A stretch of 64,000 nt of DNA from contig NC_014165.1 of assembly GCF_000092645.1 (NCBI RefSeq), positions 620,001 to 684,000 of the forward strand. The letters run 5' to 3'. Below the pieces are notes generated by a model, which was not told the origin of the DNA, did not search any database, and saw only the letters and a list, made by a program, of their open reading frames with translations. This document shows, in pieces, positions 1-64,000 of the stretch. The stretch is from Thermobispora bispora DSM 43833 (GTDB lineage Bacteria > Actinomycetota > Actinomycetes > Streptosporangiales > Streptosporangiaceae). Position 1 is the stretch's first letter, and the number at the start of each line of letters is the position of its first letter. A program made the position numbers and the translations under genes.

Positions 1-1
1 G

Positions 2-1192
2 CTCGCCCGGTGGCTTGGGCACGCCGGGTGCGAGGTCTTCACCGGGGTGGGCGGCCATGGTGTCGTGGCACGCCTGCGAAACGGCGAGGGGCCGCTCGTC
101 CTGCTCCGCGCTGAATTGGACGCGCTCCCGGTCCGGGAGGAGACCGGTCTGTCCTACGCCAGCACGGTCACCGCGGCGCGGCCGGACGGCCGGGTCGTTC
201 CCGTCGCGCACGCCTGCGGACATGACATCCACATGACCTGCCTCGCAGGGACCGCCGAGCTGCTCGCCGCCAACCGCGCATCCTGGCGGGGGACCGTGCT
301 ACTGGTGGGGCAGCCTGCAGAGGAGACGCTGACAGGGGCGGCGGCGATGCTCGACGATGGCCTCTACCAGCGGTTCGGCGTGCCGGACGTGGCGCTCGCG
401 CAGCATGTGGCGCCCCTGCCCGCGGGCGTGGTGGCCCATGCGCCACCCGGGGAACCGCTCACCGCCGCCGGGGCGGAGCTGCGCATCGTGATACGCGGCC
501 GGGGCGGGCACGGCGGGATGCCGCACCTCGCCGTGGATCCGGTGGTGGTGGCCGCCTCGGTGGTGCTGCGGTTGCGGGCCATGGCCGTCCAGGAGCGCAG
601 GCCCGGTGAGCACGTGGTCGTGACGGTCGGGGCGCTGCATGCGGGAGAGCGGGCGAATGTGATCCCGGACTCCGCCGTGCTCGAGGCGATCGTCCGCGCT
701 CCGTCGCTGGCGGCCGTGGATCGGGTGGTGGAGGTGGCACGCCGGGTGGTGGAGGATGAGTGCCTGGCCGCGAGGTGCCCCGATCCGCCCGAGTTCACCG
801 TGGTCACCAGGGTTCCCGCGGGGATATCCGATCCGGTCGCGGCCGCGCGGGTACGGCGGGCGCACCTCGCCGTGTTCGGCGCGGGCCGGGTGGTGGAGGT
901 GCCGCAGGGCCAGGCCAGCGAGGACTTCCCCCTGTTCGGGGCGGATGGGCGTGTGCCCACCGTCTACTGGTATGTGGGCTCGGTGCCACCCGCCGTCTGG
1001 GACCGCGCGCCTGGAGCGGGGCCGCTGGAGAAGCTGCATTCTCTTCCGGCCGCGCATTCTCCGAAGTTCAGTCCTGACCCCGTGGCCACGCTGCGGGCGG
1101 GCATCACCGCGCTGGCGGCCGGCGCGCTCGCCTGGCTCGGCACCGGACCGCTGGGAAATGGTGAGATCATGTCCTTCGGCTCGCTACCATGA
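2..1192 (+). CDS. M20D family amidohydrolase (N-acyl amino acid hydrolase), 5' partial
   Basis: Metal-dependent hydrolase of the M20D family (IAA-amino acid / hippurate hydrolase type), which removes acyl groups from amino acids. The frame is open to the left edge of the window, so the start codon and a short N-terminal piece are missing. Visible landmarks are the HACGHD metal motif near 209–226, QPAEE with the presumed catalytic Glu at 311–325, GGHGGMPH of the lid/dimerisation domain near 500–527, and the C-terminal AHSPKFSPDP segment that supplies a metal ligand. It ends about 400 bp before rpsL and looks like a separate unit closed by the hairpin at 1243–1280. The acyl substrate cannot be told from sequence. 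Confidence 0.9.
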   Translation, partial: LARWLGHAGCEVFTGVGGHGVVARLRNGEGPLVLLRAELDALPVREETGLSYASTVTAARPDGRVVPVAHACGHDIHMTCLAGTAELLAANRASWRGTVLLVGQPAEETLTGAAAMLDDGLYQRFGVPDVALAQHVAPLPAGVVAHAPPGEPLTAAGAELRIVIRGRGGHGGMPHLAVDPVVVAASVVLRLRAMAVQERRPGEHVVVTVGALHAGERANVIPDSAVLEAIVRAPSLAAVDRVVEVARRVVEDECLAARCPDPPEFTVVTRVPAGISDPVAAARVRRAHLAVFGAGRVVEVPQGQASEDFPLFGADGRVPTVYWYVGSVPPAVWDRAPGAGPLEKLHSLPAAHSPKFSPDPVATLRAGITALAAGALAWLGTGPLGNGEIMSFGSLP

Positions 1193-1242
1193 AAGGAGCC
1201 ATCGGCCCAGCCCGCCTACGGTCTGCAGCAGGTTGATCCAGC

Positions 1243-1280
1243 GGCGCGCCGTACGCCTGCCGTACGGAGCGCCTCTGTTT
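1243..1280 (+). terminator. Rho-independent-type terminator after the amidohydrolase
   Basis: Arms 1243–1255 and 1261–1273 pair over 13 positions with one mismatch around a 5-nt loop, followed by a T-rich run at 1274–1281. The T run overlaps the -35 box of the str promoter, so termination of the upstream gene and initiation of the ribosomal operon are packed together. Confidence 0.65.
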
Positions 1281-1308
1281 TGACGTGAAGTGCGGCGGTA
1301 GGTAGGCT
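1280..1308 (+). promoter_or_regulatory. Promoter of the str operon (rpsL-rpsG-fusA-tuf)
   Basis: TTGACG at 1280–1285 and TAGGCT at 1303–1308 are separated by exactly 17 nt, a good match to the housekeeping sigma consensus of actinobacteria (TTGACN / TANNNT). Transcription should begin near 1315, giving an rpsL leader of about 285 nt. Confidence 0.75.
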
Positions 1309-1599
1309 GAGCCTTCGTGCCCATGGTTCGTGGGCCCGCACGTGCGTTCTGACAAGCCGTTCTCACGGCGATCCGGAGAGCGCCGTGCGTCCTCCCCCGG
1401 CTGGATCCCTCCGTTTCGGAGCTGCGTCTTCAAGGCGCGACACGCCCGAGCGCGGGGGTCGGAGCGAGGGGAGAAATCGCAGGTCAGAGCATATGCCGAC
1501 CTGCGAAGAACACGAGGGAGAAGTAGCTGGGCTGAGCGTGGCCGAGCGTACTCGACCCGAAAAGACGTAGCACCGGCCAAGGCGCGAAATGGAGACGTA
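1309..1599 (+). promoter_or_regulatory. str operon 5' leader, no gene seen
   Basis: About 290 nt between the promoter and rpsL. Frames open through it are the in-frame upstream extension of rpsL and have no ribosome binding site of their own. I see no clear riboswitch or attenuator. The only translation signal is GGAG at 1591–1594, five nt before the rpsL GTG. Confidence 0.45.
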
Positions 1600-1974
1600 G
1601 TGCCTACTATCCAGCAGTTGGTCCGTAAGGGCCGACAGGACAAGGTTACGAAGACCAAGACCCCGGCGCTGAAGGGAAGTCCTCAGCTACGGGGCCACTG
1701 CGTGCGCGTCTACACTACGACTCCCAAGAAGCCCAACTCGGCGCTGCGCAAGGTGGCCCGTGTTCGGCTGACCAGCGGCATTGAGGTCACCGCATATATC
1801 CCGGGCGTTGGGCACAACCTTCAGGAGCACTCGATCGTGCTCGTGCGTGGCGGTCGTGTGAAGGACCTGCCAGGCGTTCGCTACAAGATCATTCGTGGGG
1901 CGCTTGACGCTCAGGGTGTCCGCGGTCGTAAGCAGGCCCGGAGCCGTTACGGCGCGAAGAAGGAGAAGAGCTGA
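1600..1974 (+). CDS. rpsL: 30S ribosomal protein S12
   Basis: Decoding-centre protein S12, 124 aa, first gene of the str operon. The GTG at 1600 is chosen because GGAG lies five nt upstream and the product then begins [11 protein letters not shown] as in other S12 proteins; the frame also stays open upstream without a plausible start. The streptomycin-related positions are wild type (Lys43 in TPKKPN, Lys88 in RVKDLPG), so this allele predicts streptomycin sensitivity. Residues 29–36 read QLRGHCVR, where most actinobacteria have QRRGVCTR, a small local oddity. rpsG starts one base after the stop. Confidence 0.97.
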
Positions 1975-1975
1975 A

Positions 1976-2446
1976 ATGCCGCGCAAGGGATCCCCTGGTC
2001 GCCGCCAGCTGCCGCCTGACCCGGTGTACAACTCACCGCTGGTGACCGCGCTGATTAACAAGGTTCTCCGGGACGGTAAGCGGTCGCTCGCCCAGAAGAT
2101 CGTTTACAGCGCCCTGGAGGGTTGCCGGCAGAAGACCGGTAATGACCCGGTCGTCACTCTCAAGCGGGCTCTCGACAACGTGAAGCCCACCCTCGAAGTG
2201 CGCAGCCGGCGTGTCGGTGGTGCCACCTACCAGGTGCCCGTGGAGGTGCGCGCCGCCCGCAGCACGACGCTGGCGCTTCGCTGGATCGTTCAGTACGCCC
2301 GGCAGCGCCGCGAGAAGACGATGATCGAGCGGCTCACCAACGAGCTGATCGACGCGAGCAACGGCCTCGGTGCCAGCGTGAAGCGGCGCGAGGACACGCA
2401 CAAGATGGCCGAATCGAACAAGGCCTTCGCCCACTACCGCTGGTAG
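1976..2446 (+). CDS. rpsG: 30S ribosomal protein S7
   Basis: Primary 16S-rRNA-binding protein S7 that nucleates the 30S head, 156 aa, normal length. It begins [10 protein letters not shown] and ends in the conserved KAFAHYRW tail. The ATG lies one base downstream of the rpsL stop, so the two genes are translationally coupled. fusA follows after 30 nt. Confidence 0.97.
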
Positions 2447-2476
2447 TCGGCCCCGACGACGTAAGGACGCACAGAA

Positions 2477-4579
2477 GTGGCCACCACGACCGCTCTTGAC
2501 TTGGCCAAGGTCCGCAACATCGGGATCATGGCCCATATCGACGCGGGCAAGACCACGACGACCGAGCGCATCCTGTTCTACACCGGCATCAACTACAAGA
2601 TCGGCGAGACCCACGAGGGCTCGGCGACGATGGACTGGATGGAGCAGGAGCAGGAGCGTGGCATCACGATCACGTCGGCCGCCACGACCTGCAAGTGGCT
2701 CGATCACACGATCAACATCATCGACACGCCCGGTCACGTGGACTTCACCGTGGAGGTGGAGCGTTCGCTTCGCGTCCTCGACGGTGCCGTTGCCGTGTTC
2801 GACGGTGTCGCCGGCGTGGAACCGCAGTCGGAGACGGTCTGGCGGCAGGCGGATCGGTACGGCGTCCCGCGTATCTGCTTCGTCAACAAGATGGACCGGG
2901 TCGGCGCCGAGTTCCACCGCTGTGTGGACATGATCGAGTCCCGGCTCGGCGCGGTGCCGCTCGTCATCCAGCTCCCCTGGGGTGTCGAGGCCGACTTCAA
3001 GGGCGTCATCGACCTGGTGCGGATGAAGGGTCTGTACTGGCGCCCTGAGGCGGTCAAGGGTGACATGTACGACCTCACCGACATCCCGGCCGAGCACCTC
3101 GACCTCGCGCGCGAGTGGCGCGACAAGCTGATCGAGACCGTCGCGGAGCACGACGACGAGATGATGGAGCTCTTCCTCGAGGGCGAGGAGCCCACCGAGG
3201 AGCAGCTCCGGGCTGCGATCCGGCGCGCCACGATCAAGGGCGCCGTCACCCCGGTCCTGTGCGGCAGCGCCTTCAAGAACAAGGGCATCCAGCCGCTGCT
3301 CGACGCGATCGTCTACTACCTCCCCGCTCCCACCGACATCCCCGCCTTCCAGGGCCACGCGGTGGGCAACGAGGATGAGGTCGTCGAGCGGCACGCGGAC
3401 CCGAACGAGCCGTTCGCGGCGCTGGCGTTCAAGATCACGAGCGACCAGCACCTCGGCAAGCTCACTTACATCCGCGTGTACTCCGGCAAGATCGACGCCG
3501 GGACCACGGTCATCAACTCGACCAAGGGCAAGAAGGAGCGGATCGGCAAGATCTACCAGATGCACGCGAACAAGCGCGAGGAGCGCCCGTCCGCGTCGGC
3601 TGGTCAGATCGTCGCCGTGATGGGCCTGAAGGACACCACCACCGGTGACACCCTCTGCGACCCGAACGCTCCGGTGGTCCTGGAGTCGATGAACTTCCCG
3701 GCTCCGGTCATCAACGTGGCGATCGAGCCCAAGACCAAGGGCGACCAGGAGAAGCTCGCCACCGCGATCCAGCGGCTGGCCGAGGAGGACCCCACGTTCC
3801 AGGTCCGCCGGGACGAGGAGACCGGCCAGACGGTCATCTGGGGCATGGGCGAGCTCCACCTGGAGATCATCGTCGACCGGATGCGCCGCGAGTTCAAGGT
3901 CGAGGCGAACGTCGGTCGCCCGCAGGTGGCCTACCGGGAGACCATCCGCCGCAAGGTCACCGGCGTCGAGTACACGCACAAGAAGCAGACCGGTGGCGCC
4001 GGTCAGTTCGGCCGCGTGGTCATTGACTTGGAGCCGCTCGGCGAGGGCAACGACGGCTACGAGTTCGTCAACAACATCACGGGTGGCCGCATCCCGCGGG
4101 AGTTCATCCCGTCGGTGGACGCGGGTTGCCAGGAGGCCGCCGAGTTCGGTGTGCTCGCCGGCTACCCGATGGTGGGCGTCAAGGTCACGCTCCAGGACGG
4201 CGCCTACCACGAGGTCGACTCGTCCGAGATGGCTTTCAAGATCGCCGGGTCCATGGCCTTCAAGGAGGCCGCCCGCAAGGCGGAACCGATTCTCCTCGAG
4301 CCGCTGATGGCCGTCGAGGTCACCACGCCCGAGGAATACATGGGTGACGTCATCGGTGACCTCAATGGTCGTCGTGGGCAGATCCAGGCGATGGAAGACC
4401 GGACCGCGGGTATCAAGGTCATTCGCGCCCTCGTCCCGCTCGCGGAGATGTTCGGGTACGTGGGTGACCTGCGGAGCAAGACCCAGGGCCGGGCCGTCTA
4501 CAGCATGCAATTCCACTCCTACGCGGAGGTGCCTCCGGGCATCGCCAAGGAGATCGTCGCGAAGGCTCGGGGCGAATAG
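2477..4579 (+). CDS. fusA: Translation elongation factor G
   Basis: GTPase that drives ribosomal translocation and, with RRF, ribosome recycling. 700 aa with GTG start. GTP-binding motifs are AHIDAGKT (19–26), DTPGH (83–87) and NKMD (137–140), followed by the standard domains II–V. Third gene of the str operon, 114 nt before tuf. Length and motifs are ordinary. The opposite strand carries a very long open frame here, which is a GC-bias shadow. Confidence 0.97.
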
Positions 4580-4585
4580 TCCGCT

Positions 4586-4635
4586 CGAGGGCGAAAGCCC
4601 TCTGCGTACGAGGCACCCGCGGGTGCCACGCCGTA
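4586..4635 (+). repeat. Paired hairpins between fusA and tuf
   Basis: A 6-bp stem with a GAAA tetraloop (4586–4601) is followed by the perfect 16-nt palindrome at 4611–4626, itself flanked by CGTACG-type arms. There is no T run, so these look like mRNA processing or stability structures between cistrons rather than terminators. The tuf ribosome binding site AAGGAG (4679–4685) lies downstream. Confidence 0.5.
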
Positions 4636-4693
4636 CGGAGCCGGAGTAAGCAGGACGGAAGTCAAGTCAGAAATCTCTTAAGGAGACAGACCA

Positions 4694-5887
<1,194 letters not shown>

Positions 5888-5897
5888 TGACCGCAGG

Positions 5898-5931
5898 GCG
5901 GCGGTCGGGCCCGTGAGGGCCTGACCGCCGC
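5898..5931 (+). terminator. Terminator-like hairpin closing the str operon
   Basis: Arms 5898–5912 and 5917–5931 form a 15-bp stem with one mismatch and a GTGA loop, 10 nt after the tuf stop. A smaller stem follows at 5941–5957. There is no strong T run, which is usual for GC-rich actinomycete terminators. Confidence 0.65.
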
Positions 5932-6135
5932 ACCACGCAGGGGCCCGAACGGGTCCCGACCCACGGGCGACGCCACCGTGATCTCGCAGTGGCTTCGGTT
6001 GTTCCGGCCGAAATCACTGCCAGGTCACGGATAACACCGGACCGGGTTCCGGTGCGTCGGCCGTGTGGCCTGACACCAGCGGCAAAGGGCCGCGCGAAGC
6101 TTTATAGGACGACAGCGAAGGACACCGAGGCCATC
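5932..6135 (+). promoter_or_regulatory. S10 operon leader region
   Basis: About 200 nt between the tuf hairpin and rpsJ. It contains a 7-bp stem (6035–6041 with 6048–6054). I find no convincing -35/-10 pair; TATAGG at 6103 could be a -10 but lacks a -35 at the right distance. By analogy with other bacteria a promoter and L4-type control may lie here, but the sequence does not show it clearly. Confidence 0.3.
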
Positions 6136-6444
6136 ATGGCGGGACAGAAGATCCGCATCCGGCTTAAGGCGTATGACCACGAGGTCATCGATAGCTCGGC
6201 CAAAAAGATCGTCGAGACGGTGACGCGGACCGGAGCCAAGGTCGCTGGCCCGGTGCCGCTGCCGACCGAAAAGAACGTGTACTGCGTGATCCGGTCGCCG
6301 CACAAGTACAAGGACAGCCGCGAGCACTTCGTGATGCGCACCCACAAGCGGCTGATCGACATCATCGACCCGACGCCGAAGACGGTCGACTCGCTGATGC
6401 GGCTCGACCTCCCCGCCGGCGTGGACATCTCCATCAAGCTCTAA
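6136..6444 (+). CDS. rpsJ: 30S ribosomal protein S10
   Basis: S10 (NusE) of the 30S head, also the antitermination partner of NusB. 102 aa, normal length, beginning [16 protein letters not shown]. The ATG at 6136 is chosen over the in-frame upstream extension because it gives the family N-terminus. First gene of the S10 cluster; rplC follows after 13 nt. Confidence 0.97.
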
Positions 6445-6457
6445 GGAACGCACTGAC

Positions 6458-7114
6458 ATGGCTAGGCAGATCAAGGGCGTCCTGGGCAAGAAGCTCGGCA
6501 TGACCCAGGTCTTCGACGAGGCGAACCGGGTGGTCCCGGTCACCGTCGTGGAGGCCGGTCCGTGCGTGGTGACCCGGGTCCGCACGCCGGAGAAGGACGG
6601 CTACTCCGCCATTCAGCTCGGGTACGGGCAGATCGACCCGCGGAAGGTCAACAAGCCCCTCGGCGACTACCTGCGCAAGCACAACATCACCCCGCGCCGC
6701 TACTTCGCCGAGATCCGTACCGACGACGCGTCCGAGTACACGCTGGGTCAGGAGATCACCGTCGACATCTTCCAGCCCGGCGACTACGTGGACGTCACGG
6801 GCCGGAGCAAGGGCAAGGGCTTCGCCGGTGTCATGAAGCGCCACGGCTTCCGCGGGCTGGGCGGCTCGCACGGCACCCAGCGCAAGCACCGGTCGCCCGG
6901 CTCCATCGGGGCGTGCGCGACGCCCGGGCGCGTGTTCAAGGGCCTGCGCATGGCCGGCCGGATGGGCAACGCCCGCACGACCGTCCAGAACCTCAAGGTC
7001 CAAGCCGTGGACGCCGAGAAGAACCTGATTCTCGTCAAGGGTGCGATCCCCGGCGCCAACGGCAGCCTGGTCCTCATCCGCACCGCCGTCAAGAAGGGGG
7101 CTGCTGCCAAGTGA
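6458..7114 (+). CDS. rplC: 50S ribosomal protein L3
   Basis: L3, an early-assembling 23S-rRNA binder near the peptidyl-transferase centre, 218 aa. It begins [19 protein letters not shown] and has the conserved [11 protein letters not shown] loop that reaches toward the active site. The stop overlaps the GTG of rplD. Confidence 0.97.
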
Positions 7115-7761
7115 GCACCACGATCGACGTCCTCGATGCCAACGGTGCCAAGGCGGGGACCGTGGAGCTGCCGGAGGAGATCTTCGGCGCGAAGGTCAAC
7201 GTCCCGCTGATGCACCAGGTCGTCGTCGCGCAGCTCGCCGCGCGCCGGCAGGGAACGCACGCGACCAAGACCCGCGGCGACGTCAGCGGCGGTGGCAAGA
7301 AGCCGTACCGCCAGAAGGGCACGGGCCGGGCGCGCCAGGGTTCGATCCGCGCGCCGCAGTTCACCGGCGGTGGCACCGTCCACGGTCCGCAGCCGCGCTC
7401 CTACGACCAGCGCACCCCGAAGAAGATGAAGGCGGCCGCCCTCCGCGGCGCCCTCTCGGACCGGGCGAGCTGCGGTCGTGTCCACGTGGTGACCAACCTG
7501 ATCACCGGTGACACGCCCAAGACCAAGGTCGCCCTCGCGGCGCTCCGCAAGGTCACCCAGGCCCCCCGGGTGCTCGTGGTGGTCGACGAGAACGACGAGC
7601 TGACCTGGCGGAGCCTGCGGAACGTCCCCGAGGTCCACCTGCTGGACGCGGGCCAGCTCAACACCTACGACGTGCTGGTCAACGACGACGTGGTCTTCAC
7701 CCGCGAGGCATTCGAGCAGGTCGTTGCCCGGCTTGGCAAGAGCGGGAAGGAAGAGGCCTGA
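7111..7761 (+). CDS. rplD: 50S ribosomal protein L4
   Basis: L4, which lines the peptide exit tunnel and in many bacteria also represses the S10 operon. 216 aa, GTG start at 7111 overlapping the rplC stop by 4 nt (GTGA). The tunnel-loop segment [16 protein letters not shown] is intact. The stop overlaps the rplW ATG by one base (TGATG). Confidence 0.96.
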
Positions 7762-8063
7762 TGGAGAAGATCACCGACCCGCGGGACATCATCATCAAGC
7801 CGATCATCTCCGAGAAGAGCTACGGCCTGATCGACGAGCAGAACAAGTACACCTTCCTGGTGCGCAAGGATGCCAACAAGACGCAGGTGAAGATCGCGAT
7901 CGAGCAGATCTTCGGCGTCAAGGTGACCGGGGTCAACACGATCAATCGCAAGGGCAAGGTCAAGCGGACCCGGCGCGGCTTCGGCCGGCGTCCCGACACC
8001 AAGCGGGCGATCGTGAGCCTGGCCGAGGGCCACCGGATCGACATCTTCGGTCCGGCCAGCTGA
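7761..8063 (+). CDS. rplW: 50S ribosomal protein L23
   Basis: L23, at the tunnel exit, docking site for trigger factor and SRP. 100 aa, start fused to the rplD stop (TGATG), with the conserved PIISEKS start region and [11 protein letters not shown] tail. Followed by a 127-nt gap with hairpins before rplB. Confidence 0.96.
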
Positions 8064-8095
8064 GCGCCTGCCGCACGAGGGGAGAGTGACGGGTT

Positions 8096-8158
8096 CCCCG
8101 CCTGAGGCGGGGCGCACCCGACCAGCCAGCACCGGAGACCCGCCGGGAGGCGGGGCCG
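8096..8158 (+). repeat. Hairpins between rplW and rplB
   Basis: Two GC stems: 8096–8102 with 8106–8112 (7 bp, TGA loop), and a second CCGCC/GGCGG stem near 8140–8156. They interrupt the otherwise dense S10 cluster and resemble the hairpins at the other long gaps. Confidence 0.45.
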
Positions 8159-8190
8159 CCGGTACGAACGACGAAGGATGAACGAAAGAG

Positions 8191-9024
8191 ATGGGCATCC
8201 GTAAGTACAAGCCGACGACCCCGGGCCGTCGCGGCGCGAGCGTCTCGGACTTCTCCGAGATCACCCGCAGCCGGCCCGAGAAGTCGCTGCTTGCCCCCCT
8301 CCACCGCAAGGGCGGCCGTAACCACCACGGCCGGGTCACCGCCCGGCACCAGGGAGGCGGACACAAGCGCGCCTACCGGATCATCGACTTCCGCCGCAAC
8401 GACAAGGACGGGATCCCGGCGAAGGTCGCGCACATCGAGTACGACCCGAACCGGACCGCCAGGATCGCGCTGCTCCACTACGCCGACGGCGAGAAGCGCT
8501 ACATCCTCGCGCCCGTCGGGCTCAAGCAGGGGGACCTGGTCGAGAACGGTCCCACGGCGGACATCAAGCCGGGCAACTGCCTGCCGCTCCGCAACATCCC
8601 GACCGGTACCTTCATCCACGCGGTGGAGCTGCGTCCGGGGGGCGGCGCCAAGCTGGCGCGGAGCGCCGGGGCGCAGATCCAGTTGCTCGCCAAGGAAGGC
8701 AACTACGCCACCTTGCGCATGCCGTCCGGCGAGATGCGCATGGTCGACGTGCGCTGCAGGGCCACCGTCGGCCAGGTGGGGAACACCGAGCAGGCCAACA
8801 TCAGCATCGGCAAGGCCGGCCGGAACCGCTGGAAGGGCAAGCGTCCTTCGGTCCGCGGTGTCGCGATGAACCCGGTCGACCACCCGCACGGTGGTGGTGA
8901 GGGCAAGACCTCGGGCGGTCGCCACCCGGTGAACCCGAAGGGTAAGCCGGAGGGCCGTACCCGCCGGCCGAACAAGCCCAGCGACCGGCTGATCATCCGT
9001 CGTCGGAGCAAGAAGAAGCGGTAG
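8191..9024 (+). CDS. rplB: 50S ribosomal protein L2
   Basis: L2, needed for subunit association and peptidyl transfer, 277 aa. The essential C-terminal histidine lies in [13 protein letters not shown], and the C-terminal KKR-rich tail is present. AGAG precedes the ATG. rpsS follows after 11 nt. Confidence 0.97.
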
Positions 9025-9035
9025 GAGCAGCCGAA

Positions 9036-9314
9036 ATGCCACGTAGTCTTAAGAAGGGTCCCTTCGTGGACGATCACCTGATGAAGAAGGTGATCGCGCA
9101 GAACGAGAAGGGGACCAAGAACGTCATCAAGACGTGGTCGCGGCGTTCCATGATCGTGCCGGAGATGATCGGCCACACGATCGCTGTGCACGACGGCCGC
9201 AAGCACGTCCCGGTGTTCATCACCGAAGCGATGATCGGCCACAAGCTCGGCGAGTTCGCTCCCACGCGGACTTTCCGCAGCCACGTCAAGGAAGACCGGC
9301 GCAGCCGGCGGTAA
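9036..9314 (+). CDS. rpsS: 30S ribosomal protein S19
   Basis: S19 of the 30S head, in contact with the A-site tRNA through bridge B1a. 92 aa, beginning [15 protein letters not shown], with the conserved GHKLGEF motif. Normal length and context between L2 and L22. Confidence 0.97.
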
Positions 9315-9347
9315 GCGCCTTCGAGTAGGCATCAGAGGAGTTAAGCG

Positions 9348-9725
9348 ATGGAAGCCAGGGCACAGGTGCGGTTCGCGCGCCACACGCCCCGGAAGGCCCG
9401 CCGCGTGGTGGACCTCATTCGCGGGCTGCCCGCTTCGGAGGCGCAGGCCGTGCTGAAGTTCGCCCCGCAGGCGGCGAGCAAGACCGTCTACAAGGTCCTC
9501 CAGAGCGCGATCGCGAACGCCGAGCACAACTTCAAGCTCGACAAGGACACGCTCTGGGTCAGCCGTGCGTGGGTCGACGAGGGGCCGACGCTGAAGCGGT
9601 TCCGTCCGCGCGCTCAGGGTCGTGCGTACCGGATCAACAAGCGGACCAGCCACATCACCGTGATCGTGGAGTCCCGCCCGCAGCAGCAGCCGCAGCAGCA
9701 GAAGAAGAAGAGGAGGGCCCGCTAG
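9348..9725 (+). CDS. rplV: 50S ribosomal protein L22
   Basis: L22, whose hairpin lines the exit tunnel near the macrolide site. 125 aa with a strong GAGG site upstream. The core is standard ([17 protein letters not shown]); the C-terminus is a Gln/Lys/Arg-rich tail ([14 protein letters not shown]). The stop overlaps the rpsC GTG by one base. Confidence 0.96.
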
Positions 9726-10561
9726 TGGGACAGAAGGTCCACCCGCACGGGTTCCGCCTCGGCATCACGACCGACTTCAAGAGCCGGTGGTACGCCGAGA
9801 AGCTGTACAAGGACTACGTGGCTGAGGACGTGGCCATCCGGCGCATGCTCCAGAAGGGCATGGAGCGGGCCGGCATCTCCCGCGTGGAGATCGAGCGCAC
9901 GACCGACCGCGTCCAGGTCGACATCCACACCGCCCGGCCGGGCATCGTGATCGGCCGCCGCGGTGCGGAGGCCGACCGCATCCGGGGCGACCTCGAGAAG
10001 CTGACCGGCAAGCAGGTCCAGCTCAACATCCTCGAGGTGAAGAACCCCGAGATCGACGCCCAGCTCGTCGCCCAGGGCGTGGCCGAGCAGCTCTCCAGCC
10101 GGGTCTCGTTCCGGCGGGCGATGCGCAAGGCCATGCAGACCGCGATGAAGAGCGGGGCCAAGGGCATCCGGATCCAGTGCTCGGGTCGTCTCGGCGGCGC
10201 CGAGATGTCGCGCTCGGAGTTCTACCGCGAGGGCCGCGTTCCCCTGCACACGCTCCGCGCGGACATCGACTACGGCTTCTACGAGGCCCGCACCACCTTC
10301 GGCCGCATCGGCGTGAAGGTGTGGATCTACAAGGGCGACGTGCCGACCAACCGCGCCGAGCGCGAGGCTCTCGCCGCCGCGAGCGCCCGGGCGAGCCAGC
10401 GCCAGGAGCGCCGTGGTGAGCGTCCGCGCCGGGGCGGCGGCAGCGAGCGTCCCCGCCGTGGTGGAGCGAGCCGCGGCGAACGTGCCCCGAAGACCGAGGC
10501 GGCCGCCCAGGCCGCCCCTGAGAGCGGCCCGGCGGAGCAGCCGGGTGCTGGAGGGAGCTGA
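9725..10561 (+). CDS. rpsC: 30S ribosomal protein S3
   Basis: S3, part of the mRNA entry pore and the ribosomal helicase. 278 aa, GTG start overlapping the rplV stop. The KH domain contains [15 protein letters not shown]. From about residue 213 there is a low-complexity Arg/Gly/Ala-rich extension typical of actinobacterial S3. rplP starts 2 nt downstream. Confidence 0.96.
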
Positions 10562-10563
10562 CC

Positions 10564-10983
10564 ATGCTGATCCCGCGCAAGGTCAAGCACCGCAAGCAGC
10601 ACCGGCCTCGCCGTAGCGGAATGGCCAAGGGCGGCACCCGCGTGGTGTTCGGCGATTACGGCATCCAGGCGCTTGAGCACGCTTACGTGACCAACCGCCA
10701 GATCGAGGCCGCGCGTATCGCCATGACCCGGCACATCCGCCGCGGCGGCAAGGTGTGGATCAACATCTTCCCGGACCGTCCCCTCACGAAGAAGCCGGCC
10801 GAGACCCGTATGGGTTCCGGTAAGGGCTCTCCGGAGTGGTGGATCGCGAACGTCAAGCCCGGCCGTGTGATGTTCGAGCTGTCGGGTGTCCCCGAGCCCG
10901 TGGCCCGGGAGGCACTGCGCCGTGCCATGCACAAGCTCCCCATGAAGTGCCGGTTCGTGAAGCGTGAAGTGGGTGAGGTGTGA
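10564..10983 (+). CDS. rplP: 50S ribosomal protein L16
   Basis: L16, which helps place the A-site tRNA in the large subunit. 139 aa, beginning [15 protein letters not shown], with the conserved [15 protein letters not shown] segment. The stop overlaps the rpmC ATG (TGATG). Confidence 0.97.
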
Positions 10984-11219
10984 TGGCCAAGAGTCCGACA
11001 GCGGCTGAGCTGCGCCTCGAGGACCACGACACGCTGGTCCAGAAGCTCAAGGAGGCGAAGGAGGAGCTGTTCAACCTTCGCTTCCAGGCGGCGACCGGCC
11101 AGCTTCAGAACACCGCGCGGCTGCGTGCCGTTCGCCGGGAGATCGCCCGCATTTACACCGTGATGCGCGAGCGCGAACTCGGCATCGTCACGGTCGAGAA
11201 GGAGTCGAGCGATGGCTGA
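10983..11219 (+). CDS. rpmC: 50S ribosomal protein L29
   Basis: L29, near the tunnel exit, 78 aa. The ATG at 10983 is preferred to the GTG three bases earlier because it makes the usual TGATG coupling with rplP. Two-helix fold with [13 protein letters not shown]. Its end overlaps rpsQ by 8 nt. Confidence 0.95.
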
Positions 11220-11502
11220 CACAGCCGAGGCAACCGGGACGGGCCGGCAGACGCGTGGTCGCCGCAAGACGCGCGAGGGCATCGTCGTCAGCGACAAGAT
11301 GGACAAGACCGTGGTGGTCGCCGTCGAGGACCGGGTCAAGCACCCCCTCTACGGCAAGGTCATCCGGCGGACGTCCAAGTACAAGGCGCACGACGAGCAC
11401 AATGCCTGCGGCGTCGGCGACCGTGTGCTCCTGATGGAGACGCGGCCGCTGTCCGCCACCAAGCGCTGGCGGGTCGTCCGGATCATCGAGAAGGCCCAGT
11501 AA
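11212..11502 (+). CDS. rpsQ: 30S ribosomal protein S17
   Basis: S17, an early 16S-rRNA-binding OB-fold protein, 96 aa. A 20-residue Ala/Thr/Gly-rich N-terminus precedes the core [18 protein letters not shown], as in other actinobacteria. Starts inside the end of rpmC; a 189-nt gap follows. Confidence 0.95.
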
Positions 11503-11523
11503 CAACCGCACAGAGACGCGCCT

Positions 11524-11579
11524 CGTGGGGGGTGGGAGACCGCCCCCCATGCGGTGTCCAAGGGACCGAGCCGATCGGC
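11524..11579 (+). repeat. Hairpins between rpsQ and rplN
   Basis: A G6/C6 stem (about 11526–11549) is followed by an imperfect stem of about 12 bp at 11551–11579. There is no T run. A promoter for rplN may follow (a TAGGTT box near 11638), but no matching -35 is visible. Confidence 0.45.
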
Positions 11580-11691
11580 TCCCGGTCCCACCCGCAGCGG
11601 CGCCGGTACGGCCGCCGCCGCGGGAAGCAAACGACGATAGGTTCCGCCAGGCTCACGGAAGTGAGAACCGGCGCGACACACAGGAGTTGAC

Positions 11692-12060
11692 GTGATCCAG
11701 CAGGAGTCGCGGCTCAAGGTCGCCGACAACACGGGTGCCAAGGAGATCCTCTGCATCCGGGTACTCGGTGGCTCTGGTCGGCGCTACGCGGGGATCGGCG
11801 ACGTCATCGTCGCCACGGTGAAGGACGCCATCCCCGGCGGCAGCGTGAAGAAGGGCGACGTTGTGAAGGCCGTCGTGGTGCGCACCGCGAAGGAGCGCCG
11901 CCGTCCCGACGGCTCCTACATCCGCTTCGACGAGAACGCCGCGGTCCTCATCAGGGACAGTGGCGACCCGCGGGGGACGCGCATCTTCGGCCCTGTCGGG
12001 CGGGAGCTGCGGGACAAGAAGTTCATGCGCATCATCTCGCTCGCCCCGGAGGTGCTGTGA
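11692..12060 (+). CDS. rplN: 50S ribosomal protein L14
   Basis: L14 of the 50S interface (bridges B5/B8 and RsfS site), 122 aa, GTG start with AGGAG at 11681–11685. It begins [18 protein letters not shown], and the length is exactly that of the family. First gene of the spc part; coupled to rplX by TGATG. Confidence 0.97.
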
Positions 12061-12377
12061 TGCCCAAGCTGCACGTGAAGAAGGGCGACCTCGTCCAGGT
12101 CATCGCGGGCAAGGACAAGGGCGCCAAGGGCCGGGTCATCCGCGCCTTGCCGCGTGAGCAGCGCGTGGTGGTCGAGGGCGTCAACCTGATCAAGAAGCAC
12201 TCCAAGGTCACCCACCAGGGGCCTCGCGGCGCCAAGGAGGGCGGAGTGCTGACCATGGAGGCGCCCATCCACGTGAGCAACGTCAAGAAGCTCAAGGATG
12301 ACGAGAAGGCCGAGAAGCCGGAGAAGAAGGCCGCCGCAAAGGGCGACACCACCGAGGCGACCGGTGAGGACAAGTGA
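12060..12377 (+). CDS. rplX: 50S ribosomal protein L24
   Basis: L24, an assembly-initiating KOW-domain protein, 105 aa. The ATG at 12060 overlaps the rplN stop. KOW motif [18 protein letters not shown] is present, with a Lys/Glu-rich C-terminus. Coupled to rplE by TGATG. Confidence 0.96.
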
Positions 12378-12946
12378 TGACCGTCACCACTCAAGAGCGG
12401 GTCGTCCCGCGTCTCAAGCTGCGCTACCGCGAGGAGATCGTTCCTAAGCTGCGCGAGCAGTTCGGCTACAAGAACATCATGCAGGTGCCCAAGCTCACCA
12501 AGATCAAGGTGAACATGGGCATCGGTGAGGCGGCCCGTGACTCGAAGCTCATCGAGGGCGCGATCCGCGACCTCGCCGCGATCACCGGTCAGCGGCCGGC
12601 GATCGCCCGGGCCCGCAAGTCGATCGCGCAGTTCAAGCTTCGTGAGGGCATGCCGATCGGCGCGCACGTGACCCTGCGCGGCGACCGGATGTGGGAGTTC
12701 CTGGACCGGCTGCTCTCGCTCGCGCTGCCGCGCATCCGTGACTTCCGCGGCCTCTCGCCGAAGCAGTTCGACGGCCGGGGCAACTACACCTTCGGCCTCA
12801 CCGAGCAGCTGATGTTCCACGAGGTCGACCAGGACAAGATCGACCGCCTGCGCGGCATGGACATCACGATCGTCACCACGGCGACCGACGACGAACAGGG
12901 CCGGGCGCTGCTGAAGCTCCTCGGCTTCCCGTTCAAGGAAGCGTGA
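12377..12946 (+). CDS. rplE: 50S ribosomal protein L5
   Basis: L5, 5S-rRNA binding protein of the central protuberance, 189 aa. The ATG at 12377 overlaps the rplX stop. Conserved segments [12 protein letters not shown] and RDFRGL are present. rpsN follows after 43 nt. Confidence 0.96.
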
Positions 12947-12989
12947 GCAGCCTGAACGTGGCTGAGGGACCCGACAAGGAGACTTGATC

Positions 12990-13175
12990 ATGGCGAAGAC
13001 GGCACTGATCGTCAAGGCGCGGCGGAAGCCGAAGTTCAAGGTCAGGGCGTACACTCGCTGCACGCGTTGCGGCCGGCCCCGTTCCGTCTACCGCAAGTTC
13101 GGGCTGTGCCGAGTGTGCTTCCGCGAGATGGCGCACCGCGGCGAGCTGCCCGGCGTCACCAAGGCGAGCTGGTGA
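12990..13175 (+). CDS. rpsN: 30S ribosomal protein S14, zinc-binding type
   Basis: S14 type Z, 61 aa, with the zinc ribbon CTRCGRP and CRVCFRE. AAGGAG lies about 7 nt before the ATG. The alternative zinc-free paralogue used under zinc limitation in actinobacteria is not in the window. Confidence 0.96.
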
Positions 13176-13237
13176 CCGCCGCCGGGTAGCCGGCCGTACA
13201 CCCCGAAGTCAGTAAGCAAGGAAGTCGTATCAACCCC

Positions 13238-13300
13238 GGGCGCTGTCCCCAGCGCCCCATGACCACACCGCAGGTCCCGGAGGGGAAACCGCGGTGAGGA
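13238..13300 (+). repeat. Hairpins between rpsN and rpsH
   Basis: An 8-bp perfect stem (13238–13245 with 13250–13257) and a looser CACCGC/GCGGTG pairing follow rpsN in a 137-nt gap. No T run; another example of the intercistronic hairpins in this cluster. Confidence 0.4.
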
Positions 13301-13312
13301 GGGCCACCGGCC

Positions 13313-13711
13313 ATGACGATGACGGACCCGATCGCAGACATGCTGACACGTCTGCGTAACGCGAACGCGGCCTATCACGACACCGTGTCGATGCCGTACT
13401 CCAAGATCAAGGCGCACATCGCCGAGATCCTCCAGCAGGAGGGCTACATCCAGTCCTGGAGCGTGGAGGACGCCAAGGTCGGCAAGAACCTCGTGATAGA
13501 GCTGAAGTTCGGGCCGAACCGTGAGCGTGCACTCGCGGGCCTGCGCCGGGTCTCGAAGCCCGGTCTGCGGGTCTACGCCAAGAAGGACAACCTGCCCCGT
13601 GTGCTGGGCGGCCTGGGCATCGCGATCCTGTCGACGTCCAGCGGCCTCATGACGGACAAGCAGGCCAGGAAGCGTGGAGTTGGCGGGGAAGTCCTCGCCT
13701 ACGTCTGGTAA
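13313..13711 (+). CDS. rpsH: 30S ribosomal protein S8
   Basis: S8, a primary 16S-rRNA binder and, in many bacteria, regulator of the spc operon. 132 aa, beginning [16 protein letters not shown]. Conserved C-terminal [22 protein letters not shown] is complete. rplF follows after 19 nt. Confidence 0.96.
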
Positions 13712-13730
13712 CGAGGGGAGGAAGCAGAGC

Positions 13731-14273
13731 ATGTCGCGGATCGGACGGCTGCCCATCCCCGTACCGGCAGGTGTCGAAGTCACGATCGATGGCCGGCATG
13801 TCCAGGTCAAGGGGCCGAAGGGCACGCTCTCGCACACCGTTGCCGAGCCGATCCAGGTGTCGAGGGCCGAGGACGGGTCGATCCAGGTCACCCGTCCCAA
13901 CGACGAGAACAAGGTGCGGGCGCTGCACGGCCTGACCCGCACGCTCATCGCCAACATGGTGACGGGCGTGACCCAGGGGTACAGCAAGACGCTGGAGATC
14001 GTCGGCGTCGGTTACCGTGTCCAGGCCAAGAGCCCGACCCAGCTTGAGTTCGCTCTGGGGTACAGCCACCCGATTGTCGTCGACGCGCCGGAGGGGATCA
14101 CCTTCCGCGTGGAGAAGCCGACCCTCTTCCACGTCGAGGGCATCGACAAGCAGAAGGTCGGTCAGGTCGCCGCGAACATCAGGAAGCTGCGCAAGCCGGA
14201 TCCGTACAAGGGCAAGGGCGTGCGCTACCAGGGCGAAGTGATCCGCCGTAAGGTCGGGAAGGCTGGTAAGTAG
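13731..14273 (+). CDS. rplF: 50S ribosomal protein L6
   Basis: L6, near the sarcin-ricin loop and factor-binding site, 180 aa. The ATG at 13731 gives the family start [15 protein letters not shown] and has GAGG upstream; the longer in-frame extension into rpsH is rejected. C-terminal [20 protein letters not shown] is intact. Confidence 0.97.
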
Positions 14274-14275
14274 GC

Positions 14276-14659
14276 ATGGCTAGCAAGATTGCGTTCCGCA
14301 AGCGCACGGCCGCCCGCGTCGTGGCGCGAGCCCGCCGACACCGCCGCGTCCGCAAGAAGATCTTCGGTACGGCTGAGCGTCCGCGTCTGGTCGTCACGCG
14401 GTCCACCCGGCACATGTTCGTGCAGATCGTGGACGACACCAAGGGGCACACGCTGGTGAGCGCCTCCACCATGGACGCCTCGCTGCGCGGCCTGGAGGGC
14501 ACCAAGACCGAGAAGGCGAGGAAGGTCGGCGAGCTCCTCGCTCAGCGGGCCAAGGCCGCCGGAATCACCCAGGTCGTGTTCGACCGGGGTGGCAACCGCT
14601 ACGCAGGGCGCATCGCGGCTCTCGCCGACAGCGCCCGTGAAGGCGGGCTGGTGTTCTGA
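14276..14659 (+). CDS. rplR: 50S ribosomal protein L18
   Basis: L18, 5S-rRNA-binding protein, 127 aa. It begins with a basic N-terminus ([21 protein letters not shown]) and contains the conserved [16 protein letters not shown] strand. Starts 2 nt after rplF; rpsE follows after 64 nt. Confidence 0.96.
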
Positions 14660-14723
14660 TGGCCCCGGCCCGTGGGTTTCGAGTGATGGCCCGTGAGACG
14701 AGCAACGAGAAGAGGAACCACTG

Positions 14724-15356
14724 ATGGCTGCAGCTCCGCGTCGCGGCGCAGGCGGCGGTGGCGAGCGGCGGGACCGTCGTGAAGATCGCCGCGGGGGCGC
14801 CGCAGACAAGGGCGTCTCGTACATCGAGCGCGTTGTAAAGATCAACCGAGTCGCGAAGGTCGTCAAGGGCGGCCGGCGGTTCAGCTTCACCGCGCTGGTC
14901 GTGGTCGGTGACGGCAACGGCCTCGTCGGGGTCGGGTACGGCAAGGCCAAGGAGGTGCCCGCGGCCATCGCCAAGGGCGTCGAGGAGGCCAAGAAGCACT
15001 TCTTCCGCGTGCCGCGGATCCAGGGCACGATCCCGCACGCCGTGATCGGCGAGGAGGCGGCCGGCGTCGTCCTGCTCCGCCCGGCGTCGCCGGGTACCGG
15101 TGTCATCGCGGGTGGCCCGGTGCGCGCGGTCCTGGAGTGCGCCGGCATCCATGACGTGCTGTCCAAGTCGCTCGGTTCGGACAACCCGATCAACATTGTG
15201 CACGCCACGGTGAAGGCGCTGAAGAGCCTGAACCGGCCCGAGGAGATCGCGGCTCGTCGTGGCCTGCCGCTCGAGGAGGTCGCGCCCGCGGCGATGCTGC
15301 GGGCCCGTGCCGAGGGCCTCGCCGAGGCCGCGGCGGCTGCGAAGGCGGTGAGCTGA
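14724..15356 (+). CDS. rpsE: 30S ribosomal protein S5
   Basis: S5, involved in decoding fidelity and the mRNA entry helicase, 210 aa. A Gly/Arg-rich N-terminal extension of about 30 residues precedes the core [18 protein letters not shown]. The spectinomycin loop looks normal. Starts 2 nt before rpmD ends the coupling chain. Confidence 0.95.
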
Positions 15357-15358
15357 CG

Positions 15359-15556
15359 ATGGCCCGACTGAAGATCACCCAGGTCCGGTCGCAGATCGGC
15401 AGCAGGCAGAACCAGCGGGACACGCTGCGTTCGCTGGGTCTGAAGCGGATCGGTGACGTGGTGATCAAGGATGATCGCCCGGAGATCCGGGGGATGGTCG
15501 CCACCGTCTCCCACCTCGTGCAGGTAACTGAGCTCACCGAGGAGGGGGGCAACTAG
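15359..15556 (+). CDS. rpmD: 50S ribosomal protein L30
   Basis: L30, 65 aa, beginning [14 protein letters not shown], with conserved [16 protein letters not shown]. Two nt from rpsE and two nt from rplO, so part of the same translational chain. Confidence 0.95.
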
Positions 15557-15558
15557 CG

Positions 15559-16014
15559 ATGACGGAGAGGTCTCCGCTCAAGATCCACGATCTCCGCCCG
15601 GCCCCGGGAGCGAACCGTCCCAGGATCCGCAAGGGCCGCGGTGAGGCCTCGAAGGGCAAGACCGCGGGCCGTGGTACCAAGGGCTCCAAGGCCAGGACCA
15701 CGATCCGGCCCGGTTTCGAGGGCGGTCAGCTTCCGCTCCAGCGGCGAGTGCCGAAGCTGAAGGGCTTCTCCAACAGCCTGTTCAAGAAGACCTACCAGGT
15801 CGTCAACCTCAGCCAGCTGGCGAAGCTCTACCCGCAGGGCGGAGAGGTGACCCCGGAGGACCTGGTCGCCAAGGGCGCGGTCCGCAAGAACCAGCCGGTG
15901 AAGGTGCTGGGCAACGGGGAGATCTCCGTGGCGCTGAACGTGAAGGCGCACGCGTTCTCCGCCAGCGCCAAGGAGAAGATCGCCGCGGCCGGCGGCTCGG
16001 TCTCACAGCTGTAA
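15559..16014 (+). CDS. rplO: 50S ribosomal protein L15
   Basis: L15, a late-assembly protein with a long rRNA-penetrating tail, 151 aa. The N-terminal Gly/Lys/Arg stretch ([20 protein letters not shown]) is typical. Followed by a hairpin and a 184-nt gap before secY. Confidence 0.96.
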
Positions 16015-16034
16015 AGATGACTGACGCACCAGGG

Positions 16035-16061
16035 CGCGGAGGCTCGTAATGAGCCTCCGCG
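16035..16061 (+). terminator. Terminator-like hairpin between rplO and secY
   Basis: Perfect 11-bp stem (16035–16045 with 16051–16061) with a 5-nt loop, followed by a mixed sequence containing few T residues. It may partly separate the spc genes from secY-adk-map. TTAGAGT at 16073 could be a -10 for secY, but no good -35 is visible. Confidence 0.5.
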
Positions 16062-16198
16062 TCCGTTAGTGCGTTAGAGTTCGCTGGAAGCGGGCGCGCA
16101 TCGCGGCCCGACTCGATACCCGTTCACTGGCAAGCAGACATGTCGATGGACGCCCCCCAGACCATCGCCGACCGCGTCACAGGCGCGCAGGAGGGACC

Positions 16199-17506
16199 GT
16201 GCTAACCGCGATCACCCGGGCTTTCCGGACACCGGACCTGCGCAAGAAGCTGCTGTTCACGCTGGGCATCATCGTGCTGTTCCGGCTCGGCTCGGTGCTC
16301 CCGACCCCCGGCGTGAACTCCGAGAACATCCGCCTGTGCCTTGAGCAGGCCCAGGCGGGGGATGCCGGCAACATCTACGGGATGGTGCAGCTGTTCAGCG
16401 GCGGCGCCCTCCTGAAACTTTCAGTGTTCGCGCTGGGGATCATGCCGTACATCACGGCGAGCATCATCCTCCAGCTCCTCACCGTGGTGATCCCCCGTCT
16501 GGAGACGCTGAAGAAGGAGGGGCAGGCCGGTCAGGCCAAGATCACCCAGTACACCCGGTACCTGACGGTCGCCCTGGCGGTGCTCCAGTCGACGGCGTTC
16601 ATCGCGCTCGCCCGGAGCGGTCAGCTCTTCCCGAGCTGCACCGAGCCGATCCTGGTGAGCGAGGACATCTTCCCGCTCGTCACCATGGTCGTCACTATGA
16701 CGGCGGGCACCGCGGTGATCATGTGGCTCGGTGAGCTGATCACCGACCGCGGCATCGGGAACGGCATGTCGCTCCTGATCTTCACTCAGGTGATCGCGGT
16801 GTTCCCGGCCGAGCTGGTGAACATCTACCGCCAGAGCCCGCTCAAGTTCGTCGTGGTGATGGCCGTCGGCGTGGTGATCATCGGGGTCGTCATCTTCATC
16901 GAGCAGGCGCAGCGGCGGATCCCGGTGCAGTACGCCAAGCGGCTGGTCGGGCGGCGCATGTACGGGGGGACGTCGACCTATATCCCGCTGAAGGTGAACC
17001 AGGCGGGCATCATCCCGGTCATCTTCGCGTCCTCGCTCCTGTACCTGCCCCAGCTCGCCGTCACGCTGTTCGGCAACACCGAGAACCCGAACGTGATCAT
17101 CGAGTGGTTCGCCGAGAACCTGGTACGCGGCGATCACCCGGTCTACATGGCGGCGTTCTTCGCCCTCATCATCTTCTTCACGTACTTCTACGTCTCCATT
17201 ACCTTCAACCCCGCTGAAGTGGCCGACAACATGAAGAAGTACGGTGGGTTCATTCCGGGCATCCGCCCGGGCCGGCCGACCGCGGAGTACCTCAACTACG
17301 TGCTCACGCGGCTCACCGCCGCCGGCGCACCGTACCTCGGGGTGATCTCCCTCATCCCGATCGTCGCGCTGGCGGTGGCCGGTGCAAGCCAGAACTTCCC
17401 GTTCGGAGGGACCAGCATTCTGATCATGGTTGGTGTCGGCCTTGATACGGTCAAGCAGATCGAGAGTCAGCTGCAGCAGCGGAACTACGAGGGCTTTCTG
17501 AGATAG
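16199..17506 (+). CDS. secY: Preprotein translocase subunit SecY
   Basis: Channel subunit of the SecYEG translocon in the cytoplasmic membrane. 435 aa, GTG start with GAGGG upstream. Ten hydrophobic segments are visible, including the first ([20 protein letters not shown]) and the conserved cytosolic loop with GMSLLIF and YAKRLVGRR. The stop TAG overlaps the adk GTG by one base, so secY and adk are coupled. Confidence 0.96.
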
Positions 17507-18159
17507 TGCGCGTCGTCCTGGTCGGGCCCCCCGGAGCAGGTAAGGGGACGCAGGCCCAGTACATCGCATCGCACCTGTCGGTCCCCAAGATCTCAACTGG
17601 GGACATCTTCCGCGCGAACGTCTCGCGTGGCACGGAACTCGGCAAACTTGCCAAGGAGTACATGGACCGCGGCGAGCTCGTCCCCGACGAGGTGACGATC
17701 GCCATGGTCCGCGACCGGCTCTTGCAGGACGACGCCCGGGAGGGGTTCCTGCTCGACGGGTTCCCCCGGAACGTGCCGCAGGCAGAGGTCTTGAAGGAGA
17801 TGCTCGCCGAGTTCGGCGCGTCCCTCGACGTGGTCCTGGAGCTGAAGGTCGACGACGAGGAGGTCATCCGGCGGCTCTCCGGCCGGAGGACCTGCCGCTC
17901 CTGTGGCAAGGTCTGGCACGTGGTGTTCGACCCGCCGGCCGTGGAGGGCGTCTGCGACGCCTGCGGCGGCGAGCTGTTCCAGCGGGACGACGACCGGGAG
18001 GAGACCATCCGGCGGCGTCTCGAGGTCTATCAGGAACAGACGGCTCCACTGATCTCCTTCTACGAGAAGGAGGGCATCCTCGCGGGGATCGACGCGACCG
18101 GACCGGTCGAAGAGGTCACCCAGCGGGCGTTGTCGGTGTTGCGGCGTTTCGGTAACTGA
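17506..18159 (+). CDS. adk: Adenylate kinase
   Basis: Interconverts ATP + AMP and 2 ADP. 217 aa, long form. P-loop GPPGAGKGT at 7–15, AMP site DGFPRN near 84–89. The LID domain carries four cysteines (130, 133, 150, 153), the zinc-binding variant seen in many Gram-positives. GTG start overlaps the secY stop; a perfect terminator follows. Confidence 0.96.
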
Positions 18160-18175
18160 CCGAGGCCGGGGCGAG

Positions 18176-18215
18176 GAACGCCACTCCACGACCTGGAGTG
18201 GCGTTCAGTCTTGTT
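18176..18215 (+). terminator. Intrinsic terminator after adk
   Basis: Perfect 12-bp stem (18176–18187 with 18195–18206), 7-nt loop, then AGTCTTGTT. One of the cleanest terminators in the window, placed between adk and map. Confidence 0.75.
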
Positions 18216-18251
18216 AGGCGAGCTCGGGGATCATCCGCGGGAGTGGCATAG

Positions 18252-19067
18252 GTGTTCAGGAAGAGCAGACACGGGATCCAGATCAAGACGAAGGAGCAGA
18301 TCGAGCTGATGCGCGCCGCCGGGCTCGTGGTCGCGCGCACGCTCGAGCTGCTCCGGAAAGAGGTCCGCCCCGGCATCACCACCCTGGATCTCGACCGGAT
18401 CGCCGAGGAGGCGATCCGGGACCAGGGAGCGATCCCCTCGTTCAAGGGCTACCACGGCTACCCCGCCACCATCTGCGCCTCGGTGAACCACGAGGTGGTC
18501 CACGGCATCCCCCACGACCGGCGGCGGCTCCGGGAGGGTGACATCATCTCCATCGACTGCGGCGCGATCCTCGACGGCTGGCACGGGGACGCGGCGATCA
18601 CGGTCCCGGTGGGGGAGGTGTCGCCCGAGCTGACCAAGCTGATGCAGGTGACCGAGGAGGCCATGTGGCGGGGGATCTCCGCGCTCCGGGTCGGCGGTCA
18701 CCTCTCCGACATTGGCTTCCGCATCGAGCGGTACGTCCGCTCCCAGGGCCGGTACGGCATCCCCCCGGAGTACGGCGGGCACGGCATCGGCACCGAGATG
18801 CACATGGAGCCGTGGGTGGCGAACTACGGCAAGCCCGGCCGGGGACCCCGCTTCGAGGTCGGCATGTGCTTCGCCATCGAGCCCATGGTCAACCTGGGCA
18901 CGCCGCGGACCAGGGTGCTCAGCGACGAGTGGACCGTGGTCACGCTCGACGGCCGGCCGTCGGCGCACTTCGAGCACAGCGTGGCGCTGACCGAGGACGG
19001 GCCGCTCGTGCTCACCGCGCTCGACGGGGGAGCCTCGCGCCTGAAGGGGCAGGGCGCGGCGAACTGA
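18252..19067 (+). CDS. map: Methionine aminopeptidase, type I
   Basis: Removes the N-terminal Met from nascent proteins. 271 aa, GTG start. The five metal ligands Asp102, Asp113, His177, Glu210 and Glu241 and the substrate histidine His84 are all present. It keeps the usual adk–map order, but the terminator upstream suggests its own transcription, although no promoter is evident in the 45 nt before the start. Confidence 0.95.
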   Translation: MFRKSRHGIQIKTKEQIELMRAAGLVVARTLELLRKEVRPGITTLDLDRIAEEAIRDQGAIPSFKGYHGYPATICASVNHEVVHGIPHDRRRLREGDIISIDCGAILDGWHGDAAITVPVGEVSPELTKLMQVTEEAMWRGISALRVGGHLSDIGFRIERYVRSQGRYGIPPEYGGHGIGTEMHMEPWVANYGKPGRGPRFEVGMCFAIEPMVNLGTPRTRVLSDEWTVVTLDGRPSAHFEHSVALTEDGPLVLTALDGGASRLKGQGAAN

Positions 19068-19135
19068 GCCGGCCGGGCCGTCCCGCACACCCCGCCCCAC
19101 CTGGCATGTCGCGCCACCGGTGCGCCGGCACGACC

Positions 19136-19163
19136 AAGGCCCGCGCGACGCGCGCGGGGCCTT
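19136..19163. terminator. Bidirectional hairpin between map and the minus-strand genes
   Basis: A stem of about 12 bp with one bulged C (19136–19147 with 19151–19163) and a 3-nt loop lies between convergent genes and can serve both strands. Confidence 0.6.
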
Positions 19164-19181
19164 GCGCGGGGGCGCCGAGGC

Positions 19182-19433
19182 TCAGGCGGTCGGCGGCTCC
19201 GGGCGGTCGATGATCCGCTCCCAGGTGCCGCCGGGGCGGCGGCGCACCACCTGCACCCGTCCGCCGGCGCCGTCGGCGGGGCGGGTGGAGGTGAGGGCGA
19301 GGTCGCCGTACCGGAGCGTCGGCAGCGGCTGCTCCACCCGGAACGGGAGCGGGGCGTGCTCGAGCGCCGGAACCCTGTCCTGTGGGCCGGCTTGGGGTGG
19401 CGTGCGGATACGGCCGGGCTCAGGAGCGCGCAC
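19182..19433 (-). pseudogene. C-terminal remnant of an NTF2/SnoaL-like (DUF4440-type) protein
   Basis: An 83-codon frame whose last 50 residues (LRYGDLALTSTRPADG, then VVRRRPGGTWERIIDRP) resemble the C-terminal half of small NTF2/SnoaL-like proteins. Such proteins are usually 120–150 aa, so the N-terminal half is missing. The frame begins with a GTG inside the last codons of the kinase gene just upstream (14-nt overlap), so it could be translated by coupling. I read it as a truncated gene left after a deletion; a shortened functional protein is possible. Confidence 0.45.
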
Positions 19434-20013
19434 CCTGCCAGGCGCGCACGCAGCGGTCGATCTGCTCGGCCAGCGGCGGCGCGCCGAGCCGGTTGTCGAT
19501 CTCGACGTGCGGCACCACCGGCGGCTCGTCCACCCGGATCGCCCGCAGGAAGTTCTCGAAGTTCGCGAGCTTCCCGGCGTCGCGGGTGAGCCCGCGCTCG
19601 ACGAGCCTGCGCCCCAGGGTGGGTCCGTCGGAGCGGACCCACAGCAGGTGCACCACGCCGCCGCCGAGCTCGTCCACCCAGCGCCGCCAGAGCTCCGCGT
19701 CGTGCACCTGGCTCGTGAACGGGCCGGCGAGCATCACCGGGCAGCCGTGGGAGCGGATCTGGCGGGCGGTCGCGGTGAGCCCGGCGTACTCGTGCACCTT
19801 GACGTGCCGGTCGTACCAGGGGCCCTCCCGCTCCCCCTCCGGCCTGCCGTACGCGGCGAGCATCGCCGCCACGAAGCCGCCGTACACGGTGTCCTTGTCG
19901 AGCAGCGCCGGGACGGGGTCGAGCCTCGCGAGCAGCAGCTCGCACACGGTCGACTTCCCCGCGCCCGGCGGTCCGGAGACGATCCACAGCGGAGCGGGCA
20001 TGCTCTCCAGCAT
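19420..20013 (-). CDS. P-loop ATPase/kinase, AAA_33-like, unknown substrate
   Basis: Small P-loop protein of the zeta-toxin/gluconokinase-like class of phosphotransferases. Walker [11 protein letters not shown] lies at the N-terminus. DKDTVYGGF and [13 protein letters not shown] follow, and an LID-like stretch [16 protein letters not shown] contributes arginines. 197 aa from the ATG at 20013; an ATG at 20001 is an alternative with a closer GGAG. Lies alone on the minus strand between map and a DUF1707 gene. No substrate can be assigned. Confidence 0.75.
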
Positions 20014-20129
20014 CGCAGCCGCCCGCCCCGGCCGGTCACCCGGCCGCCGGCACCGCCCGCCGCGCGGCCTCCGGGTCGGGGCGGCGAGGGGCATAATGGG
20101 GGCGATTGCGGAGATCGGCGGGAGTTGCA

Positions 20130-20570
20130 ATGTCGATATCGCCGGAGATGCGGGCCTCGGACCGCGACCGGGACCGGGTGGCCGAGGCGCTGCGGGAGCA
20201 TCTGGCCGAGGGGCGGCTCACCGTCGACGAGTTCAACGAGCGGCTGGAGCGGGTCTATCAGAGCCGTACGTACGGTGAGCTCGCAAAGATCACCGCTGAT
20301 CTTCCCGAGATCGACCTCCACCGGCCGCCGGCGCCGGCGCCCTCGAAGGAGGTGGCGCGCAAGCGGAGGCCCGCCGAGGTCGCCCTGAAGGCGAGCTGGG
20401 CGGCCTGGGCGACCGCGAGCAGCATCAACTGGGTGATCTGGCTGATCGTGTCGATCACCACGGGCACGTGGATCTACCCCTGGCCGTTGTGGGTGATGGG
20501 CCCGTGGGGGGCGGCCCTCCTCGTCGGCACCATCTTCGGCCGGCAGTTCGGCCACGGCCGCAACGGGTGA
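20130..20570 (+). CDS. DUF1707 and 2TM domain membrane protein
   Basis: 146 aa. Residues about 7–60 match the DUF1707 pattern ([28 protein letters not shown] and [13 protein letters not shown]), a small soluble domain common in actinobacteria. Two hydrophobic helices follow ([18 protein letters not shown] and [14 protein letters not shown]). The ATG at 20130 has GGGAG five nt upstream. Divergent from the kinase gene. Function unknown; such proteins are inner-membrane. Confidence 0.8.
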
Positions 20571-20896
20571 GCCACGGCGGCCGCGGCGGGTGAGGCCGGC
20601 CGTACCGGATCCGGGGAGCGGGACGCGCCGCGCGGGGAGCGCGGTGGGCGGCGGCCGCCGGGGGAGGACGGCGGCACGCCCGGCGGCCGTTCTGAGCGGG
20701 CCGGCGGATCGCACCGGCGCCGTCGTGGACCGGCCGGCACGTCTCACCCGGCGGCACCCGGCGGCGGAGGGCGCGGAGCGGCCACGCGGCCCGGAGCCCG
20801 GCGGGTCCGAGCCCGGCGAGAGCGCACCTCACCGGAGCACGGCACGGCTTGCGGTAATCTTCAACGGGGTCGTGTCGGCGCCCCGGCGTGCCTTCG
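20571..20896. other. Gene-free GC-rich spacer
   Basis: About 330 bp between the DUF1707 gene and the infA promoter region. Open frames here show no start signal, no domain and no codon bias. I see nothing functional in it. Confidence 0.5.
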
Positions 20897-20927
20897 TTTC
20901 GCATCGCAGGCCAGGGTGTCGTACACT
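20897..20927 (+). promoter_or_regulatory. Probable promoter of infA-rpmJ-rpsM-rpsK-rpsD-rpoA-rplQ
   Basis: TACACT at 20922–20927 is a good actinobacterial -10, with a weak TTTCGC (20897–20902) about 19 nt upstream. The long gap upstream and the lack of a promoter nearer infA support a start around 20934. Confidence 0.45.
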
Positions 20928-21060
20928 CCTTTGTCGGTTCACTATGACCTTTTGCGCCAGGCGGTCGGGCTGACCGCCGCTCCCTGGAAGCGCCCGAAGG
21001 TCGCGGCTGCTTAGTGTTCCGAATTCTCCGCAGACGACCGATCAGTGAAACGCGAGGACC

Positions 21061-21282
21061 ATGGCCAAGAAGGACGGCGCCATCGAGATTGAGGGCACGG
21101 TAGTCGAGACGCTCCCGAACGCGATGTTCCGGGTGCAACTCGACAACGGGCACATGGTCCTGGCCCATATCAGCGGCCGGATGCGGATGCACTACATCCG
21201 GATCCTGCCCGACGATCGGGTCGTCGTGGAGCTGAGCCCCTACGACCTGAGTCGGGGGCGGATCGTCTACCGGTACAAGTAG
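21061..21282 (+). CDS. infA: Translation initiation factor IF-1
   Basis: Blocks the A site during initiation. 73 aa, exact family length, S1-like OB fold starting [20 protein letters not shown], with conserved [16 protein letters not shown]-type region (here LPDD). GAGG precedes the ATG. First gene of the alpha-operon part. Confidence 0.97.
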
Positions 21283-21325
21283 GCCTCTCTGCCGAGGGCG
21301 GGCCGTACACGGAACGAAAAGGACC

Positions 21326-21439
21326 ATGAAGGTTAGGCCGAGCGTTAAGAAGATCTGCGACAAGTGCCGGGTGATCCGCCGGCACGGTCGTGTGATGGTG
21401 ATCTGCGAGAACCTGCGCCACAAGCAGCGTCAGGGTTAG
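21326..21439 (+). CDS. rpmJ: 50S ribosomal protein L36, zinc-binding form
   Basis: 37-residue protein starting [15 protein letters not shown] and ending NLRHKQRQG. Zinc ligands Cys11, Cys14, Cys27 and His32 are all present (the C+ form). AAAGGA precedes the ATG. Between infA and rpsM as in most bacteria. Confidence 0.95.
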
Positions 21440-21598
21440 TCCGAGTCAGGAAACGCGTCTCACACCCGCGAAGGCGGTCTCCTCGCGGAGGCCGAACCGC
21501 GTGGGAGACCCCCGGACGGAGGCCGGGGCCCTCGCCCAGGGCATGGGGAGGGAGGTGCGGCGCAAAACCTCCGCGACAAGAAAAGGAGAATGCCCACT

Positions 21599-21979
21599 AT
21601 GGCCCGCTTGGTAGGCGTCGACCTCCCCCGCGACAAGCGGTTGGAGATCGCCCTCACCTACATCTACGGGATTGGCCGTTCCCGCGCCAAGGAGATTCTG
21701 AAGGCGACGGGGATCAACCCCGACCTGCGCGTCTACCAGCTCACCGACGCCGAGCTGGTGCCGATCCGTGACTACATCGAGGCGAACTACAAGGTCGAAG
21801 GCGACCTCCGCCGCGAGGTCCAGGCCGACATTCGCCGGAAGATCGAGATCGGTTGCTACCAGGGCATCCGCCACCGCAAGGGGCTGCCCGTCCGCGGTCA
21901 GCGGACCCAGACGAACGCGCGGACCCGCAAGGGCAAGCGCAAGACCGTCGCCGGGAAGAAGAAGCCGGGCAAGAAGTAG
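21599..21979 (+). CDS. rpsM: 30S ribosomal protein S13
   Basis: S13 of the 30S head (bridges B1a/B1b), 126 aa. The ATG at 21599 ([14 protein letters not shown]) is chosen over the one at 21590 because AAGGAG at 21583–21588 sits directly against the earlier ATG but about 10 nt from this one, and the family begins MARL. Lys-rich C-terminus is complete. Confidence 0.95.
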
Positions 21980-22012
21980 TCCTAGCAGCCAAAATTCCAG
22001 GAGAGCGCATAA

Positions 22013-22423
22013 ATGCCGCCGAAGTCCCGACAGGGCGCGACCTCCTCGAAGAAGTCGCGCCGCAAGGAAAAGAAGAACGTCGCTCACGGGCACGCCCATA
22101 TCAAGAGCACGTTCAACAACACGATCGTCTCGATCACCGACACCAACGGGAACGTGATCTCCTGGGCCAGCGCCGGCCACGTCGGGTTCAAGGGCTCGCG
22201 CAAGTCCACGCCGTTCGCGGCGCAGATGGCCGCCGAGAACGCCGCCCGCCGTGCCATGGAGCACGGCATGCGGAAGGTCGACGTCTTCGTCAAGGGGCCC
22301 GGCTCCGGCCGTGAGACCGCGATCCGCGCCCTCCAGGCGACCGGTCTCGAGGTCGACTCGATCCAGGACGTGACCCCGGTCCCGCACAACGGCTGCCGTC
22401 CGCCGAAGCGCCGCCGAGTCTGA
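22013..22423 (+). CDS. rpsK: 30S ribosomal protein S11
   Basis: S11 of the platform, 136 aa. Conserved [18 protein letters not shown] and the C-terminal [12 protein letters not shown] are intact. GGAGAG lies about 8 nt before the ATG. Between rpsM and rpsD. Confidence 0.97.
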
Positions 22424-22441
22424 GCTCAGGAGAGAAGAGAA

Positions 22442-23068
22442 ATGGCTCGTTACACGGGTCCGGACTGCAAGCTCTGCCGCCGGGAGAAGACCAAGCTCTT
22501 CCTCAAGGGCAAGAAGTGCGAGTCCGCGAAGTGCCCCATCGAGATCCGTCCCTACCCGCCTGGTGAACACGGCCGTGGCCGTCCCAAGGAGTCGGAGTAC
22601 CAGCTCCAGCTCCGGGAGAAGCAGAAGACCCGCCGCATCTACGGCGTCCTCGAGAAGCAGTTCCACCGCTACTACGAGGAGGCCAGCCGGCGGCCCGGCA
22701 AGACCGGCGAGAACCTGCTCCAGATCCTGGAGAGCCGGCTCGACAACGTGGTCTACCGCGCCGGCTTCGCCGAGTCGCGCGACGCCGCCCGCCAGCAGGT
22801 GCGGCACGGTCACTTCCTGGTCAACGGCCGCAAGGTCAACATCCCGTCCTACCGGGTTCGCGAGCACGACGTCATCGAGGTGCGCGAGAACAAGCGCCAC
22901 CTGATGCCGTACGAGGTCGCCCGCGCCACCCACTCCGAGAAGAAGATCCCCGCGTGGCTGGGGGTCTCGACGGAGCACATGCGGATCCTCGTGCACCAGC
23001 TCCCGACCCGGCAGCAGATCGACACGCTGGTCCAGGAGCAGCTGATCGTCGAGCTTTACTCGAAGTAA
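22442..23068 (+). CDS. rpsD: 30S ribosomal protein S4, zinc-binding (C+) form
   Basis: S4, primary 16S binder and part of the mRNA helicase, 208 aa. The N-terminus keeps four cysteines (9, 12, 26, 31), the zinc-containing C+ form; actinobacteria often also carry a C- paralogue elsewhere. S4 domain [20 protein letters not shown] is normal. Confidence 0.96.
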
Positions 23069-23227
23069 TCGGCGACGTCATGCGGTGCCGTACCCCCGTA
23101 CGGGCCGTACGGCATCATGGAGTGGAACCGAGTGGCGTCATATAGCGGGCGTCACCGTTATTGGGGACGGCGCGGAGCCGGCGATCGCCGGTGATCCGGC
23201 GTCGTCCCGGAGACAGGGGGAGTCCCA
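23069..23227 (+). other. rpsD–rpoA spacer with GTAC palindromes
   Basis: 159 nt holding three close GTAC-centred units, GCCGTAC at 23087, CCCGTACGGG at about 23095–23104 and GCCGTACGGC at 23104–23113, able to form competing small stems. AGGGGGAG precedes the rpoA ATG. No convincing promoter. Confidence 0.4.
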
Positions 23228-24250
23228 ATGCTCATCGCACAGCGTCCGACACTCCAGGAGGAGCCCCTCTCCGAGTACCGGTCCAGGTTCATCCTCGAGC
23301 CCCTGGAGCCGGGGTTCGGCTACACCATCGGCAACTCGCTCCGGCGTACTCTGCTGTCCTCGATCCCCGGGGCGGCGGTCACCAGCATCCGTATCGAGGG
23401 CGTGCTCCACGAGTTCTCGACCGTGCCGGGGGTCAAGGAAGACGTCACCGACATCATCCTCAACCTCAAGCAGCTGGTCGTCTCGTCCGAGCACGACGAG
23501 CCGGTGGTGATGTACCTGCGCAAGCAGGGGCCCGGTGAGGTCACCGCCGCCGACATCGCGCCGCCGGCCGGTGTCGAGGTGCACAACCCCGAGCTGCACA
23601 TCGCCACGCTGAACGGCAAGGCGAAGCTCGAGATGGAGCTGACCGTCGAGCGTGGCCGGGGGTACGTCTCCGCCGCGCAGAACAAGCAGCCGGGGCAGGA
23701 GATCGGACGTATCCCGATCGACTCGATCTACTCCCCCGTTCTCAAGGTCACCTACAAGGTCGAGGCGACCCGTGTCGAGCAGCGCACGGACTTCGACCGC
23801 CTGATCCTCGACGTCGAGACCAAGCCCTCGATCAAGCCCCGGGACGCCGTGGCCTCGGCCGGCAAGACGCTGGTCGAGCTGTTCGGGCTCGCCCGGGAGC
23901 TCAACGTCGAGGCCGAGGGCATCGAGATCGGCCCGTCGCCCACGGACGCGGCCCTCGCCGCCGACCTGGCGCTGCCGATCGAGGAGCTCAACCTCACCGT
24001 CCGGTCCTACAACTGCCTCAAGCGTGAGGGCATCCACACGGTCGGTGAGCTGGTCAGCCGCAGCGAGCAGGACCTGCTCGACATCCGGAACTTCGGCGCC
24101 AAGTCGATCGAGGAGGTCAAGCAGAAGCTCGCCGAGATGGGCCTCACCCTCAAGGACTCCCCTCCGGGGTTCGACCCGGCCACGGTCGCCGGTGGCGGTG
24201 GGAGGCTCGACGACGAGGATCGCGGCTTCATCGAGACCGAGCAGTACTGA
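23228..24250 (+). CDS. rpoA: DNA-directed RNA polymerase alpha subunit
   Basis: 340 aa. N-terminal dimerisation domain ([28 protein letters not shown]) at about 25–60 and continuing to about 230; flexible linker; C-terminal domain about 250–315 with [16 protein letters not shown], where Arg and the following helices contact UP elements and activators. Standard acidic tail. Confidence 0.97.
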
Positions 24251-24326
24251 GCGGCCCTCGGCACGGTGACCGCCCGGCCCGGCCGGGGCGGCACCGCCGC
24301 CAGCGGTCTGCCTGGCAAGCCATGAA

Positions 24327-24367
24327 GGTACCGACCGGCGCATGCCGGTCGGCCCGACCCCGGTACC
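24327..24367 (+). repeat. Nested hairpin between rpoA and rplQ
   Basis: A 9-bp perfect stem (24331–24339 with 24344–24352, GCAT loop) is enclosed by a pair of GGTACC sites (24327–24332 and 24362–24367). No T run. Likely an mRNA processing or partial termination structure separating rplQ. Confidence 0.45.
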
Positions 24368-24408
24368 TGATACGGCCGGGGCGGGTTCGTCCATGAGGAG
24401 CACACACG

Positions 24409-24981
24409 ATGCCCAAGCCCACCAAGGGCGCCCGTCTCGGCGGCAGCCCGGCCCACGAGCGGCTGATCCTGGCGAACCTCGCCACGCAGCTGTTCCAGCA
24501 CGGCCGGATCCGCACCACGGAGGCGAAGGCCAAGCGTCTGCGCCCGTTCGCTGAGCGGTTGATCACCAAGGCAAAGAAGGGCGACCTGCACAACCGCCGC
24601 CAGGTGCTGGCGGTCATCCGTGACAAGAGCGTCGTCCACCACCTCTTCACCGAGATCGCGCCGACGTTCGCCGAGCGTCCCGGTGGCTACACCCGGATCA
24701 CCAAGATCGGCCCGCGCCGGGGTGACAACGCCCCCATGGCCATCATCGAGCTGGTGACCGAGCCGATGCGGCCGGTCCGGGTGGCTCGCAAGGCTCCGGC
24801 CGCCGCCGAGCAGCAGGCGGAGCAGCCGAAGGCCGCCGAGGAGCAGAAGGCCGCTCAGGAGGAGCAGGCCGCCGAGGCGAAGGCCGAGGCCGCCCAGGAG
24901 CAGGCCGAGACCGCCGCCGAGGCCGAGAAGGCCGAGGCCGCGGAGGGCGGCAAGCAGGACGAGAAGAAGGACGAAGCCTGA
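24409..24981 (+). CDS. rplQ: 50S ribosomal protein L17 with Ala/Glu-rich extension
   Basis: L17 near the tunnel exit. The core (about 1–122, [20 protein letters not shown]) matches the family; residues about 126–190 form an Ala/Glu/Gln/Lys-rich tail, likely helical or disordered, of the kind common in actinobacterial L17. 190 aa in total. Closed by the hairpin at 24999–25039. Confidence 0.96.
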
Positions 24982-24998
24982 CCTTCAGGCCGTACCGT

Positions 24999-25039
24999 GA
25001 GTGGGCCCGGCTCCCCATTGTGGGATGCTGGGCCCGCTC
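24999..25039 (+). terminator. Terminator after rplQ
   Basis: 13-bp stem including two G·T pairs (24999–25011 with 25027–25039), followed by CTCATTTC. It ends the alpha-operon stretch; truA starts 54 nt later. Confidence 0.6.
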
Positions 25040-25092
25040 ATTTCGCGGACGGTCATCGCCGAGCGACGCCGGAGGGCAACGGAGGAGACGCG

Positions 25093-25977
25093 GTGGATCG
25101 AGACCCGGTGCGGTTCAGGCTCGACCTGGGGTACGACGGCACGGACTTTCAGGGGTGGGCGCGGCAGCCCGGCCTGCGGACCGTCCAGGGGGAGCTGGAG
25201 GCCGCGCTCGCCACGCTGCTGCGGCTGGAGGCCCCGCCCCGGCTGACCGTGGCGGGCCGTACCGACGCCGGGGTGCACGCGCGCGGCCAGGTCGTCCACG
25301 TCGACCTCCCGCTCGCCGCGCTCGCCATCCTCGAACCCCGCGGGAGGGAGACGGCCACGCCGCCCGCGGAGCGCCTCCCGGAGCTGTGCTCCGCGCTCGT
25401 CCGGCGGCTCGCCGCGGTGCTCCCGCCCGACGTCCGGGTCTTCGCCGTCTCCGTGCCCCCGGACGGCTTCGACGCCCGGTTCTCCGCGCTCTGCCGGCGG
25501 TACTGCTACCGCGTCTGCGACGCCCCGGGCGGGGTGGACCCGCTGCGGCGGCGGGAGGTGCTCTGGTACCCCAAGCCGCTCGACGTCGAGCTGATGAACG
25601 CCGCCTCGGTCCGGCTGCTCGGCGAGCACGACTTCGCCGCCTTCTGCAAGAAGCGCGAGGGCGCGACGACCATCCGGGAGCTCCGGCGGTTCGAGTGGGC
25701 CCGGCGCGACGACGGGATCATCGAGGCGACCGTGGTGGCGGACGCCTTCTGCCACTCCATGGTGCGGTCCCTGGTCGGCGCCGTGCTCGCCGTCGGGGAG
25801 GGCAAGCGGCCGGTGGAGTGGCCGGCCGAGGTGCTCGCGCGAGCCGTGCGCGACTCGGCCGTGCGCGTGGCCCCGGCGCACGGCCTGACCCTGGAGGAGG
25901 TGCGCTACCCGGAGACCGCCGAGGAGCTGGCGCGGCGCGCCGCCCAGGCCCGCCGGGTGCGCACGCTCACTTCTTGA
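25093..25977 (+). CDS. truA: tRNA pseudouridine(38–40) synthase
   Basis: Converts U38–U40 of tRNAs to pseudouridine. 294 aa from the GTG at 25093, chosen because GGAGGAG lies five nt upstream and the product begins [17 protein letters not shown]. Catalytic Asp lies in [10 protein letters not shown] (near residue 60). C-terminal family motifs [19 protein letters not shown] are present. Its 3' end overlaps the convergent membrane-protein gene by 11 nt. Confidence 0.94.
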
Positions 25978-28900
25978 GCCGCTTCTCGATCACCTTCGTG
26001 GTGTGGTCGCGGAAGGCGCCGCTGACCGGGGCGAGCTTCGTGTCATCGGGGCCGGGCGTGCGCCCGTCCGAGTAGGTCGCGTAGCTGAACACGATGTAGC
26101 GCCCCCAGACCAGGCCGGCCCCGTAGCCGCCGGCGATCTCCATCCGCTCGGCGCCGCTGCCCTGCTTGCCGTTGAGGCCGCGGAACCACACGTTCCGCCC
26201 GAGGTCCTTGGCCCGGTCGACGGTGAGCGCCGCCTCCTTGGTGGGGAGCACGGCGATGCCGGTGGTGACCGCGAAGTCACGCTCGCGGTCCACGTAGGTC
26301 GCGCGCAGCACGCGGCGGCAGTGCTGCTCCGCGAGCGCGGTGGCGAACGCCCCGGTGGCGGCCTGGTCGCACTCGTCGGTGGAGTGGACCTTGACCCGCC
26401 GGAAGGTCCGGCCGGCCACGGTGACCCGGGTCTCCGGGAAGGCCTCGTTGAGCGTGAGCGTGTTGGGGTCGGTCGTCTCGGAGTCGAGCTTCGCGTCGGG
26501 GCCGGTCGGCTCGGGCTCCGGCTCGGTGGTGGCCGGTGCCGCGCTGCTCGTGGCGCCGCTCCGGGCGGTGCCCTCGTCGGGGCCGCCGTAGGCGAGGAAG
26601 GCGCCGGTCCCGATCGCCGCCACCGCGACCACGGAGGCCGCGGCGATCACCACCTTCTTCGCCGCCCCGGAGAGCGTGCGGCGGCCGGGGTCCTGCTGGG
26701 ACGAGGGCCGGCCGGTCTCCGGGGACGCGCCGGGGCCGTCCGCCCGGCTCTGCGGAGGCGGTGGCGCGCCGAACGGCGGTGGCATGGGCGGCCGGGCCGC
26801 CTTCGCCGGAATCACCGGGGTGAACATCGAGCCCGGTGCCGAGGGGTCCCTGCGGTCTTGGGCCGGCGAGGTCGCCTGCTCGCCGGAGGACGTGTCGGAA
26901 CGCGGTAGGCGGAGCGGCATGGTGTGCTGACCTTCCGATTGCGCGGGGTCGTCCTGCTCCTCCGATGCCGGCCGGTCGTCCGCCGGCCGTTCCTCCGCCG
27001 TCTGGCCGGGCGGGTCCGAGGCCTCAGGGGCCGTCTCCCCGGCGGCCGGTGCCGACGCGCCCGGCGCGGGCGCGGCCTCGGCCGCATCGGTGCCGGCCGG
27101 GCGCGTATCCGTGCCGGTGGGCCGCGTGCCGGTCTCGCCGGGGCTCGTCTCGGTGCCGGCCGGCTGGGCCTCGGCTCCGGCGGGGCGGGCGCCGGCCTCG
27201 GCGGGCCGCTCGGGCGCGGCGGCCTGGGGCGGCCGGGTGGCGGAACCGTCTCGCGGCGGGCGGTCCCCGGTGGGGCCACCGCCGTCTCCGGTGGGTTCGG
27301 TCTCCTTGGCCGGCTCCGGTCGCGGTGCCCCGGGCCCGGCGGCGGGAGCGCCCTCCTTGGGTGCGTCGCCCTGCGCGGCCGCCGTGGCCGTGGCGGGCTC
27401 AGCCGTACCGGTGTGCTCGCCGGGACGGCCGGCCGCCTGGGAGGCGTCCGGGGTGCCGCTCCGCGGATCCGCGGGCGAGGACGCGCCGGGCCGCGGCGCG
27501 GAGCCGTCCGCCGGGACCGGTGCGGGCCGCTCCGTGCCGTAGGCGGCGGGCGGCGGCCACGAGCGCGGCATGCCGGCGCCACCCGGACCGGCCGTTTCCG
27601 GGGACGGCTCACCGGGCAGCCTGGGCGGCCAGGGCGGGGCTTCGCCCGAGCCTCCGGGCGGGGCCGGTTGCCCGGCCGGTCCCGCCTGCCATCCGGGCGC
27701 GGGCCATGGGGCGCCCGGCGGCGGAGCGGGAGGCCCGGCCGTGGGCCATGGGGCGGGCTCGGCGGCATGCGCCGGCGCCCCGCCGTCCCGGGCACCGTGC
27801 GCGAGGGCGTGCTCCGGCCCGCGGGACGGGCCGGGCACCGGTGGAGGCCAGCCCGCGGCGCCGGGCCGCGGGGGCGTCTGCGGGCCGGCCTGTGGCGCGT
27901 TCGCGGGCGCCTGTGGGTTCGTGGCGGCCTGGGACGGGCCGATGGGCGTCCCAGGGGCCTGTGGCTGGTTCGCGGGGGCCTGCGGGCCCATGGGCGGCGC
28001 CGGAGGGCTCATGGCGCCGTGCGGAGGCATGGGAGGGAGACCCCCGCCGGGCTCGGCCGGTGCCTGGCCGCCCGGGGGCGGGGGCCAGGGCTGCCCGGGG
28101 TGCGGCGCCGGGGCGGGCGGCGTACCGGGGTACGGCCCGGGGCCCGGGTACCCCTGAGGCGGTTGCGGCCGGTCGGCCGGAGGCCGGTACGGAGGAGGCT
28201 GAGGCGGGTTGTCGGGCGCCGGGTGCGGGAAGCGCTGCGGCCGGTAGTCGGCGTACGGCGGGGCGTGCCCGCCCGGGTACGGCACGGCACCGCCGTCACC
28301 CGGCCGTGGCGACTGCGGCGGGAAGGCGGGCAATGGCCGGGTCACCGCCGGGTCGGGCGGTGGCGCCTGCTCCGGGGCGGGCGTACCGCCCGGCGGCGTG
28401 CCCGGTCCGGCCTGGGGTGCGCCCGGGGGAGTGGCGTGCCCGCCCGGTGCGCCGGGGTGGGGCCCGCCCTGCGGTGCGCCGGGTGGTGGCGTGCCCGGTG
28501 CGCCGGGCTGCGCGGTCTGCGGGCCGGGGAACCACAAAATGCCCGGCCCGGGGGCGTGCGGCCCGGGCGGCATGCCGGGACCGGCCTGGGGCGCGCTCTG
28601 CGGCGCGGTGCGCGATCCCGATGATGGCGCGGTGTGCGATCCCGATGACGCGCCCGGCCCGGGCTGCCCGCTCAGCGGCGCGGCGGGAGCGCCCACGCCC
28701 GGCCCCGCCTGCCGTCCGCTCTCCGATTGGGCGTGCGCGTCCGGTGCGCCGGGGTGGGGCCCGCCCTGCGGTGCGCCGGGTGGTGGTGTGCCCGGTGCGC
28801 CGGGCTGCGCGGTCTGCGGGCCGGAGGACGGCGCACCCGGCCCGGTGGGCGCGCCGGACCGCGAGCCGGCGGCCGGTGCCTGGCCGGGTGTGGGCGATCC

Positions 28901-29032
28901 CGGGCCGTCCGCGGAACGGCCGGTGCCCGGCGGGGTGGGCGCGGCCGCGGAGCCGGCCGCGTCCGGCTCGCGGGGAACCCGCGCCGTGTCCTGCTCGTGC
29001 TCGTGCTCGGAACCGGGATCCTGGCCACGCAT
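25967..29032 (-). CDS. Proline-rich single-pass membrane protein with two-cysteine extracytoplasmic domain (paralogue 1)
   Basis: Unrecognised protein, 1021 aa. Residues 1 to about 790 are Pro/Gly/Ala-rich and probably disordered in the cytoplasm, with repeats such as [17 protein letters not shown]. One transmembrane segment follows (about 794–815, [19 protein letters not shown]), then a Thr/Pro/Glu linker and a folded domain of about 160 residues containing Cys878 and Cys895 (ECDQ and QHCRR), [10 protein letters not shown] and [19 protein letters not shown]. The same layout and domain recur in the next upstream gene. The ATG at 29032 lacks a strong ribosome site. It lies between truA and rplM, a place usually holding translation genes. 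Function unknown; envelope role inferred only. Confidence 0.75.
28444..28527 (-). repeat. 84-bp direct repeat, copy A
   Basis: Repeats at 28741–28824 with a single base difference, 297 bp (99 codons) apart, in frame within the proline-rich region. Encodes the [20 protein letters not shown] type of segment. Suggests recent duplication or gene conversion. Confidence 0.85.
28606..28654 (-). repeat. 24-bp tandem duplication
   Basis: Two adjacent units of the form GCGCGGTGyGCGATCCCGAT differ at two positions. In frame in the proline-rich protein. Confidence 0.7.
28741..28824 (-). repeat. 84-bp direct repeat, copy B
   Basis: Second copy of the repeat at 28444–28527, differing at one base. Confidence 0.85.
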
Positions 29033-29136
29033 AGCCGGAAGCGTATCGATGAGAACGAGGTCGAAGGGCCGCTATCGGGCTTTCCGCCGCCCGATGCCGG
29101 ATGGATCACCGCGGCGCGCGGCCCGGCGGGCCCGGG

Positions 29137-30435
29137 TCACGCGCGGCGCCCGCCGGTGAGCGAGCGGTGCTCCAGGGCGGGGAAGACCGTCTGGTCGGCG
29201 ATGTCGTTCGCCGCCCGATAGAGCTGCTTGAGCTCGTTCTTGTTCGGCTTGTGCCCGTCCTTGAACTGGAACCACAGCAGCACGGCGTAGTGGCCGTAGG
29301 TCCAGCCGCCCGCGTACGCGTCCCCGTTGCCGAGCTGCTTGGTCGCCTCGTCCTTCCCGGGGAGCGGCTTGAGGTAGTCCTCGCGCTCCTTCCCGCCGCC
29401 GGCGGTGGCGACCTTCTTCGCCGCCGCGGAGGTGGCGAGGTTGGCGACTCCCACCGTTCCGATGATCTTGTTCTTGGTGTCCCGGAAGCTGGCCCTGATC
29501 AGCTGGGTGCAGCGGCCGGAGCGCAGCGCCTTCTTGATCTTGTCGCCGTTGACCCCGTCTTCGCAGCGCTTCTCCTTGCGCCAGACCGTCCGGACGTACC
29601 CGCGCCCCTTGGTGGCGAACTTCGCCTTCCCGAACAGCTCCTTCACGGTGAGCGGGGTCTTGTCGGTCTTGCGCGAGGCCGCGAAGCCGTACTTGCCGGT
29701 GGGGAAGCTCGGCAGGGAGCTCGACGGCTTGGGGGTGGCGACCGGGGCCGCGGGCTTCTCGTTCTTCGCCGCCGTCCACAGGCCGAAGAAGAGTGCGCCG
29801 ATCAGCGCCATCACGCCGCCGGTGAGGATGAGCGGCTTGATCCACTGCGGGCCCCGGGCGTCGGGGTCCCACGCCGGCTCGGCCTGCTCGGCGGGCCGCT
29901 GCCGCCGTCCGGGCGCGGTGCGGCTCTGCTCGTCCCGCCGGCTCGGTGACTCCTCGCCCGGGCCAGGCCCACCGGGCCCGGGGCCGGGCTCCGGCTGGTG
30001 CGGCGCGGCGCCCTGCGGGGTGCCGCCCGGTTCCGGCCCGTGCGCCCCGCCCAGCGGAGCGTGCCCCGTATCCAATGCGTACGGCCCACCCTGCGGAGTG
30101 TGACCTGGTTCTGGTCCGTATGGCCCGGCCTGTGGAGTGTGGCTCGGTTCGGGGCCGTACGGTCCGCCCGGTGGGGTGTGGCCCGGATCCGGCCGGTACG
30201 GCATGGCCCCCTGCAGGGTGGGACCCGTCTCCCACCCGTACGGCCCGGCCTGGGGAGTGGGGCCCGGCTCCGGTCCGTACGGCACGGCGTCCCGCCGTGG
30301 CGCGTCCTCCCGGCGGCCATGGCCCGCGTACGGCGGCCACGACCCTCCACCGGCCTGCCAGGGGTCGCCGTCCGGGCGGCCGGCCTGGTGGAGGTAGGGC
30401 GGACGGTGTGTTCGCTGCTCGCCGGGATAACCCAT
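29137..30435 (-). CDS. Proline-rich single-pass membrane protein with two-cysteine extracytoplasmic domain (paralogue 2)
   Basis: 432 aa from the ATG at 30435 (MGYPGEQRTHRPPYLHQ). Residues 51–155 are about eight copies of a 13-residue unit close to PYGPEPGHTPQGG. A transmembrane segment lies at about 198–219 (PLILTGGVMALIGALFFGLW). The C-terminal domain of about 170 residues has Cys291 and Cys309 (KRCED and GRCTQ), RASFRD and GGWTYGHYAVLLWFQF, matching the domain of the 1021-aa neighbour position by position. Same strand, 104 bp apart, so probably one operon. No function recognised. Confidence 0.75.
   Translation of the reverse strand: MGYPGEQRTHRPPYLHQAGRPDGDPWQAGGGSWPPYAGHGRREDAPRRDAVPYGPEPGPTPQAGPYGWETGPTLQGAMPYRPDPGHTPPGGPYGPEPSHTPQAGPYGPEPGHTPQGGPYALDTGHAPLGGAHGPEPGGTPQGAAPHQPEPGPGPGGPGPGEESPSRRDEQSRTAPGRRQRPAEQAEPAWDPDARGPQWIKPLILTGGVMALIGALFFGLWTAAKNEKPAAPVATPKPSSSLPSFPTGKYGFAASRKTDKTPLTVKELFGKAKFATKGRGYVRTVWRKEKRCEDGVNGDKIKKALRSGRCTQLIRASFRDTKNKIIGTVGVANLATSAAAKKVATAGGGKEREDYLKPLPGKDEATKQLGNGDAYAGGWTYGHYAVLLWFQFKDGHKPNKNELKQLYRAANDIADQTVFPALEHRSLTGGRRA
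29971..30285 (-). repeat. 39-bp coding minisatellite
   Basis: About eight diverged 39-bp units encoding the 13-residue PYGPEP..TPQ.G repeat of the 432-aa membrane protein. All units keep frame. Confidence 0.8.
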
Positions 30436-30476
30436 GCGCCCGAGATTAGCCTGGTGCTCCCACCGGTGCGGGAGGG

Positions 30477-31277
30477 TCAGGAGTAGCCGAAGTCCCCGGT
30501 CCACCAGTAGCCGGTGGGGCCGATGCTCACCCCGATGCCGACGGCGACGATCCGGCAGTCCAGCAGGGTGCGGCGGTCGGCCTTGCGGGCCATCCAGCCG
30601 GCCACCACGGCCTCGGCGCTCCGGTAGCCGCGGGCGATGGTCTCGGCCGCGCCGTCCGGGTAGTCGGCGGCGGCCATCCGGTCCCAGGCGGTGGTGCCGT
30701 CCGACCAGGTGTGGGAGAACCGGCCGCTCGCCGCCATCTGGGCCGCGTGGCGGCGGGCCGACCGGACGAGCCGGGGGTCGAGGCGCAGCCGCCGGCAGCC
30801 GTGCGCCACGCGCGCGAGGTTCACCAGCCGGAGCACCTCCCGCTCCAGCTCGGGGTGGCCGGTGGCGTCCCAGTGCGGGCCGTCGGCCTCCTCGCCGGCG
30901 GAGTGGGCGTGGACCACGGTCCCGCCGCCGTCCGGCCCGCCGGCCTCGCTGGTCGCCCGCGGGGCGGGCGTCCGGGTCGCCCGGGCGGAGGGCGTGGGCG
31001 CCGGGGTGCGGCGGACGGGATCGAGGGGCGGGCGGTCGCCCCACCGCTCGGCCGAACGGGAGGTGTGTTCCGCCACACCGGCGGGAGTGACGGCGGTGGA
31101 GGGCTGGGTTTCGGGAAAATGCAGATAGACCTGCTCGCCGCCATTTCCCTCGGCCGCGGTCACCCGGCCGATCACCACTCCGGTGAGCAGCAGTGCGGCA
31201 GCGCAGCTCAGCAGCCCCAGGAGGGTGCCCGGCCGGGGCGTCCGCGTGGGCTGCGTGGAGCGAATGGTCTGCCGCAT
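30477..31277 (-). CDS. CAP/SCP-domain secreted or membrane-anchored protein
   Basis: 266 aa from ATG 31277. The N-terminus is a signal/anchor (basic MRQTIRSTQPTRTPRP, then LLGLLSCAAALLLTGVVIG), followed by a Pro/Thr/Arg linker and a CAP domain from about residue 140: LEREVLRLVNLARVAHGCRR, MAASGRFSHTWSDG, AAETIARGYRSAEAVVAGWM and WWTGDFGYS. Bacterial CAP domains usually have a histidine in a SPGHR-like segment after the WM; here it reads ARKADRR, so one cavity histidine is lost. Last of three minus-strand envelope genes here. An ATG at 31307 is possible, but the promoter spacing favours 31277. Confidence 0.85.
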   Translation of the reverse strand: MRQTIRSTQPTRTPRPGTLLGLLSCAAALLLTGVVIGRVTAAEGNGGEQVYLHFPETQPSTAVTPAGVAEHTSRSAERWGDRPPLDPVRRTPAPTPSARATRTPAPRATSEAGGPDGGGTVVHAHSAGEEADGPHWDATGHPELEREVLRLVNLARVAHGCRRLRLDPRLVRSARRHAAQMAASGRFSHTWSDGTTAWDRMAAADYPDGAAETIARGYRSAEAVVAGWMARKADRRTLLDCRIVAVGIGVSIGPTGYWWTGDFGYS

Positions 31278-31287
31278 GTTGCAGCCC

Positions 31288-31317
31288 AATATAAGGAGGT
31301 GCGGCATTAGAGGTAAA
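31288..31317 (-). promoter_or_regulatory. Promoter of the CAP-domain gene, near-leaderless
   Basis: On the minus strand TTTACC (31317–31312) and TATATT (31293–31288) are 18 nt apart, and the -10 ends 10 nt before the ATG at 31277. There is no Shine-Dalgarno sequence, so the mRNA would have little or no leader. Confidence 0.5.
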
Positions 31318-31397
31318 AGGACTTCTGATACGGATTTGATAGAATCCGGCCTATCGCCGGGCGGCCCTTGCGCGGCCCTGCGGAGCCGCGCGGCGTT

Positions 31398-31426
31398 TTG
31401 ACCTGGCGGCGGCAGGCCGGTACCCT
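31398..31426 (+). promoter_or_regulatory. Promoter of rplM-rpsI
   Basis: TTGACC (31398–31403) and TACCCT (31421–31426) with exact 17-nt spacing, giving a leader of about 135 nt before rplM. Divergent from the CAP-gene promoter. Confidence 0.7.
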
Positions 31427-31567
31427 GCTTATTCGTTGTGTGTGGATCGGTCTGCCCAAAGACCGGTGCACGGCGCGTCCGGCGTCTTCTCCCATACACG
31501 TGGAGACGGAGGTTGTCGCCGTGCCTGCGCAACCTACCGAGTTCCTGAATCCCACAGAGGCACTGCC

Positions 31568-32011
31568 GTGCGCACGTTCTCACCGAAGTCCAGCGACGTC
31601 GAGCGTCGGTGGTGGGTCATCGACGCGACTGACGTTGTGCTCGGCCGGCTGGCCAGCCAAGTAGCCATCCTGCTCCGCGGTAAGCACAAGCCGATCTACG
31701 CCCCGCACGTGGACACGGGTGACTTCGTCATCGTCGTCAACGCCGACAAGGTCGCGCTGACGGGTAACAAGCTCACCCAGAAGCGGGCGTACCGTCACTC
31801 CGGTTACCCAGGCGGTCTCCGCTCGGTCACCTACGAAGAGCTCATGAAGAAGCGCCCCGACCGAGTGGTGGAGAAGGCGGTCCGGGGCATGCTTCCGAAG
31901 AACTCCCTCGGCCGGAAGATGGCGAAGAAGCTGAAGGTCTACGCCGGTCCCGAGCACCCGCACCAGGCGCAGAAGCCGGTGCCCTACCAGATCACCCAGA
32001 TCGCCCAGTAG
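31568..32011 (+). CDS. rplM: 50S ribosomal protein L13
   Basis: L13, early 50S assembly protein, 147 aa. The GTG at 31568 gives the family start [20 protein letters not shown]. Conserved [12 protein letters not shown] and [12 protein letters not shown] present. rpsI follows after 30 nt. Confidence 0.96.
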
Positions 32012-32041
32012 CCGCCGAGCCAGGAGAGTTAGAGGAGAACC

Positions 32042-32563
32042 GTGGCCGAGCCCAGCGGTATCGACACGCTCGTCGCGGGCGAGCCGGAAGGCTACTCCGC
32101 TGAGGAGTACCCGTCCCACTACACGACCGAGTCCGCTCCCGCCGACGACAGCGCCGTGCGCAAGCCGGTCATCACCGGCGCCTCGTACGGCACCGGCCGC
32201 CGCAAGGAGGCCGTGGCCCGGGTTCGCATCAAGCCGGGCACCGGGCAGTGGACCATCAACGGCCGTTCGCTCGAGTCGTACTTCCCGAACAAGATCCACC
32301 AGCACCTCGTCAACGAGCCGTTCGCCGTGCTCGGTGCCGAGGGGGCTTTCGATGTCTTCGTCCGCGTTCACGGCGGTGGGATCTCCGGCCAGGCCGGTGC
32401 GATCCGGCTGGGCCTGTCCCGCGCCCTCGCCGCGCTGGACACCGAGGTCAACCGTCCGCCGCTGAAGAAGGCCGGCTTCCTCACCCGTGACGCCCGCGTC
32501 GTGGAGCGGAAGAAGTACGGCCTCAAGAAGGCCCGCAAGGCTCCGCAGTACAGCAAGCGGTAA
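32042..32563 (+). CDS. rpsI: 30S ribosomal protein S9
   Basis: S9, whose C-terminal tail touches the P-site tRNA. 173 aa, GTG start with GAGGAG upstream. An acidic N-terminal extension of about 45 residues precedes the core [18 protein letters not shown], as in many actinobacteria. C-terminus ends KAPQYSKR with the essential terminal Arg. One nt separates it from the glmM TTG. Confidence 0.96.
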
Positions 32564-32564
32564 G

Positions 32565-33920
32565 TTGGGGCGCCTGTTCGGCACCGACGGGGTACGAGGG
32601 GTCGCCGGCCGCGATCTCACCGCGGAACTGGCCATGGATCTGGCCGTCGCGGCCGCCAACGTGCTCGGTGATGCCGGGGAGTTGAGCGCCGGTTCCGGGC
32701 GGCGTGGCCGCCCGGTGGCGGTCGTGGGCCGGGACTCGCGGGCCTCGGGGGAGTTCCTCGAGGCGGCCGTGGTCGCCGGCCTCGCGTCGTCCGGCGTGGA
32801 CGTCCTGCGGCTCGGCGTGCTCCCCACCCCCGCGGTCGCGTACCTGACCTCGGCGCTGGGAGCCGACCTCGGGGTCATGCTCTCGGCGTCGCACAACCCC
32901 GCGCCGGATAACGGCATCAAGTTCTTCGCGCGGGGCGGCTTCAAGCTGCCCGACGCGGTCGAGGACGAGATCGAGGCCCGGCTCGGGGAGCGGCGCCCCC
33001 GTGCGGTCGGCGCCGCCGTCGGCCGCATCCGGGAGGCCTACGGCGAGGCGGAGCGGTACGTCTCCCACCTCCTCGACAGCCTCCCGCACCGGCTCGACGG
33101 GTTGCGGATCGTCGTCGACTGCGCGCACGGCGCCGCGCACCTGGTCGCCCCGGAGGCGCTCCGGCGCGCCGGCGCCCAGGTCGAGACCATCGGCGCCTCG
33201 CCCGACGGCCTCAACATCAACGACGGCGTCGGGTCGACCCACCTGGAGACGCTGCAGCGGGCCGTGGTGGAACGCGGTGCCGACCTCGGCGTCGCCTACG
33301 ACGGCGACGCGGACCGGTGCCTCGCGGTCACCGGCGGTGGTGAGCCGGTGGACGGCGACCAGATCTTGGCGATCCTGGCGCTCGCGATGAACGCCGAGGG
33401 CCGGCTCGCCAAGGGCACCGTCGTCGCCACGGTCATGTCCAACCTCGGGCTGAAGATCGCGTTGGAGCGGGCCGGCCTGAAGCTGGTGCAGACCGCCGTC
33501 GGCGACCGGTACGTGCTCGAGGCCATGCAGGCCAACGGCTACAACCTCGGCGGCGAGCAGTCCGGCCACGTGATCATGCTGGACCACGCCACCACCGGGG
33601 ACGGCCTCCTCACCTCGCTCCACCTGCTCGCCCGGGTGGCGGCCTCGGGGAGCTCGCTGACCGAGCTCGCCGCGGTGATGACCAGGCTGCCGCAGGTCCT
33701 CGTCAACGTGCGCGACGTGGACAAGTCGAAGGCGTCGGCCCCCGAGCTGCGCGAGGCGGTCGCCGAGGCCGAGGCGGAGCTGGGGGAGACCGGCCGGGTG
33801 CTGCTCCGGCCGAGCGGGACCGAGCCGATCATCCGGGTGATGGTCGAGGCCGGATCCCAGGAGCACGCCGAGTCGATCGCGCACCGGCTCGCCGAGGTGG
33901 TCCGCAAGGTCTGCGGCTGA
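32565..33920 (+). CDS. glmM: Phosphoglucosamine mutase
   Basis: Converts glucosamine-6-P to glucosamine-1-P for UDP-GlcNAc and peptidoglycan. 451 aa. The TTG at 32565 is chosen because it directly follows the rpsI stop and gives the family N-terminus [11 protein letters not shown]; a longer frame would run back into rpsI. Catalytic phosphoserine is Ser109 in SASHNP; metal loop DGDADR; sugar loop GGEQSGH; phosphate loop RPSGTEP. Translationally coupled to the ribosomal pair; a 17-bp terminator follows. Confidence 0.95.
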
Positions 33921-34022
33921 CTCCTCGCCGCCGGGCGCGCCGGCGGCGTGTCCCGGTGGCCTCATGGCTGGGCGGGGGGCCGGTGCTCCATCCGGTGGCC
34001 CTTCCGACGATCTGACGTGAAA

Positions 34023-34061
34023 CGCCGAGGGGCGGCCCGGATCCCGGGCCGCCCCTCGGCG
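34023..34061. terminator. Strong bidirectional terminator after glmM
   Basis: Perfect 17-bp stem (34023–34039 with 34045–34061) with a 5-nt loop between convergent glmM and the ABC-transporter operon. Confidence 0.7.
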
Positions 34062-34078
34062 TGTCCGCGGTCACCGCA

Positions 34079-34795
34079 TCAGGCGTCCCCGGTGAGGGAG
34101 AACGCCCTGAGCCGCCGCGCCGCCCACAGCAGCGCCCCGGCCGTCACGATGACCACCGCGGGCAGGGCCAGGCCGAGGGCGACGTCGCTCTTGACGAAGA
34201 CCGACGACGAGATCTGGTCGGCGATCGTGTGGGCCCACTGCTGCACGGAGACCCGCCGCGCGCCGGGCACGCGCGGAGCGATCAGGTTCTCCCAGATGAG
34301 CACGTAGCCCACCCCGATCGTGATCGCGTGGCGCGTGACGATGCCGAGCGCCAGGAAGACCGCCGTGTACACCACGCCGGCCGCGAGGGCGCCGAGCGCG
34401 TAGCCGGCCGTCACGCCGGACTCCATGCCGATGAGCACCCAGGCGGCGGCGACCGTGGGCACCACGGCGAAGGCCACCACGAGCGTGGCCGCGACCGTGA
34501 ACTTGGTGAACGCGATCACTGCCCGGGGGATCGGCTTGGCGAGCAGGTGCACGATCGTGCCGTCCTCGATCTCCGGGGCGATCACCCCGGTCCCGACGAT
34601 CAGCGCGATCAGCGGCACCACCGTGCCGATGGCGAACGACCTCAGCATGTTCACCGCCAGCTGCTCGTCCTGCCCGTTGAGCAGCCGGAGCGCGCCGGCC
34701 ATCAGGAGCAGGAAGACCGGCAGCAGCACCAGCGGCCAGACGCGCTTCCGCCCGAGCATCGCCCGATATGTGATGTTCGCCACTACAGCGTTCAT
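34079..34795 (-). CDS. ABC-2 type transporter permease (second pair)
   Basis: Integral membrane component of an ABC-2 export-type system, 238 aa from ATG 34795. Six hydrophobic segments are visible, starting VWPLVLLPVFLLLMAGAL. The conserved EIEDGTIVHLLAKPI loop typical of ABC-2 permeases lies at about 75–90. Last gene of a five-cistron operon, paired with the ATPase at 35178–36131. Its ATG overlaps the stop of the preceding small frame (ATGA), with GGAG nine nt upstream. Substrate unknown. Confidence 0.88.
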   Translation of the reverse strand: MNAVVANITYRAMLGRKRVWPLVLLPVFLLLMAGALRLLNGQDEQLAVNMLRSFAIGTVVPLIALIVGTGVIAPEIEDGTIVHLLAKPIPRAVIAFTKFTVAATLVVAFAVVPTVAAAWVLIGMESGVTAGYALGALAAGVVYTAVFLALGIVTRHAITIGVGYVLIWENLIAPRVPGARRVSVQQWAHTIADQISSSVFVKSDVALGLALPAVVIVTAGALLWAARRLRAFSLTGDA

Positions 34796-35178
34796 TCGCC
34801 TCGCTCCGCACGGCTGGTGATCGTCGGCCGCCTCCCGCCCGCTCCGGAGGCGGCCAGGGTCAGGTGGGGTCCCGCGGACGCCGCGGGACCGGGGTGAGAT
34901 GCCACGGCGGGCACCCGAGCGCGCGCGGGCCGGACGCCCCGGCCGTGGCGCCCCGGCCGGCCGCGCGCCGCCCGCCCGTCGTACGCCCGCCCTCGGCCGC
35001 GGGACGCCGGGCCGCACGACCCCGCCCCCGGCTGCCCGCCCATGGGGAGCCGCCCGAGGTGACGGCTGAGCGGGAGCTCACTCCCGCGAGGGCTCAGCGG
35101 GCCGGCTCCCGGCGGGCGGCTCATCGGGTCCCGTCCGAGGGGACGGCTGAGCGGAAGCTCTCCCCGGCGAGGGCTCAT
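34792..35178 (-). CDS. Small Arg/Pro/Gly-rich open frame coupled between ATPase and permease
   Basis: 128-codon frame with no recognised domain. Support: its ATG at 35178 overlaps the ATPase stop (TGATG) and has GGGGAG at 6–7 nt; its stop overlaps the permease start (ATGA). It therefore fills the whole gap in frame. The product is basic, with a duplicated segment of about 27 residues (SPRRGELPLSRPLGR and SPRGSELPLSRHLGR). Against: low complexity, and A or T at about 15 % of third positions by hand count, more than neighbouring genes. It may be a real small protein, or a spacer that keeps translation running into the permease. Confidence 0.4.
   Translation of the reverse strand: MSPRRGELPLSRPLGRDPMSRPPGAGPLSPRGSELPLSRHLGRLPMGGQPGAGSCGPASRGRGRAYDGRAARGRPGRHGRGVRPARARVPAVASHPGPAASAGPHLTLAASGAGGRRPTITSRAERGE
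35054..35096 (-). repeat. 43-bp imperfect direct repeat, copy A
   Basis: Matches 35135–35177 at most positions and encodes the duplicated GELPLSR segment of the small coupled frame. Distance 81 bp, a multiple of three. Confidence 0.7.
35135..35177 (-). repeat. 43-bp imperfect direct repeat, copy B
   Basis: Second copy of the repeat at 35054–35096, located at the very start of the small coupled frame and just downstream of the ATPase stop. Confidence 0.7.
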
Positions 35179-36131
35179 CAAGAGCTCCCCGAGGTCAGAT
35201 AGGCGAAGACGCTCTCCAGGTCCTCGTCGGCGGGGGAGACCTGCCACAGCCGTACGCCGAGGTCGCGGGCGACCTTGGGCAGCAGCGCGGTGAACCGGGA
35301 GAAGTCGGCCGTCTGCACCTCGAGGCCGTCGGCGGTCACGGAGACCGCGGTCGAGGACGCGTCCCGGATGAGCGCGGCCGCGAGCAGCCGGTCGTCGCTG
35401 GACCGGACGCGGAAGAGGTGCGGCCGGTCGGTCATCCGCCGGCGGATCTCCCGGTGGTCGCCGGAGGCGGCGTGCCGCCCGGCGACGACCACCTCGATCT
35501 GCTGGGCGACCCGCTCGACCTCCTCGAGGATGTGCGAGCTGAACAGGACGGTCCGGCCCTCCTCGCCCATGCGGCGGATGAGCTCCATCAGGTGGAGCCG
35601 CTGGCGGGGGTCCATGCCGTTGAACGGCTCGTCGAGGAGGAGCACCTGCGGGTCGTGGACGAGCGCGGCCGCCACCTTGATCCGCTGCCGCATGCCCTTG
35701 GAGTACGTCTCGATCCGGCGGTCCGCCGCGCCGGTCATCTCGACGAGCTCGATGGCCCGGTGGGCGGCCCCGGCCGGGTCGGGCAGGCGGTGCAGCCGGG
35801 CGGCGGAGAGCACGAACTCCCAGCCGGTGAGGAAGCCGTAGACCGCCTCCTTCTCCTGGACCAGCCCGATCCGCCGGTAGACCTCGTGGTTGCGCCAGAT
35901 GGGCTCCCCGCCCAGGGTGACCGTGCCGGTCGACGGGGCGAGGAAGCCCGCCATCATGTGGACCAGCGTGGACTTGCCGGCGCCGTTGGGGCCGAGCAGC
36001 CCGGTGACCCCGGGCCCGATCGTCATGGTGACGTCGTTGACCGCCACCACGTTGCCGTACCAGCGGGAGACGTTGGTGAGCTGGATGACGTTCTGGCCGG
36101 TCACGGTGGCCGGGGGCGTGGTCACGGTCAT
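35178..36131 (-). CDS. ABC transporter ATP-binding protein (second pair)
   Basis: Cytoplasmic ATPase of an ABC-2 exporter, 317 aa. Walker A GPNGAGKST near residues 45–53, Q-loop VQEKEAVYGFLT, signature YSKGMRQR, Walker B VLLLDEPFNGMDP, H-loop SSH. About 80 extra C-terminal residues form the usual DUF4162-like tail. The ATG at 36131 overlaps the upstream permease stop by 4 nt. Serves the permease at 34079–34795. Confidence 0.93.
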   Translation of the reverse strand: MTVTTPPATVTGQNVIQLTNVSRWYGNVVAVNDVTMTIGPGVTGLLGPNGAGKSTLVHMMAGFLAPSTGTVTLGGEPIWRNHEVYRRIGLVQEKEAVYGFLTGWEFVLSAARLHRLPDPAGAAHRAIELVEMTGAADRRIETYSKGMRQRIKVAAALVHDPQVLLLDEPFNGMDPRQRLHLMELIRRMGEEGRTVLFSSHILEEVERVAQQIEVVVAGRHAASGDHREIRRRMTDRPHLFRVRSSDDRLLAAALIRDASSTAVSVTADGLEVQTADFSRFTALLPKVARDLGVRLWQVSPADEDLESVFAYLTSGSS

Positions 36132-36991
36132 GAGGAGACCACCTTCCGGTAACGCAGGACGAGGGCGGCCCAGGCGACGGCGACCACGGCGATCGTGATC
36201 AGCGCGGCCCACGGCCCGGCCGGGTAGCCGCTTCCCACCGGGTCCGCGCCGAACAGGGTCACCTGGACGGCGTCGACGAGGAAGAACGGGTTGGCCATCG
36301 ACACCCACTCGGCCGCGGTGCGCTCACCGATCTCGCGCAGCAGCCCGGAGGCCACGCCGGAGGCGCCGGCGGTGAAGAGGTAGAAGCCGATCACGGTGGC
36401 GACGCCGAGCCCGCGGCGCGGGGTCACCGAGGCGAGCGCCAGCCCGATCGAGGCGAGGACCACCGCGAAGACCAGCGCGCCGGCGAGCGCGCCGAGGTAC
36501 TCGCCGACCTGCGGTCTGCCGGGGAGGTCCGCGAGCGCCTCACCGAGGAAGAGCAGGGTGATGGGCGCGGCGAAGAGCAGGAACATCGCGGCGGTGAGCG
36601 CCGCGACCTTGGCCGCCACGTACCCGGGGACGGTGAGCGGGCGGGACAGGTAGAGCGGCAGGATCCGGTACCGCAGGTCCGGGGCGACGAGGTACGGCGC
36701 CTGCGCCGCGAGGAAGATCGCCGCGACCGTCTGCAGCACCACCGTGTATTGGGAGAAGGGGACCATCCGCTCCTGGAACTGGATGGTGAACGCCATGATC
36801 GCCGCGGCGGGCAGCACCATGATCCCGAAGAGCGACCAGGGGACGATCTTCGCGCGTGCGGTGCGGCCGAGGCCGAAGGCGCCACGGAGGCTGTGCACGC
36901 CGAGGACGACCAGGGAGGCCGTCGTGCTCAGCCGGGCGCCCTCGTAGCGCCGGTAGCCGAGGTCGTGGATGACGGCGGCCGGCTCGGACAT
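36128..36991 (-). CDS. ABC-2 type transporter permease (first pair)
   Basis: Membrane subunit, 287 aa, six hydrophobic segments (for example IVPWSLFGIMVLPAAAIMAF and GALVFAVVLASIGLALAS). The ATG at 36991 overlaps the ATPase stop by one base (TGATG). Fits ABC-2 permeases of actinobacterial operons that carry two ATPase–permease pairs. Substrate not identifiable. Confidence 0.88.
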   Translation of the reverse strand: MSEPAAVIHDLGYRRYEGARLSTTASLVVLGVHSLRGAFGLGRTARAKIVPWSLFGIMVLPAAAIMAFTIQFQERMVPFSQYTVVLQTVAAIFLAAQAPYLVAPDLRYRILPLYLSRPLTVPGYVAAKVAALTAAMFLLFAAPITLLFLGEALADLPGRPQVGEYLGALAGALVFAVVLASIGLALASVTPRRGLGVATVIGFYLFTAGASGVASGLLREIGERTAAEWVSMANPFFLVDAVQVTLFGADPVGSGYPAGPWAALITIAVVAVAWAALVLRYRKVVSS

Positions 36992-37917
36992 CACGCCACC
37001 TCCTTCGTGAAGATGTCCTCGATGCGGCCGCGCCGCTGCTCCAGCCGGATCAGCCGCAGGTCGAGGTCGCAGACCGCGTCCCGGACCGCGTCGAAGGTCC
37101 GCCCCGGATCGTCCGCGGAGACCTGGACGGCGAGGACCCGGCCGTCCACGGTGACCGCCTCCCCGGCCTCGGCGAGCCGCGCGGCGAGGGCCTGCGCCCC
37201 TTCCTCCACCTCGACCGCGACCACGCTGGTCGCCTGGGTGAAGTCGCGGAGCGCCGAGGAGCGCAGCAGCCGCCCGCCGTCGATGACGATCACGTGGTCG
37301 CAGATCCGCTCCAGTTCCCCGAGCAGGTGCGAGGTGACGAGCACGCTGATGCCGAACTCGGAGCCGATCCGCCGGATCAGCGTGAGCATCTCGTCGCGGC
37401 CCCGGGGGTCGAGGCCGTTGGTGGGCTCGTCGAGGAAGACCAGCCGGGGGTCGTGCACCAGCGCCTGGGCGAGCTTCACCCGCTGGCGCATGCCGGTGGA
37501 GTACTCCCCGATGGCCCGGTACCGCTCCTCGTGCAGCCCGACGTGCCGGAGGGTGTCGGCGGCGCGCTCCCGGGCCGCCGCGTACGGCAGGCCGGACATG
37601 CGGGCCATGTGCACGACGAACTCCGTGGCCGACACGTCCGGCGGCAGGCAGTCGTGCTCGGGCATGTAGCCCACCACCTGCCGGATCCGCGGGCCCTGGG
37701 TAGCCGTGTCCATGCCGAGCACACTCGCCCGGCCGGAGGTCGGGCGGACCAGGCCGAGAAGGATCTTGATGAGCGTGGACTTCCCGGCCCCGTTCGCCCC
37801 GACGAGGCCGACCACTCCGGGGGGAGCCGAGACGGTGAGGCCGGACAGGGCGGTGACCTTGGGGTAGCGCTTGGTCAGCCCGTCGGTCTCGAAGATCGGG
37901 GGCTCGCTGCGTGCCAT
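36991..37917 (-). CDS. ABC transporter ATP-binding protein (first pair)
   Basis: 308 aa from ATG 37917. Walker A GANGAGKST, Q-loop YMPEHDCLPPDV, signature YSTGMRQR, Walker B LVFLDEPTNGLDP and H-loop TSH are all intact. First cistron of the operon ATPase–permease–ATPase–small frame–permease. A GTG nine nt upstream is an alternative start. Confidence 0.92.
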   Translation of the reverse strand: MARSEPPIFETDGLTKRYPKVTALSGLTVSAPPGVVGLVGANGAGKSTLIKILLGLVRPTSGRASVLGMDTATQGPRIRQVVGYMPEHDCLPPDVSATEFVVHMARMSGLPYAAARERAADTLRHVGLHEERYRAIGEYSTGMRQRVKLAQALVHDPRLVFLDEPTNGLDPRGRDEMLTLIRRIGSEFGISVLVTSHLLGELERICDHVIVIDGGRLLRSSALRDFTQATSVVAVEVEEGAQALAARLAEAGEAVTVDGRVLAVQVSADDPGRTFDAVRDAVCDLDLRLIRLEQRRGRIEDIFTKEVA

Positions 37918-37989
37918 GAGCCGCACCCTACCGGCCCGTAACCCGGCGCGGTCTCCTCCACCGGCAGGAGGTCGGGGTCGGACCAGGGG

Positions 37990-38023
37990 ATGCCCGGATT
38001 CGACCCTGGTATGACCCGGGCAT
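37990..38023 (-). terminator. Hairpin between coaA and the ABC operon
   Basis: 8-bp perfect stem (37990–37997 with 38016–38023) in the 117-nt gap downstream of coaA. No T run on the minus strand, so its strength is uncertain. Confidence 0.35.
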
Positions 38024-38034
38024 GCCCCGGAGGC

Positions 38035-38979
38035 TCAGGTACGGCGGAGCCGTACCCGCCGGACGGTGTGGTCGGGCCCCTTCATCAGCACCAGGTCGGC
38101 GCGGGCGCGGGTGGGGGCGATGTTCTCGATGAGGTTGCGCTCGTTGATCTCCCGCCAGACCTTCTCGGCGAACTTCGTCGCCTCCTCGTAGGAGAGGTCG
38201 GCGATGTGCCGGAAGTACGACTTCGGGTCGGAGAACGCGGTGCGGCGGAGCTTGTGGAACCGCTCGATGTACCAGCGGCGGATGTCCTCCACCCGGGCGT
38301 CCACATAGATCGAGAAGTCGAAGAAGTCGCAGACCGCGAGCGTGGTCGGCCCCGCGGGCTGGAGCACGTTGAGGCCCTCGATGATGAGGATGTCCGGCCG
38401 GCGCACCACCTGCACGGCCCCCGGCACGATGTCGTACTCCAGGTGGCTGTAGACCGGGACCTCCATGTAGGGGACGCCCGCCTTCACGTTCGCCACGAAG
38501 CGGACCAGCGCCCGCCGGTCGTAGCTCTCCGGGAACCCCTTCCGGTGCATGAGCCCGCGCTCTTCGAGCACCTTGTTCGGGTAGAGGAAGCTGTCCGTGG
38601 TGACCAGCTCCACCCGCGGGTGCTCCGGCCAGCGCGCGAGCAGCGTGTGCAGCAGGCGCGCCGTGGTCGACTTGCCCACCGCCACGCTCCCGGCGATGCC
38701 GAGCACGTACGGCACGGGCTGGGCCTTCTCCCCGAGGAAGGCGCCGACCGCGGCGTTCCGTTGCCGGGAGCCGGTGAAGTGGAGGTTGAGCAGCCGGGTG
38801 AGCGGAAGGTAGATGTCGGTGACCTCGGTGAGGTCGATCGGGTCCTCGACGCCGCGGAGCTCCTCGAGCTCCTCCTCGGTCAGGGTCAGCGGCGTGTTCT
38901 TGCGCAGCCGCCGCCACTGTTCGCGGTCGAGTTCCACATATGCGTCGCCTTGCGCCACATCGGCCAGCGTACTCACCAC
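38035..38979 (-). CDS. coaA: Pantothenate kinase, type I
   Basis: First committed step of coenzyme A synthesis (pantothenate to 4'-phosphopantothenate). 314 aa from GTG 38979 (tandem GTGs at 38979/38976; a GTG at 39012 is also in frame). P-loop [12 protein letters not shown], pantothenate-site segments [15 protein letters not shown] and [10 protein letters not shown], and the C-terminal [14 protein letters not shown] are conserved. Divergent from acpS, which uses CoA as substrate. Confidence 0.93.
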
Positions 38980-39062
38980 GATCCGGTGGCCCCGGGCGGG
39001 GTCGCCGTGCACAGCCTGTGGATGAAAATCGATGGATTACCCGGCCGCCGGAGCGGGAACAC

Positions 39063-39068
39063 TAAGCT
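39063..39068 (+). promoter_or_regulatory. -10 box of acpS, leaderless type
   Basis: TAAGCT ends exactly 7 nt before the acpS GTG, and there is no Shine-Dalgarno sequence, so transcription probably begins at the start codon. The -35 is weak (TTACCC at 39037, 20 nt away). Confidence 0.45.
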
Positions 39069-39075
39069 CCCTGGT

Positions 39076-39435
39076 GTGATCATCGGCATCGGCGTCGACC
39101 TGGTCGACGTGGCACGGCTCCGGCGGTCGCTCGAGCGGACCCCCGGGCTGCGCCGCCGGCTGTTCACCGAAGCCGAGGCCGACCTGCCGGTGGAGTCGCT
39201 CGCCGCCCGGTTCGCCGCCAAGGAGGCGGTGGCCAAGGCGCTCGGCGCGCCGCCCGGGCTGCGCCACCGCGACGCCGAGGTCGTCACGGGCGCCCACGGC
39301 AGGCCCGTCCTCCGGGTCACCGGCCGGGCCGCCGAGGTGGCGCGCGAGCTCGGGGTGGACCGGTGGCACCTGTCCCTCGCCCACGACGGCGGGCTGGCGA
39401 TCGCCTACGTGATCGCCGAGTCGGCCGAAAGGTGA
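39076..39435 (+). CDS. acpS: Holo-[acyl-carrier-protein] synthase
   Basis: Transfers phosphopantetheine from CoA to acyl carrier proteins. 119 aa from GTG 39076. Magnesium ligand Asp8 in GIGVDLVD and the [12 protein letters not shown] helix with its Glu are present, with the C-terminal [16 protein letters not shown]. Next to nnr and alr, as in many actinobacteria. Confidence 0.95.
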
Positions 39436-39458
39436 TCGATTTCGCGGCCCCGGGCGGC

Positions 39459-39464
39459 TACCGT
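39459..39464 (+). promoter_or_regulatory. -10 box of nnr, leaderless type
   Basis: TACCGT is followed by exactly 7 nt and the ATG at 39472; no ribosome binding site. Same arrangement as at acpS and tsaB. Confidence 0.45.
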
Positions 39465-39471
39465 CGGACCC

Positions 39472-40965
39472 ATGCGGACCGCGTACACCTCCGACCAGAT
39501 CCGGGCCGCGGAAGCGGCGCTGATGGCGCGGCTGCCCGAGGGCACGCTCATGGCGCGGGCGGCCGCGGGGCTCGCCTCGGTCTGCGCCGGGATGCTCACC
39601 GCCTCGGCCGGCAAGGTCTACGGCTCCCGCGTCACGCTGCTCATCGGCAGCGGGGACAACGGCGGGGACGCCCTGTACGCCGGGGCCCGGCTCGCCCGGC
39701 GGGGCGCCCGGGTGGTGGCCGTGCTCGCCGGATCCCGCGCACACCCCGGCGGCCGGGCCGCGCTGCTCGGGGCCGGCGGCCGGGTGGTGGCGTACGAGGA
39801 GGCGCTGGCGCGCGATCTGATCATCGAGGCCGACCTCGTCGTCGACGGCCTGGTCGGCATCGGCGGCGCCGGGGCGCTGCGCGAGCCGTACGCGACGCTC
39901 GCCCGGCTCTGCGCCGACGCCCACCGCGTCGTCGCGGTGGACGTGCCGAGCGGGGTGGACGCCAGCAGCGGGCGGGTGGACGGGCCGGCGGTGCGCGCGC
40001 ACGTGACCGTCACCTTCGGCGCGTACAAGAACGGCCTGCTGATCGACCCGGGGGCCTCCCACGCCGGGCGGGTGGAGCTGGTCGACATCGGGCTCGGGCC
40101 GTACCTGCCCGATCCGGACGTGGTCGCGCTCACCGGCCCGGACGTCGCCGACCTGCTGCCCCGGCCGATCGAGGAGACCGACAAGTACCGGCGGGGCGTG
40201 GTCGGGATCGTGGCGGGGAGCGACCGCTTCACCGGGGCCGCCGTGCTCTGCGTGGCCGGGGCGCTCCGCGCCGGGGTGGGCATGGTCCGCTTCGCGAGCA
40301 CGGCCGAGCCGGTCCGGTACGTCCGCACCCGGTGGCCCGAGGCGGTGACGACCGTTCTCGACGGCACGGAGCCGGACCCGGTCGGGAAGATCGGGCGCGT
40401 CCAGGCGTGGGTGCTCGGGCCCGGCATGGGGACGGACGAGCGGGCGCACGCCCTCGCCCGGGCCGTGCTCGCCACCGACGAGCCGGTGATCGTGGACGCC
40501 GACGGCGTGACGCTCGCCGCGCGGGACCCCTCCCTGCTCCGCCGGTCCGCCCCGACCGTGATCACACCGCACGCCGGGGAGCTCTCCCGCCTGCTGGGCG
40601 TGCCGCGCGACCGGATCGAGGCCCGGAAGCTGGAGCACGCCCGGCGGGCCGCGGCCGAGCTCGGGGTCACCGTGCTGCTCAAGGGGATGACCACGCTGGT
40701 GGCCGAGGAGGACCGGCCGGTCCGGGTGAACACCACCGGCACGCCGTGGCTCGCCACCGGCGGCACCGGCGACGTGCTCTCCGGGATCATCGGGGCGCTG
40801 CTCTCCGCCGGTCTGCCCGGGTACGAGGCCGCCTCCTGCGGGGCCTACCTCCACGGCCGCGCCGCGCTGCTCGCCGTCCACGGCGGTGCCGAGGCCGGCG
40901 CCGAAGGCCCGATCGCCGCGCTCGATGTGGCCGAGGCGCTGCCCGAGGCGATCCGTACCCTGTAA
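39472..40965 (+). CDS. nnr: Bifunctional NAD(P)H-hydrate epimerase / ADP-dependent dehydratase
   Basis: Repairs damaged NADHX/NADPHX. 497 aa: YjeF-type epimerase domain about 1–210 (IGSGDNGGDALYAGARLARRG, VDVPSGVDASSG) and ribokinase-like dehydratase domain about 220–490 with KYRRGVVGIVAGSDRFTGAA and the catalytic GTGDVLSGIIGAL. Fused form is normal for bacteria. Begins 36 nt after acpS. Confidence 0.95.
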   Translation: MRTAYTSDQIRAAEAALMARLPEGTLMARAAAGLASVCAGMLTASAGKVYGSRVTLLIGSGDNGGDALYAGARLARRGARVVAVLAGSRAHPGGRAALLGAGGRVVAYEEALARDLIIEADLVVDGLVGIGGAGALREPYATLARLCADAHRVVAVDVPSGVDASSGRVDGPAVRAHVTVTFGAYKNGLLIDPGASHAGRVELVDIGLGPYLPDPDVVALTGPDVADLLPRPIEETDKYRRGVVGIVAGSDRFTGAAVLCVAGALRAGVGMVRFASTAEPVRYVRTRWPEAVTTVLDGTEPDPVGKIGRVQAWVLGPGMGTDERAHALARAVLATDEPVIVDADGVTLAARDPSLLRRSAPTVITPHAGELSRLLGVPRDRIEARKLEHARRAAAELGVTVLLKGMTTLVAEEDRPVRVNTTGTPWLATGGTGDVLSGIIGALLSAGLPGYEAASCGAYLHGRAALLAVHGGAEAGAEGPIAALDVAEALPEAIRTL

Positions 40966-41030
40966 ACACCTGCGCCGATCCGGGCATACGGATGGCGCCG
41001 GTCATGCGCGGCAACTGACACACTGGTTGG

Positions 41031-42176
41031 ATGGACGTCTTGACGGTGCCTCCGGTGACGCATGCGCAGGCGCGCGTTGATCTCGCCGCCGTGCGGCACA
41101 ACGTGTCCCTGCTGGCGGAACATGCCGGCGGGGCCGAGCTGATGGCGGTGGTCAAGGCCGACGGTTACGGCCACGGCGCCGTGCCGGTCGCCCGGACGTG
41201 CGTGGCGGCGGGTGCGGCACGGATCGGCACCGCCCTGGTCACCGAGGCGATCGCGCTGCGGGACGCCGGGATCACCGCCCCGATCCTGGCCTGGATCTTC
41301 ACTCCGGGCGAGCGGCCGGACGAGGCCCTGCGGCGGGACATCGAGCTCTCCGCGGGCGCGCTCTGGGCGATCGACGAGATCGCCGCCGCGGCCCGCCGGA
41401 CCGGGCGGACCGCGAAGGTCCACCTCAAGGTGGACACCGGCATGTCCCGGGCCGGGGCCACGCTCGACGACTGGCCGGCCCTGCTCCAGCACGCGCTCGC
41501 CGTCCAGGCCGAGGGGTCGATCGAGATCACCGGGATCTGGTCGCACCTGGCGTGCGCGGACACCCCCGAGAACCCGGTGAACGAGCGCCAGCTCGCCGTC
41601 TTCGACCAGGCGCTCCGCATCGCCGACAAGGCGGGCGTCTCCAGCGGGGTCATCCGGCACATCGCCAACTCGGCCGCGACCCTGACGCTGCCCGCCGCCC
41701 GGTACGACATGGTCCGCCCGGGTATCGCGATCTACGGCCTGAGCCCGGCGCCCCGGCACGGCGATTTCGGGCTGCGCCCGGCGATGACCCTCGTCGCCCG
41801 GCTCAGCTCGGTGAAGCGGGTGGCCGCCGGGGCGGGCGTCTCCTACGGCCACACCTACGTCGCCGAGCGGGCGACCACGCTCGGCATCGTCCCGCTCGGC
41901 TACGCGGACGGGATCATGCGCGCCGGCTCGAACCGTCTCGAGGTGCTCGCGGCCGGCCGGCGGCGCCGGATCGCGGGCCGGGTGTGCATGGACCAGTTCG
42001 CCATCGACCTCGGTGACGACCCGGCAGAGCCGGGGGACGAGGTGATCCTCTTCGGGCCCGGGGACCACGGGGAGCCGACCTGCCAGGAGTGGGCGGACCA
42101 ACTGGGCACGATCACCTATGAGATCGTGACGAAGATCGGCGGCCGCGTGCCCCGCATCCACATCGGAGGGCGCTGA
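41031..42176 (+). CDS. alr: Alanine racemase
   Basis: PLP enzyme making D-alanine for peptidoglycan. 381 aa. The PLP lysine is Lys42 in VVKADGYGHG; the second catalytic residue is the Tyr of GVSYGHTY near 270; RPGIAIYG and CMDQF are conserved. No Shine-Dalgarno; a CACACT box ends 6 nt before the ATG, so it may also be leaderless. Confidence 0.96.
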   Translation: MDVLTVPPVTHAQARVDLAAVRHNVSLLAEHAGGAELMAVVKADGYGHGAVPVARTCVAAGAARIGTALVTEAIALRDAGITAPILAWIFTPGERPDEALRRDIELSAGALWAIDEIAAAARRTGRTAKVHLKVDTGMSRAGATLDDWPALLQHALAVQAEGSIEITGIWSHLACADTPENPVNERQLAVFDQALRIADKAGVSSGVIRHIANSAATLTLPAARYDMVRPGIAIYGLSPAPRHGDFGLRPAMTLVARLSSVKRVAAGAGVSYGHTYVAERATTLGIVPLGYADGIMRAGSNRLEVLAAGRRRRIAGRVCMDQFAIDLGDDPAEPGDEVILFGPGDHGEPTCQEWADQLGTITYEIVTKIGGRVPRIHIGGR

Positions 42177-42202
42177 GCCGCGGCTGGCGAGGAGAGCAGA
42201 GG

Positions 42203-43255
42203 ATGAGCACACGTCGCAGGGTCGGACTCGCCGGGGCGATCGTCGGGGCCGCCTCCGCCGGGGCGGCCATGGCCACCCTGGCGAAGAAGTACACCGTCGG
42301 CCGGATCCGGCTGCGGCCTGACCTGGAGGCGAGCGAGCCGTTCGGCGAGCTGCGCGGGCGCCCGGTCACGGTGACCGCCTCCGACGGCCTGAGGCTCTAC
42401 GCCGAGGTCGACGGCGCCGAGGACGCCCCGCTCACCATCGTGCTGTGCCACGGCTACTGCCTCTCCATGGACTCCTGGCACTACCAGCGGCGCGAGCTGC
42501 GGGAGACCCACCGGCTCGTGCTGTGGGACCAGCGGTGCCACGGCCGGTCCGAGCGGGCGCGGTCCCGCGACTGCTCGATCGACCGGCTCGGCGAGGACCT
42601 CGCCGCCGTGCTGGACGAGCTGGTGCCCGGGCCGTGCGTGCTCGTGGGGCACTCCATGGGCGGGATGACGATCATGGCGCTCGCCGAGCGGCGGCCGGAG
42701 CTGTTCGGCGCCAAGATCCGCGGGGTGGCGCTGCTCTCCACCTCCGCGGGGAGGCTGGCCGAGGTCACGCTCGGCCTGCCCGCCCTGCTGTCCAAGCTCG
42801 TGCACGTGATCCTGCCGCCGGCCGTCACCCTCATGCGGGTGAGCGGCGCCCTGGTCGACCGGGGCCGGGCGGCCGGAACGGACCTGTCCTTCCTCGCCCT
42901 GCGCCACCTCGCGTTCGGCGACCCGAAGAACGTGAGCCCGACCGTGGTGGACTTCGTCGAGTCGATGATCCGGGCCACGCCGTCGGAGGTGATCGCCGAC
43001 TTCTACCCGGCGCTGATGTCGCACGACAAGCTGACCTCGCTCGACGTGCTGAACAAGGTGCACACCTCGATCATCGTGGGCGACCGCGACTGGCTCACCC
43101 CGCCGGACCACAGCAAGGCGATCGCGGAGGCCGTGTCCACCGCGCGGCTCACCATCATCCCGGACACCTCGCACCTCGCCCAGCTCGAACGGCCGGACGC
43201 GGTCAACGCGGCACTGCGCGAGCTGCTCGAGCGCGTGGAGAGGGGGACGTCGTGA
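42203..43255 (+). CDS. Alpha/beta hydrolase
   Basis: 350 aa. Short N-terminal hydrophobic region (GLAGAIVGAASAGAAMATLA) that may anchor it. Catalytic triad candidates: Ser151 in GHSMGG, Asp in VGDRDWLTPP (about 291) and His in DTSHLAQLERP (about 321). Oxyanion region HGYCLSMDSW. In actinobacteria such a hydrolase often lies between alr and tsaE. Substrate unknown; esterase or lipase activity is inferred from the fold only. Confidence 0.9.
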   Translation: MSTRRRVGLAGAIVGAASAGAAMATLAKKYTVGRIRLRPDLEASEPFGELRGRPVTVTASDGLRLYAEVDGAEDAPLTIVLCHGYCLSMDSWHYQRRELRETHRLVLWDQRCHGRSERARSRDCSIDRLGEDLAAVLDELVPGPCVLVGHSMGGMTIMALAERRPELFGAKIRGVALLSTSAGRLAEVTLGLPALLSKLVHVILPPAVTLMRVSGALVDRGRAAGTDLSFLALRHLAFGDPKNVSPTVVDFVESMIRATPSEVIADFYPALMSHDKLTSLDVLNKVHTSIIVGDRDWLTPPDHSKAIAEAVSTARLTIIPDTSHLAQLERPDAVNAALRELLERVERGTS

Positions 43256-43719
43256 CCATGGCAGAACTCCGGGCGGCGACCGCCGACGAGACCCGGGCGG
43301 TCGGCGCCCGGCTCGCCGCCCTGCTCCGCCCCGGCGACCTGGTCGTGCTCAGCGGGCCGCTCGGGGCGGGCAAGACCACACTGGTGCAGGGCATCGGTGA
43401 AGGGCTCAAGGTCCGCGGGCCGATCACCTCGCCCACCTTCGTGATCGCCCGGGTCCATCCGTCGCTCTGCGGCGGGCCGCCGCTGGTGCACGTGGACGCC
43501 TACCGGATCGGCGACGTGTCCGAGATCGACGACCTCGACCTCGACGCCTCGCTCGAGGAGTCGGTGACCGTGGTCGAGTGGGGTGAAGGGCTCGTCGACG
43601 GGCTCGCCGAGGACCGGCTGGAGGTGCGCATCGAGCGCGGGCCGGAGGGCGAGGAACGGGTGATCCGGCTCTCCTCCCACGGTCCCCGGTGGGCCGGGGT
43701 CTCGCTCCCGGGCGGCTGA
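43252..43719 (+). CDS. tsaE: tRNA t6A biosynthesis ATPase TsaE
   Basis: ATPase partner of TsaB/TsaD in making t6A37 of tRNA. 155 aa from GTG 43252, which overlaps the hydrolase stop (GTGA). Walker A SGPLGAGKTTLVQG, then SPTFVIARVH and HVDAYRI, and the WGEGL strand near the C-terminus. In many relatives tsaE is followed directly by tsaB; here 1.5 kb separates them. Confidence 0.95.
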   Translation: MTMAELRAATADETRAVGARLAALLRPGDLVVLSGPLGAGKTTLVQGIGEGLKVRGPITSPTFVIARVHPSLCGGPPLVHVDAYRIGDVSEIDDLDLDASLEESVTVVEWGEGLVDGLAEDRLEVRIERGPEGEERVIRLSSHGPRWAGVSLPGG

Positions 43720-43820
43720 TCCCGGGCGGGTCCCGGCGCAAGGGTGCTCATGCCCCGCCGCTGCGCCGAGCCGTACGGCTTCGCGGGCAGGTCCGGCGCC
43801 GGGGTGATCGGGCGCACCCA

Positions 43821-43966
43821 CCTCCCTCCCCGGCACGGGCCGATCCCGGGGCGGCGTGCCCGCCCTCACGCGCGCCCGACTCCCTCCCGGGCAACGGGCC
43901 GGCCCCGGAGCGCGCGTCCGCCCTCACCCGGAGGCCCCGGCTCCTCCCGGGCAACGGGCCGGTCGC
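43821..43966. repeat. Three imperfect tandem units of about 60 bp
   Basis: Units starting at about 43822, 43880 and 43941 share CTCCCTCCCGG followed by a GGGCCGG core and a CGCCCTCAC end. The last two copies keep 20 identical bases (43883–43902 and 43943–43962). Lies in the 353-bp gap after tsaE; no coding frame. Confidence 0.65.
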
Positions 43967-44000
43967 GGAGAGCCGCGCCGCCCGGTCCCGGAAAACTCAC

Positions 44001-44038
44001 TGTCCATAAACGATCAATCGCCATAGATTGGCGTTGAT
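44001..44038 (+). promoter_or_regulatory. Possible promoter with operator-like hairpin before the lipoprotein gene
   Basis: Unusually AT-rich for this window. TGTCCA (44001–44006) and TAGATT (44024–44029) are 17 nt apart. An imperfect inverted repeat (about 44013–44038, ATCAA..CGCCA against TGGCGTTGAT) covers the -10. Evidence is limited to spacing and symmetry. Confidence 0.35.
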
Positions 44039-44072
44039 GCGCAGTGGACGGACCGGCCAGGAGGGGTGGCCA

Positions 44073-44684
44073 GTGATCAAGCTCGCCCGAGTCGCCGCGG
44101 CCGGAGCCCTGCTGCTCGCCCCGCTCGGGTGCTCGGCGGCGGCGGACACGGCGGGCTCCACTCCCGCAGCCCCCGCCACGCCCTCGCCCGAGCAGACCGC
44201 GGCGCGCCAGGACGTCCCCGTCGAGCTGCGCCCGTCCCGGCTCACCGGCGGCGAGACGAAGAGCGTCCGGATCACCGCCCGCTGCCCGCTCCCGAGCGGC
44301 GGCACCGAGTACCGGGCGATCGTGCGCTCCGAGGCGTTCACCGGCCTGGTCTCGCTCCTCCCGCCCGCGTCCACCGCCACGCCCGCGGTGCCCGAGCTCA
44401 CCGGCACCGCGCTCATCAAGGCCGACGCCGAGCCCGGCCGGTACCGGGTCGAGGTGCGCTGCGAGGCGACCAACGACACCGGCACCGCGACGCTCACCAT
44501 CCTCCGCCCCACCCCCGCCCCGGCCACGACGTACCCGACCAAGGCCCCCCGGGCGGGCGGCGGTGGCACGGCCGCGGGCGGCCCGGCGGAGGGCTCCGGC
44601 CCGGGCGTGGTCACCACGGCGGCGGTGCTGCTCGGCGCGGCGGCGGTCGGCGTCCTGGCGGCGAGACGGCGCTCGGGGACCTGA
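44073..44684 (+). CDS. Secreted putative lipoprotein with C-terminal membrane segment, sortase-linked
   Basis: 203 aa, GTG start with AGGAGGGG upstream. The signal peptide ends APLGC with Cys20, a weak lipobox because Leu is not at -3. The middle part is a beta-rich region of about 110 residues with two cysteines (ARCPLP and VRCEA). A Thr/Pro/Ala/Gly linker follows, then a C-terminal hydrophobic helix and RRRSGT. That end resembles a sortase substrate, but no LPxTG or LAxTG motif is visible. A class F sortase gene starts 3 nt downstream. Confidence 0.7.
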   Translation: MIKLARVAAAGALLLAPLGCSAAADTAGSTPAAPATPSPEQTAARQDVPVELRPSRLTGGETKSVRITARCPLPSGGTEYRAIVRSEAFTGLVSLLPPASTATPAVPELTGTALIKADAEPGRYRVEVRCEATNDTGTATLTILRPTPAPATTYPTKAPRAGGGGTAAGGPAEGSGPGVVTTAAVLLGAAAVGVLAARRRSGT

Positions 44685-44687
44685 CCC

Positions 44688-45224
44688 GTGGCGGTCTCGT
44701 TCAAGTGGGTGGTCACCGCCGGGGTCGTCACCGGGCTGGTGCTCGCCTCCCTGAGCGAACGCGGGGCCGAGCCGGACCGGCCGGCGGTCGTGCCGAAGCG
44801 CCTCGAGATCCCCGCGCTCGACCTCTCCGCGCCCCTGATGCGGCTGGGGCTCACCCGCGACGGCGAGGTCGAGCTGCCGCCGTTCGAACGGCCCGAGGCG
44901 GCCGGGTGGTTCACCGGGAGCGCCGTCCCGGGTGATCCCGGCGCCTCGGTGATCATCGGGCACGTCGACACCAAGACCGAGCCGGCCGTGTTCTACCGGC
45001 TGCACCGGCTGCGCAAGGGCGACCTGGTGAAGGTGGTCCGCAGCGACGGCAAGGTGGCGCGGTACCGGGTCGACGCCGTGGAACGCGTGCCCAAGGAGCG
45101 CTTCCCGGCGAAGCGGGTCTACACCGGGGACGGGCTCCGGCTGATCACCTGTGGCGGCGTGTTCGACCGCCGCAGCCGCGAGTACCGGGACAACGTGATC
45201 GTCTACGCGTCCGCGGCCCGCTGA
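44688..45224 (+). CDS. Class F sortase
   Basis: 178 aa, GTG start 3 nt after the lipoprotein gene. Single N-terminal membrane segment (WVVTAGVVTGLVLASL). Catalytic residues visible: His92 in IIGHVDT, Cys155 in LITCGG, Arg167 in YRDNV. Cysteine transpeptidase that would act outside the membrane; its likely partner is the preceding protein. The pair interrupts the tsaE–tsaB neighbourhood. Confidence 0.9.
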   Translation: MAVSFKWVVTAGVVTGLVLASLSERGAEPDRPAVVPKRLEIPALDLSAPLMRLGLTRDGEVELPPFERPEAAGWFTGSAVPGDPGASVIIGHVDTKTEPAVFYRLHRLRKGDLVKVVRSDGKVARYRVDAVERVPKERFPAKRVYTGDGLRLITCGGVFDRRSREYRDNVIVYASAAR

Positions 45225-45250
45225 CGGCGAGCGGCGTTCCGCGCAGCGGC

Positions 45251-45256
45251 TACGCT
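45251..45256 (+). promoter_or_regulatory. -10 box of tsaB, leaderless type
   Basis: TACGCT followed by exactly 7 nt and the GTG at 45264. No Shine-Dalgarno. No clear -35. Confidence 0.45.
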
Positions 45257-45263
45257 GACGTTC

Positions 45264-45986
45264 GTGCTTGTCTTGGCCTTCGACACCGCCACGCCCGCGG
45301 TGACCGCCGCGCTCCACGACGGCCGGGGCGTGGTGGCCGAGTCGACCACGATCGACGCCCGCCGGCACGGTGAGCTCCTCGCCCCCGCCATCGAGGAGGT
45401 GCTGCGGAAGGCCGGTGTGACGTTCCGGGACGTCACCGTGGTCGTCGCCGGGGCCGGGCCCGGGCCGTACACAGGGCTGCGGGTCGGCCTGGTGACCGCC
45501 ACCGCGCTCGCCATGGCGCTCGGCGTGCCGGCCCTTGGCGTGTGCACGCTCGACGCGCTCGCCTACGCGGCCGACCTGCCGGGACCGTTCCTCGTCGCCA
45601 CCGACGCCCGGCGCAAGGAGGTCTTCTGGGCGCGCTACGCCGACCGCCGGACCCGGGTCGCCGGGCCGTACGTGGACCGGCCGCACGCCCTCCCCGGCGA
45701 GCTGCCCGTGGTCGGCGCCGGCGGCCGGCTCTACGCGGAGACGATCGGCCCCGAGCGGATCACCGGGCCGGAGTACCCGTCGGCCGGGGCGCTCGCCGCA
45801 CTCGCCGCGGAGCACCTCGCCACGCTGACCCCCGAGGAGGTGGCGCGGCTCGCCCGGGTGCCCGAAGGGCGGGTCGACTCGGTGGAGCAGGCGGGTGAGC
45901 TCGGCGTGCTGGGACCCGCCCGGCCCATCTACCTGCGCCGCCCGGACGCCCGGGTGCCGGGCGCGCCGAAGAGGGTGACCCGATGA
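45264..45986 (+). CDS. tsaB: tRNA t6A biosynthesis protein TsaB
   Basis: ASKHA-fold scaffold partner of TsaD in t6A synthesis. 240 aa, GTG start. Begins [16 protein letters not shown], with [14 protein letters not shown] as the conserved glycine loop. The stop overlaps the rimI ATG by 4 nt, so tsaB, rimI and tsaD are coupled. Confidence 0.95.
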
Positions 45987-46480
45987 CCGGAGGAGCGGAG
46001 CGCGGCCTGATGCCCGCCGTGCTGCGCCAGATGACGGTCGACGACCTGCCGGCCGTCATGGAGATCGAGCGGAGCACGTTCCCGTTCGACGCGTGGACCG
46101 AGGGGATGATGCGCGGCGAGCTCGCCGACCAGCCGCGCACCCGCCACTACCTCGTCGCCGAGGCCGACGGGCGGATCGTCGGGTACGCGGGCCTCGCCGT
46201 CGCCGCAGACCAGGCGGACGTCCAGACGATCGCGGTCGACGAGCGATACCGCCGCCGGGGCATCGGCGCCGCGCTGCTGGAGGCGCTGCTCGCCGAGGCG
46301 GCCCGGCGCGGCGCGACCGCGGTCTTCCTCGAGGTGCGGGCGGACAACGCACCCGCCCAGGCGATGTACGAGCGGTTCGGCTTCGAGCGGATCGGCCTCC
46401 GGCGGCGCTACTACCACGACGGCACCGACGCGATCACGATGGTGAAGCGGCTGGACGAACGGGAGGGGCGGTGGCCATGA
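45983..46480 (+). CDS. rimI: GNAT N-acetyltransferase RimI-like
   Basis: 165 aa. Acetylates protein N-termini (S18 in E. coli; broader in actinobacteria). Acetyl-CoA loop [14 protein letters not shown] near 92–105, [17 protein letters not shown] near the C-terminus. ATG 45983 overlaps the tsaB stop; Met10 is an alternative start. tsaD starts inside its last codons. Confidence 0.92.
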
Positions 46481-47514
46481 GCAGACCGGACGAGCCGATC
46501 GTCCTGGGGATCGAGACCTCCTGTGACGAGACGGGCGTGGGCATCGTGCGGGGCCGTGCGCTGCTCGCCAACGCGATCGCCTCGAGCGTGGACGAGCACG
46601 CCCGGTTCGGCGGCGTGGTGCCCGAGGTCGCCTCGCGCGCCCACCTGGAGGCGATCGGGCCGACCGTGGAGCGGGCCCTCGCCCAGGCGAACCTGCGGCT
46701 GTCGGACATCGACGCCGTCGCGGTCACGGCCGGGCCGGGCCTCGCGGGCGCGCTGCTCGTCGGCGTGGCCGCGGCCAAGGCGTACGCGATGGGGCTCGGC
46801 GTCCCGCTCTACGGCGTCAACCACCTCGCCGCCCACGTCGCCGTCGACCAGCTCGAGCACGGCCCGCTGCCCAAGCCGTGCGTGGCGCTGCTCGTCTCGG
46901 GCGGCCACTCGTCCCTGCTGCTCGTGCCGGACGTGGCGACCGAGGTGATCGAGCTCGGCTCGACCGTGGACGACGCGGCCGGGGAGGCGTTCGACAAGGT
47001 CGCCCGGCTGCTCGGCCTGCCGTTCCCCGGCGGCCCGCACATCGACCGCACCGCGGCCGAGGGCTCGGCCACCGCGATCGGCTTCCCGAGGGGCAAGTAC
47101 GACGACGGCACCCTCGACTTCTCGTTCTCCGGGCTGAAGACGGCGGTGGCCAGGTGGATCGAGGCGCGGCAGGCGGCCGGCGAATCGATCCCGGTCGCCG
47201 ACGTGGCGGCCTCGTTCCAGGAGGCGGTCGTCGACGTGCTCACCCGCAAGGCCGTGCAGGCCTGCGAGCGGCACGGGGTGAAGGACCTGCTGATCGGCGG
47301 CGGGGTGGCGGCGAACTCGCGGCTGCGGGCCCTGGCCGAGGAGCGGTGCGCCGCCGCGGGCGTGCGGCTGCGCGTGCCGCGGCCCGGGCTGTGCACGGAC
47401 AACGGCGCGATGGTCGCCGCGCTCGGCGCCGACCTCATCGCGGCCGGGGTGGAGCCGTCCTCGCTCGACATGCCGGCGGATTCGTCCCTGCCGATCACCG
47501 TGGTGCACGCCTGA
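46477..47514 (+). CDS. tsaD: tRNA N6-adenosine threonylcarbamoyltransferase TsaD
   Basis: Transfers threonylcarbamoyl to A37 of ANN-decoding tRNAs. 345 aa. The ATG at 46477 is preferred over GTG 46471 because GGGAGGGG ends 8 nt upstream of the ATG. Metal site HLAAH (His116, His120), ETSCDETG near 13–20, SGGHSSLL phosphate loop and C-terminal CTDNGAM are all conserved. Overlaps the rimI stop by 4 nt. Confidence 0.96.
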
Positions 47515-47782
47515 CGGGTCCGGCGGCCCGCGGGCTCCGGATCCGTGGCGGCCGGTGGCCGCGTCGCGGGCGGCGCGGCCGCCGCTCCCTGACGGCGGTG
47601 GCGTTCCGGCATGGGGCCGCCCTCGGCGGCGGAGGCGTGCCTAAGAGAGAGCCGCCCGGTGGCCGCCGGCGTGCCAGAGGGCGCCGTCCGATCGCCGTGG
47701 CCGGCGTGGGCGGAAGCGTGCCGCTCGGTGGGGCCGATGGCGGTCGATCGCCGGCCGCGCCCGGCCGCGGCGGGTGCGCGCG
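47515..47782. other. Gene-free spacer after tsaD
   Basis: About 270 bp of GC-rich sequence between convergent tsaD and the coiled-coil gene. No obvious hairpin with a T run and no credible small gene seen. Confidence 0.4.
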
Positions 47783-48463
47783 TCAGGGGTGCCGGTCGGC
47801 GACGGCCCGGCCCGGGCGGAGCAGCGCCTCGGCGAGGGCGAGCATCGTCTCCTCGAGCCCGGTGAGCCGCCGGGCCACGTCCCCGTGGACGGGGTCCACG
47901 GCGCCGGCGACCGCGCCCGCGACCGTGCCGGCCACCATGCCGGTGACGGTCTCCCCGGTCCGCTGGCAGGCGGCCTCGATCCGTTCGCCGAGCGCGCCCT
48001 CCAGCCGGTCGAGGCGCTCGGTCAGCGCGGCGACCGCCCGGTCGAGGCGGGTGAACCGCCCGGCCGCCGCGTCCATGCCCGCCTGCACCTGGGTGAGGCG
48101 CCGGTTGACCTCGGCCACGGACTCGGTGAGGTCGCGCAGCCGGTCGCTCGCCGACTCCATCTGCTCGCGGAGGGGGTCGAGCTGCCGGCTCAGGGCCTCG
48201 GCCCAGGCCGGCGGCTTGGCGGTGAGCTCATCGAGCCGGGCGGTGACCTGCTCGACCGCCGTGGCCAGCCCGGCGACCTCGCGTAGCTCGCGGAGCAGCC
48301 ATTCCATGCCTTCCACACGCTGGCGGATCTCCTCGAGCACGGCGCTCTGGGTGCGCTGCTCGTAGACGTGGTCCTGCGCCGCCCTGGCCAGCAGTTCGCG
48401 CATGCGGTCGGAGATGGCGGTCTGGCTGCCCGCCTGGAGGAGATTGTGGTTGGAGTGATCCAC
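47783..48463 (-). CDS. Coiled-coil protein of unknown function
   Basis: 226 aa from GTG 48463, selected because AAGGAG lies 6 nt upstream (the GTG at 48478 has none). Residues about 40–190 show continuous heptads rich in Leu, Glu, Arg and Ala (VEGMEWLLRELREV, LDPLREQMESASDRLRDLTE, AALTERLDRLEGALGERIE). A short Gly/Val/Ala stretch GMVAGTVAGAVAGAV near 192 may be a weak membrane contact. No domain recognised; alone between tsaD and a broken methyltransferase gene. Confidence 0.65.
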   Translation of the reverse strand: MDHSNHNLLQAGSQTAISDRMRELLARAAQDHVYEQRTQSAVLEEIRQRVEGMEWLLRELREVAGLATAVEQVTARLDELTAKPPAWAEALSRQLDPLREQMESASDRLRDLTESVAEVNRRLTQVQAGMDAAAGRFTRLDRAVAALTERLDRLEGALGERIEAACQRTGETVTGMVAGTVAGAVAGAVDPVHGDVARRLTGLEETMLALAEALLRPGRAVADRHP

Positions 48464-48619
48464 GGAAGGCTCCTTCACTCGCCGACGCGTGGGGTCCGAT
48501 CAGGTACTCGGAGTGGGACGGGCGAACCGACTGCCCCGCGCCAACTGTAGGGCGTCGGCGCTGCTGGTTTCGGGCGGAGTGGAAAAGGTGGTAATTCAAA
48601 ATGGTTTGCCGGAAAGCCC

Positions 48620-49820
48620 CTATCGGTCCTGATCAAACGGCCGACAGAGCAGGACATATGGCCGATCGCCGATCCGGGTGAGCACGACGACGGCCGAGCC
48701 GTCCCCGGAGAGCCGGAGCTCCTTGCGCAGCCGTTCCACGTCGACCGCGGAGCCGCGCTTCTTCATGGTGACCGTTCCTATTCCTCTTTCGCGCAGGACG
48801 GCGCGGAGCCGCTTGACCGAAAACGGCAGCACATCGGTGACCTCATATCCGGCCGCCCATTCCGTGCGCACGGCGCGGTCGCCGGTGAGGTAGGCGATGC
48901 GCGGGTCGATGAGGTGACCGTCCACCAGCTCGGCGACCTCACCGATCAGGTGGGCGCGGATCGCGGCGCCGTCGGGCTCGTACAGGTAGCGGCCGACCGG
49001 CCCGACATCCGCCCGGGCGCCGGTGGCGGTGAGCGTCGCGCCCGACGGGAGCAGGGTCGCCCGGCGGCCGCGCGCCCCCGTCCCGATCCAGATCGCCGCC
49101 TCCTTCACCTCGCCGCGGTACGAGACCCACTCGGCCTCGGCGTCCTCCGGAATGTTCGTATGGGATGCCCGGCGCGGCTGGGATGCCCGGCGCGGCCTTG
49201 ATGCAGGCGGCCTTCGCCCGGTGGGCCAGGTCGAGCACGACCGGCCAGGCGGGGGAGTAGGCCATCGGGTCGAAGGTCCGCCCGCCCGCGCCGCGCCGGC
49301 CGGGGTCGGCGAAGAGCAGGCCGTACCCGGACGGATCGACCTCGGCGGCGTCGGCGACCCGGACCTCGACCGGGGCGGGCAGGCCGAGCGCCGCCGCGTT
49401 GGCGCGGGCGATCTCCACGGTGAGCGGGTCGCTGTCCACCGCGTCCACCGGGTGGCCGGCCCGGGCGAGCGCGATGAGGTCGCCCCCGATGCCGCAGCAC
49501 ACATCGAGCAGCGCCGGCGGGTCCGGGGAGAGCGCGGCGATCCGCCGCGCCCGGTGCCCGGCGACCTCGGGCCGGGTGGCCTGCTCCAGGCCGTCCGCGG
49601 TGAAGTACATGACCGCCGCGTCGGCGCCGAACTTGGCCCGGGCCCGGTCGCGCAGCGCCGCCTGGGTGAGCGCGGCCGAGGTGAGCTCCGGGGACCAGGT
49701 ACGGCGCAGCGCGGTGATCACGGCCACCGGCTCGGTGCCCGCGGCGAGGAGCCGCTCCGCCTCGGCGAGGGCGCGCTGCCCCTCCGGCCCGAGCAGTTCG
49801 CGGAAGGTGCGAAGGTCCAC
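48620..49820 (-). pseudogene. THUMP-like class I SAM methyltransferase, frameshifted
   Basis: Two overlapping frames together make one family member. The first (GTG 49820, about 220 codons) holds the SAM-binding fold LDVCCGIGGDLIALARAG and FADPGRRG. The second resumes at IPEDAEAEWVSYRGEVKEA and carries the C-terminal THUMP-like part (YLYEPDGAAIRAHL, GTVTMKKRG) to the TAG at 48620. The frame changes near 49150–49160 by +1 (or -2), right beside an 18-bp tandem duplication. No slippery heptamer is seen, so a broken gene or sequencing error is likelier than programmed shifting. A TAACGT box 9 nt before the GTG hints at near-leaderless expression. Confidence 0.75.
49161..49196 (-). repeat. 18-bp perfect tandem duplication
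   Basis: Units 49161–49178 and 49179–49196 are identical and add one extra AAPGIP to the methyltransferase. In frame by itself; the frameshift lies a few bases away. Confidence 0.9.
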
Positions 49821-49992
49821 GGCCTCACGACGTTACCGGCCGGTGGCCGCGGCGCGCCCGCCGCGGGACCCGGTGCGGTCCCCCTCGGCACCCCGGCGCG
49901 GGCGCCGCACGCACCGCCGTGCCGGGCCGCGCGGACGCGGCGATGCCCCGGTGATCCCGGTCACATGCCATCTGACCTGCGGCGCGGTTCGT

Positions 49993-50021
49993 GTTGACTG
50001 TCACGGCACACTTGCATACTG
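49993..50021 (+). promoter_or_regulatory. Promoter of groES-groEL1
   Basis: TTGACT (49993–49998) and TACTGT (50016–50021) with 17-nt spacing, directly upstream of the CIRCE operator. The RNA start is predicted at or beside the operator's left arm. Confidence 0.7.
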
Positions 50022-50027
50022 TTTCGT

Positions 50028-50054
50028 GTTGGCACTCTCCCCTTAAGAGTGCCA
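50028..50054 (+). promoter_or_regulatory. CIRCE operator (HrcA site)
   Basis: TTGGCACTC, a 9-nt spacer and GAGTGCCAA: a perfect 9-bp inverted repeat matching the CIRCE consensus. HrcA repression of the heat-shock operon is therefore expected. Lies 90 nt before groES. Confidence 0.95.
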
Positions 50055-50143
50055 ATGCGACGAGACAGGTCTGACACCCGCGACGGCAGGCCGCTGGTCG
50101 CCTCTTCAGCTGAATCATCCAAATCTGAAGGGGAGGTCCGATC

Positions 50144-50458
50144 GTGACGACGACCGCCACCAAGGTTCCCATTAAGCCGCTTGGCGACCGCATCGTGGTC
50201 CAGCCGCTTGAGGCCGAGCAGACCACCGCTTCCGGCCTGGTGATCCCGGACACCGCCAAGGAGAAGCCGCAGGAGGGCAAGGTACTCGCGGTCGGCCCGG
50301 GTAACTGGGACGAGGACGGCGAGAAGCGCATCCCGCTTGACGTCAAGGAGGGCGACATCGTCCTCTACAGCAAGTACGGCGGGACCGAGGTGAAGTTCGG
50401 TGGCGAGGAGTACCTGGTGCTCTCGTCCCGCGACGTGCTCGCCATCATCGAGAAGTAA
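50144..50458 (+). CDS. groES: Co-chaperonin GroES
   Basis: Lid of the GroEL folding chamber. 104 aa, GTG start with GGGGAGG upstream. Core begins [19 protein letters not shown]; mobile loop [16 protein letters not shown]; roof and C-terminal [11 protein letters not shown]. Regulated by CIRCE. groEL1 follows after 68 nt. Confidence 0.97.
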
Positions 50459-50526
50459 GCCCGCGCGAAGCCTGGAGGAGCCCCGGGACGAGGACCCGGG
50501 GCTCTGGCCGCTCAGAGGAGACTTGA

Positions 50527-52152
<1,626 letters not shown>

Positions 52153-52166
52153 TCACATCGGTCGTG

Positions 52167-52209
52167 AGTACGGCTCCCGCTCGCTCCGGGCGGGGGCCGT
52201 ACTTTCTTA
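52167..52209 (+). terminator. Intrinsic terminator of groES-groEL1
   Basis: 14-bp stem with one wobble (52167–52180 with 52190–52203), then TTTCTT. Clear Rho-independent terminator. Confidence 0.85.
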
Positions 52210-52338
52210 TGCGCCGAATTCGACGAGAAAAGTCATCCGATTCCGGCTCTTCTCCGGAGAAATCCTGATATCAAACGGCAATCGAATGATCACGTCTGGT
52301 CATCACGCATCAATGTGACCAATCCGTAGCCGTTCCGC

Positions 52339-52995
52339 ATGGCGACATCAACGATCGCGCTGGGCATTATGCCTAATGTGACTGAGGCAAACGTCGCTGA
52401 CGCCGTAACCGGGGAAAGGCCTGCGACGAGTTCGGATGAGCCCGACCTCAGGGCACTCATCAGCCGTGCCGCCCAGGGCGATCCCGCCGCCGTCGAATCA
52501 CTGCTGGGACAACTCCGCCCGATGGTGGTGCGTTACTGCCGGGCCCGGCTCAATGGGGTTTCCGGCCATCACCACATCGTCGACGATGTGGCGCAGGAAG
52601 TGTGCATCGCGGTGCTCTCGGCCCTGCCGCGCTACCGCGACATGGGGCGCTCGTTCGCGTCGTTCGTGCTCGGCATCGCCGCGCACAAAGTGGCCGACGC
52701 ACTGCGCAATTCGGTCCGCTCGGCCGTGCCCACCCTGGATTTACCCGATGAGCCGGACGACGGGCCGGGGCCGGAGGAGACCGTGGTACGGCACAGCGAG
52801 GCCCAGCAGGCCAGAGATCTGCTCGCCGCCCTGCCGGACACCCAGCGCGAACTGCTCCTGCTCCGCGTGGTCTCCGGGCTGTCGGCCGAGGAGACCGGGA
52901 ACGTCCTCGGCATGTCGCCCGGCGCCGTCCGGGTGGCCCAGCACCGGGCGCTCGCCCGGCTGCGCCAGCTCGCCGAGCTCGACCGCGTCTCGTAG
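52339..52995 (+). CDS. RNA polymerase sigma-70 family factor (SigD/ShbA-like)
   Basis: 218 aa from ATG 52339 (ATG 52369 is an alternative). Region 2 covers about 55–125 ([60 protein letters not shown]) and region 4 about 155–212 ([23 protein letters not shown]). Position after groEL1 and before guaB matches mycobacterial sigD and Streptomyces shbA. No anti-sigma gene follows, unlike sigD-rsdA, so the ShbA type is likelier. Confidence 0.88.
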
Positions 52996-53196
52996 GAAGC
53001 CGAACACCGCCGCGTCGCCCAGGCCGTCGGGCTCATCGGGCGCCGCATCCGGCCGCATGCGCGCCGCACCCGGCAGTGTCCCGTGGGGCGCCTCGTGGGA
53101 CGCTCGCTGCCCGCGCTCCGGCGCGCTGCATCATGGCCCGCCGGACCGCCGCCTGCCCGGGCGTATCGCCGGGCCGCGGGCGGCCTCGGCGTGCGA

Positions 53197-53583
53197 TCAG
53201 CGGCTCTCCTCGGCGTCGATCACGCCGTCGACGTAGCCGCGGGCGTAGTCCCAGGTCACGTAGTCGGCCGGGTCGGGCTGGAAGGCGGGCTCGTGGACCT
53301 GCGGCCGCCCGTTGTCGATCATCTGCTTGAGATTGCTCCGGAGCAGGTCCCAGTTGAAGTAGTGCTTTTCCCCGCAATCCGGGCAATCGAGTGCGAGACC
53401 GAGCACACCCTGCGGCTCCAGCAGCGAGCGGAAGACTTCGATGTCGGCGAGGTCCTGAAGCGCCTCATCACGCTCGGCGAGCGTCAGCGGCTCGGGCTCG
53501 TCCAGCATGCCGAGCTCGGCCGCAGGGTCGTCAGGGTCGTCCGCGAACGGGTCGCGGGGGAGGTCTTCCAGCACGTCTTCCAC
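53197..53583 (-). CDS. DUF5319 family acidic protein
   Basis: 128 aa, GTG start at 53583. Asp/Glu/Pro-rich N-terminus (DPFADDPDDPAAELG), then LDCPDCGEKHYFNWDLLRSNL with a CxxC and nearby His that may bind metal, and a conserved C-terminal half QMIDNGRPQVHEPAFQP. Equivalent to Rv3412 by position between sigD and guaB. Function unknown. Convergent with the sigma gene. Confidence 0.85.
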   Translation of the reverse strand: MEDVLEDLPRDPFADDPDDPAAELGMLDEPEPLTLAERDEALQDLADIEVFRSLLEPQGVLGLALDCPDCGEKHYFNWDLLRSNLKQMIDNGRPQVHEPAFQPDPADYVTWDYARGYVDGVIDAEESR

Positions 53584-54331
53584 CTTATGCCTACGGCAGG
53601 CCCACCGGGTGAAGGTGCCGTTAACTGCTCCCCGGCGCCGTCGTGATCTATGCCGGCGCCCATGGCCGGGTCCCGGGCCGCGGCCGCGATCACCCCAACG
53701 CGCGACCGGCCGGTGGCGTCATCCTCCCCCGCTCGCCGGTTGGTGCCGGCGGGCCGCTGACCTCACCGCCGGGGCGGAGGCGGTGCCGCGACCGGCCTGG
53801 AGCTCTCCCGGGTCCCGATCCGCCCGGAGGGCCGCCGATGCGGTGCCGGGACGGCGTGCGCCATCAAAGACGCACGCGCGATCAAGGCGCACGCGCGGCC
53901 TCCGGACGGGTCCGCGTGCGCGAGCCCGGCCCGGGCGGCGATCCCGTCCGCCGGCGAGCGGAGGCGCGGCCCGGGAGCCCGAAGGCTTTCGCGACCGGCG
54001 AGGCGGCTGCGGCCACGGCCGGGCATCCGTGAGCCGCCCCTGCCTTCCGCGGCCGGGGCCACCGCCCGGGCCTCCGGGGCCGGGGAGGTGACGGTCACGC
54101 CACCGATCGCGCCGGCGATGACCCCGGCCTTCATGGCGGGAGGTCACCGCGCCGCCGATCGCGTCGATCTCCGGCCAGGGCTTCGTGGCCGAGGAAGCGG
54201 CCAGCGGCCCTCCGTGGCCGGGCAGTGGGGTGACGGCCCCGGAGCGCGAACGGGGTGACGTCCTCCCCGGGCCTTCCGTGGCCGGGGAGGTGACCCTCAC
54301 GGCCGGGAACACGCGTCTTCACGGACGGGTA
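53584..54331. other. Gene-free 750-bp stretch with recurring GGTGAC words
   Basis: No frame here has a ribosome site, domain or the third-position GC bias of neighbours. GGTGAC appears repeatedly (near 54087, 54229, 54255, 54289) and inverted (GGTCACC near 54142), three times within GGCCGGGGAGGTGAC-like surroundings. Could be decayed coding sequence, but I cannot name a parent. Confidence 0.4.
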
Positions 54332-54360
54332 TTGCGTTATGACGTTCCGTGACGCATTCT
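54332..54360 (+). promoter_or_regulatory. Possible promoter of a small RNA
   Basis: TTGCGT (54332–54337) and CATTCT (54355–54360), 17 nt apart, upstream of an orphan terminator. The -10 is imperfect. Confidence 0.3.
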
Positions 54361-54366
54361 TGACTC

Positions 54367-54473
54367 AGCGTTAGCCGACGGTCCGCCATCCGGGCGCGGA
54401 GGGGGGCTCGATGGCGTGGCCGGCATGACGCCGCACTCCGTGGGGGACCGGTTCCCGGTCCCCCACTTTCTTT
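54367..54473 (+). ncRNA. Candidate small non-coding RNA ending in an intrinsic terminator
   Basis: A perfect terminator at 54440–54473 has no plus-strand coding gene within 1.4 kb upstream. Together with the possible promoter at 54332 it defines an RNA of about 107 nt. Inside, CGCCATC and GATGGCG could form a stem and GGCGT/ACGCC another. No known RNA family recognised. It could instead be a leader remnant or insulation for guaB. Confidence 0.35.
54440..54473 (+). terminator. Orphan intrinsic terminator upstream of guaB
   Basis: Perfect 12-bp stem (54440–54451 with 54455–54466), 3-nt loop, then TTTCTTT. Direction is plus: the minus strand has no T run. Confidence 0.85.
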
Positions 54474-54521
54474 CCCGTGCCCCCTTGACAGGTCGGCACA
54501 TTCCACCCCGAAAGCCACCAC

Positions 54522-54527
54522 TAAACT
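54522..54527 (+). promoter_or_regulatory. -10 box of guaB
   Basis: TAAACT 51 nt before the guaB ATG. TTGACA at 54485–54490 is a perfect -35 but lies 31 nt away, too far to pair with it. The promoter assignment is therefore partial. Confidence 0.4.
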
Positions 54528-54574
54528 GGCGTGGGGAGCACACGGGAGCCCGCGAGGGCAGGTAGGGAGGGTAG

Positions 54575-56056
<1,482 letters not shown>

Positions 56057-56114
56057 GCGGCGCGCGGCACCGACCGACCGGAGCGCGCCCACCGCCCAAC
56101 GAAAGAAAGGCGAG

Positions 56115-57233
56115 ATGAGTCACGTGGAGATCGGCCGAGGCAAGAGCGGGCGCCGGGCGTACGCGCTGGACGAGATCGGGATCGTCCCCTCCCGGCGGAC
56201 CCGGGACCCGGAGGAGGTCTCGATCTCCTGGCAGATCGACGCCTACCGGTTCGACATCCCGCTGGTGGCGAGCCCGATGGACAGCGTCGTCTCCCCGCAG
56301 ACGGCGATCGAGATCGGCCGGCTCGGCGGGCTCGCCGTGCTCGACCTGGAGGGCCTGTGGACCCGGTACGAGGACCCCACGCCGCTGCTGGAGGAGATCG
56401 CGAGCCTCGATGACGCGACCGCGACCCGGCGGCTGCAGGAGATCTACTCGGCGCCGATCCAGGAGGAGCTGATCGGCCGGCGGATCGAGGAGATCCGCGC
56501 CGGAGGGGTGACGACCGCGGTACGGCTCTCGCCGCAGCGGACGATCCGCTACTACAAGGCGGTGATCGACGCCGGGGTGGACATCTTCGTCATCCGCGGC
56601 ACCACGGTCTCCGCCGAGCACGTCTCGGGCCGGGCCGAGCCGCTCAACCTCAAGCAGTTCATCTACGAGCTCGACGTGCCGGTGATCGTCGGCGGCTGCG
56701 CCACGTACCAGGCCGCGCTGCACCTGATGCGCACCGGCGCGGCCGGGGTGCTGGTCGGCTTCGGCGGCGGCGCCTCGCACACCACCCGGAACGTGCTCGG
56801 GGTGGCCGTGCCCATGGCGACCGCGATCTCGGACGTCGCCGCGGCGCGCCGCGACTACCTCGACGAGTCGGGCGGCCGGTACGTCCACGTCATCGCCGAC
56901 GGCGGCATGGGCAAGTCCGGCGACATCGCCAAGGCGATCGCCTGCGGCGCGGACGCGGTCATGGTCGGCTCGCCGCTCGCCCGGGCGGTCGAGGCCCCGG
57001 GCCGCGGGTACCACTGGGGCTCGGAGGCGCACCACCCGTACCTGCCCCGCGGCAAGCGGGTGAAGATCGGCACGATCGGCACGCTCCGGGAGATCCTGCA
57101 CGGGCCGTCCACGATCGCCGACGGGTCGATGAACCTCATGGGCGCGCTGCGGCGCACCATGGCCACGGCCGGCTACTCCGACCTGAAGGAGTTCCAGCGC
57201 GTCGAGGTGGTCGTCGCGCCGCCGCAACCGTAA
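56115..57233 (+). CDS. guaB3: GuaB3 family IMP dehydrogenase-related protein
   Basis: 372 aa, lacking CBS domains. Begins MSHVEIGRGKSGRRAYALDE; barrel motifs VASPMDSVVSPQTAIEIGRLGG and [23 protein letters not shown]. The GSICTTR catalytic loop is replaced by a GGASHTTRNVLG-type stretch without the cysteine, so IMPDH activity is doubtful; some GuaB3 proteins act as GMP reductases. Always next to guaB in actinobacteria. Confidence 0.93.
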   Translation: MSHVEIGRGKSGRRAYALDEIGIVPSRRTRDPEEVSISWQIDAYRFDIPLVASPMDSVVSPQTAIEIGRLGGLAVLDLEGLWTRYEDPTPLLEEIASLDDATATRRLQEIYSAPIQEELIGRRIEEIRAGGVTTAVRLSPQRTIRYYKAVIDAGVDIFVIRGTTVSAEHVSGRAEPLNLKQFIYELDVPVIVGGCATYQAALHLMRTGAAGVLVGFGGGASHTTRNVLGVAVPMATAISDVAAARRDYLDESGGRYVHVIADGGMGKSGDIAKAIACGADAVMVGSPLARAVEAPGRGYHWGSEAHHPYLPRGKRVKIGTIGTLREILHGPSTIADGSMNLMGALRRTMATAGYSDLKEFQRVEVVVAPPQP

Positions 57234-57330
57234 CCCGTCCCGCGCCGCCGCAGCCGGCGCGTTCGGTACGGCCCGCCCGCTCCGCCGCCGTGGCCTCCGC
57301 TCGGCGGGCCGGCCGTACCGCCGCGGTGCG

Positions 57331-58479
57331 CTAGCCGTGGCGGGGGGAGGGCGGGCGGACCCAGGTGCCCCGCTTCATCACGCCGTCGACCCGCAGGTCG
57401 TCGTCGAGCACGACCAGGTCGGCGTACTTGCCGATCGAGATGGACCCGATCGCGTCGTCGAGGCCGAGCAGCCGGGCGGGGGTGAGCGCGGTCATCCGGG
57501 CGGCGTCCACCAGGGAGACGCCGAGGTCGACGACCGCCCGGCGGAACGCCGCGTCCATGGTGAGCGTGCTCCCCGCGATCGCGCCCCCGTCCACGAGCCG
57601 GGCCACGCCGCCGCTCACCTCGACGTCCATCGGCCCGAGCCGGTAGCGGCCGTCGCCCATGCCCGCCGCGGCCATCGCGTCCGTGACCAGGGCGGTACGG
57701 CCCGGGCCGGTCCGGGCGATGGCGAGCCGCAGCACGGCCGGGTGGACGTGCACCCCGTCGTTGATGAGCTCGACGGTGACCCGCTCGTCCTGGAGCAGCG
57801 CCGCGATCGGCCCGGGGGAGCGGTGGGCGAGCGGCGGCATCGCGTTGAACAGGTGGGTCGCCACGGTCGCCCCGGCCTCGATGCCGGCGATCGTCTGCTC
57901 GTAGGTGGCGTCGGTGTGCCCGATCGCCGCCACCACCCCCTCGGCCACGGCCTCCCGGATCAGGTCGAGCGCGCCCGGCAGCTCGGGCGCGATCGTGATC
58001 ATGCGGACGTGCCCGCGGCCCGCCTTGAGCAGGGACCGGAACTCGGCGCGGTCCGGCGCGCGGAGCAGGGCGGGGTCGTGCGCGCCGCACCGCTTCGCCG
58101 CGAGGTAGGGCCCTTCGAAGTGGATCCCGGCGATGACCCCTTGGTCGCACAGCTCGGCGAGCACGGCGGTGGCCCTGGCGAGGGTCTCGGGCGCCGCGGT
58201 CACCAGGCTGGCCAGTGTGGTGGTGGTCCCCCGGTCGAGGTGGAAGGCGGCCACGGCCGCCGCGGTCACCGGTTCGCCGTCGGGGTAGGAGCCTCCCGCC
58301 CCGCCGTGGGAGTGGATGTCGACGAAGCCGGGCACGACGAGGCGCCCGCCGAGGCTGTGCCCGTCCTGCGGCCGGTTCCCGCGGCCGATCCGGGTGATCC
58401 GCCCGTCGTCGACGGTGAGCCACCCGTCGTGCACCTCGCTCGGGGTCACGATGCGGAGATCTGTGAGCGTCATGCTCAT
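57331..58479 (-). CDS. nagA: N-acetylglucosamine-6-phosphate deacetylase
   Basis: Deacetylates GlcNAc-6-P for recycling into glycolysis or cell wall. 382 aa from ATG 58479 (GGAAGG at 9 nt); ATGs at 58488 and 58473 are alternatives. Metal motif DIHSHGG, FEGPYL with the metal Glu, IGHTDATYEQ, HLFNAMPPL and catalytic Asp in LVTDAMAAAGM. Divergent from glpD. Confidence 0.93.
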   Translation of the reverse strand: MSMTLTDLRIVTPSEVHDGWLTVDDGRITRIGRGNRPQDGHSLGGRLVVPGFVDIHSHGGAGGSYPDGEPVTAAAVAAFHLDRGTTTTLASLVTAAPETLARATAVLAELCDQGVIAGIHFEGPYLAAKRCGAHDPALLRAPDRAEFRSLLKAGRGHVRMITIAPELPGALDLIREAVAEGVVAAIGHTDATYEQTIAGIEAGATVATHLFNAMPPLAHRSPGPIAALLQDERVTVELINDGVHVHPAVLRLAIARTGPGRTALVTDAMAAAGMGDGRYRLGPMDVEVSGGVARLVDGGAIAGSTLTMDAAFRRAVVDLGVSLVDAARMTALTPARLLGLDDAIGSISIGKYADLVVLDDDLRVDGVMKRGTWVRPPSPRHG

Positions 58480-58575
58480 GCGCCCCATCCTTCCGGGTCC
58501 GCGGCGTGGCCGCCGCGCGAGGCCGTACCCGGGCCGCTGCCCCGTGGCGCCGGTGCGCGAGCCGGGAGCCGGTGC

Positions 58576-58606
58576 GTACGGGTCGGTCTACCGGGTCTCT
58601 ACCCGT
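58576..58606. promoter_or_regulatory. Inverted ACGGGT/ACCCGT repeat, possible second operator
   Basis: ACGGGT (58578) and ACCCGT (about 58600) flank a central TACCGGGT. Shares the TACCC/GGGTA theme with the palindrome at the glpD promoter 90 bp away, suggesting two sites for one regulator in the nagA–glpD gap. Confidence 0.35.
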
Positions 58607-58664
58607 TCCTCCCCAGGAGACCGGCATATTCGGAGATCGTTGGGCAATCCGGGCGCGGCGCTGA

Positions 58665-58692
58665 TTGGCGTCCTGCTACCCACGGGTAGATA
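58665..58692 (+). promoter_or_regulatory. glpD promoter with embedded palindromic operator
   Basis: TTGGCG (58665–58670) and TAGATA (58687–58692) are 16 nt apart. The palindrome CTACCCACGGGTAG (58676–58689) fills the spacer and touches the -10, the position for a repressor. Confidence 0.5.
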
Positions 58693-58733
58693 CACCTCCG
58701 CAGGACGGGGCGAAGCCGTACCGAGGGAGCCCA

Positions 58734-60437
58734 ATGACGGCGAGCATGGACACGGCACGGCTGGGGCCGGCCGAGCGGTCCGCCGCGCTCGAACGGATGC
58801 GGTCGCAGGAGTTCGACGTCGTCGTGATCGGCGCCGGGGTGGTCGGCGCGGGCGTGGCCCTCGACGCCGCGACCCGCGGGCTCTCGGTCTGCGTGGTGGA
58901 GGCCCGGGACTTCGCCTCGGGCACCTCGTCCCGTTCGTCCAAGCTGATCCACGGCGGCCTCCGCTACCTGGAGCACCTCAACTTCGACCTGGTGCGGGAG
59001 GCGCTCCGGGAGCGCGGGCTGCTCCTCCAGCGGATCGCCCCGCACCTGGTCCGGCCCGTGCCCTTCCTGCTGCCGCTCACCCACCACGTCTGGGAGCGGC
59101 CGTACATCGGCGCCGGGCTCGTGCTCTACGACACCCTCGGCTTCTCCTTCGGACACAAGCGCGGCCTCCCCGGTCACCGGCACCTCACCCGGCGGGCCGC
59201 CCTGCGGGTGGCGCCCGCGCTGAAGCGCACCGCGTTCACCGGCGCGGTGCAGTACTGGGACGCCCAGGTGGACGACGCCCGGTACGTGGTCACCCTGCTC
59301 CGCACCGCGGCCCGGTACGGGGCGCAGGTGGTGTCGCGGGCCGAGGCGGTCGGCTTCCTCCGCGAGGGCGAGCGGGTCACCGGCGTCCGGGTGCTCGACC
59401 GGGAGACCGGTGAGGAGCTGGAGGTCCGCGCCCGCCAGGTGGTGAACGCGACCGGGGTGTGGACCGACGAGATCCAGCAGCTCGTCGGCGGGCGCGGGCA
59501 GATCCACATGCGCGCCTCCAAGGGCGTCCACCTCGTGGTGCCCCGGGACCGCATCCACTCCTACACCGGGCTGATCATGCGCACCGAGAAGTCGGTGCTC
59601 TTCGTCATCCCCTGGGGCCGGCACTGGATCATCGGCACCACCGACACCACGTGGCACCTCGGCAAGGAGGACCCGGCCGCCTCGCGGTCCGACATCGACT
59701 ACCTCCTCGACCACGTCAACGCGATGCTCTCCACCCCGCTCACCCGGGACGACGTGGAGGCCGTCTACGCCGGGCTCCGCCCGCTCCTCGCCGGGGAGTC
59801 CGAGGAGACCTCCAAGCTCTCCCGGGAGCACGTGGTGGCCCACCCGGTGCCCGGGCTGGTGATGGTGGCCGGCGGGAAGTTCACCACCTACCGGGTGATG
59901 GCCGCCGACGCCGTGGACGCGGTCGCGCACGGGCTCGACCAGCGGGTCCCGCCGTCCTGCACCGACCGGGTGCCGCTCGCCGGCGCCGACGGCTACCAGG
60001 CGCTGTGGAACTCCCGGTACCGGCTCGCCCGGTCGTCCGGCCTGCACGTCGCCAGGATCGAGCACCTGCTCCAGCGGTACGGCTCGCTGATCAACGAGGT
60101 GCTCGAGCTCATCGAACGGGACCCCTCGCTCGGCCGGCCGGTGTCCGGCGCCGACGACTACCTGCGCGCCGAGATCGTGTACGGCGTCACGCATGAGGGG
60201 GCGCGGCACCTGGGGGACGTGCTCAGCCGCCGGACCCGGATCTCGATCGAGACCTTCCACCGGGGCACGGCCGTCGCGCAGGAGGCCGCGGAGCTCATGG
60301 CCGGGCCGCTCGGCTGGAGCGGCGATCAGATCAAGCGCGAGGTGCAGGACTACCTGAAGCGGGTCGAGGCGGAGCGCGCCTCCCAGGAGCAGGACACCGA
60401 TCAGGAGGCGGCCGCGGTCCGGCCGGCCGTGTCGTAG
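58734..60437 (+). CDS. glpD: Aerobic glycerol-3-phosphate dehydrogenase
   Basis: Membrane-associated FAD enzyme oxidising glycerol-3-P to DHAP. 567 aa from ATG 58734 with GAGGGAG upstream. FAD loop VIGAGVVGAGVALDAATRG near 37–55, SSRSSKLIHGGLRYLE, RASKGVHLVVPRD, PWGRHWIIGTTDT, and the C-terminal DAO_C helical domain. Normal length. Confidence 0.95.
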   Translation: MTASMDTARLGPAERSAALERMRSQEFDVVVIGAGVVGAGVALDAATRGLSVCVVEARDFASGTSSRSSKLIHGGLRYLEHLNFDLVREALRERGLLLQRIAPHLVRPVPFLLPLTHHVWERPYIGAGLVLYDTLGFSFGHKRGLPGHRHLTRRAALRVAPALKRTAFTGAVQYWDAQVDDARYVVTLLRTAARYGAQVVSRAEAVGFLREGERVTGVRVLDRETGEELEVRARQVVNATGVWTDEIQQLVGGRGQIHMRASKGVHLVVPRDRIHSYTGLIMRTEKSVLFVIPWGRHWIIGTTDTTWHLGKEDPAASRSDIDYLLDHVNAMLSTPLTRDDVEAVYAGLRPLLAGESEETSKLSREHVVAHPVPGLVMVAGGKFTTYRVMAADAVDAVAHGLDQRVPPSCTDRVPLAGADGYQALWNSRYRLARSSGLHVARIEHLLQRYGSLINEVLELIERDPSLGRPVSGADDYLRAEIVYGVTHEGARHLGDVLSRRTRISIETFHRGTAVAQEAAELMAGPLGWSGDQIKREVQDYLKRVEAERASQEQDTDQEAAAVRPAVS

Positions 60438-60608
60438 CCCTGCCCGCCCTACCGGCGGGCACCGGCCGCCCGGACGCTCGGTCGTGGGCGGACCTGGGAA
60501 GATCTCGGGGCCGTCGCCGTACCGCGCGCGCCGGCGGCCGGAGCGGAGCGCGGTGACGCCGCCGTTGATGGGCCGTGAACAATTCCTTACTCATCAGTAG
60601 CCACGGTC

Positions 60609-60626
60609 ATATTTCCGAAATATTCT
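60609..60626 (+). promoter_or_regulatory. Operator-like palindrome over a leaderless -10 box
   Basis: ATATTTC-C-GAAATAT (60609–60623) is a perfect 7-bp inverted repeat, very AT-rich for this DNA. TATTCT (60621–60626) overlaps its right arm and ends 6 nt before the ATG at 60633. Suggests a repressor site on a leaderless promoter. No good -35 seen. Confidence 0.5.
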
Positions 60627-60632
60627 TCTGGC

Positions 60633-62189
60633 ATGTCTGCCACGACCCGGACGCTCGACGCGGTGACGGTCAATCGGATCATCGGCCACGTCACCTCCGA
60701 GGGCAAGACACAGGAGATCATCGCGCCGTTCACCGGCCGTCCCCTGGCGGAGATCCCGATCTCGACCGCCGCCGACGTCCGTGCCGCGTACGCCACGGCG
60801 CGGGAGGCGCAGCGGGCCTGGGCCGCGCTGCCGGTGGAGGAGCGGGTCCGGCCGTTCCTCCGGCTGCACGACGCGATCCTCGACCGGCGCGAGGAGCTGC
60901 TCGACATCGTCCAGTGGGAGACCGGCAAGGCGAGGCGGCACGCATACGAGGAAGTGCTCGACGTGGTGGGCTGCACCCTCTACTACGCCCGCCGCGCCCC
61001 CAGGCTCCTCGCCCCCCGGCGCCGGCAGGGCATCTTCCCCCTCGCCACCCGGACCACCGAGCTGCGCCACCCCAAGGGCACCGTCGCGGTGATCACCCCG
61101 TGGAACTACCCGCTCTCGCTCGGCGTGACCGACGTGGTGCCCGCGCTGCTCGCCGGGAACACCGTGGTGCACAAGCCCGACACGCAGACCCCGCTGTCGG
61201 TGCTGTGGACCATCGACCTCCTCGTCGAGCTCGGCATGCCCCGCGACATCTGGCAGGTGGTGCTCGGCGACCCGGCCGAGATCGGCGGCCCGCTGCTCGA
61301 CGGCGCCGACTACGTGGCGTTCACCGGCTCCACCCGCACCGGCCGCAAGATCGCCGAAGAGGCGGCGAAGCGGTTCATCGGCTGCTCGCTCGAGCTCGGC
61401 GGGAAGAACCCGATGATCGTCCTCGACGACGCCGACCTCGACCTCGCCGCGCACGGCGCGATCCGGGCGTGCTTCACCAACGCCGGCCAGCTCTGCATCT
61501 CCATGGAGCGGCTCTACGTCCACGAGTCGATCGCCGACCGCTTCCTCGACAAGCTGGTGCGCGCGGTGCGGAACATGCGGATCGGCCCGGGCTTCGACTG
61601 GGAGACCCAGATGGGCTCGCTCACCCACCGGCGGCAGCTCGAGGTGGTCTCCGCGCACGTGGCCGACGCGGTGAGCAAGGGAGCCAAGGTGCTCACCGGG
61701 GGCAAGGCCCGGCCCGACCTCGGCCCGCTCTTCTACGAGCCGACGATCCTCGACGGCGTCACCGAGGAGATGACGGTCTGCCGCGAGGAGACGTTCGGCC
61801 CGGTCGTCTCCGTCTACCGCTTCGCCACCGAGGACGAGGTCGTGGCCAAGGCCAACGACACGCCGTACGGCCTCAACGCCTCGATCTGGACGCGCGACCT
61901 GGCGCGGGCCCGCCGCCTCGCCGCCCGGATCAAGGCCGGCACCGTCAACATCAACGAGGGGTACGCCTCGGCCTTCGCGTCGTACGACGCGCCCATGGGC
62001 GGCATGAAGGCCTCCGGCATCGGCCGTCGGCACGGGGCCGAGGGCCTGCTCAAGTACACCGAGGTCCAGACCGTCGCCAGCCAGGCCACCTGGCTCGGCT
62101 TCGAGCCGATGCTCGGCATGGCCTACGACAAGTACGCCGGCCTGCTCGCCGGCGCGCTCAAGACCATGAAGCGGCTGCACATCAGGTGA
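60633..62189 (+). CDS. Aldehyde dehydrogenase, succinate-semialdehyde type
   Basis: NAD(P)-dependent oxidation of an aldehyde; closest to succinic semialdehyde dehydrogenase GabD2 of actinobacteria by general look. 518 aa. ITPWNYPLS (154–162), catalytic Glu254 in LELGGKNP, catalytic Cys288 in NAGQLCIS, ETFGPVVSVYRF. No Shine-Dalgarno. 45 nt before the GMC enzyme, so likely cotranscribed with it. Confidence 0.9.
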   Translation: MSATTRTLDAVTVNRIIGHVTSEGKTQEIIAPFTGRPLAEIPISTAADVRAAYATAREAQRAWAALPVEERVRPFLRLHDAILDRREELLDIVQWETGKARRHAYEEVLDVVGCTLYYARRAPRLLAPRRRQGIFPLATRTTELRHPKGTVAVITPWNYPLSLGVTDVVPALLAGNTVVHKPDTQTPLSVLWTIDLLVELGMPRDIWQVVLGDPAEIGGPLLDGADYVAFTGSTRTGRKIAEEAAKRFIGCSLELGGKNPMIVLDDADLDLAAHGAIRACFTNAGQLCISMERLYVHESIADRFLDKLVRAVRNMRIGPGFDWETQMGSLTHRRQLEVVSAHVADAVSKGAKVLTGGKARPDLGPLFYEPTILDGVTEEMTVCREETFGPVVSVYRFATEDEVVAKANDTPYGLNASIWTRDLARARRLAARIKAGTVNINEGYASAFASYDAPMGGMKASGIGRRHGAEGLLKYTEVQTVASQATWLGFEPMLGMAYDKYAGLLAGALKTMKRLHIR

Positions 62190-62233
62190 CCCCGGCGGTC
62201 CGTTCGAACGCTCACCAGGGAGAGCGCGTGCAC

Positions 62234-63904
62234 ATGGATTACGACGTCGTGGTCGTCGGCTCGGGGTTCGGGGGCAGCGTGGCGGCGCTCCGGCTGACGG
62301 AGAAGGGGTACTCGGTCGGCGTGCTGGAGGCGGGGCGCAGGTTCGACGAGAAGACCCTGCCCAAGACCTCCTGGCGCCTGCGGGACTTCCTGTGGGCCCC
62401 CGCCCTGGGGCTGAAGGGGATCCAGCGCATCCACCTGCTGCGCGGCGAGAGCGGGGTGCTGGTGCTCGCCGGGGCCGGGGTCGGCGGGGGCTCCCTGGTC
62501 TACGCGAACACGCTCTACGAGCCCCTCGACCCGTTCTTCACCGACCCGCAGTGGGCGCACATCACCGACTGGAAGGACGAGCTCGCCCCCTACTACGACC
62601 AGGCCAAGCGGATGCTCGGCGCGGTGGTCAACCCGTCCATGACCCCGGCGGACGAGGTCATGCGGAAGGTCGCCGAGCGGATGGGCGTGGGCGGCACCTT
62701 CCACCTCGCCCCGGTCGGGGTGTTCTTCGGCGAGCCCGGGGTCGAGGTCGACGACCCGTACTTCGGCGGGGTCGGCCCGCGCCGCCGCGGGTGCACCGAG
62801 TGCGGGGAGTGCATGACCGGCTGCCGCCACGGCGCCAAGAACATGCTCACCAAGAACTACCTCTACCTGGCGGAGAAGGCGGGGGCGAAGATCCACCCGG
62901 AGACCACCGTGGTCTCGGTCCGGCCGATCACCGGCGGGTACGAGCTCACCGTGCGCCGCACCGGCGTGTTCGGCCGCACCCGCACGATCACCGCCGGCCA
63001 GGTGGTCTTCGCCGCGGGCACGTACGGCACCCAGAAGCTGCTCCACCGGCTGAAGCGGACGACCCTGCCGAACCTCTCGCCCCGGCTCGGCGAGCTGACC
63101 CGGACCAACTCCGAGGCGCTGCTCGGCTTCGAGCGCCCGACCACGAGGGGGCCGAAGCTCAACCGCGGCGTGGCGATCACCTCGTCGTTCCACCCGGACG
63201 CGGAGACGCACATCGAGCCGGTCCGGTACGGCGACGGCTCCAACATGATGGCGCTGCTGCGCACGCTCCTGGTGGACGGGGGCGGGCGGACGCCCCGCTG
63301 GGCGCGGTTCCTCGGCGAGGTGGCCCGGCGGCCGCACCTGATCCCCTGGCTCTTCCGCATCCGCCACTGGTCGGAGCGGACCGTGATCGCCCTGGTCATG
63401 CAGGCGAAGAACAACTCGATCACGGTGCGGCTCCGCGGGGGCCGGCTCCGGGCCGAGCGGGGCCACGGCGAGCCGAACCCCACCTGGATCCCGGCCGGGC
63501 ACCGGGCGGTGCGGATCGCCGCCGAGGAGGTCGGCGGCCTGCCCGGCGGCACCTGGCTCGACCTGTTCAACATCCCGGCGACCGCGCACTTCATCGGCGG
63601 CTGCGTGATCGGCGACTCCCCGGAGACCGGGGTGATCGACCCCTACCACCGGGTGTACGGGTACGAGGGCCTGCACATCGTGGACGGCTCGGCGATCTCG
63701 GCGAACCTGGGGGTGAACCCCTCGCTCACCATCACCGCCCAGGCCGAGCGGGCCATGGCGTTCTGGCCGAACAAGGGCGAGCCCGACCCCCGGCCGCCGC
63801 TCGGCTCGCCGTACGTGCGGATCAAGCCGGTGCCCCCGGCCAAGCCGGTCGTGCCGCCCTCGGCGCCCGGCGCGCTGCGCCTGCCCATCGTCGACGTCAC
63901 CTGA
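62234..63904 (+). CDS. GMC-family flavin oxidoreductase, ChoD-like, with CxxCxxCxxxC motif
   Basis: 556 aa from ATG 62234 (GGGAGAG at 9 nt; GTG 62228 is too close). FAD loop VVGSGFGGSVAALRLTEKG, GAGVGGGSLVYANTLYE, and C-terminal HIVDGSAISANLGVNPSLTITA are typical of the cholesterol-oxidase-like GMC branch. Cys187, 190, 193 and 197 form CTECGECMTGC, spaced like a [4Fe-4S] ligand set. Position after guaB–guaB3 matches mycobacterial choD. Steroid oxidation is a name by homology only. Confidence 0.88.
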   Translation: MDYDVVVVGSGFGGSVAALRLTEKGYSVGVLEAGRRFDEKTLPKTSWRLRDFLWAPALGLKGIQRIHLLRGESGVLVLAGAGVGGGSLVYANTLYEPLDPFFTDPQWAHITDWKDELAPYYDQAKRMLGAVVNPSMTPADEVMRKVAERMGVGGTFHLAPVGVFFGEPGVEVDDPYFGGVGPRRRGCTECGECMTGCRHGAKNMLTKNYLYLAEKAGAKIHPETTVVSVRPITGGYELTVRRTGVFGRTRTITAGQVVFAAGTYGTQKLLHRLKRTTLPNLSPRLGELTRTNSEALLGFERPTTRGPKLNRGVAITSSFHPDAETHIEPVRYGDGSNMMALLRTLLVDGGGRTPRWARFLGEVARRPHLIPWLFRIRHWSERTVIALVMQAKNNSITVRLRGGRLRAERGHGEPNPTWIPAGHRAVRIAAEEVGGLPGGTWLDLFNIPATAHFIGGCVIGDSPETGVIDPYHRVYGYEGLHIVDGSAISANLGVNPSLTITAQAERAMAFWPNKGEPDPRPPLGSPYVRIKPVPPAKPVVPPSAPGALRLPIVDVT

Positions 63905-64000
63905 GGGGCGGGCTCCGGCCCGAGGGACTCCCCGGCCTCGTGGCGGGACGGCCGGAGGGGCCGCCGCGCTCGCGCCCTGGGCGCGGACCCGGCCCGCGGC
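63905..64000. other. Right-edge spacer
   Basis: 96 bp of GC-rich sequence after the GMC gene; no gene start or clear terminator visible before the window ends. Confidence 0.4.

Follow-up and report, generated by a model that had tools for sequence, protein, structure and literature searches.

Between the genes of a DUF5319 protein and of IMP dehydrogenase (guaB), the DNA of Thermobispora bispora contains what is probably an independent gene for a non-coding small RNA (sRNA) of about 107 nt, which would normally be activated by a divergently transcribed regulator and would act in trans via its apical loop. Such a gene is most likely real and common to many soil bacteria of the Streptosporangiaceae, and it is apparently undescribed. 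Comparison of the sequences of relatives establishes the predicted element with its structure, its promoter, its terminator and its linkage to the regulator; the locus is well beyond chance because it is conserved in these relatives.

The locus in Thermobispora bispora

The window, by which we mean the whole stretch of 64,000 nt that was analyzed, is part of a genome that consists of a single contig of 4,189,976 bp. A preliminary description of this DNA had pointed out a perfect 12-bp terminator with a T-rich tail, no plus-strand gene for 1.4 kb upstream of it, and a TTGCGT-N17-CATTCT box about 107 nt before its end. These observations hold: box and terminator are present (Table 1), the RNA from the one to the end of the other would be about 107 nt long, and the first recognizable gene met upstream on the plus strand is a sigma-70-type ORF. 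Seven ORFs between this gene and guaB were compared with Pfam, which gave no family for the five mechanically called plus-strand ORFs (55–194 aa) from 53083 to 54352, for the 49-aa ORF across the terminator (54416-54565) or for one minus-strand ORF. The 750 bp from 53584 to 54330, where the regulator gene sits in relatives, are GC-rich, with imperfect repeats and without a recognized gene. At gathering scores Rfam found nothing at the sRNA locus, its sole match in the window being an L17 ribosomal protein leader elsewhere (RF03132, 24331-24384, plus strand).

Table 1. Features of the sRNA locus and its surroundings (positions in the window)
Feature	Position	Strand	Remarks
Sigma-70-type ORF	52339-52995	+	Pfam; nearest recognizable plus-strand gene upstream of the terminator, ~1.4 kb away
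DUF5319 gene	53197-53583	-	PF17252, E 5.1e-51; neighbor
Stretch without recognized gene	53584-54331		Site of the divergent regulator gene and palindrome in most relatives examined; neither found here
Predicted sRNA promoter	54332-54360	+	-35 TTGCGT 54332-54337, 17-nt spacer, -10 CATTCT 54355-54360
Predicted H1 hairpin	54368-54431	+	MFE fold; 5' GCGTTA pairs with TGACGC 54426-54431
Apical loop GCGGAGGGGG	54396-54405	+	Candidate functional site
H2 intrinsic terminator and T-rich tail	54440-54474	+	Perfect 12-bp stem 54440-54466
Likely -10 (TAAACT) of guaB's own promoter	54522-54527	+	Downstream of the terminator; equivalents in relatives
guaB (IMP dehydrogenase)	54578-56056	+	PF00478 IMPDH, E 1.7e-160; neighbor of the sRNA

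Promoter and terminator

In all 71 anchored loci TTGNNN is followed by NANNNT, mostly CANNCT, with a spacer of 17 nt in 63 loci and of 18 nt in the other 8; when anchors are chosen at random in the region, 6.5% have NANNNT at one of these two distances. (The counts over 71 loci include L006 and leave out L085, a chance match in genome G320, and L070, which failed the loop filter.) The predicted sRNA promoter (TTGCG-N17-CANNCT) is a weak one, with a good -35 core and a poor -10. The -10 of the three loci without regulator is CATTAT, which is nearer to the consensus, in two of them and CATTCT in the third; we take this as a weak hint. A conserved TTNAC motif (TTGACT at 54360 in Thermobispora) was considered as -35 and rejected because NANNNT follows 16–19 nt on in just 5 of the 66 loci that have the motif, which was not found in 5 others.

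The stem of the terminator (H2) is GTGGGGGACCGG-TTC-CCGGTCCCCCAC, i.e., 12 bp with a 3-nt loop, and the tail is TTTCTTTCCC. Between 52500 and 57000 no terminator-like site other than H2 was reported on the plus strand; the two strands together have two such sites, compared with 0.6 on average in shuffles. By a strict rule a hairpin with 9 or more pairs was found in 59 of the 71 loci; the next 8 nt contain at least 3 T in 49 of the 59 (15.3% of background positions) and at least 4 T in 37 (4.0%). The rule gave no terminator in the other 12 loci, several of which (L056-L058, L077, L090, L099) have by eye an interrupted hairpin with a T-rich tail. L015 and L053 show by eye a hairpin without a T-rich tail, L008 likewise lacks such a tail, and L051 has nothing convincing as a terminator; in L034 and L044 the strict rule chose a different hairpin, further downstream.

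The loop of H2, GTCACCGA or ATCACCGA, recurs in several genera (L039, L043, L055, L061 and others), a recurrence that is more than a plain terminator needs. Many Nonomuraea-like loci (L015, L035, L061, L071, L082 and others) have between terminator and guaB an extra hairpin with a CGTGGGG motif (flank like CGACGG..CGTGGGGRTCRTCG), which may be a second element.

Structure of the predicted RNA

The predicted sRNA (about 54368-54474, with a start site that would lie at about 54367) is composed of a long hairpin, H1, and the terminator hairpin H2. The fold of 54368-54474 has an energy of -66.3 kcal/mol, compared with -50.7 kcal/mol (sd 3.74) for shuffled sequences (z -4.17; none of 200 as good).

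The predicted hairpin H1 is conserved with covariation. In an alignment of 68 distinct homologues, which was fitted to a model holding part of the same structure and therefore leans towards it, the 18 pairs of H1 are formed in 88.5% of the cells against 17.9–46.5% with slid partners, and double changes are seen in 71 cells, compared with 24.5 for shuffles (none of 500 as high). Two of the five measures used separate H1 from shuffles less clearly: there are 8 doubly changed pairs (6.1 in shuffles, of which 80 in 500 reach the same value) and 29 further pair types (25.0; 8 of 500). In the lower helix the variation is mostly one-sided. A gap-free count of one pair beside the loop (AU in 40, GC in 22 and GU in 5 of 68) yielded the same exchange. 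Comparative folding of the guaB upstream regions of relatives, which the preliminary description had called for, thus finds a covarying H1, and the H2 stems of relatives, at a similar position relative to the loop, have another sequence yet stay complementary.

The apical loop is GCGGAGGGGG in 56 of the 68 distinct sequences, ACGGAGGGGG in 11 and TTGGAGGGGG in one, counted in loci that were pre-selected for GGAGGGGG, with only the two bases before it free to vary.

Distribution among genomes

The comparison started from the guaB upstream regions of relatives, several of which have the same element. A covariance model (R1) made from nine sequences matched 118 of 341 Streptosporangiaceae genomes, in one copy each and in 22 of 68 genera; since R1 included the promoter columns, detection rests partly on the promoter. 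One of the 118, G320 (E 0.0095), is counted as a chance match because the fetched stretch is without guaB, regulator or loop. In a class-wide search of 394 genomes, 16 genomes matched, of which 15 belong to the family and one, a weak match, lies outside it (G430, E 7.8e-4). The filters of these searches were stricter and lose some weak matches. The alignment A4 also comprises 71 loci, a different set with L070 in and L006 out, the latter being without a match at the threshold.

The promoter pattern, when searched in the collection of named genomes, gave 69 stretches in Nonomuraea, Microbispora, Microtetraspora, Planobispora, Planotetraspora, Herbidospora, Streptosporangium, Planomonospora, Spongiactinospora, Acrocarpospora, Thermocatellispora, Thermoactinospora, Sphaerimonospora and [Actinomadura] parvosata, genera which we take to belong to the Streptosporangiaceae.

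The divergent regulator and its palindrome

Orthologues of the regulator (E<=1e-40) were found in 119 of the 341 family genomes, 114 of which also have the sRNA; the regulator is thus present in 114 of the 118 sRNA genomes (Fisher p 1.2e-78, the kinship of the genomes being ignored). It was found in 69 of the 73 fetched loci. In 68 of the 71 loci examined, i.e., in 68 of the 68 that have it, the gene is adjacent to the sRNA on the opposite strand, its start being 125–371 nt (median 149) upstream of the sRNA -35. A profile search of 296 genomes of the class found the regulator in 10, all within the family.

The C-terminus of the regulator is a LuxR-type helix-turn-helix (HTH) (PF00196, 24.9 bits; cut-off 23.5), and the N-terminus scores just below the cut-off for TrmB (PF01978, 24.1 bits; cut-off 25.6). 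With the predicted structure (pLDDT 83.0, pTM 0.61) the best Foldseek match by E-value was TrmBL2 (3.5e-12), the superposition over the whole length being poor (TM 0.29–0.34 by query, rmsd 15–17); there were also matches to the PLD fold (1byr, TM 0.69 by target) and to LuxR-type regulators, VqmA among them. The HKD motif of PLD enzymes was found in none of 30 regulator sequences. The regulator thus appears to be built from a TrmB-like winged helix, a PLD-like domain without the catalytic motif and a LuxR-type HTH.

Exactly 30 nt upstream of the sRNA -35 there is a TGCA...TGCA palindrome in 68 of the 71 loci, and the three loci without it (those of Thermobispora, G034 and G244) are the three without the regulator. 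Among 24 genomes scanned, the pattern TGCANSTTNGTGNANNTGCA was found in exactly one copy in 17 of the 17 with regulator and sRNA. The remaining 7 genomes, of which three have just the sRNA, three lack both and one has a split regulator without a detected sRNA, do not contain it; a mirror control of the pattern had zero matches in all 24. These findings suggest that the regulator binds the palindrome.

Throughout the Thermobispora genome no regulator was found at E<=1e-40, the best local tblastn match having an E of 2.7, and there are zero copies of the palindrome. The preliminary description had considered the sRNA without an adjacent regulator, whose gene, being absent from Thermobispora, was invisible in this DNA.

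Five genomes have the regulator only; in four of these (G025, G354, G355, G081) a divergent sRNA-like element is seen by eye. The position of the locus at the groEL side in G354 and G355 is a local rearrangement. In the fifth, G027 (L012), the regulator is split between frames, the genome is without the palindrome and no sRNA was detected, an apparent joint decay of all three.

Proposed mechanism and targets

We propose that in most relatives with the sRNA the regulator would bind the single palindrome, 30 nt ahead of the -35, and, when bound, activate the weak sRNA promoter, and that the RNA so expressed would act in trans through its G-rich loop, which may pair with C-rich RNA or mimic a Shine-Dalgarno sequence. 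In Thermobispora, where regulator and palindrome are absent, expression of the sRNA would probably be constitutive or controlled in some other way.

We infer activation because the palindrome is upstream of a weak promoter. Its place between two divergent genes would suit either of them, so that the regulator might instead repress a real sRNA, or the palindrome might serve the autoregulation of the regulator only. We regard this as unlikely, though a reading to be taken seriously: the palindrome is always 30 nt from the sRNA -35 (68 of 68 loci), whereas the start of the regulator gene is at a variable distance from it, and the placement upstream of a weak promoter suits an activator.

As to what an activated sRNA would act on, sites complementary to the loop (CCCCCTCCGC) were rarer than those of a mirror-image control in 8 of 8 genomes, i.e., not enriched, and no consistent pairing emerged from duplex tests with start regions (mean z +0.61 for guaB, +0.14 for the regulator and -0.79 for the DUF5319 gene); therefore, no target is supported. 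The unconstrained duplex energies of the sRNA with 6C RNA are -15.0 and -19.1, compared with -13.5 for the 16S tail, values to be read with the caveat that any C-run pairs with any G-run and that the A of the loop is left unexplained. A more far-reaching and distinctly doubtful proposal is that of a new regulator-sRNA circuit, restricted to the Streptosporangiaceae in the searches made, in which a TrmB/PLD/LuxR-type sensor would be dedicated to one operator in each genome and the G-rich, Shine-Dalgarno-like loop would act globally, by occupying the 16S anti-Shine-Dalgarno sequence or by kissing with the C-rich loops of 6C. If this were true, orphaned copies of the sRNA such as that in Thermobispora would be natural loss-of-control experiments.

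The guaB leader and the small reading frame

The preliminary description had left the choice between an independent sRNA and a prematurely terminated guaB leader that controls GMP synthesis. As far as can be judged from sequence, the former is strongly supported by the promoter, the covarying hairpin, the terminator, the single copy and the absence of a conserved ORF. As a leader, the RNA would be the product of transcription that starts at the TTGCGT promoter, usually stops and sometimes reads through (attenuation), and indeed, in all 70 members of the 71-set that have guaB within reach, the sRNA precedes this gene and shares its strand. In 65 of these 70, however, a TAnACT-type -10 is found at most 110 nt from the guaB start, and loci without the sRNA also have a guaB -10 (TAAACT in L007 and L011, TAAAAT in L013, TACACT in L012). 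Between the detected hairpin and guaB there are 88 to 373 nt, depending on the locus, and in G354 (L190) and G355 (L191) regulator and sRNA adjoin not guaB but the end of a groEL-like gene (called by eye from its His-Gly-rich tail). Because guaB has its own -10 and because of these groEL-adjacent pairs, we find no support for a guaB leader that controls GMP synthesis and consider it improbable. A guanine riboswitch or related leader was rejected on three grounds: no known riboswitch model of Rfam matched, the guaB -10 is downstream, and two genomes have no adjacent guaB.

Even less probable is a short mRNA in which GGAGG is the Shine-Dalgarno sequence for a small peptide (MAWPA in Thermobispora). 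About half of the loci have an ATG or GTG at offset 13, and six listed loci (L033, L036-L038, L049, L051) encode MAWP-type peptides. Against this, 22 of the 71 loci have no ATG, GTG or TTG 9–18 nt past the motif, the open frames are anywhere from 1 to 100 or more codons long, and the start-codon columns vary together with their pairing partners instead; the small ORF was rejected because of these start codons and frame lengths, and there is no conserved frame. That the hairpins are a product of chance or a DNA-level element, a terminator-like palindrome without RNA function in a region that is GC-rich and has repeats, is scarcely credible in view of the covariation, the promoter spacing and the single-copy distribution.

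Comparison with known systems

An sRNA whose dedicated regulator can be identified offers a good entry point to gene control in rare actinomycetes, and the genera that have this one include antibiotic producers. The proposed circuit of one operator and one sRNA is small and testable and would be found in roughly one in three of the family genomes that were searched; its conserved loop is open to mutation, and natural strains carry the sRNA without the regulator. What was an orphan terminator has become a candidate gene, and possibly a new Rfam family.

No description of this sRNA was found among the matches listed from the open-access literature. The main text of a survey of Streptomyces ncRNAs (PMC3765725) does not contain guaB, IMP dehydrogenase or inosine, and the main text of a Nonomuraea transcriptome study (PMC5431353) does not mention small RNA or guaB. 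According to PMC9130861, the 6S-like Ms1 is an intergenic sRNA reported in genera of the Streptosporangiaceae and flanked by the genes of a HAD hydrolase and an oxidoreductase, a context unlike that of the new sRNA, which has the regulator or DUF5319 gene on one side and guaB or groEL on the other.

Like 6C, the new sRNA is an actinobacterial sRNA with hairpins that have homopolymeric loops; the loops of 6C are C-rich, whereas that of the new sRNA is G-rich. Thermobispora has its one 6C RNA (RF01066) at a separate locus (G000:C1:255111-255182, above the Rfam cut-off), and RF01066 has no match at the locus described here.

Yfr1 of cyanobacteria is located near guaB and has a CU-rich conserved motif. 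An sRNA paper (PMC2190773) names guaB ten times. The new sRNA differs from Yfr1 in belonging to a different phylum.

The genes vqmA and vqmR are neighbors. In Vibrio cholerae, as described in PMC8284805 and PMC13251380, the LuxR-type VqmA activates the promoter of the sRNA VqmR through a palindrome. Unlike VqmA, the regulator described here is TrmB-like at its N-terminus and PLD-like thereafter, and its palindrome is different; homology to the N-terminal sensory domain of VqmA was not found, TrmBL2 being the best Foldseek match by E-value, and the matches to the VqmA fold, which are short (118–138 columns, TM at most 0.28), are taken as the HTH. The likeness to VqmA-VqmR would be that of a LuxR-type regulator combined with an sRNA and a palindrome, a functional analogy for which homology is not claimed.
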